Source: Paramacrobiotus metropolitanus (taxonomy: Eukaryota > Tardigrada > Eutardigrada > Parachela > Macrobiotidae). From it: DNA of 64,000 bases. The stretch spans positions 682,001 to 746,000 of the forward strand of contig NW_026570241.1 in NCBI RefSeq assembly GCF_019649055.1, in the 5' to 3' direction. Below the pieces are notes generated by a model. It worked only from the letters and a program-made list of their open reading frames with translations, was not told the DNA's origin and ran no database searches. The position numbers and the translations under genes are program-made. Shown in pieces: positions 1 to 64,000 of the stretch (the first letter of the stretch is position 1; each line of letters opens with the position of its first letter).

Positions 1-580
1 TTACCGATGCTATGGCTCCAAACCCTTGCAATATAGGTACCATGAATCACCCTTCCCGGAAGGTCTGGAAGAAATAGGGTTGTCAGAGAACCCGCGCACT
101 GGACGGTAGTAAATGTTTTCATACATGGTTTTAACTTTCGAGATACAAAATGTAATCCAAAGAGCAATATTTTTATGCCATAAATTAAAGGCCCAAAAAA
201 CTTAATTTCTCAGTAGTGCTAAATTCTTCGTTCTGTCGGTCAGTTACGTAGACTTAACACAGCCATGTACATAGTGGATTGACAGCCACTGTACTACGAT
301 ATCACAACAAAAATAGATTTTAATACCATTGAGCGCACAGCAGACGGAAGCTAGTAAGTAAATAATAAGGGAAACAGGCATAAAATTCTATCTGACATTG
401 GCAAATATCTCCTCTGTGTAATGTGCATTACAGACTATTGCGCATTACAGACTGTTTTTACGCAGCATACGATGGAGCGTATTTCAAAAACACACGAGAC
501 AATAAAATTCTGATAGTTTCTACATGTTACAGTTTCGAGAAACATCACGGACAAGAAAGTCCCCTAGGAAATCCAGATCT
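1..580. other. Flank of the ARH3-like array, no gene seen
   Basis: This stretch lies downstream (in transcription sense) of the last exon of pseudogene copy B. I see no exon with conserved ARH3 words and no open frame with coding character. Short open frames here look like chance. No repeat or RNA gene was recognised. Confidence 0.4.
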
Positions 581-581
581 C

Positions 582-2430
582 TTATTCCTTACGCACACGC
601 GTACAGGCGGTCAGCCAGCTGTACAGTTTCTTGGGCGCTTCGCATAGGTGCTTCCATTGGATGCTCTGGACGCCCAGCCTTGCCCCGAAAATGGCCCCAG
701 CCATCGTGGCGATCGTATCCGAATCGCCGCCCATCGAAATCGCGTATAAAATCGCTCGTGCGAAAGGGTTATCAGTCTGAAAAAACAATATACATCTAAA
801 AACTATAATAAATATCAATCGGGGACAACATTCCCTGACTTCGATGCCGGGTACAGATCGTATGGCGTCCAGTGCCTCCATATTAACGGAGTGCTCCATT
901 TTCTCTATCACCTCTTTTTGCGTGACATGAGGGTCATGCAGCAACGCTTTGGCGGTGAGCAGCCGCTCCGTGTATGGTTTTTTCACCTCGCTGCCAACAT
1001 GCAAGCACGTAATTAAACGACAGCAACGAAGCGTACCTATAACGTGAAAACCTGAAAACGTCTGCGAACTCGTTTTCTAGGCGGTCACGTGCAAAGCCGA
1101 TGACGGCATCCAGTAGGGTTCCTCCATCTGGAGAGTCGGGCCGAAGGGCTAGATGAACAGCCAATGCTTGTAGAATTGCTCCGTTGTAACCCAGTGCGTG
1201 GTTGTGCGTCAACAGCGTGCTCAGACGGGCAATCTGAAACAATCGTAAGACGATGATTTCGCCAAGGTGGTCCACCTTAGGGTAAGACCCTATCCACTTT
1301 GATTTCGTTTACGAATACTGTGAAATACGTACCGGTATTCCTGAATTTTAAAAATGCGGAAAAAACTTAATTCTCTAGTATCGATAACACAAGACAGGAA
1401 AAAATCAACCAGCATGCATACTGCGCGTGTATTGTATTTTCCAAAGCTAATACGTAAATTAAAGGTCAAACCTCGACAGTCTCCTTCAGTCGATTTCCAG
1501 AACAGCGGCGCACTGGCAGTCCGCATGCCTCCGCCATTCCCGAACGATCCCTGACCGCCAAACTGCTGCCGGGCCGGTCCAAAAACATCCCCTTCGAAAT
1601 CGATGGCTTGCCAGACGGAGAAAATGTCCGCCACAGTGGCATACATGTGATGTGTGCCCGGTTCGGCGTCATACTTAAAAGCGAACCTGGACAAAAACTC
1701 AGGCATTTTGGCGTCAGTTTTTAGAAAAGGACACGCTTCGAATATATCGTATTTAATTTGGGAAAGACATAGCATACGATTTGGCCATATCGCGCGCGGC
1801 CAGATGTCCACAGTGGATCAGCCATCCTGCCAATGCATTGCCGTATCATCGGTATATGGCAGCGGATATCCTTACAAATGGATTGAAATTAAATGGAAAT
1901 AAAGGACCAATCAATGCAAGCAGAGTTTAAAAAAGAAATAAAAGCGACCATGCTAGAATATAATCGATATAAATCAAATCGGCTACAGATCTGTATATCT
2001 GCCGAAGTTTACACATGCATGTCCCAGCGATTATTCACATGTAGGTAGGACACGCACCGCACACTGACGATATGCATGCTGCATGGCATGCTAACACAAA
2101 TGATGGGAATAAATTTTGATTTTCTTATGAATTGTCAAGATTCTGTTTTGAGTATCTTTTGCAAGAATTTCCGGCACTTGCTCCCGTTATTTTCTTGCTG
2201 GGCTACGCAGCTTACGTTTTCTAGTTCGTTTGTTAATCGCATCTTCGATGGCAGACACGCGTACTGGTGGCGGCGAGTTCTCAAACATCCGTCCCAGACA
2301 GTCGCCAACCAACGCGCCAAGCAGGCATCCCCGCTATTTGGATAGCAGTCTATTTGGACAATGTTTCGCGGCGATCATATTTCTGGCGGCTGCTGCAGTG
2401 GTCCCTGTCGTCAATATCTGACTAAGTGAA
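582..2430 (-). pseudogene. ARH3-like ADP-ribosylhydrolase, copy B (type 2), pseudogene
   Basis: All six exons of an ARH3-type gene can be traced on the minus strand: exon 1 about 2400-2210, exon 2 about 1860-1760, exon 3 about 1680-1470, exon 4 about 1235-1070, exon 5 about 990-836, exon 6 about 778-582. Family words are clear: GCLLGALVGDCLGRMFE, YTDDTAM, GSFGNGGGM, GYNGAILQALAVHLAL and GGDSDTIATMAGAI. Lesions are multiple. The start position reads CTG and the fourth codon after it is TAG (2334-2336). Exon 2 has lost 7 bases. Exon 3 has a 2-base loss near its end. Exon 5 lacks 11 codons in frame. Exon 6 has a 1-base loss that changes the C-terminus. Several independent lesions make assembly error an unlikely explanation. 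ARH3 enzymes remove ADP-ribose from serine and hydrolyse poly-ADP-ribose, but this copy cannot make such an enzyme. Confidence 0.85.
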
Positions 2431-2642
2431 GCACCCATTTTCTAATATACGGTGTTAACTTTGCATCTCATAACCAAATAAGTACTGCAACAATATCCAG
2501 CAGCCGTACGGTACGGTAAGGTACCAGTAAAAGTGACTGAAACGTGATATCGTATCGTACCTACCCGAGCATACGTTGTACAAGTATAAGCACAGAACAA
2601 GCATGCTTGAACTGTCTGTTGCGGTGTTACCTGAGGCAAAAT

Positions 2643-2891
2643 TTGGAACGCGCTTTGGGCTTTGAAACGCTAGGACCAAACGGACCGGAAGCTTCCCGTC
2701 TGCTGACGGAAGTGGGTAGAAGGGTACGGCATGAAACTGGCGAGGCAAGAGCACCGGAATACCTGCGCCAGCGTATCAGCATAGAAATCCAGCGCGGGAA
2801 CGCGGCCTCCGTCCAGGGAACAGCTCCACCGGGAGCAAATTTAGATCAGTTGTTCTCTGTTCTTAGACCTCCCGAGGCTGTTTTCTGCTGA
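2643..2891 (+). mobile_element. Short coding remnant, probably of a mobile element
   Basis: The frame from about 2643 to the stop at 2889-2891 encodes a basic, arginine-rich segment containing GFETLGPNGPEAS, EVGRRV and RQRISIEIQRGNAASVQGT. It reads as a real protein end, unlike neighbouring chance frames. From memory it resembles uncharacterised multicopy proteins of invertebrate and fish genomes that tend to accompany transposons, but I cannot name the family. It starts exactly where homology ends between the upstream region of copy B and the upstream regions of the type 2 relics (GAGGCAAA, then divergence). That suggests insertion into the old promoter region. There is no start codon in context and no partner domain, so it is a fragment. 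Confidence 0.4.
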
Positions 2892-3620
2892 TTGAGTGTA
2901 TTGCGTTGTGATGTTAACTGTTGTGTATAAGCTAAATGTACAAGGATTACAATTTGGAATAGATTCGCATTATTTTTTTGCGGTTTCTGCGTCATTACAC
3001 GGTAATATTTTTCGTTCATTCCCTACATTGTCACATAACATTCGTAGCTTGCGAACGCTGCGAATGTTATGTGACAATGTCAGTACAGTACAGCGATATC
3101 ATTAAATGCCTTGATGCAAAATACAAGGCATGCATTACAAAATTACTGTTAGTGCATAAATGGCACGTACAATATTTATTTTACTGCTCACAATCCGGTC
3201 CTCCCGATCGAATCAGATAAAACTAACAAAAAAGTAGAAAACTTTATTTTGGCAGCTGCTGTACAGTTCTTTCGATGCTGCATGCTAGCAAAATAAGTAA
3301 GCATCATGGATTACCGAATATAGAGCGCAATTTCGTAGTGCAACAGCCAAATATTTTCTCCATCGCGATGTTAAAGCCGAATAAAGCGTCGAGCACATGA
3401 ACTGTAGGTAGCAGAAACATACAAAGGACGACAAAAAGAGGTTGAACCGATCAGTCGGTCCGCGGTTCAAAAGTAACCCCGCAACGACACGCCACCAGTA
3501 AAACTTGGACGCTTTCTCACTTTCTTTGCATGCTACTTTCAGACGCTCGCGCTCCGTGAATATCGAAGTGCAACTATACTAATTGCAAATCAAAAGGTGT
3601 AAAAAAAATTCTTAACTTTC
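2892..3620. other. Gap where exons 5-6 of copy C should lie
   Basis: Between exon 4 of copy C and the remnant at 2643-2891 no trace of ARH3 exons 5 and 6 is visible on the minus strand, so they appear deleted. The stretch contains a perfect 20-bp inverted repeat (3025-3080), annotated separately. Nothing else was recognised. Confidence 0.5.
3025..3080. repeat. Perfect 20-bp inverted repeat with 16-base loop
   Basis: Bases 3025-3044 are exactly complementary in reverse to 3061-3080, and the loop 3045-3060 can itself pair partly (AGC/GCT-like ends). The transcript of either strand would form a stable hairpin. It lies in degenerate DNA between pseudogenes, so it may be the tip of a small palindromic transposon, a recombination scar or a small hairpin RNA. 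Nothing in the sequence separates these. Confidence 0.7.
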
Positions 3621-3621
3621 T

Positions 3622-4940
3622 GATGCTAAACATGTGGCTGTTTATGGCGAACAGCACAAAATCTAAACGGTCACTAGCAAATTTGATGAGAGCATCCAAC
3701 AAAGATTCACCATCTGGAGTGTCGGAATGCAGGGCCAGGTGAACAGCCAACGCCTGTAGAATGGCTCGGTTGTAGCCAAGTGGATGGTTGTGAGTCAACT
3801 GCTTGCTCAGGCGGGCAATCTGAAATAGCCAAAACTACTGACACTAAAGGTCAAACACTATAAAACATTCACGTCGCATGCGTTGATTAGAAATACCGGT
3901 ATATGGTTTTTCCTGAAACAGTATTTGACTCACTACGCTCAATGTCGGCAGAGTAATGCAGTCATCCATAAAACGCAGTGTTCAAAGGCAAACAAGTTTG
4001 TATGATTCAATATGATGATACTGTGTACCGTATATCGCTGCATCCATGAATTTAAGAACTGCATCACATTGCCTTCCAGTACAGTAATCAGAATGCGAAC
4101 CTCTAACGTCTCTTCCAGACGGTTCCCACAAAATAGTGGGATACTGGCGACCCGCATTCCCCACCGTTCCCGAACGATCCCCGACCATTAAACTGCTGTC
4201 GCGCAGGTTCAAAAATATCGCCTCCAAAGTCATTGTCCTCCCAGATGGAAAAGATGTGCTTTACGCTGCTCGCGTACAGGCGCTTCTTGGTCCACTGTGC
4301 TTCATACCTGTCATTGAAACTGCCGAAACGCGACATAAATCCCAACGTTGAAGCGGCGAAAGGAAAAAATACGCTTACGATTTGGCCAGATCGCGAGCGT
4401 CGAAACGTCCGCAACGAATCAACGATTCGGCCAGCGTGTGACACATGGCCCGATGATGGCCGTATCATCCGTGTACGGCAATGGCAATTCTAAAACACTC
4501 TCCCAATACGAAAGAAAAGTATATAATTACCGTGAAAGTGATTAAAGTGAAAGTACCATAGGAATTAAAGTAAACGAAAGTCCGAATATATTTGCACATT
4601 ACCGGTACTCAGTTTCTCTTATATCTACACATAACCATGAACTTTTCAGCTGTTTTTGCCGTGTATCGCTGCAAAATGTGACATCCGGCAGAATACATAA
4701 TTATGATGTGTGCTTTTACGGTTTATTATTTTGTTCGGCAATTGTTGCTACGATCTCCGATACTTTGACCGGCGGTGGATCGCCCTCAAACAACCGTCCC
4801 AGGCAATCTCCAACCAAGGCCCCTAGAAGACAACCACGGTACTTGGACAGCATTCGGTTCTGACATTCCTTCGTCAGTATTGTTGATCCTACAGTGGACG
4901 AGACGGTGACAATTGAAAAGTACTTTCTGGGATGGAGCAT
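3622..4940 (-). pseudogene. ARH3-like ADP-ribosylhydrolase, copy C (type 1), truncated pseudogene
   Basis: Exon 1 (4940 to about 4725) encodes MLSKYRGCLLGALVGDCLG preceded by about 27 residues. Exon 2 (about 4490-4385) carries PYTDDTA but then an 11-base insertion near 4449-4459, a partial duplication around GGCCAT, that shifts the frame into a stop. Exon 3 (about 4340-4095) carries FEPARQQFNGRGSFGNGG and then a 1-base loss near 4160. Exon 4 (3819 to about 3640) carries LTHNHPLGYNRAILQALAV, with Arg replacing the usual Gly of GYNG, and its 3' end has decayed. Exons 5 and 6, which would carry the second metal-binding Asp cluster, are absent. Structure and sequence are closest to copies D and E. 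Confidence 0.85.
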
Positions 4941-5249
4941 GTTGAGGCTGCCTAAAGCAGGACGTGCAGTCGATTAGTTTTTCATTCGCCCACGCTTTCT
5001 TTGAGCCTGATTGATTTCTGCTCGGTGGACTAGCTTACAGATACTGAGATACCGGTACGCAAGTGCAGAATAATCTTGATTATAATATACAATAAATAGC
5101 CATGGAGGACTTCTAGACAGTTTTATAGTTTGCGTCTGTAACTGCGTCTGTAAATTATTTGTAATAGGTACATCGCTCTAACTAGCAAACTGCTTCTAGC
5201 TGTTCTAGGCAAGCACGGTATTTTTGGGATTTCTTTCACAACGCGCTTA

Positions 5250-5465
5250 CATACATCTTCCCGCTTGTTTGTCAACTAGAACCTCGGCGGCGGACAGGAG
5301 CGGTAGCGAATACGCAGACAATCGTCTCGCACTCTCGCCCGCCAAAGCGTCAAACAGACATCCGTGGTGTTTGGGTAGCAGAGTGTTTAATTTGATTTTC
5401 GCTGTGACCGTTTTCATAGCGGCTACACCAGTGGTTCCAATCTTCAATAAAGAAACCGCTCTCAT
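5250..5465 (-). pseudogene. Solitary exon-1 relic of an ARH3-like gene (type 2)
   Basis: The minus-strand frame contains a degraded version of the ARH3 exon-1 block: LLPKHHGCLFDALAGES aligns with MLSKYRGCLLGALVGDC. The upstream text TTGVAAMKT recalls copy B more than C, D or E. No other exon of this copy is visible before copy C begins. A block 260 bp upstream (about 5656-5685, containing ATCCGGATCC) is shared with the same position upstream of the relic at 9.2 kb, so the relic keeps its ancestral promoter flank. Confidence 0.65.
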
Positions 5466-6448
5466 TCAGTTTACGCGTTTAGGGACTGGTGTGGAGAGCG
5501 AACAATTAGGACTAAATAACACGCAGAATTTTCTTTACCGATAAACCTGGATCTCCGGTGAAGCGAGACGCGAAATACCGTGCTTGTACTGTACCGTAAG
5601 TGTACAAACATGCTGTTGCTTTAGTACGGTTACGGCTTGCAATAAAATCGACGTAGCCCAAGGCACATCCGGATCCGTCCTGAATTGATTATTGCGTGGG
5701 TTTTTTGCGTTTGCGTCATATGATGATCATAAATATGTAAGCATACGTAAAAGGTAATCATGAATTATCACATGTAACCGTGACCTATCCATAATTACAT
5801 TTCATTCGAGGATTACGTGTAAACGCACAGCGTAGCGACTTCCTAAAGTTGTTTTGTTTTCCGCAGCAAGTGCTTGTATGACGATTTCATTCTGTCAGCT
5901 GAACACGAATTTTTGCTGGAAATATAGACTCCATCAGACAATAACAGAGATCGATGGAATACTGCACAAGCGAATTCACAAAATAACCAGGGTAAGGTGA
6001 AGATCATTACTAATTGACTGCAGGTGGCCATTGCGGTCAGACCAATAATCCGGTAGTAAGGCTCTGAACGTACTTCGTATACGTGTGTTCCAACGTAACT
6101 TCTGAAAGTATGTACTAGTACCTACTTACAGTTTTTACCAGTTACAAATTTGGTGACGAGTCCTTAGCTTGGCAAGTAAGTAAAAAACTAAGCAAAAAGT
6201 TTTCGTGCCACAATTCTTATTCTGTATCGACGATACAAATAGCCCATGTCGTGGGATTATTAATTTTTGTAAGAAAGCGCATTTTTACATAATAAACACT
6301 GCACTACAACATTTCCAATAGAATATGCACCAGGCACCTTTTCTGTTCTCGATAGCAACTTGGCATAGCAATTCAAGTGACTACAAGTTAATGCCAAGAA
6401 ACATCACGCATGAAACCTTGCCTAGAAAGTAGAAATCATTGCACTGTG
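5466..6448. other. Spacer between relic and copy D, no gene seen
   Basis: Apart from the shared upstream block near 5656-5685 I see no exon, RNA gene or repeat. Short frames on both strands lack coding character. Confidence 0.4.
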
Positions 6449-8389
6449 TTAGTCGATTGTGGTATAAGCACATTCGTGTAAGCGATCAGCTAACTTCAGT
6501 GTTTCCGCTGGCGCTTCACACAAGTCTTCCCACTGGATGTTCTGGACGCCCAGCCACGCCCCGGAAATGGCCCCAGCCATTGTGGCAATCGCTTCTGTGT
6601 CACCGCCCATCGAGATTGCGTACAAAATGGTACGTGCGAAAGGATTATCGGTCTGGAAAAAAGGAACAGTACAGTAGGTCTAAAAACAAAAAAAACAGAA
6701 AAGTAACGGGACTTACTTCAATGCCGGTAATCGGTCGCAGTGCCCGAGCGGCGCAAAAGATAGCCATGGGAATGGCGTCCAGCGCTAACATATTTACGGA
6801 ATGCTCCATTTTCTCTATCACATCTTTTTGCGTAGCGTTCGCGTCATTCAGCAGCATTTTGGCTATGCGCAGGCGATTCGTGTAAAGCTTCTTCCTCTCA
6901 CTGTTAACGTTAACATAAAATATGTGGAAAAACACCCGTTTCCAAACGTAAGACATTTAGGAATATTGACGAACTTGGTTTCTAAACTGTCGCTTGCGAA
7001 GTCGATGAGGGCATCCAGTAAAGATTCACCATCGGGAGTGTCGGAATGCAGGGCCAGGTGCACAGCCAACGCTTGCAGAATGGCTCCGTTGTAACCGAGC
7101 GGATGGTTGTGCGTTAACTGCGTACTGAGCCGGGCAATCTGAAGTACAGAGCCGCAAACTGTGATTATTAAAGGTGAAACATAATAAATGTCGCAGGCAT
7201 CACGTCGCAGGTTAAAAATACCGGTAAACTGTTTTGACACAACAAAATCTGACTCACTACATACGAGTATTTCGACAAAGGTACTGTGCATCAATAAAAC
7301 GCGCGATAATCTGCAGTCATGTGTATGGTGTGATGGTAAAAACGTACCCGTAATAAGCGCATATCACGACACTACTATAACGATGAGAGTACTGACGATG
7401 AATTAATGCAGTACATTAATGCCGAGTCAGAATACGAACCTCTACGGTCTCTTCCCGCCGGTTTCCACAAAACAGAGGGACACTGGCGATCCGTACTCCC
7501 CCGCCGTTGCAAAATGATCCCCGACCGTCAAACTGTTGCCGGGCAGGGGAAAACACATCGCCAGCGAAATGGTTCGCTTGCCAGATGGCAAATATTACCT
7601 TTACGCCGACGGTGTACATGAACTGCTTGGTCCACTCATCTTCATACTTGTCAACAAAACTGCAAAAATTCGAGTATAAGTACCAGGCTACTAGCACCAT
7701 TCAGGAAATTCAGTTTTGTGACAAGGTAAAGTGAATTCACGCTTACGATTTGGCCATATTACGAGCATCGAAGTGTCCGCAACGAATCAGCGATTCGGCG
7801 ATCGCGTGACACATTGCCGTGTCATCCGTGGATGGTAATGAGTGTTCTGAAATCCAGTTGGTAAATGACATGAAGACAAGGAAGTAAACAGTTGAAGTTA
7901 AAGCAAACGTAATTAAAGTAAAGTGCTTCATGCCCATCAGAAAATAAAACTCTAAAAGTACGAATATGTCAACATAACTGCAATCACTTCAACGGTACTT
8001 TACGTGATTATATGCAGGTGTTAAATCGGAAGTGATATAAGTATTGTACATTTTGCTAATGAAACTGCAGCGCAGCAGTTGCATATAGATATGATTGTTA
8101 TAATCAAACTGAACACCGTGTATACACAGTATATAAGCTTTTCTTAAATGAAACGTCCCGTCACCTTACGCTTTTCAGTCGTGTATCGCTAGATTTTCTA
8201 CAGAATTTGACATTCGATAATATACACAAAGATCTGAACGCAAACTAGATCTATTCTATCACCCTTTTGTTTGGCAATTGCTGCTTCTATCTCCGCCACT
8301 TGCAATGGCGGTCGAGCACCTTCAAACATTCGTCCTAGACAATCACCAACCAAGGCCCCCAAAAGGCAGCCGCGGTACTTGGACAGCAT
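6449..8389 (-). CDS. ARH3-like ADP-ribosylhydrolase, copy D, divergent active site
   Basis: Six exons: 8389 to about 8255, about 7839-7747, about 7657-7438, 7138 to about 6973, about 6903-6716, and about 6655-6449 with the stop at 6449-6451. Splice phases match copy E and no frame break was found. Start taken at ATG 8389 (MLSKYRG); the frame is open upstream but has no earlier ATG. The family removes serine-linked ADP-ribose using two Mg ions. Exon 1 keeps FEG with the Glu. The first Asp cluster reads STDDTAM instead of YTDDTAM, and the second reads GGDTEAIA instead of GGDTDTIA, so an Asp and the following Thr of the metal site are replaced. Exon 3 reads GSFCNGGG for GSFGNGGG. The protein may be weakened, repurposed as a binding protein, or an early pseudogene. 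Confidence 0.75.
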
Positions 8390-8519
8390 TCGGTCCTGAC
8401 AATCCTTCTTGGGTATGGCGGCTGATCGTACAGTCGACGACTCGACGACAGTCGCCGGGTGGTATTTTCTGGGAATGATCGTGGTTAGGCTGCCTGAAGC
8501 AATACGGCTGTCAAATGTT

Positions 8520-9094
8520 CATTCGTCTTTTCTTCCGTTTCGATTCTCGTTTGAGGTACTTTGAAAGTTTACAAAATGAAGGCAGCAAAAAATTTAATTC
8601 ATCACCTTGGCGTACGACTTCAAACAACAAAAAACAATTTTTAAGAGTGACCTTTGTAATGTTATTAATCATGATCAACAGTTCATTGACGGAGTAGTTT
8701 CGCTCACCAGCTAATTAAACCAATCAATTTTATGCGTTCTAAAAGGTACCTTTAATCTAAGTACTAGAGTAGCTATAAAAACGAGGTAGTGCGTGTGGGT
8801 TCGCATACCGTACATTAGCTTGCCATAACTAGACCATATTGGAACTGCAATAATTAAATCACACTGATCACAGGTCCACAAAGACCACCTACTGACCATG
8901 CCAAAGAATCCGTTTCCGCTCTTCCTGACACAGGCATTTTTCTTTTTTGCAGCACAGTTATACAGGGTCAAAACTGTACTCAAGGGGTTAGCACCCCTTG
9001 AGTACAGTTTTGACAGGGTAGAACAGCTATAATGTATCAAAGATCTAGCTAAGCAGTATGTATACGCATGAAACTTTTCGAATTTTTTGATCGC
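8520..9094. other. Upstream flank of copy D, with a hairpin
   Basis: No exon recognised. The segment should contain the promoter of copy D, but I see no clear TATA-type element. It contains the 20-bp inverted repeat at 8968-9013. Confidence 0.35.
8963..9019. repeat. Perfect 20-bp inverted repeat flanked by CAGGGT direct repeats
   Basis: Bases 8968-8987 and 8994-9013 are exact inverted copies separated by a 6-base loop. The whole palindrome is bracketed by the 6-base direct repeat CAGGGT at 8963-8968 and 9014-9019, the left copy sharing one base with the stem. A short palindrome between direct repeats looks like a miniature transposon or its footprint with a target duplication, although the unit is far smaller than usual. 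It could also be a stable hairpin RNA. Confidence 0.7.
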
Positions 9095-9400
9095 TTATTC
9101 ATAACGAATTGACGTATAGAAATTGTACGTACGTTTTCTCGTTTGTCTACCCGCCGCAATCCGGGTGACGGACAAGAGCAGCGGCAGTTGCGAATTCTCA
9201 AACATCCGTCCGCGACACCCGCCCGCAACTGCTCTAGATCTATGGAAGCATCCGCGGGATCGGGTTAGCATTGCGTGTGAACGGTTACCGCAACTGACGG
9301 TGCTCATTTTTATGGCAGCTGCACCAGCCGTAATTAGTGCCGGTCTCATAGTCAAAGAAGAACCCATCCCGTTCCGATTAAGTAATGCTAGGTTTATATT
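9095..9400 (-). pseudogene. Solitary exon-1 relic of an ARH3-like gene (type 2)
   Basis: The minus-strand frame holds MLTRSRGCFHRSRAVAGGC followed by GRMFENS, a decayed form of MLSKYRGCLLGALVGDC...GRMFENS. The FENS text is that of copy B (FENSPPP) rather than the FEG of C, D and E, which assigns it to type 2. The next exons are not detectable between here and copy D. Its upstream block at about 9549-9580, with ATCCGGATCC, matches that of the relic at 5.3 kb at nearly the same distance. Confidence 0.65.
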
Positions 9401-10060
9401 ACAGCGTACAGTACGTACAAAAATATTCAGTTAAACCAACATCTATATTCTGTAATTCTACAGAAGTGTATCACACACTCGAGTCGCCAAAGAAGTTAGC
9501 TGTAGTAATTTTTTTAATGATTGCATCAGAGTGATCAGAATAAATGTAACCCGAGGCAAATCCGGATCCATCATGAATTTTTTTTCGATAATGCGTCACA
9601 CTAATTATGCACGGAATTTACTTCCAAAACTAACGCAAACTAAACCACTGACTATCGTATGTGCAAATAATGTACAATTTTAAGAGTGAATAGTGGTTCC
9701 CTTATTCGCACCATCATCATCTGTACTAACCATAAGTATTGCACTATATCATTAAGTACTGCACAGGTATTCTGAGCGTCTTCACTAAAAAACTTAACTC
9801 AAAGATCTACGCAGCATTTCGAAAGCTTTATGGGTTACAATTCAGCCCACGATGTAGAAAGCATCAGTAAAGATCAACAAGGACCTTTTGCGTGTTGTCC
9901 ACTGCACTACAGAATTCCCACAACATTCATTGTTACGAAACGTTAATATGTTGTCGATAGCGGCATCATGGCATGTGAAGTGCTGTACCAAAAAAATTTC
10001 GAGAAACATGACGAATGACACCGTGTAATCGACACGCTGTCGAGGAATCCGTGAATCGCA
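9401..10060. other. Spacer between copy E and the type 2 relic
   Basis: Holds the shared upstream block (about 9549-9580) of the relic and the presumed 3' end of copy E. No other feature recognised. Confidence 0.4.
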
Positions 10061-12135
10061 TTATCCCGTTTTGTTATGAGCACATTCATGTAAGCGATCA
10101 GCCAACTTGAGAGTTTCCTCCGGCGCTTCACAGAAGCTCTCCCACTGGATGCTGTGGACGCCCAGCCATGCCCCGGCAATGGCCCCAGCCATCGTGGCGA
10201 TCGTATCTGTGTCACCGCCCATCGAGATTGCGTAGAGAAGAGTACGTGCGAAAGGATTATCGGTCTGCAAAAAAATTCATAAGAATAAACATAAAATCAA
10301 TAAAAAAAAGTTGGGGACTGACATTAATGCCGGGAATCGGTTGCAGTGCGCGGGCGGCACAGAAGATGGCCATGGGAATGGCGTCCAGCGCCTCCATATT
10401 GACGGAATGCTCCATTTTCTTAATCACCTCGTTCTGCGCAGCGTGGGGGTCCTTCAGCAAGGCTTTGGCTATGGTTAGGCGCTCCGTGTAAGGCTTTCTC
10501 TCCTCACTGTCAAAAAAAAGCATGAAATAACACCAGTCACCAGGTGTACAGCATTTTTCGGAAATATTAAAAAGCGCTACGAACTCCTTTTCTAAACGGT
10601 CTCGTGCGAAGTCGATGAGGGCATCCAGCAGAGATTCCGCATCAGGAGTGTCGGAATGCAGGGCCAGGTGAACAGCCAACGCTTGCAGAATGGCTCCGTT
10701 GTAACCGAGCGGGTGATTGTGCGTTAACTGCGTGCTCAGCCGGGCGATCTAAAATTCCAGCAAAACCATGACTAAAGAATTCAACACAAACTAAGCGCGG
10801 CCATGTCATGTACAAAATTATAAACAAATACATTATTTTCGCATATAAAATATAGATAGATATTGTATATTACTTAGCCCATTGTAAATTTCATTTTCAA
10901 TATATTATTCTCGCATTAAAAGTACTGAAGTTTTACACGAAATGTCAGCAATGTCAAAATGACTAATTAAATATAAATTTCTTATTTTATTGTGAATATA
11001 AATATACTATTTTGCATTAATGTACTGAATAAATGACTATAGAAAATAAATAAATGAAATGAATAATAATACGTAAAATAAGCAGAGAAATAACAGTACT
11101 GTATATGTACGGAATGTCTGGATATTACTCGTAAAATGCCGCATCGTACAGCGAACCTCGACAGTCTTTTCCAGTTGATTTCCACAGAACAGCGGCACAC
11201 TGGCGATCCGCATGCCTCCGCCGTTCCCGAACGATCCCTGACCGTTAAACTGCTTCCGAGCCGGAGCAAAAATATCGCCGGTGAAATTGGTATCCTGCCA
11301 GACGGAGAAGATGATCTTCACGGCAGCGTACATGTGCTTCTTGGTCGGTTCCGCGTCGTACTTGTCAGCGAATCTGCCAAAATCCACAAAATTTCCATCA
11401 GCTCTGAGCTCATACACCCAAAAATTCGGTTTTTACGACAATATATAACTAGGAAAGTGCGGCTTACGATTTGGCCATATCGCGAGCGTCGAAACTTCCG
11501 CTCCGAATCAGCGATGCGGCCAGCGCATGACACATTGCCGTATCGTCCGTGTATGGCAGTGGAAATTCTGAAAAATACGAAATTTAATAAAAAACAGAAA
11601 AAATAAAAATGCGAATATTGTCCGCAAACAAAAATGTCCCTGTTACCAATATTTATTCATGCAGTTACTTTTGCCAGTATAATATGAGAATTTCGGCATC
11701 GGCAATTTGACATTATAAATTTTAAGCGAATATTTATTATTGTTATTATTTATTTAGTTATTAACATGTATTTGTTAGTTTTTATCATTTTTATTACTAT
11801 TGATATAAGGTATTATATTTTTGAAGCGTTCCGCGAATAATTTCAACAACCAGATTACATTACATATCATTTTTGGTAATATATCTATATGGATTCATTC
11901 GCTTCATCCGCTTACTTCTTCCCTTTCGTGCGGCGATTTCTGCTTCGATCTCCGACACCTGCACCGGCGGTCGAGCACCCTCAAACACCCGTCCCAAACA
12001 GTCCCCAACCAGCGCACCCAGCAGACAGCCGCGGTACTGGGACAGCATTTTGTCCTGGCAATCCTTCTCCAGTATTTTCTCGGATCCGACAATCGATGAT
12101 TTGGTAGCCACCGGCTTCTCCGCACGGCTGATCAT
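10061..12135 (-). CDS. ARH3-like ADP-ribosylhydrolase, copy E, apparently intact
   Basis: Six exons with consistent phases: 12135-11916, 11567-11468, 11373-11157, 10748-10585, 10506-10323, 10264-10061. ARH3 (ADPRS) is an all-helical Mg-dependent enzyme that hydrolyses serine-ADP-ribose, poly-ADP-ribose and O-acetyl-ADP-ribose in nucleus and mitochondria. Key parts are present: the first helix block RGCLLGALVGDCLGRVFEG with the metal-site Glu; FPLPYTDDTAM with the Asp pair; FNGQGSFGNGGGMR; HNHPLGYNGAILQALAVHLA; and GGDTDTIATMAGAIAGA with the second Asp cluster. The start is uncertain. ATG 12135 gives about 29 residues before MLSQYRG, ATG 12048 starts at MLSQYRG, and the frame is open to 12273, which could encode a longer leader, perhaps mitochondrial. 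The donors of exons 3 and 4 are the weak form GTTCG. This is the best candidate for the functional gene of the array. Confidence 0.88.
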
Positions 12136-12274
12136 GGCGCCCTTAACTGAAGTATACGGTACTACTCCAACTAAACGTCGAATGGATATGGTCAAAACAA
12201 ATTTACTATACGTAATGAAGTTTTCCGCTGAAGAACCGTCAATGATATCAATCCGCAATAGCCATGATATCATT

Positions 12275-13788
12275 CGTGTTAAGATAAACTGCTAGTCTGA
12301 TCCCTGCCCTGCAACCTTGAACAAATGCGGTGCGATGAGATCATCACCCAAGCTCACTGCTGATTGCCGTACGGTGAACAGGCTTCTGTTTGATGTTTGA
12401 TAAGAACTTCAAAAATCAATCATTGCATATGCTACTGTACGTTACTGAGTAATTGCTTCCTCATCACCGTCTGCACCGTGTGATCAATGATTGCACTCGT
12501 ACAAACACACGTTTAGACGTCATTTTTAGTACGAGTATCTGTATAATTATTAAAAACAGACTGTAGTGAAGATGTACAATCAATTTTTGATTGTAATTCT
12601 GCATCAAACAGAACTCACCATCAGAAGTACACTCTGTACAATGTACACAGTACCTGTGGTGCAATTTGATCGGTCGGCTATAATGCTTATTAATTTTATC
12701 CAGTACAGTACTATTAAAACCTGATTTCTGACATAAAACATAATAATTATTATTGTTTAAGTACATGAAATCATTTTCAGTTACAGTACGCACATGTAAA
12801 TTAATAAAAACATAATCACTGCTGCTACGTTTTGGTATCTACATACACAGATCTGCACATATAATATTTAGTATCTGCACAAATCGTAAGCTATTTGTTT
12901 TGTTCAACGGTGAGAACTGCAGCCGGAAGTGAAAGCCGTATATCAAAAATTAGTAACACTTGCAACGGCTTTATCTGTTTGAAGTTTGCTAGGCGTGTAC
13001 AGTACAATATCACAAACATGACTATGTACAATACAGTATATGCATCCTTTCTCAATTTTAACGAATACCAATTTATTTTTAAATAATTAATACATTTTAA
13101 AAGGGAAGAATGCAAGCAACACGTGTGTAGTACTAGTCAGTACCGCCGGTAAAATCAACGAAATGGCTACGCTGCGTACGCGCACGAGAGTTTATTTTGT
13201 ATTAATTTTGTTTACTTGTTGTAAAAAATAATTTCTTTTGGATTTCATTAGTTTGTTGTAAAAACCGGCATGCGCAAACATTCATAAACTCGTACGCAAA
13301 TATTTATTCATAATTCAGTAGGTTGCCGTCACATTAAAATTAATTAATTAATTAACTGTAATCTCCAACTGCTACATTACCATTCTACACACCGGAGAAT
13401 ATCTTGCTTTCAAAAAGTACCATACAAAATCTTACCAAATACAAACAATTACATGTACAAAACCTTTGAAATTTTACACGCTCAACCCGCAGTAAAACCA
13501 TCTCCAGAATTTTTTTAATAAATAATCGAAGCCAGCCACCAATAAATAATCACATTCGCACGAATGGATTCTTCCCCAACAACACCAGTACCAAAGAAGC
13601 AAACACCAACATCTAAATTTCTAACAATCATCTAAACACCTCACTACGCACGGTAATTCTCCACCACACAAAAACAAATCAATTTCCACACAGAATTTTT
13701 CAAATCAAAAAACACTCCAAAGTAATTTATATACAACAAAAATCCACACCACACATTTTCGCTCCTCCTCCAGAAGCACACTCCATCC
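12275..13788. other. AT-rich intergenic region
   Basis: This lies between the 5' end of copy E and the 3' end of the next minus-strand gene. It is AT-rich with scattered GTAC-containing words and no exon that I recognise. It should contain the promoter of copy E and the 3' UTR of the small membrane protein. No RNA gene or long repeat was seen. Confidence 0.4.
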
Positions 13789-14139
13789 CTACGTGTACCT
13801 CACATCCGTCTCCCCGATCGTCGCCACATCCCGGATCTCCACAACAGGCAGAGTTTCACTCTTCCTTCGCTGCATCAGCTCATTGTGGCAGTCGATCATG
13901 GACCGCGATCCGTGCAGCGACAGCCCCAACCCCAACACCACCACCCCCCAGCCGGCGATGAGGGCCACGGTGTCGATGAATTTATCTTTGGGTTGCGCTT
14001 TGGGAGCGGCGGACGCTGTGGAGTGCGCTCCTTCAGCTGGTGCAGTTTCCCGTGGAGGGTCCCGGGGAGGGCGTCCTCCTGGGGGAGGCTGGAGCCGTGG
14101 GTGGCGCTGTGGAACGGGGATGCCGGGGAGGTGAAAGCG
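13789..14139 (-). CDS. Terminal exon of a small single-pass membrane protein (partial)
   Basis: The minus strand is open from 14139 to the TAG at 13791-13789. It encodes a Pro/Arg-rich stretch (about 50 residues), then DKFIDTVALIAGWGVVVLGL, a hydrophobic segment of about 18 residues, then a basic tail with RSMIDCHNELMQRRK and the C-terminal end ETDVRYT. An acceptor ending in TTAG lies just before 14139. One 4 bases earlier (ending CCAG) would put a stop at the exon start. Base composition is GC-rich as in the other exons here. No upstream exon could be fixed; a frame starting at ATG 15675 (MAYVRLSRLPTLPVPGYTRS, presequence-like) is a possible first exon but unproven. I do not recognise the family. 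Confidence 0.5.
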   Translation of the reverse strand, partial: RFHLPGIPVPQRHPRLQPPPGGRPPRDPPRETAPAEGAHSTASAAPKAQPKDKFIDTVALIAGWGVVVLGLGLSLHGSRSMIDCHNELMQRRKSETLPVVEIRDVATIGETDVRYT

Positions 14140-14143
14140 CTAA

Positions 14144-16152
14144 CTGGAAAACAAACAGACCGTGATGCCCGACCTAAGAAATCAGTGGAGAAACGTCAAA
14201 ATCACCACAAACCAGGATAAATCGACAGCGAACCCGTGGATCGCCTCCGCCAGTGCCGTCGCACTTTGGGAAAGGATTGACACAAAGAGGAAACGATCTT
14301 CATCATGGAGGTTTAATGGTAAATTTCCACTGAATGAATGGTTCGTAGAAGATCGCCAAACGAAAATAAAAAATATAACAATATGCAGCGATTGTGCAAT
14401 GGCAGCAATGCCGTGATGTTGTGACAGCAAGCGCCTCCAGGCTTCCGTCGATGTTTTCTATCGTTCAAACACAAAAACAGAGAAGTTCCTTGAATAAAGA
14501 ATCGTTGAAAAACATAGAAGAAATGAAACAACAATCAGATTATCCCAAGGAGAATCTCCAGAATTATTCTGGTTTAAAAATCGTTTTTTTGTACGAACAA
14601 ACAGGCATTTCCCCGTTTTAACTGTTTTCGAGCGTATGACGTCAACGCCAGACGGATGTGTGCATGCAGCCAGCACGTGTTGTCTGTATCGCAGTGAACA
14701 GACTGCGCCCCATGGTGGCTGCAGTATTTTTCGTGCGCGTGCATTGCGCGTGCTGCACGGCGCGCTGCGCAAATGGACCAATGGGCATTTCAGTCTTAAA
14801 ATCCGTTCCGCAGCCGTTGTCAGTCGGCTGTCTCATTTTCAGTCAGAGCGTTTTCGCAAAACCTGTCAAGCGAAAACAGTCAGGTTTCGCTATTTGCCTT
14901 GCAAATTCCCAATTTGGACGCTTTTTCTCTCTTGGGCTGTTTTGCCGTTAAAATATTCGGCAGTGCAAATATTTATTATGTTTAGTCACGTTTCGTGGAC
15001 AAGGCCAGCCTTTTGAGTTGGCGTAAAAGCGCAGAGATTTGTTTGGAATTCCGGCCGTACAGCGCGCGGTCCTCTGAAAACTGAAAGGAATCTTTTGTTG
15101 GTTTTATTCCAGTGTTATGCTTATTGGGCAGCATAATTCTGCTGTATTTTGTTATTGTTAATCCGGAGTGAAGTGAAGTGCAAGTAATTCGACTGCCTTT
15201 GCAGCAATGCGGCGCTCCACAGGTGGGCTCTCGTTCGGATGATTTTTTCTTGATAATTTATCAACTAGGCGCTCATTTAACCGTAACCGATGATTGTAAA
15301 AGCATTTATCACCATAAAACCATAAAAGTTTACGTATGAGAACGTAGTTGGAGCGGTAATTTTGTCGAAATTGTCAAAGTTTATAACGGCGGTCTGGGTT
15401 CTGGTTTTTTTGCAACGATTGGCTTCTTTGGCGTGATGCGTCGAGGTCGCATCTTTAAAAGGAAAAAATCTGATGGGCTTTCTAGAAAGCTGAACTGTCT
15501 CGCTTAATTCTCTTCGCATTTGATTATTTCCATCGTTATTTGACGTGGCCTTTGAGCGGGAAACCCAAGCGTTGAAACGTGAAAAACGGGCGCTGTTTAG
15601 GCGCGATCCTGACGTCGAACGGGTGTAGCCAGGCACCGGCAAAGTTGGCAGCCGCGACAAGCGAACGTAAGCCATTACGCGACCGTTATCAACGCCCGGG
15701 CGCCGCCCGTTTCCAGTTAATTATTTTAGATGTTTTGGTTAATATCTTGTTCGTGCAGTGTTAAATATTTTTATTTTGGAATTTTAAAATTGTTGGCGTA
15801 TTAATCGTAAATATATAAAATTATTATGAAAAGTGCAGTTTAAACTTTAAAGCGTATGTCGCATTGTACGTTTTCTGAGCATACTTTGAAAGTAAGTAAA
15901 TAACCTTGTTTTGAATTTTTACAGCGACCTTAAAGAACAAACTATTGTGAAATTATTGTTGAAAGTTAATACATGTAGTATTTGATACTGGTTTTTAGTT
16001 CCTGTCGCAGTTGACTGGTGCCCGAGATTTGCGATCGCCCAGTTAAAAAAATATTCTAAAATGTAGGAAACCTTTCCCTTAATTTCGATTTTTGTTTTTA
16101 CTGTTTAATTTTTCAAAATTATCTTACGACCTGGCTGACCGGTTTGCCCAGC
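14144..16152. promoter_or_regulatory. Probable divergent promoter region
   Basis: The stretch lies between the small minus-strand gene and the first exon of the plus-strand disordered protein. Around 14640-14830 and 15560-15720 it is distinctly CpG-rich compared with surrounding AT-rich DNA, as expected near transcription starts. No core element could be pinned down. Frames on either strand are short. The minus-strand frame 15675-15277 may be a leader exon of the neighbouring gene, but this is speculative. Confidence 0.3.
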
Positions 16153-19100
16153 ATGAGTAATTTTGATGAATCGGAGAAGGAGGCCGCCAATTTCTGTCGG
16201 GCCAGCGGCCCACAATGCAAACCGGCCCGGTTTCATTTATCGCCGGGATCAGCGAAAGTGAGTAGATCCTGTGATATGATAGCAAATCCAGGTGGTTTCA
16301 CGGGATGTGTGTAATCGATTAGAAATATGTAACCCCGGGACCTCTTTTCTTCCTTTGTTTGCGTGTGGATTCCGTTTTCCTGCTGACCTGTTTATGGACA
16401 ACCGCCGTGTGAAAAGCTAATGCACCAATAAAACCCTGTGTAAACTTTCAGCATTTGTGTGCCTGCTTCGGTGCTTGAACGTTAGAGAACATTCATTGAT
16501 TATCAAAATTAAAAAATTCGTAAAATTATCCAGTAAGTTGTAAGTGAAATCTAACTCGCTTTAAACTGACAATTACCATCCGGTTCCAAAGCGCCGGAAC
16601 GGATTGAAGTGAAAGACAAAAAATTAAAATGGCATTTTTAATGTTTAATTCAAAAAAGAATTCGAGCAGAGCTTTATTGAATTTTCTAATGGGTTTTTAA
16701 AATAATTTTATTTATTTTTCATTTTTACTGCATTATTGTTTGTTATTAACTTTATTTTCTTATGTACACCCGTTATCATACTTACAATAAAGTATAGCTA
16801 AAATTTCTAGCTGAAAATGTTTGATCAATTTTATTTTTCCTGCCAAAGCTCGGCTACTGATTCGAATCGATGGGATTATAGGAGTTGTGATGATATTATT
16901 AATTTTTTGTTGTTGACAAAAAATGGCCGTCTGATCGTTGCAATATATAATTGGCGATAACCTTTCGGTAGCTATTACGATAATGGTGGTCCATTTGAAG
17001 GCACTTATCACGGCGCATGACAAAACGATTTGTCGTGTATTTATGTTCAAAAAATGTAAATAGCCCCTACCATCAGTGGTCCATCCGCCGGTACAGTCCA
17101 TTCGGCAGCGGTGATTTATTATCGTATAGCATTTTTCTTGTCGTTCCGGATCTGTTTTTCCCCACCCCAAAAAACAAGAACGGCAATTTAAGAAAAAGAG
17201 CGACAGGCCGCGGCCAGTTGCATGTAAACGTGATCTGGCTAATCGAAGCTGTTGCTGTTCAAGGCTATCATCGTCTAGTCGTCTCTCTTTGCTCAAGTAT
17301 GCCAATCACCGATAAACACTCACAGTACACAAGCACACTGGCCCATTCCTCGACCTACCGCAGTAAACGCGGTTGGCGTACAATTGCTTTTAAAAACAGC
17401 TTGTAATGCGCTGTAAATTGTCGGCTGCATTGGAGATGAATGTGGTTTTTTTGCAGTGGTTGACAATATTTCAACGGCCGGCACCGATCTAATATGCCTT
17501 GATGACGGAGAGTGTGATTTAATCGCTTTGAAGGATATTACGCAACAGGGTAAGTTTCTATTTGATGGATAATACGTGCCAAATTATTCACTGGGATGCA
17601 AGGTAGCCGGATTCTGAAAGAGTTTAAAATCTGTTTGATTTTAAATGCGGCGTAGCTGCGTATTTTTCGGCGCTTCATAATCATTGCACCATGATGTCAT
17701 ACATAGTTTTATTACGGTTCGATTTATTCGAATATATTATGTAGTTTAATTTAATTACTGCGCAGGTGAATAAAATGCTGTACAGTTTTATGGCATTTGC
17801 TTGGCGCTTCACGGTGCAACGGTGATTTTGCCAACTAAATTTCGGTACAATTGGTTTAGAATCGCTTATGCAAACACCGTCGGTATGTGGCAATGTGGAT
17901 GTGGTCATCAGTATGGAACGTAAAGATATGAGTTTATTGTCGAGAACGCCGGCGCGGAATGGCTGTTCACCGTTTAGTGGCGGGATTATGGAGCTGCGTG
18001 ATGATCCGGATGATTTATTTGATGAACGATTTGACTGTGAAATTCGCACACCGGAGGCCATGTGAGTGTGTGGATATGGAATAGTGAATACTCGTATGGC
18101 TTTTATGATTAAAATCACCGTATTTAATGTGCGGCTTTTATTGAATAAGGCATTATCATAAAAGGTAAGACGGCTCTGACAGTTCTTTCCGGCTATTCGA
18201 TGCGCTCAAACAAATCCATCTTTTCTGCCTTGCAAATAGCGCCATTGATGGTAATTTTGAAAAGGAATTTTCGGTATGGTTTGTGATATTTTCTGACAAT
18301 ATTGAAATATCGATAATTCAGTTGGTTTATTTTTTTTGTGTGAATTTTTGATTTTATTGATGACTGTTGCTTTTAATGCGCATTTTGTTTGATTTTTATT
18401 TTTTGGGTTATAAATCTCGGTAGAAAATAGTGCCGGATGTGAGGAAATTGGTTTTTTTAGGTTTATAAAATGATTATCTAGTTGATTAAATCCTCATTTG
18501 CTAAATGCACTGCGCTGTGGCAGATTTGACAGCTGAATCGTTCGGATTTGGCGCTAATTCGCGAGTGAATTAGGCCGATTGCTGGTTGATAACTGATAAA
18601 TGGTATAACACGTTTTTAATCGATTTCTTGATTAGATGCGGTGATGTTGTGGCTGCTTTAATCTGCTTTTGAGCTGCTGTGATGACGGCCTTGATAGGTT
18701 TAATTGGACGCACTGGGCCAGTGTGTTGATAGGGCTGTAAACTGTGTAAAGTTGGTTTATTTATTGTTTAAAGTATGTGCTCATAATAAAGTGGCCTAGA
18801 CGTGTACTGTGGTACGCTGGCTTTGGGAGGCAGAGTCACATTAGCAAATAAAAAAGTTTAATAAAAAAATGGAAAATTGAAGCGCCGCTTAACAATAAGC
18901 TATTTCTAAACGAATATTTATTTTTTCGGGTTTTTGGCAGTAAAATATTTTCGTTATTACCCGGTTTCTATAAAATATCTGAAAATCAAGCTTGCATTAA
19001 CCTCATTCGGATTTTTACACGAAAAACAAGGCTGCACTTTGTAAATTGGCTACTTCAAAAATGTAAAAGTTATCGTCAATCAAAACTTGTACGTATTAGG

Positions 19101-22100
19101 TCGGATTCGGAAGATGTGCCGGTGAAAACACTGCTGGATAGCCCGCTGACCTTTAAGCAGCGCGTTATCGCCGCGCGCGAACGCTTTCGGGATTACGAGA
19201 ACAGTGCGTCCAAGGAGATGGATGATTTCCTCAAACTGATCATTCCCACACCGCAGTCCATGACCCGTTCGACCAGTTCCTCCGGTATCTCCTCGCGATC
19301 TCCCGATTCGGTGGTGCTGCTGGATTTGGCATCATCCAGCCCGAGCAGTGCCCATTCGGAATACAATCTCAACCGTCAGAATTCGCTGTTGCGCCGCAAA
19401 CCGGAAGAGTTGGGTTCGGGAGCGTTGGCGGAGATTGCCCGTCGCGCCCAGGCACAGGAACGGGAAATGTTGGAGGCTGGACGGGAGCTGATGCGGAAGA
19501 TTAAGGAGCGACGCAGTTCACCCAGTACGCCGTGTTTGGAGGGAGAGAAGAGTGTGGTTGGGGATGATGGTACCGTCGCGTCGCCAACGGTAAGTTAGAA
19601 TTTATATTTAGCTGAGCAGGATCATTTTCAGTGATTTTTCAGCATCAGTTTTAATCCTTCATTTAGATAATCCTTTTAAATTTTAATCATTAAATTAGTT
19701 TAGCTTTTGTAAATTTTTAAATGGTGTTTTGTTGCCAAAAAAATTCCGATTTAATACATAATTTCGATTTTCCTAACAAGTACGGATTTCCCAGATTCTA
19801 AAAATAAATCCTGTTTTTTCTTGTTAAAATGAAATGCGATTTGCGTCCATAAATTCACAAAAAGATGTTGCGGTTAGTTTTTTTAAACTTCTGATTTAGA
19901 CATCGTTTGTTTTTCCTAACATTTCGCTTCGGCATAAATGCTGTTTATACGCTAAAGAGGTTGGTGGGTGACAAAATTTCGTGAATAATAAGGAAGTAGA
20001 ACTGCGAGGGCGAATGTCGGAGTTTTCACCGGTTTGGCGGGCTGCACATGTGATGGTTTTGTGGTGGTGTGATTTTAACGATGCGGTTTACTGGGTGTGA
20101 AGTGGTCGTGCGGTGAATGGGTGTAAAAGCCGGAATTATGCTTGTTTGACTTCGCTGTCTGTATTATGCGTGTATGAGCGCAGTATGCGCAGGATGAGTG
20201 TACGGGGGTGGGCAATTGTACGGCGGGAGACAATAGCGGACACGGCGCCCGAGTGGGAAGGTGATGTTCGAGGGGGGATTGGGTTACGTGTGCGAGAAGC
20301 AACTTGAGAAAGCACTCGACCGATTTAAGACACTCCTCTTGCACTACAGAAAAACACGCTCTTCACGTGGACCATGTTTTCTGAGTGTCTTACAGCTGGA
20401 GTTTCGCGCTAGTAGTTGTTTTCGCATTTTCGTTTAACTTCTCCCGAGTTCAGTCAGCACAGTTTTTGTTATATTGCAGAAATTTTTTTATCCGCTTACT
20501 TGTATAATTTGCCTAGCCATTTTATTTGTGCTTTTTTATTTCTTCGATTATCAGCTACTATGCCTTCCCATTATAATATTTTATTCTCTTGCATTTCTTA
20601 GACATATATTGAATCAGAAATTATTTTGGGTTTTTGTGTTTCGAGTTGCTTTTTGCTTTTTATATTTAATTGTTTATTTGTCTTTTGGAAAATTATTTCT
20701 TTTTTAATTCTGTCGAAACATGGTGCTTTAGTGACATGAGCAAATTTACCGCGGCGACTTAAGTTGTTTTTTTCTTTGGCATTTATTTACAAAGGTGGTT
20801 GCTCAAGCTAAACATTCACGGATAAATTGGTTTATTTGTACCTTTGGCGGTATATATAAAATACGATGCAATGTTTGGCGCCGCAGTGTTGGTTCAGTAT
20901 GTTTGCACATGAATGCCTTGACGATGCGGATCTGTCGGCATGAAGCATTGTTGGAATTGTTGAATAATTCATGTAAAATTTTAATAGGATTGGACATGCG
21001 TTTGCTTTGTGATGCAGTTTAGAAATCATTATTAGTGTACATTTATATTGATTTTCCTGCCGTTGTTTGCTATGTAAATTAGCTTGGGTTATCGTTAGCA
21101 TAATATTTTTCAGTGCCGTTCTGAATGGGTCTCCCAACAGACACGTTGTCGACGATGTTTGACAATTTAACAATTAACATATTTTGCACTATAAGAGCAA
21201 ATAAAACATTCGCCTACGACATTTCAGTACTTCAAGTTTGATTTATTTATCCAAAAAGGGCAGAAAAAAGTTTAAAAAAACTGTAAAAACTGATTCACAT
21301 TGCAGCGGCTATTAAAATTACCGTTAACGTCGCTGAGCTAGAATTTTGAAGTACAAGCTCCTTCAAAATAAATTTTTATCAGGAAGCATAAAATTTAATT
21401 GTTTAAAAATTTTTGCCTGATTGGTTTTATAATTTTTCCGTTGGCTTACTTTTGCGGCGATTATTGGATTGATTTCGTGATTGTCACGCTAAGACGATGT
21501 TCGTGGCTGTAATTGTGTGTGGGTGTCTCAGAGTGGATTTAGGTTGAGTCGATTGATGAAATTACCACTATAATTTTCCACTAATAAATCACGAACTACC
21601 CGCAATCAGCCTGATCATCTCTCAGTCAAAAATCTACAATTATTCAGCAGCATGTTTTGTCTACTGGGTGCCATAAACATGGCAGTTCAACGAAGTAGGT
21701 CTGCTTGTCACAACTCGGAGTACTTAATTAAAAGATCATGCGCGTAATTAAGTTGTTAGCAGATATAGCTAGAGGAATTTAATTTCTCACTTGCCTTCCT
21801 TGTTTTATAAGAAAAAGTTAATAATCTGACTCCCAAAAAGACATGCATTGAAATTTCCTTGTGATAATTATTCAGTTTTTGTGCTTTTAGTAACTAAAAT
21901 AAAGTATACTGGGTTTTCATTGAATAGTTACTACACAAAAAGTGTTTATAAAGCAGTTTGACATTCGATATGCAGAGGTTAAAAATATGGGGAGGTAAGG
22001 ATAGTGCGGTATACACACTTATATGTAAAAGACCTGCGATGTAAACTCTTAGATCTTTAAGGATCGTGCAGCCATTATACTACGAATGCGTATTAACCAC

Positions 22101-25100
22101 ACCAGCTAAGCGTGCGTATCCGGCAAGCCGTATTTTCATCAGAAATATTTTTTATGAGTGCCTGTGGACCAGTAGTAACTGATGCCGTAAAAATTGTATG
22201 AATTTTTAAAGCTGATTTATTAATAATTTAGAAGTCTTTCACTCAGATTTTTACAACTGCCTGTATCTGACGTTCTTGATCGTTTCACTCCAGATTCCGT
22301 CGAGACTGGTTTTTGGATCGAGTCCGGAAATGCCTATCGCTGCTCCAAAGCAATCTTTCATTCCACCTCCCAGCAAAATCCCCTCCCCGCCCAAATCCGC
22401 ACTGAAGAGTTCTCCCAAAGGCGTGGCTCATGTGAATTTCGCTCCGTTCCCAACTGTTCTCAATCCCAGTCCGTCCATTCCCGCTAATCACATCACAAAT
22501 GCAGAAACTTCAGCTGAATCGAGTGTAGCCACGGAGAAATCGCAGATTGAACCGGAAGTTGTAGGAAAATCACTCATGGGAGTTCCCAGAACCGGATCGA
22601 TTAGCTCAGATGCTGGGAAAAGCGGGAAGATTGTTCCTTTAGTTAAGAAATTATCCTTGCCCAATGTTGCGGTTGGAAAAATTGCAAAATCTATGGAAAG
22701 CCTGCCGAAGATGGCAAAACCGGCGGAGGTTCCGGCCAAAATCGCCAAGCTGCCGGAAAATCCGTTGAACTGGCCGGCACGAAGTGCCGTGTGCAGTCGA
22801 TCACTTCGCATGCCCAAACTGCCGGCGGAGAACATTGTCAAGGGTGTTGCCCGCATGAGCTTCCGGGATTCCGCGCAGAAGGGCACATATAACACGAAGA
22901 AAACGGAGAAGACCGCCGCGGAGCCCTTGAAAGCCGTGCATGATAAGAAAATCCCCGGTCGCTTCACCTTGACCCCGGCGTTGGCGGAATCCGTGGCCCG
23001 CTTGTCCACGCCGAAGAAGCCGTCGCCTAAGACCTCACCGGAAGAGAAACCGGTCAGTCCGCTGGATTTTGGCAGTCTGCTGCGCGCCAAGACCCCGTCG
23101 CCGCCCAAGAAGGAGAACAGCGCGACGAAGCGGCGTTTATCGTTTATGCCGTCGACGGCGACCGGTGGAGCGGGGCGAAGGTGACGGCCAGTGCGGGGCG
23201 GGTGCCGGCCGGACGGTTGAGCTTGAAGCCGACGGTGGCGCTAACGGAGAATCTGCCGTATCGATGGAATGGGGCGAAGGTGGGTGAGCGTAGGGTTTTT
23301 TCGGTAATGCAGGTCGTTTAGTCAAGCGAAACATTGCGGTCATTAGTTTACGCATACTATAACGGTTTTGCGGGGGAAATTTGTAGAAGAAATGCTAATT
23401 TATTCGGGTTGCAAATTGAATTCCGAAGCAAACTTCCCGAGAAATGTCAGGTTCATCCGCGGAGATTACCAGATTTTATAATATAACCGGTATATAGTAT
23501 ATACTACTGTTTATCGTTAAATACTATTTTTGGTGTTATTTGGATACAATTTTATGCGATAACCGCCTTTTTACAATAATTGTTTGTTTGCTTATGTTAT
23601 TTTTAGGTTTCGTCTTAGACTTAGATTTTTAGGTCTTACGCATGGCAATTCGTTTTTGAAAAAATTTAATTGTAACTTGATATATTTATCTAAATGTTAT
23701 TTTCAAGGATAGTAAAAAATGCAAATTTTTGCAATCAGTTGTTGATGGATTCAGATTTGGTATCGTCAGTCGCCGTTTAGTGGTCTTGAAGTAATTGCCA
23801 GTTTTCTGCTCGGTAGTCAATAGTTAGAAATTGACACAAGGAGAATGATCGTTTTCTTTCCTGTTCGTTCCTTTTAATCACCAGTGAAATTGATGTTTAT
23901 CTATCGAACAGTTGCGGTTGGCATTGGATAACAGCCAGCTGTTCTTTTCTTTATTTTTTGCTCAACGGAATTGTGAATTAGCGCACCGACCCACTTTATG
24001 ATGCAATAAATATTGTCAAGCTTGTCTTGGTGTGTGAAACGCCGACGAGGCAAGTTTAATGTGATGTTTTTCGGATATTGGCTGTTGATATGCCGCTTGT
24101 GGATCCTGGATGATGGAATTTCCTTGTATTTTTTATGAAGCTAGAATTATTAATAATATCAAAGATTCCTTTTCTCTCATTACCGATTTTCTTATTAAAT
24201 AATTTCGTCTGGAATGTTTTGGGTACTTTTTCGTTTTACAAGTTGGTATTTTATATCGGCGTTGATCTGGTTAAATTTTCGGCTGCTTTAAACGTTAAAC
24301 GCTTTATTCGTTGAACCGAATTTACTGGCGAGTTATGAGTTTTAATAACTGGAATTAAATATTGACAGAATTTAATGCTTTTGTTTTTGATTGAAATAAT
24401 AGAAATATTAGTGGTCGGCGTCGTTTCAGATTTGATTTGAGACGTTGGCTGTGTAATGAGTGGGCTTGGAGGTCAAGTTGTCAGGCGGTCGCGGGTAAAA
24501 GACAAAAGCGGTGGTTTGTTTGCGGATAAATTGAATATTGACACTTGAACCGATTAGCATGGAAATATGGAAAATAGCGTGGAGAGAGTCGTTAGGTGAC
24601 AAAATTTATTACGACCGGGAGATGGTCATATTTAATGGCCATAAATAATATATTTTCTCCGGGGGCCGGCGTCGGTCAGTCAGTCAGCGGTGCAAGGCGG
24701 CGTAACAACAAGCAGGTGTATTTGATATGGATTTATGCGCCTGATAGGCCGCTCTTCATGACACATTGCGCCCGCTGGTGACCGATCGACTTGTCGGCTG
24801 CTCGATTTAAATAGTTTAACCCGTTTGTCCACATTTATAAATAGATTTTAAAACATTATAAATGACTTGATAAATTAGTCGAATACGGAATAATGACTGG
24901 AGATATAGTATCGAAAAAAAATGCCAAAGTCAGTGAACAATAACTCGGCTGGCAATGAGAACTGTGTCGGATTGTTTTCCTTTTGTTTGCGCATTTAATT
25001 GTTGTTTTCCTCCTTGTCAAAGCAGACTTAAATTACAACAGTAAGTAATCCAAAAATTATATTAAAAAATTAGACGTTATGATAATTGAATAAATTATAA

Positions 25101-25438
25101 CGTAACTCATGCCAAAATAAATAAGGCTAATAAAGAATTAACAGTAAATTTTTAAAAATTTATGAGTGACCTGATAAGTCAGCTGCTTAATTAGTGGAAT
25201 TCACAATTGAAAGAAATTAACGAAAATCGGTGAATACGGTACGAGCTACAGCTGGGAACGATGTTAAATTTGCGTCATATGTTTGTGCAGTTAATTGTTA
25301 TTTTTTCTCGTCACAATATTATTAAATTTGTTATTTTTTACAGGCTGACACGCGCCCCAGCGGACCGGTTGCCAGACCGGCGGCCAGTCGTAACGGCAGT
25401 GTGGGAAGTGATAATGAGAATTTGTTGATTGACCTGTG
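16153..25438 (+). CDS. Disordered Ser/Pro/Lys-rich protein with clathrin-box-like LLDL/LLIDL motifs (GTSE1-like?)
   Basis: Exons: 16153-16257 (tentative; the better GTGAGT donor gives the wrong phase, while a donor 4 bases later fits), 17457-17549, 17860-18061, 19100-19589, 22294-23279, 25344-25438 (stop 25436-25438). About 650 residues, mostly low-complexity. The second to fourth exons give an acidic N-terminus, then FKQRVIAARERFRDYENS, a short helical block, then SVVLLDLASSS. The large exon is Pro/Lys/Ser-rich with many SP sites. The last exon ends NENLLIDL. LID/LLDL motifs bind the clathrin heavy-chain terminal domain and are typical of GTSE1, a mitotic microtubule and clathrin-binding protein; this assignment is by style, not by domain match. 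Near 23165-23181 the frame must change by one base to reach the last exon, see findings. An alternative end is a stop at 23182-23184. Confidence 0.6.
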
Positions 25439-26340
25439 AGCGATGTGGACCAGGAGTCACTTTTTTGTTGGATGTGCAAGATTTTGGGAGGATTTTTTGT
25501 CTCAGCTCGGCGGTAGTTATTTATTTTTCCTGCGCTGGCGTTGTGATTTTTTGTGAGAAGGAAATTCATTGTTTTTGCGGACCAATATTTATGGTAAAAT
25601 TTGCTGTTGGATCTGACTAGGAAAGGTTGGCTTTTGGGTACGTACTCGGTACTCGTACAAATTGTTCCCGTGTCAGTAGAGTGCGGTGGATTTTCTATTT
25701 TTCAGCTTTGACTGCTTTGGAAATTCTGGAACTCTTGTACAATAATTTGAATAAATTTTGCTGGTTATTGTTTTGGCTCTTTTACTTACGTAATTTGAAA
25801 CAGGAGATGCTTGTGAAGCAGTGACAAGCATGCGAAGATATGTACAGATGATTATTCAGTCAGTCAAGTGCAGACAATTTTTTAAAAAATTCTGTGGACA
25901 AAAGGAAAACGCGCCGGTGAAGGCTGCGTAGGAGGAATGGGAACGGTTCGCGATTTCGCGTGTATCGCATTTTTCGCAAGTATAGCGGCGGTTTTGATTA
26001 TTTGTCACTAGACGAGTGAGGGTAATAATATCACGGATGAGACATCAAAAAGTGATCGAAATTTCGGGATGAGTTTGCGTTTTGGCTATTTTAGACTGGT
26101 GGAAATGGTCGTTGCACCTGCAACTCGTCAGGAACAATTAATTATTTGTCACTATTCACTACTAATTTGGATTCCCAGTTTACATTCTCTTATTCATCCA
26201 GAAGCCCACGGTGAGCAGCGGAATCTCATTATATTGTAGAAAAACTATAATTGTGCCAGACAAATTCCATTCAAATACGCAAAACGTTACCAACACAAAT
26301 GTTAACTGGTCCAGAAGAGAAAAAAGGAAAACGGTATGAT
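25439..26340. other. Convergent intergenic region
   Basis: It separates the 3' ends of the plus-strand disordered-protein gene and minus-strand SEC13. It should contain both 3' UTRs. No conserved exon, RNA gene or repeat seen. Confidence 0.4.
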
Positions 26341-29300
26341 TTAATGGACTTGAGTGGCATCGTAGCCTTCGTAGGGACGGCTGTCGGCCTGCTTCCCATC
26401 GCCTTCTTCATTCCGTGGCCCATCCTCCTCTTCAGACGGCGCTTCGGTTATCGGCTGCCATTTCCCATTGGTGTCACGAAAGATCGTCATCTGTGCACAA
26501 AAAGCGAAAATCAGGAACGTTAAATAAAGCAATTTTTAGTAATACAGAATGCGATATAGCGATAACAAATTCTTGGACAGCAAAATGCGCCATTGCACTA
26601 CATTGACAGCCCCACATAATACTTACGGTTAGAACTTTTTAAGAGGCCTTTTCCTACTTTACTTAAACGCGATTTCATCGAAAAACTATTTCATTGAAGC
26701 TCAGTTCAAAAGTTTCAAACAAACATCCATCCTACAGAAAAAATCTGAAAGGTGCGTACTACATAATGTTGAAATTGAACAGTACTCTCAGGTATAGTAT
26801 GGCAATATGTACGACGGCGCTTATTTTGGACCAACACAAGAAGAACAAAACTGACAATTGAAAATGTATACCATCGCTCAGTTCAGAAATTAATACGCAT
26901 TTATTCAAGCGAATATATTATTGGAAAAGCACTTATATCTACAATATTTAAGCAAACTTTCTTGTGCGCATACCGAATTCATGCCCCAGAAGACGCCCAG
27001 CGAGCTGCCGGTGGGATTGAAGCTCAGCGTCCAGGGAACATCCTCAAAATGCTTCAGCAGTTCATACGTCCACCCGGAATGGCCGTCGTGCTTCCAGATG
27101 AGCACCGTGCGATCCTGCGAGGCGCTGGCGATGGTGGTGTGCTCGAATAACCGGTTAATGCGCCAGGCCACATCGCGCACCCACTCCGTGTGCTTGTCCA
27201 GACGGACCTCCTCACTCCAGGGACCCGAATCGCCGTTTTCACTGCAAAAATCACGTATTTGTATATATATAAAAATCATTCTGGCTGTAAGCTCTTAATT
27301 CGACAATATTTTCTCCGGTAGATATTCGCTTTATCTCGCTACAGAAAGGGTCCAATCTGTTGCTTGAAAAATCGCACTGAATTGTGAGCAAACACAATAT
27401 CAAAAATATTTCATAAAATACAGCAATTACCAATAATATAGGTAACAAATTATTTCACACTATTTTTCTTGAATTTCTGATTGGACTCCTGCTGCATTTT
27501 GTGCTCGGTAAAACTACGGTAAATACTCCTTGTTACTGATGGAAAGAACGACAACGCAGTACAAGGGCACAAACGTAATATGCACGAAGCTAATAAATAT
27601 AATGGCTACCGATCTTAAACTGAACAGGTGAATAATTCTTAAAACGGTTTAAAACAGTTGTATAATTTTTGAAAACCTTTTATACTTCTGAAGGATATTT
27701 TAATGCGATGACCGCAATCATTCACAATTTATCGGTACAATACTTTTGAAGCTTCTTATCCCGCTTTTCTCGAAATTTTCAATTATGCTGATGATTAATC
27801 AATAGAGCAACGATTCCAAATATACTAAGCGGCCATGCTGATTTAATAAGAATCCACAGCAGAAAAAGACGTACCGCCAAATCTTGACCATATTATCGCA
27901 GCCACCCGTGGCCAGCCGTGCCGTCACGGTTTCTCCGCGTTTCCCGTTGATCGGCATGAAGAACGGATCGCCCCAACTGACCGCCAACACTCCCAACTGT
28001 TAAACAAAGCCATCATGTTAGACAGTGCTGTCGCCATCGAAAATCAAGCAAATTATTTACGGGATGAGCGTTAGGGATTTTCACTGGTTTCCAACTGCCA
28101 TCATCTGCAAAAACACCCGGTTCATGAAGTTTGTCATCAGAGAAAAAAATTCACATCAGCAAAAAGGGAAAAAATTATAACGGCAGCGTCAAAAAACCGA
28201 ACCTGATTCAGGATCCAGCAAAAATCTTACCAAGATTTTACCAAATACACCCACCTTGATAGGATAAAATGATGATGTTTCCGTCGCTCGCACCGCATGC
28301 CAGCATCAGACGGCCCAAATCAAACGGAGCAAAGGCCAAACAATTCACTAATAACCACATGACGTGTAAACTGACACCGGTAATCAACATTTGCTTCAAA
28401 TCGAACAAACACCCAAATTTATAAAATAAAATCAACTCTAGATAAACTATTCCAGCCAAAACCCGGAGAAAGCAGCAAAAACGTTTTTCAAAATTATTCA
28501 ATTATGTAGAAATTCGATAGAAACCCAGGGTGCTCATATTACTTAGCTACATACAATCTCCGATACAAGTGACATGGATAATACTAACTTCGAAAAATTA
28601 CCAATTAAAATTACCGTTTACGTATCTCGTACAGAATACGGGTAAGTAACCAAATTCAAAAATACATTATATTACCGTTTACTTATATGTACACATAGCA
28701 ACATTCAAAAATCACCTGAACTATCGTGGACGTATTCGTGCAGCTGATTCCAGTGACCGGCTTCCTGGCGCCAGATAATCACCTTCTTATCATACCCACA
28801 GGACGCCAGCACCGTTCCGTACAGCGGATTCGCCCAGCTGACCTGCCACACGGCATCATCGTGCCTGGAAATAGCAGCAGAGTACAGACAGTTTCAGAGA
28901 CATGTACAACGTACTAGCGATTTTTAAAATTTTTTCACAATATTTAGCCATTTACCGCGCTTTTACCGCAGTCGGCGTAGGCCACAACCGCAGTTTAGAC
29001 CGCAGTCATCAAGATATTTTCTTTTCAAAACCCACAACAAAACACATTAAAACGAAAATTAAAGCAGAAAGTAAAGTCTGTAAAGATGAGGAATAAAAGG
29101 GACAATCAAATAAATACTTCTATGAATAAACGTGAAATTTACAAATTAAATTAATTCAAATTCAGTTTAAATTGTACGAGAAACTGTAACTTAAATTCAA
29201 GGTAAATTTAAATACCGATCAGTCATATGAAATCTGTCATGTGACAATTAAAGTAACGCCTGGCGCCGACGCCGTGGGCCTTCCCAAAATTACCGAGAAA

Positions 29301-30186
29301 AACCACGAAAGAAAAAGCCCCTGCCGTCGGAAGGCGCCAACAACGCAATGACTGTTCACTGCAACAGCCCCATACATTCTTCCTTACCCTTTGAGATCGG
29401 CAGCGTGGACGATATTCTGACCGCCGGTGTCGTCTTTCTCCACATGGAAGATCTTCACCACGCGATCCGACGAGCATGTGGCCAGCGACGTCCCGAAGTG
29501 GTCGAACTTCACGTCGTGCTATCGAGAGCAGAGGGAACACTTTGGAGGATAATCAATATTTCTTAACACTTTTACCCGTAAGTAGTAAATCCAATAGTAC
29601 CATAAAAACACCACGTAATTTCTAAAGGCTTGTATGCCGCCTAGACATTCTCCAATTAAACATATTCCCCAAATTATAGTCTGGTAGCCAATAGTAAACT
29701 AATTTTAAAAAACACCACGATAAAAAGAAAAAGTGCTTCCAAATTTGTCTTCCAGAATCTGAAGGAAACTTGAAAGACCATTTAGACCCGCTGAAAAAAC
29801 TCCTAGAAAATACTGTAGAATACAAGTAATTTTCTACATATAAAACTCAAAATAACAATTAATATTCCCAAATATTTTACCATAAGAAGACACAGTTTTG
29901 AAACGTTTTCTACAGTTTTGAAACGCATTCTCAAATTAAAATTAGCCACGTCCTTATTAGTTATTATTAAATAAATATTAAAATATATCATGATAAAAGG
30001 AAAAAGTGTTTACACTGGTCTTCCGGAATTCGAAGAAAACTTGAAAGACGTGTAAAAATCCTTAAAATACTGGGGTATTAAGTATTTCTCCCTATTCTTA
30101 GATTTCTATTGGAACGGTAAGTCTTTACTCTTTACCACAAGATCAGCGTGTCCGGAATTCACTCGTCCAAGAACCTGAATCTGGCT
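26341..30186 (-). CDS. SEC13: SEC13, WD40 coat protein of COPII and nuclear pore (first exon not found)
   Basis: Eight exons with matching phases: 30186-30136, 29518-29388, 28864-28716, 28347-28255, 28104-28061, 27996-27875, 27241-26974, 26490-26341 (stop 26343-26341). SEC13 is a six-bladed open propeller that pairs with SEC31 in the COPII cage, with Nup145C/Nup96 in the nuclear pore and with SEACAT/GATOR2. Signature text: HDVKFDHFGTSLATCSSDR, VSWANPLYGTVLASCGYDKK followed by VIIW, HDSSVNCLAFAP, LATGGCDNMVKIW, HTEWVRDVAW and SASQDRTVLIW. The C-terminal tail is acidic (EAPSEEEDGPRNEEGDG). The first listed exon (SQIQVLGRVNSGHADLV) corresponds to the start of blade 1, so only a few residues including the Met should lie in an upstream exon, probably between 30.3 and 31.1 kb. 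It is single-copy here and has no visible lesion. Confidence 0.92.
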
Positions 30187-31366
30187 CTGCAAAGAACACA
30201 AGACGGTGACAACGTTAAAAGCCCGCGACAACGACATCGTGGAATTTATTATGCATTTTGAATTTAATATTCCCTAGCTGATAAATATTCTAATGATCTA
30301 ATCTGAAGACCACACGATCAACGTTTACAACGTTGGCTGTATTTCTAATTTCCTGCAAAAAAAGATCACACTTCCAAAATAATTAAAACTCTGAGAGAAT
30401 CTTCCAAGTTTTCGTGAGAAATATGAACTCGCAACGAAACTGCTTCCATCACATTTCGTCTCTGGGCAGCGAGCCACCATGTTAAGAAGTACAATACACG
30501 CCGAAGATGAGAACATCACGATGCACGACTCAACCAAAACGTCTTCTTGCACTGACCATGATGACAGCCAAATCGCGATTTGGACGGTCAAAAGGGAAGG
30601 TAGTCGACTAAAGTCGAGGCGAATTCCCGTCAGATTCTGACACTTTGCAATCACGATACAAATTGTCTTTATAGAGAACTGCAGGGAAGATAAAACCACA
30701 CAACACAACAACACCAAAATCTCGCAGATCCAGACTATCCAAAGTAAGGAGTTTGATGACTTTGATCGCAGAAGAATCGTACTGCTGGCGCGTACAGAAT
30801 CCAGAGGAACTGTGCGCTGTTAGGTCCTCTTTGGGAAACGCACTGTATCGCGCACAAAGCCCTATTCGCCTCCAGCAAAAACGTGGAGGTTCCAGTAGAA
30901 TACTCGGTGAAAACTTTACAACACTAGTTTAACTTTAAAAATAACAACTGAATATTTCAAGTTTCCTCCTCGTCAGTCGTCACACTGCCTGGGAAGTTAA
31001 CAAAACACCAACCAGCGACAAAAATGACGTGTACCGGCCAAGTTATTGATTCTTGCTAAGGTAACTGCCACCTTTGAGTTATCGTTAATCGAGAAAGCTG
31101 CGCAATGCACAGCCGAAGATATCGTATTAATCTTGATGTATTATTAACCCATTTAGTCCGGAAGTCCCGGTTTTTACTTATTACTTTTACTGACTCCCTG
31201 GTCAAGAGATAACAGGTCGAAATACCTCAACAATTATTCACAAGTAGATAATCGCACGCATTTATTTCTCTCATTCTTTTACTACTTTTTCTAATATGTT
31301 CGAGCTGGATAAATCAACGGAGCTCACCGGTCAGGTTATGAAACATCATCGCGTACTCGTACATTA
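30187..31366. other. Upstream region of SEC13
   Basis: It should contain the SEC13 start exon and promoter, neither of which I could fix. Short frames such as the minus-strand one at 30717-30325 lack recognisable domains. It contains the left copy of a 51-bp direct repeat. Confidence 0.35.
30788..30838 (+). repeat. 51-bp direct repeat, left copy
   Basis: This segment recurs at 31367-31417 in the same orientation with only a few mismatches (shared core AGGAACTGTGCGCTG then TAGGTCCTCTTTGGGAAA). The two copies are 579 bp apart. They may be ends of a mobile element, or a duplicated upstream element of SEC13. Confidence 0.75.
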
Positions 31367-31417
31367 GCGCGTACAGAATTCACAGGAACTGTGCGCTGAT
31401 AGGTCCTCTTTGGGAAA
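31367..31417 (+). repeat. 51-bp direct repeat, right copy
   Basis: Near-identical to 30788-30838. It lies immediately 5' of the retrotransposon fragment that begins about 31.45 kb, so it may mark the 5' junction of that insertion. Confidence 0.75.
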
Positions 31418-31458
31418 ATGTTATGTTCATTATGTTTGAGGTTATGTTCATCGGCTAA

Positions 31459-32312
31459 GTGGGTGGAAAATGCAGATTGCCGAAGGAGGCTTACATTGTG
31501 GAAGAGAATCTACTACACGTTAACGGAAAGAAGTGCCAAGCGATGTATATATGTTCTGATCGAAACACACAACCGGACCCAGAAGTCGTTATCAATGGAT
31601 GGGTTGTCAACATTTCAAATTGTGTCCGGTATCTCGGCGTTGAGATTGATAACCACTTGAAGTGGAGCGACCAGTTCAGAAAGGTACAACGGAAAGGGAA
31701 TTTTGGCATTGCCATGATTAAGCGAGCACAACAAGGGCTCAGCATGTCACAGCGCAAAGGTCTTTATCACGCCTGCTTTGGTTGCCATATCGCACACCAG
31801 TCGCCGGTATGGTCTGCAGCGTCTTCGACTGAGCGCGACAAGCTAGCCGGACTGCAACGTAAAGCTCTGAAAACCATCACCGATTACAAGATGCCGGTTA
31901 CTCCGGAACTGTTTAGGAAGTTGGGTATTCTTCACATATTCGACCAATGGCGTCAGAGCGATGCGGTGTGGCTTTTCAAGATCTGGAACAAAGATCAATT
32001 CCCGCTTCCGGTCTATCTTCTGGATATGGTCCAAGTAAAAGATAACACCATGAGCTATAACCTGCGGAAGCCGGCACGGATCGAGGTTGCACGGGCAAAG
32101 AGAGTAATCGGAGAGAAGACTTTGGAAATGCGTATAAGGCGTCTTTTCGATAAAATTCTTGCTGTTAACTCTAAAATTTCAATGCCAGTTCTGTACCTGC
32201 CTTTAAATTTCTACTCAAATCTGTGGATCTGTCTTAGTTCTTTACTTGTATTTAAAATTGTTTTTTGTTCGACCAGACTTGAAGTCCCCTTGGGGTTGTC
32301 TGCTCTTGTGCC

Positions 32313-32347
<35 letters not shown>
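31459..32347 (+). mobile_element. 5'-truncated non-LTR retrotransposon (RT C-terminal part) with (TAA)n tail
   Basis: The open frame 31459-32316 encodes the region after the reverse-transcriptase palm: VRYLGVEIDNHLKWSDQF is the usual thumb-side block of CR1/jockey-type elements. It is followed by KALKTITDYKMPVTPELFRK and the typical end SYNLRKPARIEVARAK. The fingers and palm with the catalytic FADD-type motif and the endonuclease are missing, so this is a dead 5'-truncated insertion, the normal outcome of target-primed reverse transcription. The frame runs through what is probably 3' UTR (GTCCCCTTGGGGTTGTCTGC, a common sort of LINE end) and its stop lies in the first repeat of a (TAA)n tail, 32314-32346. 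The frame is undamaged, suggesting recent insertion. Confidence 0.85.
32313..32347 (+). repeat. (TAA)n microsatellite, retrotransposon 3' tail
   Basis: About eleven uninterrupted TAA units directly follow the retrotransposon 3' end. Such simple tails are made at reverse-transcription initiation in several LINE clades and are the expected 3' boundary of the insertion. Confidence 0.9.
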
Positions 32348-33057
32348 TGTACATGTTAGCAACTGCGATATACTACATCAGCCTACTCAAAAATCCACCC
32401 TTAAGAAACTGATTACTTCGGGAGTTTTGCATACACCGGCGTTCCAAATAAAGGGTAGGCTTTCAAATTGATTTTAATTTGGCGCGCATATAATAAATTA
32501 TTTCTACGGAACAACTATAATGTGCAACTACAAGTTGTACTGTATGTGCGGATCATCCCTTCCACAACTGCTTGAACAATATGCAAGCACACAAATAATT
32601 AAAGGGGTAAATATTTGCAACAATCAAAGGAACATGAAACAACTGATATTAAATTCTGGTTGGTATAAAATTTATTTTTACTGTTCTGAAAACGTGGTCC
32701 GCATCATCCAGCGTTTTGATGGAATTTGATAAGGTAATAGGTACTTCACCGGCACTACGTACATTCGTATACGCTCTTGTGTTATTACAGCAAAATCTCT
32801 ACAAGTACAATTCGTATCGTTTGGGTACTATTAATTATATGGTACGCATATGTACCAGCTTGCCTCTTAAGGAAAATGGCCCGGTAAATAGCGTCAAAAA
32901 TGGGATACATATGCTAAAACTAAGCTAACGATAAATGATTCGTATACATTGTTCTGAAAACATTTTGCGCGCGCAACATCCGGTTGTCGAGATATAGCGT
33001 ACTAAAATGGGTGAAAAGTTTAAAATGCATTGTTGTGTACCAAAAGTCTGGTTATTA
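32348..33057. other. Intergenic, no gene seen
   Basis: AT-rich stretch between the retrotransposon tail and the foldback element. Short frames (for example at 32520-32729) show no domain or composition typical of the local exons. Confidence 0.4.
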
Positions 33058-34677
33058 CCAGATCTTTTTGAAACTTTGCTGTAAAAGACACATAACCATA
33101 AAGTCAAAAGTGAGGCTAGGTATGTACCTAATACTCACGATCATATATAACGGTCCTCATACTCATAATCCTACTCCTAATTCAAAAATCATACTCATAT
33201 TTGCTCTCATAATCATAATCATACTTTCATCCTACCGGTCATCATACTTTTGTTCAGTTCATAATCATAGCTCATACCTCTGCCATTACGCATACTGCTC
33301 ACTAGCGTGTCAAAAATATTATTTGTACAGTACTAGCATATTTACTATATTCGATCAAAGCCACGATAGTCTACTCAATCGTCTACTTGTAAAAATTATT
33401 TCATCCGAAATTGAAGCAGAAAATCACTTTATCAGAAAATGACTGCACTACAAAATGAATTCAGTAAACTTAAACTGGATAATGAAAGCGAAATGATAAA
33501 AAACGGCCAATGTCAAAACGACAGCGGATTTTTCTGCCGGCGGAAATTTTGTGTGGTCAAAATGGCGGCGGAATTTTCAATTTTGTATGGTAAAAACGCT
33601 GGCGGAAATTCTCGTAGTCAAAATGCCGGCGGAATTTCCTGAACATGCATTTTTTTACGGAAATCACGAATTGATACGAAACCGGCTAATTGGTAAACTT
33701 ATTGGTACAATAAACTGACAATGGCTTTTTACCGGTTTCCATTGCTTGTTCTAGCTTGCTGGTTGAAATCTGCGGAATCGGAAGAAAGGCAACATTCAAA
33801 TGCTGTTGATCAGTAGCGTTGCGATCGCTTTTGGCCGATGGAAGTACTTCCAGCATCATCTCCATTGCGGCTTGCCAGTTCGCAAGCTAGCTCAAGGAAT
33901 GGAAACCGGTAAAAAGCCATTGTCAGTTTATTGTACCAATAAGTTTACCAATTAGCCGGTTTCGTATCAATTCGTGATTTCCGTAAAAAAATGCATGTTC
34001 AGGAAATTCCGCCGGCATTTTGACCACACAAAATTTCCGTCAGCAGAATTCTGCCGTCGTTTTGACATAGACCCGCAAAAACTGAGAATACGGACTGAGT
34101 ACAAAAACATACCATTGTCCACTTTCGTCCATTTTTTAAACTGGTGTAAGTTGAAACGATACATGATACAAATATCTGAAAACCATGTAACTGGGCTGAC
34201 TACACAGATTCCAGCTGACTATATGTTAGCGAAAGGTCGCGGTTAGCAACATCAAGCAAGAGAGGAAGCCGTAGAGTTAACACAGACTTTTACTTTATTA
34301 ATAATTACGGTATTTATCAAGAAATATAATGCATCTACACTGGTATGAGTAGTGGCAAAGGTATGAATTATGGTTATGAACAAAAGTATGATGACCGGTA
34401 GGACGAAAGTATGATTATGATCATGAGAGCCGATATGAAGGTGAAATCTGAATTAGGAGTAGGATTATGAGTATGAGGACCGTTACGAGAATTAGGTACA
34501 TACCTAGCCCAAAAGTGAACCAATATCAGATCAACAGCATTTTTTTCCGATTTTAAATGAATTTCAAAAATTTTAAAATTCATTTTAAAATTATGGGAAA
34601 GTGCTATGAACCTGAAATTGGTTCACTTTCGACTTTATTGCCATGTGTCTTTTGCAGCAAAGTTTAAAGAAGATCGC
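33058..34677. mobile_element. 1.6-kb foldback (long imperfect palindrome) element
   Basis: The two halves are inverted copies. Outer parts pair: 33058-33120 with about 34615-34677 (both with AAAGACACAT). The ATAAT/CATACT-rich segment about 33110-33270 pairs with about 34370-34510. Inner parts pair almost perfectly: about 33620-33755 with 33895-34025. The middle of each arm (about 33300-33500 and 34080-34330) has diverged, and about 100 bp near 34520-34615 is present only on the right. The central loop is about 130 bp. No transposase frame is present. This is the architecture of foldback transposons or of an inverted duplication of a smaller element. Short-range CGGCGGAA-type repeats near 33510-33640 add length to the left arm. 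Confidence 0.75.
33620..34025. repeat. Inner inverted repeat, near-perfect arms of about 130 bp
   Basis: Left arm about 33620-33755 and right arm about 33895-34025 run without visible mismatch over more than 110 bases, including CATGCATTTTTTTACGG and AAACCGGCTAATTGG. The loop between them has short complementary CTAGCTTGC-type words. The near identity against more diverged outer arms indicates that the core duplicated or converted later. Confidence 0.8.
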
Positions 34678-37600
34678 GTTATGAGCAACAATTTTTTTAA
34701 CACATTCTACAGTCTCTTATCTATAATTACTTTTTATATAGATATAGGAGGAATGTTAGTACATCGTCTGTACTTGTAATTCCACAATAACCTTCCTATT
34801 TTTCTTAACTTTTTATTTAACTTCCACAAGCTGTATGCATTACGATACATAAAACCCCATGTTACCATGTGCAAGTTGCAACATACAGTTAAATATTAAC
34901 TGTTTTGAGTTTTCCTAAATTTAGCACGTTTTTTAATAGTTTAGATCAATTAAAAAATACGTACTAATTGTACATACATAATAAACGTACTGCCGTAAAG
35001 CCGAGGATAAACTGGAAATTTCCCGCACCGGTTACATTTTTACATTAAAGCAAACAAAACGCTTTAGTGTGCCCAGCGATTAGCCTTTAAATTGTCGCCG
35101 GCTCCCGTTTAACCGATCCAGCAGTGAATGTCAACCATGCGCCCATAATCGTGACAATTTGATGGCTCTTCCCAGCTGGCATCCTCCGTGTGAACAATTG
35201 CATATAGCGCGTATACGGCGTACTTAAGTATGCGCGCGCGCTTTTAATCGCCAACCGGTAAATTTGCGCTGATCGATTTTTACACGTACAATAAAGTAAT
35301 CAGTAATTTAATGGTCTATATAACAGCAAAACGCAATAATAATTCTTATTATTATGTCATTTCTCACACCCGCGGTATATGACCGTAAATTAGTGAAATT
35401 ACTGCAGTAAATCGCGGGATGCTCCGTTGAATAATTACCAGCATCAGCACTGTCACGCGCCGGAAATTACCTGGCAATTTGTGTAAGTACTGCAATAGGA
35501 TGCAATAATCATATATGCAATGTACAGATTATCCGGTACTTCTATACTGTACCTGATCCTTAATCTTATTAACCAATAATTATAATGTTGGAGATCAATA
35601 AAATACAGTTATTATGTTTCATTAATTCGGTAGCTACAATTTTACTTTATGCATAATTTGAATTTTATAGGCATACATTTTTGCTTCTTAGCAGCAATCT
35701 GTAATTAAAGAAATTTTGGCCGCCAGAGAATAATTAACGCGCTCAAACGTAGTTATGAGTCAATAATGACGATTATGTATATCATCAGAATTTCATCCTT
35801 GACGCATGCAAATTCACCCGATTTCAGTTATGATTATAATCATTCGTAAAACTGGCGGCCAACGGTTCTATGCTAAAGCAGTCACTCAGGTGCAACACCT
35901 ACGTAGATCGTACTTCCTCCTAAGTCCTACGGAAAACGTAGAGCTGCAGTAGTGTTTCGCGTACATAGCCTTTGCCCTTTTTACAACAGGACTCGACAAG
36001 CGTGAAACCGGTAAGACAACGGCAATATCTAGTACGCAAAAACAGGAAAGTGTCCGCTGCGTCGGGTATTGCAAGGTGATGACGGTTAAGTGGATGATGT
36101 TGATTGACAGCGACGGTCGCGACATGGACAATAATGCGGTTATAGCCTGAACGGATCATATTCCCCTTGTCGCAGCACTCCGGCAGCACACGACGGGGTT
36201 GGGGATTCTTAAATAGGGATTTTCGTAGCCTCTCCTCTCAAAATCAATATAACCGCGGCATTACCAACAACAGCGCTCGAGACTGCACCAGGCTCGATCA
36301 CTCGTACACAGGGTCGAAAGGGGACTTTTTGTGTTGTTCGATATTAGGCGCGCGTTTTTCGCCTGGCAGCTGGGCTTCCCTCGGCGCATTGTACAATCAA
36401 GCCAGCTGCTTCAGATGGCAATAGTTTTGACATAAGTGTAACACTGGATGCTTAAAGAGTACGAGAGACTGGTTTTTTTCACTGCCATTCTACACGCGTT
36501 ATCTCCACCATGCGCTTGTCAATCCTGTACGCCAGTCAAACCGGATAAGCCCTGATCGTAAATCCCTGCTGTGCTGTTACGTGTACACGGCAACGCGGAG
36601 ATTTTTATCATTAACCGACGGAATCTGTAATTTGATCAAGTAAGTTGCATGAGAAGCGGCTGCGCGAGCGTAAATCCAAGTGGCACAGGGAGATTTTTCT
36701 TCGGGAATCGTGGTAATATGAGCGCCAGCTCGTTAAATTATGCTGACGGGGGCAGAAACACCTTCCGCATAATGATCTTGAGAGCGAGATGAACAGGGTT
36801 GTGATGGGGTGTGTGCGGAATTTCAGAAGGCGGAAAGGTTATATCGACCGGTAAAAGCGCGGTGAATGTACACTTACTATATTTTGTCCGCATTGCACAT
36901 TATTATTAAATTGAAATCCCTCAGTTTGCGATAAAATCGAATAAAAATTACGTGCTGAAAAATAAATCAATTCGCTAAAAATAAAATGCATAGTTTCTTT
37001 CTGAAAAAAATTAGCGACGAAAATTTAGATTTAATTAAGTTTATTTTTCGTGTCTTTTGGTTACTGCATCGTGCATGTTTACATACTCTGTACAAATTTT
37101 TTACTGTCGATTCAAGCAAATAAATTTTTTTTTAATATCTGCGCTAAATTTTTTTCATTACAAGATGCGGTGATTTAGTACTAGTAGTTTTATAATCAGC
37201 TCGATTCACTTTGCGAGTTATCGGTAAACAATGCGCACATGGTAGATATCCCGTTTCCATCGCGCATTCCAGTTGCGAAACAGGATATGACTATACGCGT
37301 TGGCATTCTTCGCGAAAAAAACAAGCCGCGACTGTATCACGTGCTGTTTCTCCATTGATTAATAGGAATCTTTTATCCATGTGAATACGCTTTAATACGC
37401 TAAGCAGGTGTCAACAAAAAAACCTGATGAATCTTATACAGCGGGAACCGGTTGCGGGTGTTGCCGTAAGAATGTTGACACCACATTATGTGTGTTTTTT
37501 TCTTACTGTGATCGGTGGATGCGCGAGCCGCAACACAGAAATCATAACCGTCGTTAAAACGGCATAAATTAGTACACACCGATATTAGTCGGCTTCCCTG

Positions 37601-38634
37601 TTCCGGTAGCTGGCAGGCGTCGTGTATTTGTACAGTAAAATAACCCCGCGACACGACATTATTGGTTTTTAATTTCACCGGAAGCACTTTTATACCCTCA
37701 TTCATTTTTCCCTGCGCCCTGCTTGGCCCCTGATAGAAGGGCAAATAAAAATGCCGGGGATATAATATGGGCATAGAGGAATTCCCAGATTGAATAAGTA
37801 CCGAGATTATGCTAAGTGATTTTTATTATCACCCAGCCACAGTTTTCCTCCGGAACGCTGCTGTGTGTTGTGTGTGCGGGCCATTTGCCCGAAATCGATA
37901 ACGGATCAAGGCACGCGCCAAATCCATTGAGCCAGCGCATCTGACCACTTCACTGTATGGCCCTGTTCACCGTTCTGTTCTCCTGTGCCGTTCGGTGGAA
38001 TTGCATTAAATCTTTTTTGTTAGCATAATCAAATCGAGTGCGACATATATGGCACTTATTTTCTACACACGATTCGGGAATATATTATCTGAAAATCGCG
38101 GGACGCAGTCAGGGGATTTCCCGCTGACAACGGGTGTCGAGATGGTCTGCTAAATAAATTAGCGTAATTGATGGATCGAACACGGCCGTAATGGGATGTT
38201 TCCCTGTTGACAAATGCACGATTACGACGTTTCAGCTGCTGTTGCTGCTGCTCCTTGCATGCTTCTTGCAGCGGGCAAAAAATCCATATTTCGATATTTG
38301 CCCAAACACTGATTTTCCTCCAGTGTGTAGCTCTGGCATCAAGGTTTTAATGCCGACCATTCAGCCGATATAAAGTCACATCGTAAACGTTGGATATCAG
38401 TTTTATTGACACATCAGTCTATTCTGGCTTCAGGTGGCTGGTGGCGTGTGTGTGCCTGTGTATTAACGGGAATAAAATATGAATTCCATAACTTGCTGGC
38501 TGTGCTGTGTTGCGTGATACTGTGGCGTTGCGTGCCCAACTACCAGGGTGCGCCACTGGCCCCTAGCGTGCTCCCGCGCTTATCCCCGCATTCCCTGATC
38601 TTGTCCCGTTTTTTTTTATTAGCAGCATGTGGTG
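34678..38634. other. Gene-poor region upstream of the TLDc gene
   Basis: Four kilobases without a convincing exon. The longest frames (minus 37774-37400, minus 36189-35920) have no recognisable domain and ordinary intergenic composition. The region presumably holds 5' non-coding exons and the promoter of the TLDc gene; a T-rich acceptor ending at 38625 precedes the first coding exon, which implies at least one upstream exon. Confidence 0.4.
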
Positions 38635-41600
38635 ATGAAGATGGCCACGCGGCGCGCTTCCTCCGCGTCCTCCTCGTCGACCAGCACGTCCATGGGGTCG
38701 ACGGGATCGCCCCAGTCCACCCCGGATAAGGATGAGCAGCATCTGCCCGTCATCAAGAGCAAATCCGCACCGCCCGTGGGTACCATCGAGCACCTGGTGG
38801 CCGGCTCGGAGACGCTGGAGAGCATCTCGGCCAAGTTCGATACGACGCCGTCAGAGCTGGTGCGCATCAATAAGCTGGCGCTGCGCATGGTCTTCCCGGG
38901 GCAGCGCATCTTCATCCCGGATCGGGAGTTTGTCAAGGAGGAGAAGGAGGGTGGGGTGCATCCTCCTCCGACAACGACCGCGCCCGCGACGACGGCCGCG
39001 CGGCGCAGCAGTTCCGCGGAGTTATTCAAGAAGAAGTCCAGCAGCGAGCAGATCCAGTTTCCCGGACATATTGAGCCTGTTATTGTGGCGGATGGAAAAG
39101 CTGGCGAGGAGAAAATCCCCCCGATTGACGATATCGCCGAAACACCAGAGTAAGTGTCGTTCGCTTGCTTTCTACTAAGCTGAAACGAGTCCTCTTCTCT
39201 TAAGCTATTTTCTCTGAATAATATTTAGTGACGCTAAACGGCTAAAACACTAAAACTCTTGCTTTCGTAAAGCCGTAATTAATTTGTATTTTTTGATTAT
39301 TAATTTATTACTACAAAATTAACTATTGAATATCAGCTTTGTTGATATTTGTTCGAGACAGGGCGTACATTGGATTTATTTGTTTTTTCGCACGCTTAGG
39401 AACTACTTGGTCAGGTGTAAATTGGTGGACTGCAGTAATTGACGAAATATTTCATTGGAATTTTAGGAATTTTATTTATTGCACAGCTGATTGCATAGCG
39501 CAAAAAATGCATACAAATAAATTTACAAATTATAGTACAGTACATGTTTATCCCTAGTTGGCATCCTCTTTGCAATTGTTAGATTTGTTAAAAAATTAGT
39601 TTTCTTGGCAGATTTTATGGAAGTAGGTAAAACATCTATAGGTATTAATTATGCAATTGAGGAGACTGTTTGTTGTGGATTTTTATATTTTGAAATCGGT
39701 TCGATTATTTTACTGATTAGAGCGCAACAACGAAAGATTATACGCAAGTTTTCTGCATCATTTTATCAGTGCTGTGTTTAAGAAATTGTGCATACGCCAT
39801 TTATAAGGGTTCCGGTGTAGGGTTCAGGTAATCGGTCATTATCGGGCACCGCGAGGGAAATTTCGAAAACGGTGATTATCATCTTACAAGCTGAGATTTC
39901 TGCAATGCCGCTGTAATTGTAGGTTTGCAATTCGAACATCCGGCGAGATTATGGTGTAAATAATTATCCCCCGCTAGCCAAAAAGTCCCAGCGCAAATTA
40001 TTGCGTCATTGTGCGATGAACAGGTTTCTGTCATGGTAATTTTCGTCGAATACTGTATACCGCACGGCGCACCCGGCACATTCGAAGATTTCTTGTCGCG
40101 ATTTCTTTTCATGCAGGCACGAGTTGTTAACTGGCTGTCAAGTGGGAAAATGCAACCGCTACAGTTATCTGTTTTTGTTTCGCTGCGACATTGTTGCGCT
40201 CGGTGTATTGAGTTGTGGCGAACACACAGAACCGTCTTGGCATGAGAAATCCATCAGCAAAAAAACACGGCCCGCTATTCGGTTTGTGTTTGGTTTACAA
40301 GTGGTTTTGTCTTGTAAGGGTCCCTCTTTTACTAAAGTGCTAAACTGTTTTTCGAGATGACATGTCTCAAATGACCAACTGGCATGCGCCGCAAATGTTT
40401 ATCTTGTCGATAGGCATGCCGGGGAAATTTTTGTTACCTTTTTGTATCGTTTTTCCACTGACGAATTTTGCCTCAGAAAAAAAAGATTATTAACGTCCGG
40501 GTTTAGTGTTCGCTGATAATCAATTTGTTTAAATATTTTTAAAAAGATTATTCGTGCTTTTTTTAAATGTCAGCAAATCGGTAGGTAATTTGAGAAATTA
40601 AGAAGCGCGAATGGAAATCATATATTTTTAAAATATATTTTTAAAAATGAAAGTTGCATTTTGGAGAGTGTTATGCGTTGCTGTTATGCGTAGAAAATAG
40701 AAATCCAACTTTTGCAGTTAACTGTACAGAAAAATGTAGTGTAGCGGTTTTATAGAGTTCTCTTTATGCTAGAAAAAACCCTATTTTGACCTGCGTGAAT
40801 AAGTGTTTTGGTGATACAGGGTAATATACCTGAGCAGTTGAAATTTTCTTTTACTCTTGCAAATTTTGAGCCTGCACTGTGTTTTGTCTAGAACGTAGAA
40901 AGAAAACTATCTGGTTTCTGTCAATATTTTTTGCGCATGCAAAAAACCTTCTTTCAAATGCATAGTGACATTTGTGCGCCCGTAGATGCATGGTGAATAG
41001 TGGCCGGGAGAAGGGAAAATCCTGTTTTAATGCAATTAAATGTGATCATTTGCTGGGCATTGTACGAGTGGATCATTGTGGCGGTGTCTCGGGGGAGACG
41101 CGGGTCCGGGCCGTGTGGATAGTATCGCGGGGCGGATGTGTAGTCCTGCATGAAATGCCTCTAACCGGCCTAACATCGTCAGCTGCAGCTCCTTGGCAGT
41201 CGGCCCAGTGCGCTTGTAAAGCAGCCCCGTTTACTGACAAAAGCGCAGTATATCTATATATGCAGCATTGTATGCCCAACTGATTACGTATGCGCCGCTT
41301 ACCACGGCTAAGACGATAACGGGATAACGCATGTTCCCGGAAGTGGCAGTCATTTGTAGCCAGTCTATGTACAGCGCTCCCAGTCCCTTCCTCTTCAGGC
41401 GCAGAAAGCGCTGCTGGACTGCATCGTTAACTGGTTTACTTGTTAAGCCAACGTGATGATCGTTTCTTCGGGATTTTCTCATAAATGAAACACCGGGAAG
41501 AGGCATTTTACCAGAAGCGCCCAAATTGCGTATCTATAATAATAGTAGTACTATAAAAGATATTTTTTTAAATGGACTGTTTGATTTACTGTAATTGGGC

Positions 41601-44600
41601 TGGTTTAAAACACATTCATGCCCGATAATGGTTTGTTTTCCGGTCTTACCTGTTAAACGTGTTGTAAAATTCGTGCGTATTCGGTATTTTATTTTTTTTA
41701 TTAATTAATATCATTGAAACCGTAAGGCAGTGGCGACCGGATTTTGTTAATTCGGGTGTCGAGTGGTAGTGCAAACGTAGTGTCTGGGCAGTGCAACTGG
41801 AAAGCAGCGAATTAAGCTTGACAACCTGCACGTATTCTGAGCAAAAAAAATACTTACATTTTCAGTTGCTTATCACTAGTTATCAGTATTAATTATTACG
41901 GTGAGCAATAATACACTGCTTTCGTACACAGCGTAGATTTTTCCTTTTCTTCAAAATGCTCGTGCTGTGAAATCGGAGAAGTGAGGATGCTGTTTTACTG
42001 AAGTTGATAGATTTATACTGGAGTACGGTCTTTGTAAGGTGTATTGTTTCTCCACAGGCCCGAAGGCGGCAAATTGGATGAAGAATGTTATGCGCGCTTC
42101 CTGAAGATCAACGCCTCATTGATCGTGGAAGATGTGCAGATCACCGACGCGGGCAACGTTTCCGGTGTCCTGCTCGTTACCCCCAACGCCATCATGTTCG
42201 ATCCCAACGTGTCGGATCCGTTGGTGGTGAAGAACGGCACGGAGAAGTACGGGATCATCATCCCCATGGAGAACATCCTCTCCGCCGCCATCTACTCCGA
42301 AATCATTCCCAAGAAGGTCCGCAAGGATTCCCGGGCGGGATCCATCTCCTACCAGGCGCTGCAGGGCGTCCTGTCCCTGCCGACGCACCTGGAGAATGCC
42401 GAAACCATGCCCGACACTCCGGAGGAAGATGAGAAGACTATCGACAAAGCGGATGTTGTGAAAAATGGGGAACATGAGAAAACGGACGCTGAGGAGAAAA
42501 AGGAGAGTGAAAAAACGGATGGTGTAAAATCCCCCGAAGAACCGGCGAAAAATGGTGCTATTCAGGCGGAAAGGAAAAAGAGCGGTGAACTGAGGCCGGA
42601 GGAGCAGAAAAATGGAGATAGTGGTGAAGGGGAGAAACGCGAGGAGATGAGCAATATTAAAGAGGAGTTGCCGACCATTAGCCATGAGAATCCCGAAGGG
42701 GAGCTGTTGAAGGATGGAAAGGCGGACGGGGAGGAAGAGCGACGAGAGGCCCGCCGATTGCAGGTTGCTCACACCGTCAGTGCCCCGGAAAAGGAGACCG
42801 GGATGGCCCGGGTACGGAAGTTGTCGCCGTTCCGCAGTCGCAAGCCCTCCAGTGAGCGGTCGTCGGTGTCGGGTGGCGAGGAGGAGCAAAGTAAGTGCGT
42901 GTAAGGATGTTGTCGTATTAATCTCGGGATGTGATTGTTTTTTTCTCCATTTTTTGTAACTTGGTGAATGTTTGGCGGGTCAATAGGTGTATTGGTAATT
43001 AGGATTATCGTAGTACAATGGTTTCGTTTAATAAGAAATACCTTCCTAACAGATACGTGTTTCGTTCTGCATATAAATGAGCGCTACACATTCTTCGATT
43101 GTTTAATTTTTTCTAATATTTGCATTAATTTGCTGGTATTAATACTTGGGTATTCTTAAAGGGAAGTTGTAACTATTCATATTTTGACGGCTGTTGCTTA
43201 ACGTATGAGGTGATTATACTTTGATGTCGTTATGAGTTTACTATTCTGCATATTTTTTTGTATTTTCCGTGAACGAAATATGACAGATTCGTAATCTGAT
43301 AAACATTCTTAAGTAGTTTCAGCGAGAAAATCGTAGTACAGTACGAAGAACAGCGTAGTGAACTCTACATTATGGAGATTGATCCTGGCTGAAATTTACA
43401 CTCGTATTAATTTTACTAGTACTGTACTGTATTCTTTGAAATTGTTGGCGTCCTTAAAATGATCCATACTTTTCTGATTTAAAATTACTTTGCGCTTTGT
43501 ATGAAGTTGGATGGTTATCGACAATTTGTATGTCTGAAGAAATAATGCTCTGTAATAATAAAATAATAAAAATGCAGAAAATATTCGTTTCGCATTGATT
43601 TCCTGCTTGGTAAGGTCGAAGACAACTATTGCATGTGTTGATATAATTGTGGTATATGCATGCATGTACAGTGTGAGCAATGTTCGTACACAGGCAGCGA
43701 TGGGACACGCACAAAGAAAGGCGCACTGGCGCCGCTGCGGAAATTATCGCGGACGCTGATGATGGGCGGGAAGCGGCCGTCGGATTCGGATGCGGAGAGC
43801 ACATTGAGTACACCCGGCCCGAACAGCAGCGGCCCGATGGACAACATCTTCCAGCGTACCGGCTCGCTGCGCGGCACCATCTCGCCCAAGATCAAATCCT
43901 TCGTCGACTACTCCAGCGGCCTGTTCAATCCCGGTGATAATGCTGATGATACGGTCAAGGAGACGCCGTCCATCAATCCGGAGGAGGCCGCGTCACCGCT
44001 TCCAGGTGGGTGCAGTGAAGTGGCTGAGTAATTAGTGTGTGCCAGGTTGTTCATGAGTGTTGCATTGGGATAAGTAGTGCTGTGTAGCTGCCGGCGCTTT
44101 TTAAAGCACTCCGGCTGATTCATGCCGATCCATTGCGCTGTCTTTGCAGATTTATTTTCTGAGGTAGAAAAGTGTAGAGTGCATTATATTTTGATATTAA
44201 CTGTTTCAAATCTGTCTGTTTTGATATTAACTGTTTATTTTTTTTAAAGTTTAGTGTCCTTATTAAATATTGTATTTCATCATTGATAATATCATATATA
44301 TCATCATCATCATGTATATATATTATTTAAATCTCTTACTATATTTTTAGTGCCCTTGTTAAATATTGCATTCTATCATTGGTGTAATTTGTTCAGAGAA
44401 CACTACCTACTGAGTGAAAATTGACATTAAAATGTCGGGTTACAAAAATTCAAATTTGCAAAATTAATATAATGTCTCCAGGCTGATGAAAGCAAATTGT
44501 GCAGCCATCTGGCCGATAGTCGTAGTGTTGTGGGACTTGTGGCATATCCATTTGATCTGAAAACAGTTAATCTGAGACGTAAGCGTACCTATCTTAGCAG

Positions 44601-47600
44601 CTTTATTTGTAAATTTATGAGTGCGGATAAAACTGCGTTTTTAGGGCCCCACAAATTATGCTTTTTCACTTCGTTTACGAGTAGCAATTTTATTATTCGG
44701 CAATAATATCCGACTCACGAGATAGCAGACTGAAGAAATCTAGAAGAGTTGCCAGTTTAATCGGAAACTGCTGAATGCACTAAAATTTCTTGATTAGATT
44801 GATACATCTGCGGTATTTTCCGGTGTTACTAAAGCACTCCGCTTCACGCTACAATTGTTGTACCATGTTTTATTCAAGAAAATTAGTATGAAAATAAAAT
44901 GCGTAGCGGCGTCGCTGTTAGGATTTGCCTATGTGGGTGTACTTAATAAAAATGTGGTCGGAAATGAAAACCTGCCTTGTAGGCCGGCGCGGATCGCGTG
45001 ATGTGTGGTGGGAAGGTCGGGGGTGTAAAATGTTGGTTCTCGTGCGGAGAGTAAGGGAATAATTGTGTGCCTAATAGCCACCTGGAGGCAGACGTGATTG
45101 CGTGATGGAATGGGGTTAATTCTGGTGATGGGAGCCGTGTCGTTGGGGCCGCGGCATCATCCATGCCGGCCCCGCTCGTAATGGATGTCGTTGTCATGCT
45201 TAATGCTCTCCCTGTGGTTTGTTGGCGTTTTTTATTCCCCATTTCCAGGCTGTGCATTTAGGGAGATGAGAGAGAGAGAGCGGTAGCCTGAAATGTGGTT
45301 AGAACATGTCATTACACGATCCCGGTTTAATGCGCATGTTAACGTCTAGTTCTCCACTGCTGTCTTCCGCGTACGATACAATTGGAGTGAATCCTGGGAA
45401 ACCTTCCTGTTGTTGGAATTGTTAGCGGCAGTGTGCGCTTACCTTCTGTTTAAACGGTTGGCAGTTAACGAGAAACAGAGAAATCGAGAGAACGCTCGTT
45501 GAATGATTGTGGTTGTACATTTTTGTGTTGAGCTGAAATAACAATGATAATGATAATAACATACTATATGAGATCTGTAAACGGGAACACGACGTGTGTT
45601 TTAATTTAACGATCAGACAATTTATTTACGCTAATTCCTTAACGACTGACGATCGTACCTCGTAAGCGATGCCATACTGTAAATTGTATATTGTACAGAG
45701 TTGCTCCTTTGGCGTGAATTGTTATAAGATCTGGAGATGAACGTAGAAGACTGGCTGGCTAGTAGGTTAATGCAGTCGTATAGCTTCTGTGACAAAAGTC
45801 GGTAAATTTTGAATCTCAGTAAATTTTGAATTTTGAATCTCTGTATTTAAATGTGAAATTATAAGTTTTTTTACTCAAATATACTAACGTATGCTGATTA
45901 AAGTGTACTGACTTTTACTAACGCACATGGGTTTGTATGTTGCACGTGATTAAAGAAGTTTGCCAAATGGAAGATTCGCTTAGGATAATTTTTGTTGAAA
46001 TGTCGCAGGCGAGTCTTTCACCACGTGGCAACTGCGGCGCGGCCTGTCCCGCGAGGACCTCCTGCAGCATGCCTCCGTCCGCCGGCAGAAATTCGGCTAT
46101 CGCTCCCTGATCACGATGGACGACCGGCCGGAGCTGTTTCGCACCGTTGAAGATATGCTGCCGCATCTGCATGTGCAGCAGACGGCCGCCACCGGGAAAC
46201 CGCTGTACCTGTGCGTCCGGGTGGGCGCCCCTGTCAACAAGAGCCCCAAGGCCATCCACGGCCCGGTGGAGGCCTACGGGAAGAAGAAGCTCAAACCGGA
46301 ATACTGGTTCGCCATTGAGCGCGACAAGGCCGAGAAGTTTTACGGATTTCTCGTGCACTGGAAGCCGGAGGCGTACGGCACGGAGATGATGGACCCGGCG
46401 GAACTCGGGTTTATGTTGTTCGATGAGCCGGATGAGGAGATGCACGAGCATTTCGCCAAGGATTTACGAGGTGAGAATTATAGTTGAGAATATCGTTTTG
46501 TTAAATAGACCACGTTTTCTCCGTAAATACCTTTCTGATCATTATTCTACAGTAAGATATAACGCTGACCTTTCAATGGCTTTAATTTAGATCTAGCATA
46601 TTTTTGGTACATTTTGAAATGCATTTTTTTCTTGATGAAGAACGGTATGAAGAATGTAGTGTATGAACAGAAAAAATAAATCTCTACGGATAAATGTCGT
46701 TCAGTGAGAATCCCTGAAATGTAAAGTTATATTTTTCCGAACTATCTAAACAGATTGTTTCTCGTCGAGTACTTGTTTTGCGGGGAAGTGCTGATGTTTT
46801 TGAAAGCGCCTTTTTTATTTGTACTTGATTCGCTTTGTTTATTTTTTCTGATGCGTTATTACTGGAACCTGCATATTGCTTGTATGTAGTATCAGCGTAG
46901 TTTTTAGATTGTTTCTTTTTCTTGTCGAAATTTTTTCCGGTGTTGTGACTGCTTATTCCGTCAGGTTTTCGTCTTTTGCAAACTTAATGGAGTTTGCAGC
47001 GCACTTGTGTTTGGTTGCAAATTTTATGGATGCTTTTGTAAAAAATTAATGCATTAATAAGTAAACATAATGTTTTGTCAGTCTAAAAGTAGAGCGACTT
47101 TCAGGAATGCTGAATACCGTGTGTACACGAGTCTGCTGAAAAGGCGCCTTTTCTGTCGTGTCAGTTCGGTACACTGCAGTCTGCACCGTCATCCTGATGT
47201 GTTCGAACTTTTGAAGTATCGATTTTCGGTAGCTTTTATCAATTTCATGGTAGATGGTTATTAAAAGCGATAATAATTGCTAACCGAAGTTAAGGCGCTT
47301 TTGAAATGCTGAGGGGAAATTTCGGGTTTAGTTCGCATCAGTTCGCGTTGAATATTGCATAGACTAAACGCCGTGCTATTTTAAGTTTTTACTGTTTAAT
47401 TTTTAGTGAACGTGAGGTTATAGTTATTTCACGATGGGTTTTCACTTTCGAGTGGAATATTATGGCGCCTATTCAGGCAGTGAATTATGGAGAATCGGTT
47501 TCCTGGGTAAATTGATTAATATGCTTTAAAAAAATGTTTTCGGTAAAACTGGCAAATCGTTTAGAAATCATTGATTTATTATTCTTTACTGCTGTGTAAA

Positions 47601-50053
47601 GTAGAATCGAAAATTAACTAAGAGCGATCCAGTATGCGAATATTTGGGAATTGTTACATCGACAGACTCCTGTTCAACCAAATATTAACTAACACAATTT
47701 TCAGTAGCACTATTAAATTACGTATCTAATTCAGGTACGACAGACTTGAACGTATCTAATTGAAGTGATAATATTGGAGTGTTAAACGTAGTGCCTGGGC
47801 AGCAAACAAGTAATTGAGCGCGAGAATTATGGAATTCGGTTGCTGCAACGTCCAGTGTAGTGTGCTTTGTGAAATCGGAGATGGTTTACGTTTTTTTTAA
47901 GAAATAACCAAGCATAATGCTTTTCCGTACTGTTTCTGTTTGTTTTTTAAGTGCTGATATTTGTGGTTGTTCTCGTACAAGCCCTTTGTTAAATAATTTG
48001 TTTCTTTCCGGTTTTGTTGGATAATATTCTGTTCTTTCCTGAATACAGGTATGGCCAAAGAATGGGAAGTGATCGCCTTCGATGAGGCCCGTCGGCGCGC
48101 CTTCTTCCTGGACCGCGAAGAGAGCATCCCGCTGCCGGAGATGCGCGGCGGGAAGAGCGACATCCTGACGGACAGCATGTGCCAGTCGCTGGTGCCGCAT
48201 CTGCCGGCCCGCGCCCAGGGCTATCCCTGGCATCTGGTCTACAGCACCAGCGCCCACGGCTTCAGTCTCAAGTCGCTGTACCGGCGGATGCAGGATATCG
48301 ATGCGCCCTCGCTGTTCCTGATTCAGGACATCCACGAACACGTCTTCGGTGCCATCATCTCCTGCGGACTGAAAGTGGCCGAACATTTCTATGGGACCGG
48401 CGAGAGTTTGCTCTTCACATTTGTGCCCGAGTTCAAGGTAGGCTGTGGCGAATATGAACCGTTAACGATAAATATCGGACAATATTACCATCCTATCGTT
48501 TCTCCCACGGTGTAATTCTGTAAGAAATTATCTGAAATGTCTGTGCATTTTGCGATTAAAATGTACTTTTTGAATTAAAGTTGGTACATCTGAATAATAA
48601 TTTATTTTTTATTTATAGCGGGTCCTTTGTTTTTCGCAGCCTTTTTAGGTTTTGAAGTTTTTTGCTTAAATAAGTTACGGTCCAGTTTCCGTTACTTTGT
48701 AAGTGATGATTGCTGTTACATTTTGCTTTTGTTTCTGAAAAAATTATTTTGCTTCTCTTTGATTTAGGTCAAGTTTGCATTGGTCAATTGATTTCGCGAA
48801 CTTGACTCCAGCAACCCATGCACTACACTACGCTTGTTGTGTGATATGAGAGAACGAATTTACCTTCATGTGTTGATCCCCGTTTGGTTGGAAATGGTAT
48901 TGCTAAAAATTGTTTGTCTGCAGGTGTACAACTGGAATGGTGACAATCAGTACATTGTCCGTGGACAACCGGAAAGTATTGCCATTGGATCAGGAAGGTA
49001 CGTGAACGATAGACGTAATTCGCCCTTACATTTACCTAGCTGGTAAGTTACCCAAACTTACGTGGAGGAAGACATCTTATTTTTCGGCTGGTTGCGCAGT
49101 ATCCAAAAATAAATGGAACCTTGGCACCAGTAAAAATTTACTGAAATTTTGTGTGATCGTGAAATTCATCGCAAAATGTATGGATTATGCAGTACTGGGA
49201 TTTACTGTACAAACCAACTGGAAATTTGATAAGCGTTTATGGTGCTGCTAGTCGTTTGGTGGAGAATATCGGATTAGGTGGCGAATGATTTTCTTATCCA
49301 TCAAGCATAAATGTGTTTCGCCATTAACCGGGTCCATAAAAGTTTTTAAATGCGATTCGCTGGAAAAGGGCACTGATTGTCAGTTTTAACATTTCACTAG
49401 TGGACTTGATAAATTTTCACTGGATAATACATCTGTTTTTTTTTTTGCGTTTTCAAGTGTCTGCAGAATTTATTGGCTTTTACATGAACACCAAACAATC
49501 CCCACAGCAAAAGTTATTTTATTTTAAAATTTTTATTTTTTTGTTTTATTGAGATTGAACTGTAGATAACTTTTCCCAATGGGCCGTAGTCTTTTTCGAG
49601 TTTTGGGCAGAGCAACTACTCTACAACACCCATGCAAAGGCAGTTAGTTAGCACCTGTTTATCTGAAACAGTTAAAAGATCAAAATATACCGTTGTATAC
49701 GTATAATGTTTTATTGTACTTATCGTTAGCTACTCACTCGTAGCGTTCATCCTGTGACCATTTTTGTCTTCAAATTTCGAACCAGTCAAATAATTATTGT
49801 TTATAACAGAATAAGAAATTCACGCACCTTCGAGAACATGAGATTCTGTAGCCGGATTTACCAATACAATAATACAGTTAATCAAATCCACTGTTTGATT
49901 ACTGTTTGTCATTGCAGTGGGACCTTCGGTCTGTGGTTGGACAGTGATTTCTTCCACGGTCGCACCCAGGAGTGCACCACCTTCGACAACGAGCCCCTGT
50001 GTCCCTGCGGGGATTTCCAGGTGAAGATGGTGGAGGCGTGGAGTTTCTACTGA
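38635..50053 (+). CDS. OXR1/NCOA7-type oxidation-resistance protein (LysM-GRAM-TLDc)
   Basis: Exons: 38635-39149, 42058-42890, 43694-44005, 46009-46470, 48049-48437, 48924-48997, 49918-50053 (stop 50051-50053); all phases agree. Domains in order: Ser-rich start; LysM (about residues 48-96, HLVAGSETLESISAKF...VFPGQRIFIP); GRAM-like block at the start of exon 2 (IVEDVQITDAGNVSGVLLV); an acidic Lys/Glu-rich linker; the conserved pre-TLDc segment with LKPEYWFAIERDKAEKFYGF; and TLDc (ARAQGYPWHLVYST, EHFYGTGESLLFTF, TFGLWLDSDFFHG, VKMVEAWSFY). The family protects against oxidative stress, and its TLDc domain binds the V-ATPase. Start chosen at the first ATG in frame (38635). An acceptor at 38625 leaves the frame open upstream, so an upstream coding exon is possible. 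Exon 5 begins with GT-ATG, giving a possible start for a TLDc-only form. Whether this is OXR1 or NCOA7 is not decided; invertebrates usually have one gene (mustard in flies). Confidence 0.92.
41231..41506 (-). CDS. Possible small membrane protein inside a TLDc-gene intron
   Basis: A minus-strand frame from ATG 41506 has a basic N-terminal half (RKSRRNDHHVGL, RFLRLKRKGLG), then MRYPVIVLAVVSGAYVISWA, a strongly hydrophobic segment, and stops near 41231. A good donor (GTAAGC) lies inside it at 41302-41297, after which a downstream GC-rich segment (about 41250-41090) also looks partly coding, but the predicted junction runs into a stop. It may be a nested gene or chance. No family recognised. Confidence 0.22.
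   Translation of the reverse strand: MPLPGVSFMRKSRRNDHHVGLTSKPVNDAVQQRFLRLKRKGLGALYIDWLQMTATSGNMRYPVIVLAVVSGAYVISWAYNAAYIDILRFCQ
41773..41979 (+). promoter_or_regulatory. Repeated motif pair upstream of TLDc-gene exon 2
   Basis: A 19-base word (41773-41791, AAACGTAGTG then CTGGGCAG with one variable base) and a 14-base word (41966-41979, TGTGAAATCGGAGA) occur in this order about 280 and 80 bp before exon 2. Both recur in the same order before exon 5. They are candidates for an alternative promoter or regulatory block. Confidence 0.35.
44252..44389 (+). repeat. Two diverged direct copies of a ~40-bp sequence in an intron
   Basis: About 44252-44291 and 44350-44389 share TTAGTG-CCTT-TTAAATATTG and the following AT-rich text with several substitutions. 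Between them is an AT/ATC-rich simple repeat (about 44287-44325). Intronic, probably neutral. Confidence 0.5.
47784..47881 (+). promoter_or_regulatory. Repeated motif pair upstream of TLDc-gene exon 5
   Basis: The 19-base word lies at 47784-47802 and the 14-base word at 47868-47881, the same order as at 41773-41979 but more closely spaced. The next exon (48049) starts with GT-ATG in frame, so a transcript starting here could encode a TLDc-only protein. Short TLDc isoforms from internal promoters are known for OXR1/NCOA7 in other animals; the link to these motifs is inference. Confidence 0.35.
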
Positions 50054-51715
50054 GGAACTGGAGGAAACCGCCTGCAGCACACTGTATAATATTATACACA
50101 CACCCTGCGCCTCTCTTGTCCTGACCGTCTTTTGGATTGCTTTGTGATCAATGAATGAAGTGTTATAATTATTCTGCGTTGACCGGAATTGCGCCCGCCG
50201 ATTCCCTTTGGCCTCCCTGCTCACAATGCGCGGATTCTTCGATATTATTATTCGATAATTATTATTCCGATAGTGGTGCCCGAATTGTGCGCGTGACCTT
50301 GCGATATATGTTGGCGTTCCTGTTGCGGCTGGTGTTCAGAGAGTTTTATTTCACAGAATTTTTTCTCTTCTTGCGAAGTATGGTGTTTGGTTGGATGGTG
50401 TATACTAGCAGTGGCTGGGATTTATGTGTGTGATTTATTCTTGTTTTCTTGCTTCTCCCCCCGCAGTTGTCGGGGGCATCAGCTGTGAATAGGGTGCGGT
50501 TTAGTCGTGGCGGCATGCCCGTTCATTCATCCTGTTAATAGTGGTGATTATGGATTGATTAAAAACTGACGATAGAACATCGTTCGAGATTAAGAAAATG
50601 GTAAAATCAGCGCAGTTGTAGTGTAGTGACTACAGAACTAACCGATAGACGTCCAATCTGCGAGCTTAAAATTTGCGCAATAACTTCATATTTGTGACAT
50701 TTAACATACGAAATTTTTTTTTGCAGTCGCAGCTCATATTATTAAAGGCTTTATGATGCAAAGTTGCAGCTAGTGATGCTAAAGGCAGGGTCGAAATCTA
50801 CAATTTCAAATCAATGTTTCGCCTTCCAGGTTTTTAAATCAAATCATTTCAAAATCCTTTAAAGACCAGCATAGGCATAGAGCATTTTAAGCGGTTTGAA
50901 ATGACAAACTGAATTTTTAGAATCATTGTTGAAGTAGTTTTTGATGGAAAAATTAATCAGGTTAAATACAGTTTTTTTAAAATATAATCGAGGCTACGAG
51001 TACTGAAAATAACGTAATATTATCAGTAAAGTAACCTTTAATATTGCATTCAACTTTTTATTTATAAAACAAAATTGAGGTTACGTTTTGGTACATAATT
51101 TTTTTAATTTGGGATTTTATTTATGTTTAAGTCAATTTAATTTATGTTTAAGTCAATTTAATTTCCAGACACCTTGCAAATGGGTGAAATGACCAAAACT
51201 TTTAATTTCAAATTTTGCAAAGATGGTATTGTAAGCTGAGTATGCAGTGCTTAATCTCGAGCGTGCAACTGCTGTCGCAACAAGCTACCGCCCACGGAGG
51301 AAGTGTAGTACTGATAACTCTCTGCCGTTGTCAGTGCTGCGCTACTCTTGTTGTTTTGCACGCCATGTTCATTCTCAAAAACAGTAGAACCTGAAAATCC
51401 GTGCAGGTTTTTGGTCCTTTACTTTTGGTTCTCTCATCCAGGATTTCTGCAGCTTCCTTCGCAGATGTAGAGCAAATTCGCAGTTTTTAATTATTTTACA
51501 ATGCAGTTATCATTCAGATTTGATATGCACATGTAATTCTGCATCAACTGCATGCATACTTCTATCGCAAGTGGAACGGTGACGACAGAAATATCAGAAT
51601 CTTCTGAAGCTGCATGTGCTTTTGGTTATTGACTCTTTGACTGGTTGACAGTTTACTACTTGTACAATTTTCGCTCATTTTCCCTTTCGCTGCTGAAGTG
51701 TTCTGGAGTGTGGAA
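50054..51715. other. Intergenic: TLDc-gene 3' UTR and HDAC6 promoter
   Basis: Head-to-tail spacing between two plus-strand genes. Contains the presumed polyadenylation region of the first and the promoter of HDAC6. Near 51118-51165 a 23-bp AT-rich unit (TTTATGTTTAAGTCAATTTAA) is tandemly duplicated. No exon recognised. Confidence 0.45.
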
Positions 51716-54700
51716 ATGGCCGAGGACGTGCTAACCGACCAGTAAGATATACCTTTCCTGTGGCTGTACCTCTTTTCGTCGAGTTGCCAGATAGTCATAT
51801 AGACGGATAGAGTGCCTGTTTTCGTTGAGTTGCCATTCCGTTGACAACGGAAAACTTCTATCATCGACGGATGCACTGTTGTAGCTTTCTGATTTTCTTA
51901 CGTTTCTACAGGAAGACCGCGTTTATCTATGACAAGGACATGGAAAATCATTTCTGTCCCTGGGATCCCCTGCATGCAGAACGTCCCGAGCGCACCCAGT
52001 CCATCATCAAACGGCTCTTTCATCTGGGAGGTATACGCAAAGGAAATAACAGGAAATCGCCAATTAAATGAGCGACGTCGCGTGTTTCTCATCGTTGCTC
52101 ACTTACAGTCGTGCTGTATTTATTCCACTGCTTGCATAATCTTCGTCATCTAATTTCGGGCTTTTTTATTGCAGTGAATTTGACCAAGCAGTGCATGGTG
52201 TTGGAGGTAAGAAAATCGAAAATAAAAATGCCTTGCAAAAATTTTGCAAAAAAATATGAATTTAAAATTATTAAAATCCGGAAAATCTCTTTTCTGTATT
52301 GAAGTTTCTTCACGGATAAATCACGAAATAATATGGTACGAAGTGAATAATATGTCAACGAACATACTGTATTGCGGTTTAACTATTACCGTTTATTACA
52401 GACAAATTATTTATTAACGAAACAAATGAAAATATTTCTTTTTGGTCAGTGTTAATAAGAAAATAATTAATAAATTATTTAAGTACATAAAAAATGATAA
52501 AATTGGTTTATACTCTGCGTTGAATAAATGAAATAAAAGCGATGCGTTCCGACTTTCTTAGCTCTTGATTTCTGGGTTGTATTTTTTGTTTTATTTTAAG
52601 TTTAATTTGTGATTTAGTTTTATTTTTTGGTTTTAATGATATCTCTCAAATGTTGCTTAATCAGTTTTTCTGCACAACGGTGTTTCCTTAGCAATATTTC
52701 AGATGGTTCGTGTTTTTGAAAAGTTTTTGCTGTTAATTTTTCCTTGTCCGGTTTCTGTTCATGATTGTTCTCTGTAGTCGCGACCGGCCACACGCCGGGA
52801 ACTGCAGTTAGCGCACGCGAAAGAATTGGTGGACACGGTGGCATCGCATTGCACCGCCAGACCTCTGCCCAATCAGGCGCATCTCAAGAAATTCTCCGAA
52901 GTCTTCAACGATGTCTACATCAATGAGGTAAGACTTATCACGATCAGCGATGGGTATTTTGCACAGAAAACCCTTGGCTTCTCTACGTGGTTCTGTGGTG
53001 ATTCCGACCTTTTTCGATACAAGTACTTATTGGATTTGCTATCAAAAGTGCAAACTCTCGCGCGAATTTTTACATCTTGTGAAGTACGCTGATATTTATA
53101 GTGTATCGTGATTTCATAGCTACAAATAGAAAACAACTGCCGAGTTTTTCTCTACGTATAGTGGTCGAATGCAGTAGAATAAGGGCTGCTATAGCAATGT
53201 CCTGAACTCGAGTTCACAATTGCTAAACGAAGATGGAAGGTATATTACATTAGAATTTGTGAAAAGCGGATGTTTTTTTAACATCGGTAACTTCAAAGAA
53301 TAATTTTGAGAAAATTGTCACTGTTGACCGGTTAGCCCAGAGGTTTCGGACATTCACAGTAAATCGTGCACTATTAGCGCGCTGAAAAGTGAAAGGAATA
53401 TTTTAACGGAGAGTCGAGACTACGAAAATAGTGAAAGTTTATGGTGATTAATCATAGAATAGAGGTTCAGATGCTCTGTTTCTTTGGTCTGTACGGTCTT
53501 AAGTTGCAGCAACGTATGCTTAGAAATGAGTTGGTAATTTGATACGAATATCAAACGATTGACTTTTTTCGCAGAACATGTCATTCGCTGCGTGAAGATC
53601 GACAGATCGTCCTGATAGGAAATTATAGTCGCGCACAACTTGAGATTTTGTGTGGAAAACTTATGAACCGTGTACCGTAGTTTTCAGGAATCTCTAAGAA
53701 GACTTTGTCTGTTTTTGCGATTCTGTCGATTCCTGAGGAACATCTGCAACATTGCAGTAGTCTTGCACACCGTGTTGGGTGTTGTTTATTGTGTGTACGA
53801 GTAGAAACCGAATTTAGTAATTGGTGTGAATTGCTGGAAGGTCAATAGGTACATTGTTATTAATTTAATAATTTACTACTATTAACGATTTATCTGCTTT
53901 GAAGGTGAGATAAGATTGTCTTATATTTTCTCACTTGTTGTTCTTTGTGTCAAACGGAAATCTAATCACTTGTTTTCGTGGTGTAAAAATTCAGAATTTA
54001 TATCTTGAGTTTCTGAGAGATTGCCTTATAGAATATAGAATAAATATCGTTAAATGAAAATTGCCGACGTATTGCGTATTGTTTATGCCTGTTCAGATTT
54101 TTTTGTTATTTTTTATTTCGTTTTATGCGCTTCTCCGACCCGGAGAAAGATACAGACGCAGGCTTTTATTGTCAAGAAAATTATTACGAAAGTCCTTCAC
54201 CGAAATCTCCAGAGAAACAAGTTGGCTTTGCTAAAACATTTTGCGACGATTTCATTTGGTTTTCACAGCAAACTGCTTGTTAATCGTTGAAAAAATAAAT
54301 CATCGCCCGAAAACGCTAGAGAAATCAAACCAATAGCTGCGTGAAATGGAAAATTAAAATGACGAAAGTAGATATCCGTTGATTGCTTGCTACTGCTTGA
54401 ACACGAGGGAAGCATGACGCGCCAATCCGTAGATCATCAGGCCGAACGCTCCCATCCCGACGGCCGTGCGCACGGCGTGCATGCAGTTCCACTTCTCCAG
54501 CATCTCTTTGCGACGCGCCGGCTCCACGCTGGACGGCACGCCCTGCGTCATTTTCTTGTTGTCGTCGACGATCTGGTTGTTGGTCGGCACCATCACCAGG
54601 AGCGTGTAGGGCCACAGGGCCAGGAAGGCCGCCCCGGCGCCGATCCACAACTTCCGGTCGAAATCCGAGTTGGTGATGCGCAGGCCGTGCACGATGGCCG

Positions 54701-57700
54701 CCACGCTGGCGGCTCCGTTAACCAGGCCTTGGAGTAGAAGAAAAAAGTTTTAATTCATTTGTAAATTATGTTGCGTCGTTGTAGAAAAAACTAGAGCAGG
54801 AAAATAGCGATATTGTGAAACAAAGAGCATGCGGCAGAGTTGGTTCTTTAATCTGGGTTCCTTTGGTTCAGTTGTGTGGTCATAATGTACTCGTACTACG
54901 TTTATACGCGGCTGTGTGCGTACTCATTTTTTGCTAGTTTCAGACTTTGTTCTGGGCACCTTCTGAAAATTAATTTTTGTCTATTAATTATAACAAATTA
55001 TTGTATTTTAGATAGTGCTCGTGTAAAATAAAATGTATTATACCTGTACACGTATACTTTTGGATAAAATAATAGTTTTATGCTAAAATCTGTATTTAAA
55101 TATATTTTCATAAGTTTTAAAGTTAGAATGGAAGCGGTGACTGGGAACGCTCTATGTTGCCGAACGCAGTTAGCAATCAGTGTAATTAAACCAGCACGCT
55201 AATAACGAGATTTAAGCACCAGGACTCAGACTGGCGTATTTGTTATTGGATGCTGATCTTTGTAGTGCACCGGCTGTTAATCCTAAAAGCGTCAGTCTCT
55301 TGAGGAACGGCGCACGGTTCAACTGGAATTTCTACAGAATGATGTATTTCAATTTTTTTCCAAAATGATGATATTTGACGAGCGGATTTTCCAAAACATA
55401 CGACATTACTCTCGTTTTACACTGTCCTGTTTAAAAAAAAAGTTTTATGATTGCGTTAACTGTGTTAAATTTTTTATGAAATACTGCAGACGATTTAGTG
55501 CACCCTGGAGATCGCTTTCGGAAAAATCTGCTAAGGATAAAAAACACTTGTAAATCTAAAGTAACAGTTGCCGAGTTTCAGTACGCATTATGCTGATCAG
55601 CCTTTTTACTTTCGTTCTGCAAGTTTCCGAAGAGCTGTTAAAACCGTTGCACTACAAAATTCACTTTTGGATAATAGTACAGGCTAGTAGCGGCTTATAC
55701 GGTGGCAAAAAAAAGCGGTTATTGCGGAATTTCCTATGAGAAGTCGCATCTTAGCTTATCAGTTGCAAGAAACCAAGAAAAATTATGGTTTACCTTGGTA
55801 GGCGAAGGCCCGATGGTACATGTGGGGGAAGAACCTCCAGTGCTCATCCAGGCCGAGATCGCGCAGCGCCGGCACCTCCTGGCTGGTCATGTAGAAGGCC
55901 GTGCCGGCGAAGATGCCGGTGCCCAGAGTGGCCAGGCTGTCCAGATTATTCAGAAACGGCAGCGGCATGGTTTTTTTGCTTAGAAAACTTTGGCGAAAAT
56001 CAAGTTATCGGGGAACTGGATTTTCCTAGCTAAAGCTTTTAAGCTGTAACCGGTGTACGAAGTAGTGCTATTCTCACTCAGCCAGATGAGACTTGAGTTG
56101 GTGTAAGCGTCGCCCACTTTCCACTGTAGCACAGACGTGGATGACGATAGAATCGACTAAATTTACATACGAGTGTAAACTGTAAAGTCGGCGCTGTACG
56201 TTGCATTTGCAGAATGCAGATGGAAGGAAGGCTAATGCAGTTGTGTGCCGGTAGTTATTTTGTTGATATAGGGCTTATTTACACTCTGCCTGCACTTTCG
56301 TCAGCCGGTGAAAGGTGCACTTGGGGGTTTGATAGGTTTAGTTTGTACTCGCGTCGGTTAAGAAAATAATGTTGAGTCATTTAAAACCGCTGTTGCCGCT
56401 AATGTGGTCAGTCTCATAATATTGAACACGATGGGTCTGTTAAACACAACACGGGATATAATTCACCGGAAATCCAATTTACTGTAATCCACTTGAACAT
56501 AATTTTGCAAAATATAATTAAGATTTTTAGTTTTTACTTAGATATTTTTTAGTTAATACGGGGTGTTTTTTCTAACGATGCCACAATGGAAAATTCGTTT
56601 GTTAAAACATAAAACCAACTCGCCTCGCTGGTTTCAGGATGATCAAAATAAAATCCGTCATTCAAACTTGCGATTTTCAAAATTTATTGCATTGTTTGCG
56701 AACATAAGGCGAAATGGACATGACTACTGGATTTTCTTTTCTAATTCGATTGTAAGTTTGTTGGAATTATCGCTCATATGCATTTTTTTAACTTTCGGTT
56801 ATACTGGATTAATAAAATTAATACTTCTAACTGTAATATGTAGTGATTGTAATTTGTAATCCAAATACAGATAATGATGGTATAAAATAAAATAATGTAC
56901 CGTATACGGTATAATTATTTTTGGAAAAATTCACTAGTTGTATTATTTTATCTTTTGACTCTTTATCTGCTGTCTGTTAATCCTTATCTATCCGTTGTCT
57001 ATTCTGTTTAGTTCGTGAACAGAAGCGAAACCACCTAAATAACTCGCGAATAATGTATTATTTTCGTTGTATTCGTGCGCCTGTTTTTTCGACGGGGTTT
57101 CGGTTTCAATACGGTTTCTCTCATGGTTTATTTTAAATAATGCTGAATTTGTCGAATTTTGCAGAAATCTTATGAGTGCGCGCTGATCGCCGCTGGCTCG
57201 ACCCTGGAACTTATCGAACATGTCGCCAACGGAAGTGCACGCAACGGCCTTGCTCTGGTCAGGTAGGCTACCTGAGTCGGGTTTTCAAAACATAAAAATA
57301 TTGTTCCATGTGTGCTCGTTGTTTTTAATTGGCATCATAACATGAATGAACGAATAAATTTTTGTTGTATTTATTTTTACTTCATGGCTAAACTGTGTAA
57401 ATTATTAATGAAATTTTAAAGGATTACAGATTATGGTCCAAATCAGAGTGACCCCGTAAGAGTCACCGTATTGCCCGTTTTTATGGCTTCTTTAAATACT
57501 AGAAAGTTTTATTATTATTAGTTCTTGTTATCTTGTTATTTTCTTGTTCTTGTTATTTTCAGTATTTTTTCATTTCTGTACCGTGTTGCAGTTAAGTTTG
57601 TGCATTTTTGCCGTGTTGCAGACCGCCCGGCCATCATGCCTCCACCGCGGAATGTAACGGGTTTTGCTTATTTAACAACGTAGCTATTGGTGCTAAATAT

Positions 57701-60700
57701 GCCATGGAGAAACACGGATTGCAACGGTAAAAGCTACCGAATTCAACGGTGTATTTCTTACCGTACACTATTATCTAAAAACTAAGTAAAAATACAATTT
57801 TCTCTTATCGACGTCGCGGATTTGTTGCAGGATTCTCATCGTTGACTGGGATATTCATCATGGGCAAGGTACACTGCTGCGCTTGGCGCTACTCTACTGT
57901 TCGTTAATTTTCCACGTCATTACGATCATTCCTTGATTTTATAACAGTTTAATTAATAATCGTATATTCCCATCTTTTTATTTTGTATTTCTTTAATTTT
58001 ATCCGGTTTCCTAATATGTATTTCCTATATTTTAGGGAGATGCTTACAGAATTCTGCAAAAAATAGTTAAAAAATATTTGTTATATTTTGTGATTTTTTC
58101 TTTGTAGGAACGCAAAGAATATTCTATGATGATAAACGGTAAGTCAGCGCGTAGAGCGTGAAGATCTGGTCGATGGTGCCTGCAGCCACCGTTCTACATT
58201 CATGTATAATTTTAGAGTTTTGTACTTTTCAATTCACCGCTACGAAGAGGGCGAATTTTGGCCGAATTTATTGGAAAGTAACTTTGATTTTATCGGGGAC
58301 AACGAGGCAGCCGGTTACAACATCAACGTGCCGCTGAATAAAACCGGCCTGGGTGACAACGACTACATGGCCATCTTCCAGCAGATCCTGCTGCCGGTGG
58401 CGTACGAAGTAAGGATAACCGCCTTGGCCGATTGCTTGCAGAATAATAATTTCTAATAATTTACCGGTTCGCTTATTTGAAATTTTCACAATTTCTTCTT
58501 AAGAATGGTTCATTCTGGAAGCGCTAGTATTACACTGGATTTGATAAAAAGTCTGGTCATATCATTTGAGAATACCGTAGATTTACAGAAAAAAGGTACA
58601 ATGTATCGAGTGAACATCTACAGTGCAATGCTATAATTCATTCTGTTACACGATAAGGAGTAAGCTTTCGCCCTTACGTGCCATTATTCTACGTTAAGGG
58701 TTGTATGTCGTTGTGGTTGAAAATGCAGATTGCAGAACACATTTCTGCCAGCTGCGAAATGTCTCTCACAGTTAGTTTATGGTGCTGGTGTTTACAAGCA
58801 TAAATCAATATCAAACATTACAAATTTGAATAAATCAATTTTGTTTTTATTTTCTTGAGTTTTCAATTATGTTTATGCGAAAAGACTAATCTGCAAAAAT
58901 TTGCCTTTTTTTGCAGTTTAACCCGCAGTTGATCATCGTGTCCGCTGGTTACGATTCGGCCATCGGTTGCCCTGAGGTCCGTTTGAAAACTTGAAAGCAT
59001 TTCCAAAACTCAGTAGAATAATTAAGTACTTGTCGATTAATTGACAGGGACGGATGCGAGTGACTCCGGCGATGTATGGGCACTTGACGCACGCATTATC
59101 CAGCGTTGCCGCGGGGAAAGTGGCTGTGATATTAGAGGTGAGCCACAATTCACTCATTCCCGGATTTGAGATTTTTCCAATTAATTCGGCTTTTTCTGTT
59201 ATTACAGGGTGGATATTGTAAAGAATCCTTATCGGAGGTAAATTCTTTGGGGAAAATCTTGCGGATTTTTGCATGCGCCCAATGTAACCAAACAATTATT
59301 GTTGCAGGGTGTCGTGTGCACACTGGAAGCATTGATGGGATATCCGTGCTATCCTCTTCCTGAAATAGGCTCACCGGATGCATCGTAAGCTGCAGTGGCA
59401 TTACTCATTATGACGTCCTCGTGCTTCCGATTTTAGTTGCACCTCGGACTGATTAAAATGCGGTTTATTACCATGATGTGGCCTCTGTGCAGGGTGGTCA
59501 AGTCCATTTTAAATGTGATCAGCATGCTGCGACGGTACTGGAAGAATTTAGCATTCCAGGAGATGCTCACTGATGATCCGACCAAAAATGCAAAGTTATT
59601 GAAAAAGTACGTCTTTGGACTGTTTGAAAACTATTTTTCAAATTTTGCTTGCCGCGTTTTATCGTTGTAATTACTCGTACTAATTACCAGCGTACGGCTG
59701 TTTATTTTCAAATGAGCCACTTCTCTACATTGCGTTTCATAATATTATAATGTATAAATTATAGTATTTTCGTATTTGTAAATGAAAAGATAAATAGGTA
59801 AACGCCAGTAAGTAAAGTGCCGATGTAATCGTGCGCGAAATACTTGCTGCATTTCATCGGTTCAACGAAACAGGTTTCTTTTCGTAATCTTTGGAAGATC
59901 ATCTAATTCGGTGGGATTTTTTGGTTTGTTTTTATGTGACTGAACGATAAATAATGTCATGGTTTTGGCATGCAGTACCATTAAATGGCTAAATAAATAT
60001 TTTTCCTTTTTTTGCAGATACGATCAACATGTGCCACGTATTATATTCCGCGGTCTGGATGAGGAACTGCCGAACGAAGCCTACGGATGTACACCGTACT
60101 ATCCACCCAGTGAAGCCGTGGAAATACGCCATGAAATCGCGAAACTGGCCGCGGAGTACGACCGCGGCAGGAAGCAACGTCTCTTGCGAAATCGGTATGG
60201 ACAGCTTTTATAATAAGCGATTCTTTTGATTGCTATACAATTATAGTATTTGGTGCTTTTTGCTTTTGTAGAAGTCTCGAGATTTGCTTAGGCACATTAA
60301 TTAGGTTTTTGTAGCCTGTGAGCTGGTTTTATTGTGATTCTGGTAATTTGAGATATTAAATGAATTTAATAAATTAATAAAGTTATAAATAAATTTTAGA
60401 AACCAGATCACGATCTTACAACAAAAAAATGTTAATTGGGTGCCCGCTTATGAAGGTGAACTTGGATTCACTGGATTTCAAAATGTTAAAATTTTCATTA
60501 CTTTGAGTTTCATTACTTCTTGTGCAGGTGTAGCGGAATTTACAAGAAAAAAATTTTTTGATTACCTGTTTATGGTTAGTGTCGGTTTAGTTGAATTTTT
60601 AAAACCGTAATTGGTGACCTTTTGTCTATAGTCTATCGGTTTTCATTTGTGTGTACTTTGATGTTCGCACAGGACGTGCGTCGGGTATAATCGGGTGATG

Positions 60701-63471
60701 GAAAACCACAACAAAATGGAGGAAGCGGAGGAGCCTTTGAATATCGATCACTGGCAGAGAATTCGTGTTATTCATGATCGTCTGGCCAAAGCCGGTCTCC
60801 TTCACCACTGCACCATCGTACCGGTAAAATCTTGGTATTTTCCGCAACATTTTGTTCCATTCTTCTTTGTAAATTTTATCTTAAGGTTCACGGCTGTTTT
60901 GTTGCTCGTGTGTAAACTGTAATGTCTGAAGTGATCTTTTATCTCATAAAATCGAAAACCAAAACAACGTAGAAAATTTTCAGAATTTCACAGAAAACAT
61001 TTCCCAGTCCCTGGTAAGATATTTTCATATGAAGGAATTGGCTGCTGCAGTTACTATAATAATAAATGAATAATAAATAAATAGTAATATAATACTGCAA
61101 AATAAAAAGTGGAATTCTTGACATTTTTTTTAAGTGCGGTCGTTGTTTGTTGCAGGGTAACCCGGCTGGAACGGAGGATTTTCGTAGCATTCATTCGTAC
61201 GCAGTACCCATTGGAAATCTAACTCGGTTATATTGATGTTTGTTTGAAAACAGGGAAGAATATTCGTCCTACTTAACGGCACCGGAAGAAGCCATGATCA
61301 TGATGACCAAGTTCCAAAAATGCAATGTTGCCGAGGAGGAAAAATGGGCTGACGACATCCACGTCACCAAGGTGATTTATAGCCAAGAAATTTATAGTAT
61401 TCTTGTAGAAATTCATGATGCTTCCGGAAACGTGACAACTTGTCACCTGCCGGTTTGAAAAAATTAAATTTCACTCGTAATCTGTGGACGTTTATAAATT
61501 ACCGTTCACTTTGATCACATCAGTTTAATTTGTCAAATAGTTTATGGAAAAAAACTTAAAAATCAGAAATAAGTTATAGCGTACGTTTGGCAAAGTACAT
61601 TGCATCTTTGTTCGTTAATAAAATTGTTTAACCACATTACTTCCTACTTCCGGGGCAATTTCCCAGTGTGACATTGCACTACAAATTTTCTCTTATGATA
61701 GCCACGCTACTTTGTTTGTTACATGCTAATTTATACAAAATTCGCCCACATTCTCCGAAATATTAGTGGAACAATAATAGTTTCCTTATCTCATATCGTA
61801 CAGTTGGCTTAAAATGATAAAATTTTGAAAATGATCGAGTGATCGCGGACTGCACCGTGTACAACCATTATTTCGATTTTCATACCGATTTTTTATTGAC
61901 TATTAATAAACAAAATCTAGTTTCTTAATTTCCTTTTACGACCAGAAATTTTGAAAATTATTGCAGAATTTGTAAACGTTGTTCGTATTGTAATTAGGGT
62001 TCGGCTGATGCTATCCGGTGCGCCACGGGCTGCGTGCAGGCGGTGGTCGATGAAGTCGTCAGCGGGCGAGCCACCAATGGATTCGCCGTTGTGCGGTAAA
62101 CAAACTCCTATTTTTTAAATCATTCAGTCTCATTCAGTTGTTCTTTTGCAGGCCACCCGGCCACCATGCCCATCATCATTTTCCGGCCGGTTTCTGCTTC
62201 GCCAACAACGTGGCCGTCGCCGCCAAACGCCTGTTGCAGAGCGGCGCACTGCCAAATAATCGGTGCGATATTGGTCAGTTAAATCGTTTGATTGCAGTAC
62301 GGAAAACCCTCAGTGTTTATTAGGATTTTGATTGTGGACTGGGACCTGCATCATGGAGATGGTGTCCAGGAGGCATTCTACAATGATCCACGGTGAGAGA
62401 CGGTTTTTTTATAATAATTATCAGCACCAGGTGTTGACGTTTCACAGTCAGTTTATATTTACCTCGTACGTATCTCGCACATTTTAATTGGTACAAACAG
62501 TAGATGTCTAGGATAGTTTTAGTAATTTATTATGCCATTCATTGTCTTTCAAAAGCTCTTGTAGGTTTTGTTGTTATATTGAGTGTTTTGTTTTTTTTAT
62601 AATAGTGTTCTATACATTTCCATCCATCTCGGACATAAAGACGGCAAAGATTTCTATCCACCGGGACCGGGGAAAAATCGGGAGAGGGTTGGCGATCCAC
62701 CGGGGCGTGGTTATAACGTCAATATTCCGTGGGGGGATACGGTAGGGTTTTTTCCCACTTTTGCCTTGGAAATCGCACAGTTTTCATTTTATGTCGAATT
62801 TCTTAACCGGCTTCAAAAAATTTCATTAAAGACAACTTAAAAATATTAATAAGATAAAATAACAAGTGAAACACGTGTACTTAGGAACAATTCAATATAG
62901 TAACTAACACAAAACCAAAGTTGGAAGGAACAATTTTGTAGGTAGATTTCAGTGGTAGCACTTTTTCCCAAGATCCTAATCCACTTCGTTGTAATTAATT
63001 TTGCAGTTAATGTTTAGCATATTATTTTTGAAAGCGAGCGCCATCCGACTGAAATGGGTTGTGATGGCATTTTGTATATGTTTTAGGGGCGGACCGATGG
63101 CGATTATATTTTAGCATTCCTGCAGATTGTGATGCCCATGGCGTATAAAGTGCGTGTCTTTTTTTCTCCCGTTCTCAGCCGCGTAATAATTTCTCTTTGT
63201 CGCTTGTACAGTTCGCGCCGGACTTGGTATTAGTCTGCTGCGGCTTTGACGCGGCCAAAGGGGATTTCGGGGGCTGTCAGGTGACGCCGTACGGCTTCTG
63301 GTCCATGACCCGCATGTTGATGTCGCTGGCGGGTGGGAAGGTGGTGCTGGCCCTGGAGGGCGGCTATGAACTGCAGCTGCTGGAGGATTGCGCCGAAGCG
63401 GTGCTGCGGGCGTTAATGGGACTTCCCTGCCAGATGACCTGTCCCGGCAAACTCGTGGCGTCCTCCAAAAA
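51716..63471 (+). CDS. HDAC6: HDAC6, tandem-domain tubulin/HSP90 deacetylase (3' end beyond the window)
   Basis: Twenty-four exons in consistent phase: 51716-51741, 51912-52030, 52175-52206, 52778-52927, 57165-57262, 57622-57726, 57831-57868, 58108-58138, 58216-58408, 58917-58976, 59048-59137, 59208-59237, 59308-59384, 59493-59606, 60018-60194, 60673-60823, 61156-61196, 61254-61371, 61998-62095, 62152-62262, 62324-62392, 62606-62741, 63087-63149, 63212-63471. Two class IIb deacetylase domains. Domain 1: [52 protein letters not shown]. Domain 2: [43 protein letters not shown]. The His-His dyad, zinc ligands (DxH and the later Asp) and catalytic Tyr are present in both. HDAC6 is cytoplasmic and deacetylates tubulin, cortactin and HSP90; vertebrate forms add a ubiquitin-binding zinc finger, which is not in this window. 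A GTACGC donor follows 63471; read-through would instead end at 63556. Confidence 0.93.
54390..55968 (-). CDS. DUF1772 (anthrone-oxygenase-like) four-helix membrane protein, nested in HDAC6 intron 4
   Basis: Two exons: 55968-55794 and 54727-54390, joined in phase ([11 protein letters not shown]), about 170 residues. Domain 1772 proteins are small four-helix membrane proteins related to fungal anthrone oxygenases; animal members have no settled function. Visible helices: [17 protein letters not shown] near the start; [35 protein letters not shown]; and [16 protein letters not shown] near the end. Between helices 3 and 4 is the conserved-looking polar loop [10 protein letters not shown] and a basic stretch [10 protein letters not shown]. 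The start is ATG 55968, which follows no other in-frame ATG. The gene sits entirely within a 4.2-kb intron of HDAC6 on the other strand, an arrangement in which both genes would need independent promoters. No lesion seen. Confidence 0.8.
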
Positions 63472-64000
63472 GTACGCACCGGTGAAGTTATTAGTATTCT
63501 GGTTTTTTCTGTGCAATAAGTTTATTGAGAAGAATATTTTACCGACAAAAAATTAATTTTACCTGTGCCAGGATTATTATTGGCAATATTCGGACGAATT
63601 TAATTTAATTTACGCATAATATACGAGTATCCTCCTAAAAGTACGCACCGGTAAACTTCATACACACCCGTGGATGTATAACAATAAATCGTTTTGTACG
63701 CCAGATTTCGTGACATAATAATCTTGGTCGAAAGGCTAATGGCAGTTGTTCCTAAATACCAGTACGGCGTAATCAGTGAATTTGGTAGTGGAATTTCGTA
63801 TTTTCGCTATGAGTCTTCGACCAACGGAAAATACTAACAAAACTCCCTCTTGACGAGCTGCAAATATAAAGCCGAAATTTTGATTTGATTTTCTGATTTT
63901 TTTTATTGTGTACTTCGTTTATATGCCAAAACGAAGTGTGTTAATATAACTGCATTATAAAACCCCCAGTGGTTATTCAGAGTCGTACTGACAATGAAAT
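63472..64000. other. End of window, probable HDAC6 intron
   Basis: If the donor at 63472 is used this is intron. It contains, at about 63630-63660, a second imperfect copy of the HDAC6 exon-end sequence at 63459-63489 (TCCTCC-AAAAGTACGCACCGGT). No further exon is recognised before the end. Confidence 0.4.

Follow-up and report, generated by a model that had tools for sequence, protein, structure and literature searches.

On the minus strand of the window (the whole 64,000-nucleotide stretch of DNA analysed here), four ARH3-like genes (copies E, D, C, and B) and two lone copies of a type 2 exon 1 (relics A and B) were found between positions 12135 and 582 (Table 1). The array is real, and it is a tandem birth-and-death family of a kind already known, in a eukaryote that is probably an animal, with one candidate pseudoenzyme (D) in it. 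We consider it about evenly balanced whether our whole account holds, in which a single unequal exchange within this birth-and-death cluster would have made D a chimera and copied the relics along. The decay of tandem genes is itself ordinary. The potential weight of the locus lies in a long-constrained ARH3 paralogue (D) with T317A, a change that separates binding from hydrolysis in human ARH3, and in lone first exons whose frame has been kept despite drift of the protein sequence. No report of an ARH3 tandem array appeared in the titles and abstract openings listed by literature searches of open-licence papers.

Members of the array

Table 1. Positions of the ARH3-like copies, the lone exons and two segments of copy D.
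Feature	Position	Strand	Description
Copy E	10061–12135	−	Intact six-exon ARH3 gene, 362 aa
E exons 1–6	11916–12135, 11468–11567, 11157–11373, 10585–10748, 10323–10506, 10061–10264	−	
Relic A	9133–9367	−	Lone type 2 exon 1, open from ATG to phase-1 GT donor
Copy D	6449–8482	−	Six open exons, all introns GT-AG; start ACG at 8482
D exons 1–6	to 8263, 7747–7846, 7440–7659, 6975–7138, 6717–6900, 6449–6652	−	
D intron 3	7139–7439	−	Homologous to C intron 3; E at chance level
D 3′ flank	6181–6420	−	Homologous to E 3′ flank (9786–10025); C without counterpart
Relic B	5255–5465	−	Lone type 2 exon 1, open from ATG to phase-1 GT donor
Copy C	3662–4940	−	Pseudogene, only exons 1–4 present; exons 2 and 3 frameshifted
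Copy B	582–2438	−	Type 2 pseudogene, six recognisable exons; stop in exon 1, lesions in exons 2, 3, 5, and 6

The order E, relic A, D, relic B, C, B, given by the first-pass annotation, was reproduced, and the FEG-type exon 1 (type 1) was found in E, D, and C. FENS, assigned to type 2, was present in copy B and relic A, but relic B has SAYS at that stretch; the type 2 leader, described as different, is so by divergence only (KHCPNRLLSK before RGC in copy B vs. KECQNRMLSKY in C). The distance from the end of a type 1 copy to the next type 2 ATG, put at 0.7–1.2 kb, was 694 bases from E to relic A, 984 from D to relic B, and about 1,224 from C to copy B, measured from the last C exon-4 match. Self-alignment was present as predicted, but not with a period of about 4 kb, the offsets being 3.6–3.7 kb (E/D), 3.3–3.5 kb (D/C), and 2.5–2.6 kb (C/B). 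A type 2 exon was sought upstream of E and was absent (z 0.6 vs. relic A and 2.2 vs. copy B exon 1).

Copy E is an ARH3 homologue by sequence similarity. It matched ARH3 PDB chains with values up to 6e-71 (phmmer), the 11 best of 21 PDB matches being of ARH3 type, and contained a whole ADP_ribosyl_GH domain (PF03747, 3e-54, 185 bits). Two NCBIfam matches lay far under the cut-off (54.3 vs. 490 bits and 53.6 vs. 337 bits). E aligned across the domain with human ARH3/ADPRS (45% identity; PDB 6g1p chain ‘ADP-ribosylhydrolase like 2’) and retained its metal residues; the metal and catalytic set of E41, T76, D77, D78, D314, D316, and T317 was complete, and S148 and H182 were also kept. To judge from these residues, E would supply the ancestral function, that of a two-magnesium hydrolase taking ADP-ribose off proteins. 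Differences from the human enzyme are that F replaces Y149 in all four copies, that its RGYGAG stretch surrounding G115 is unmatched, and that several tandem copies are present here. The omega of E was 0.70 in the E/D/B fit, not different from 1 (p 0.56), and 0.19 when C replaced B (p 2e-6).

The array had been described as largely decayed, which holds for C and B and does not hold for D. The lesions in C were +11 in exon 2 and −1 in exon 3, and its exons 5–6 were searched for and not found. In copy B, besides the stop in exon 1, 7, 2, 33, and 1 bases were missing from exons 2, 3, 5, and 6, respectively. Compared to E, dN/dS was 0.22 for C and 0.24 for B, and both would have become pseudogenes after a long constrained history. 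An ORF on the plus strand (~2610–2890) was considered as a mobile-element piece replacing C exons 5–6 and was rejected, as a Pfam search gave no match and the window contains no other copy of it. A viral-contig scan gave no matches.

Homology along copy D

Introns and flanks were compared by local alignment scores against shuffles; global intron alignment was uninformative, shuffled identities being equally high. D showed homology to C in the 5′ flank (z 8.0), intron 1 (z 4.6), and intron 3 (z 19.3), where E and D were at chance level (z 0.4, 0.5, and 1.3). Homology between E and D was found in intron 4 (z 4.1) and the 3′ flank (z 15.1). The E-D dS was 0.93 in exons 1–3 and 0.36 in exons 4–6 (bootstrap 0.9995), and the D-C dS of exon 4, the only part of the E-like 3′ half of D that can be compared with C because C has no exons 5–6 and no 3′ flank, was higher than the E-D dS of exons 4–6 in 0.98 of the bootstrap. 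D grouped with C in the exon-1 tree (support 87/89), but the D-C dS of exons 1–3 (0.69) was not clearly under the E-C value (0.74; bootstrap 0.59). The sharing between D and C on the 5′ side, together with the drop in E-D dS in exons 4–6, suggests recombination among type 1 genes, and we propose a mosaic junction in D between intron 3 and exon 4.

Alternatively, simple tandem duplication may have been followed by gene conversion, with the 3′ half of D receiving E sequence, and exchange between E and B in exons 2–3. E and B were unusually close in exons 2–3 (dS 0.59 vs. 2.11 for D-B; permutation p for the exon contrast 0.00055), and the E-D dS of exons 4–6 lies under the divergence between relics A and B, both as expected from conversion. 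However, the homology between E and D continues through the 3′ flank, as for a copied unit, and we regard conversion as rather unlikely; the ends of its tracts cannot be mapped because the 3′ side of C is gone. In protein trees rooted with human ARH3 and 6g1p, only the human and 6g1p pair reached a bootstrap of 100, ingroup values being 32–81, and we therefore claim no root for C/D/E vs. B.

The lone type 2 exons

Both relics aligned with exon 1 of copy B (z 27.1 for relic A and 29.6 for relic B, 60 shuffles each). As the first-pass annotation had foreseen, they grouped with copy B and not with their adjacent type 1 genes (bootstrap 100; AU p < 1e-60), and a split with 100% support in the unrooted exon-1 tree placed C, D, and E together opposite the type 2 sequences. 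The best tree paired the relics with each other (bootstrap 93 ultrafast and 99 standard), which favours a single truncation that was then copied over separate losses; other arrangements of the type 2 sequences survived the AU test (about 0.11). The 29 sites common to both relics against copy B were not above the other pairings (34 and 39), and long-branch attraction may therefore contribute to this sisterhood. Besides, the branch lengths between the relics summed to 0.68, more than the E-D dS of exons 4–6, so that a single event is not a neat fit. An upstream block was common to both relics (z 6.4), in favour of one exchange, whereas the unlike spacers 3′ of them count against it.

The simplest history had been thought to be triplication of a complete type 1 plus type 2 pair, with type 2 exons 2–6 lost separately each time. 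This would agree with the grouping of the relics with copy B, with the type 2 sequence after every type 1 copy, and with the AU result, which is compatible with separate relic lineages; the spacers 3′ of the two relics showed no homology to each other (local scores vs. shuffles), and open relic frames would suit late loss. However, neither spacer retained a significant trace of type 2 exons 2–6 (highest z 2.7 and 1.7, with 7/300 and 24/300 shuffles as high), and the relics showed an omega of 1.32 (0.76–2.37), unlike exon 1 of B vs. E (0.27). Plain triplication also fits poorly with D, where a single affinity along each unit is expected and a shift from C to E was found, with the drop in E-D dS from 0.93 to 0.36, although this comparison is limited by the loss of the 3′ side of C. 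We consider triplication distinctly unlikely.

The sequences suggest instead that type 1 genes recombined and that one truncated type 2 exon was copied along. In this preferred account, a type 1/type 2 duplication would have come first, after which one type 2 copy would have been reduced to its first exon. Two type 1 genes would later have exchanged unequally around intron 3/exon 4, which would have added a unit of ~3.6 kb, copied the truncated exon to give relics A and B, and left D chimeric, C-like in its 5′ half and E-like in its 3′ half. Tandem birth-and-death families are known to contain chimeras, pseudogenes, and lone exons, and the array resembles them in its head-to-tail copies, predicted recombinant copy, and decay; it differs in that its lone exons have kept open frames and splice donors.

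The relics may be, or may have been, live 5′ exons. More specifically, each could provide, or until recently have provided, the start codon for the type 1 gene below by being spliced to exon 1 or 2 of that gene, a reading that we hold to be doubtful. Both frames are open from ATG to donor, which occurred in 0 of 60,000 neutral runs at full divergence, 23 at half, and 221 at a quarter. D lacks an E-type ATG of its own, and relic A joins D exon 1 or 2 in frame. On the other hand, this test was suggested by the data themselves, at least 60 codons were also open after 3 of 110 nearby non-coding ATGs, and the candidate acceptors failed to outscore 16% (D), 82% (C), and 11% (E) of 256 background AG sites. 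D also has its own in-frame ATG at 8389, and C, which lies below relic B, is a pseudogene.

Constraint and active site of copy D

Only E had been thought to be fully intact, which proved incorrect, D also being open across six exons with five of five introns GT-AG. The start ATG common to E and C is ACG at the aligned site in D, where 8389 is the next in-frame ATG. An apparent TAG at codon 7 of D was dismissed as an alignment artefact in the leader, since D's own frame is open there. The omega of D was 0.21, with omega = 1 rejected at 1.9e-9 (314 codons); for exons 4–6 alone it was 0.39, and omega = 1 was not rejected (p 0.07). None of 3,000 simulated neutral runs at the local frameshift rate left D exons 4–6 free of stops and frameshifts. 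D would have been retained as a coding gene before its metal site was altered.

In that site, D carries D316E and T317A and so lacks the D316 and T317 of an active ARH3; human ARH3 and 6g1p have D and T at these positions. Among eight distant prokaryote relatives (22–30% identity), used as a motif control only, GGDxxx was matched in two, both GGDTDT, and in six it was not. The binding residues E41, D77, S148, and H182 were kept in D, position 149 is F as in E, and G115 was not alignable. T317A in human ARH3 is reported to keep mono-ADP-ribose binding while demodification is lost (PMC5727137), and D316 to coordinate both metals, D316A being impaired (PMC8141533). Judged by its two substitutions, D would probably still bind ADP-ribose but not hydrolyse it; alternatively, its decay has just begun.

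The latter reading, in which D is a fresh pseudogene open by chance, is a substantial but lesser possibility. The ACG start, the two metal-site changes, and the omega of exons 4–6 point in its direction, and at a frameshift rate of 0.05 per substitution the open frame is still compatible with neutral evolution along 30% of the branch (0.118). At the local rate of 0.18, however, the values fall to 0.005 for 30% and 0.023 for 20% of the branch, and both frame and splice sites are intact. That D occurs naturally as a reader of ADP-ribose with no hydrolase activity, put together from halves of two ARH3 paralogues, with the first exon of a dead paralogue (relic A) taken over as its start-codon exon, seems to us very unlikely in this full form.

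A comparable case is ARH2/ADPRHL1, which is reported to be a vertebrate ARH-family pseudoenzyme with altered metal motifs, for which no activity has yet been detected (PMC9738213, PMC7390403, PMC10601310); D too is an ARH paralogue with an altered metal motif. ARH2 is given as 47% and ARH3 as 22% identical to ARH1 (PMC9738213). D differs from ARH2 in that it is an ARH3 copy within a local array and its motif is less altered (DT to EA).

Gene copies and affinity of the lone exons

The minus strand carries a head-to-tail array of ARH3-like genes between 12135 and about 582, in eukaryotic (probably animal) DNA with genes split by introns. This type of array is already known as a tandem birth-and-death family. 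Outside the array, every tblastn match to copy E in the window had an E-value of 1 or worse; LysM, TLDc, anthrone oxygenase and histone deacetylase domains were found elsewhere in it, as was WD40 with a score under the Pfam cut-off.

Features of the array and repeats (window positions)
Feature	Position	Strand	Description
Copy B (type 2)	582-2438	-	Stop in exon 1; 7, 2, 33 and 1 bases missing in exons 2, 3, 5 and 6, respectively
Open frame between C and B	2610-2890	+	About 94 codons
Foldback hairpin	3025-3080		24-nt arms, 96% complementary
Copy C (type 1)	3662-4940	-	Exons 1-4 retained; 11 bases inserted in exon 2 and one lost from exon 3
Relic B	5255-5465	-	One type 2 exon 1, 211 nt
Copy D (type 1)	6449-8482	-	Six open exons, all five introns GT-AG; 332 aa counted from ATG 8389
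Foldback hairpin	8957-9024		32-nt arms, 88% complementary, ACAGGGT flanking each side
Relic A	9133-9367	-	One type 2 exon 1, 235 nt
Copy E (type 1)	10061-12135	-	Six exons with GT-AG at every intron; 362 aa
Frame upstream of E's ATG	12136-12291	-	E frame still open, another in-frame ATG inside
Stop-to-stop frame	31459-32316	+	285 codons
Inverted repeat	33614-34027		146-nt, 97% complementary, arms 122 nt apart

Copy E matched ARH3 chains (best match 6e-71). It had been described in the first-pass annotation as the only intact copy, which needs correction since D is likewise open throughout, with ACG where E has its ATG. In each of E, D and C, an AG precedes the start-codon position by 11 nt. 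For C, no trace of exons 5-6 was detectable in the next 1.2 kb (best z 1.3, three comparisons). The open frame between C and B showed no Pfam match and has no second copy in the window.

In an unrooted exon-1 tree, the relics grouped with B (support 100), as had been proposed, and all three tested trees pairing them with adjacent type 1 genes were rejected (AU 3e-64 to 2e-76). The relics appeared as sisters (93 ultrafast, 99 standard bootstrap), although three alternative arrangements survived AU (about 0.11) and raw site patterns were not decisive (29 vs 34 and 39).

Proposed mosaic structure of copy D

Local alignments of non-coding DNA (300 shuffles per comparison) showed homology between D and C in the 5′ flank (z 8.0), intron 1 (z 4.6) and intron 3 (z 19.3), where E/D was at chance (z 0.4, 0.5 and 1.3). 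E/D homology was found in intron 4 (z 4.1) and the 3′ flank (z 15.1), and was weak in intron 5 (z 1.7); intron 2 was weak for both pairs (z 2.1 each). On the 3′ side only exon 4 could be compared with C, whose own 3′ side is lost, and differences there were 10.4% for E-D, 18.3% for E-C and 17.7% for D-C. Synonymous divergence between E and D was 0.93 (0.61-1.58) over exons 1-3 and dropped to 0.36 (0.24-0.52) over exons 4-6. Counting against a mosaic, D-C divergence in exons 1-3 (0.69) was not clearly under that of E-C (0.74). The suggested triplication of a type 1 plus type 2 pair agrees with the affinity of the relics for B, but fits poorly with the shift of D's affinity between C and E along the gene; the earlier observation stands once corrected, and the history suggested for it is partly supported. 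The preferred reading is that type 1 genes recombined near intron 3/exon 4, adding a unit and taking a truncated type 2 exon with it; the chief alternative for D's mosaic is gene conversion. Exchange among copies probably occurred more than once, because E and B are oddly close in exons 2-3 (0.59 vs 2.11 for D-B; exon-contrast permutation p 0.00055).

Constraint and active site of copy D

For the six copy pairs dN/dS was 0.16-0.27, which indicates that constraint acted on C and B over the greater part of their history. In a three-taxon codon model excluding the leader, omega for D was 0.21 with E and B (314 codons; p 1.9e-9 against 1), being 0.14 in exons 1-3 (p 8e-10) and 0.39 in exons 4-6 (p 0.07), and 0.25 with E and C in exons 1-4 (p 2.6e-4). 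Omega for E was 0.19 with D and C (p 2e-6), and indistinguishable from 1 on a short branch with D and B (0.70, p 0.56). At the local frameshift rate (0.18 per substitution, estimated from 41 of 48 gap events over 769 aligned non-coding columns), none of 3,000 fully neutral simulations left the frame of D exons 4-6 clean; the clean share was 0.005, 0.023 and 0.165 with 30%, 20% and 10% of the branch neutral, and at rate 0.05 it was 0.002 (full), 0.118, 0.220 and 0.469. Together with omega, these simulations argue that D's frame was maintained for most of its life. The constraint may have been released late.

By human ARH3 numbering, D retains E41, T76, D77, D78, S148, H182 and D314 and carries D316E, T317A, G150C and Y75S. 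Changes affected 19 of 143 positions where E equals human, vs 58 of 190 elsewhere (p 0.0002). Human T317A is described in PMC5727137 as retaining mono-ADP-ribose binding while losing demodification, and D316 in PMC8141533 as a ligand of both magnesium ions, D316A being impaired. On these data D may be an ADP-ribose reader instead of an eraser, in parallel with ARH2, described as an ARH-family pseudoenzyme (PMC9738213, PMC7390403, PMC10601310), or it may be dying.

Lone exons and repeats

Besides this candidate pseudoenzyme, the two relics are worth following as oddly well-kept exons. Both lack a stop from ATG to a phase 1 GT donor, and omega between them was 1.32 (0.76-2.37). With exon-1 tree branch lengths, both stayed open in 0.05-0.08% of neutral runs; ATG and GT were also retained in 0/60,000, or in 23 and 221 of 60,000 with half and a quarter of the divergence neutral. 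This rarity, and the in-frame continuation of relic A into D exon 1 or exon 2, would fit live exons spliced to the type 1 gene below. We consider this unlikely, as the candidate acceptors upstream of exon 1 do not stand out, 3 of 110 ATGs in neighbouring non-coding DNA likewise open at least 60 codons, and the test was suggested by the data themselves.

By eye, the 285-codon frame looks like the terminal part of a retrotransposon reverse transcriptase, and a Pfam search gave no match for it. Both hairpins look like small mobile-element insertions, and the inverted repeat is possibly a small DNA transposon.
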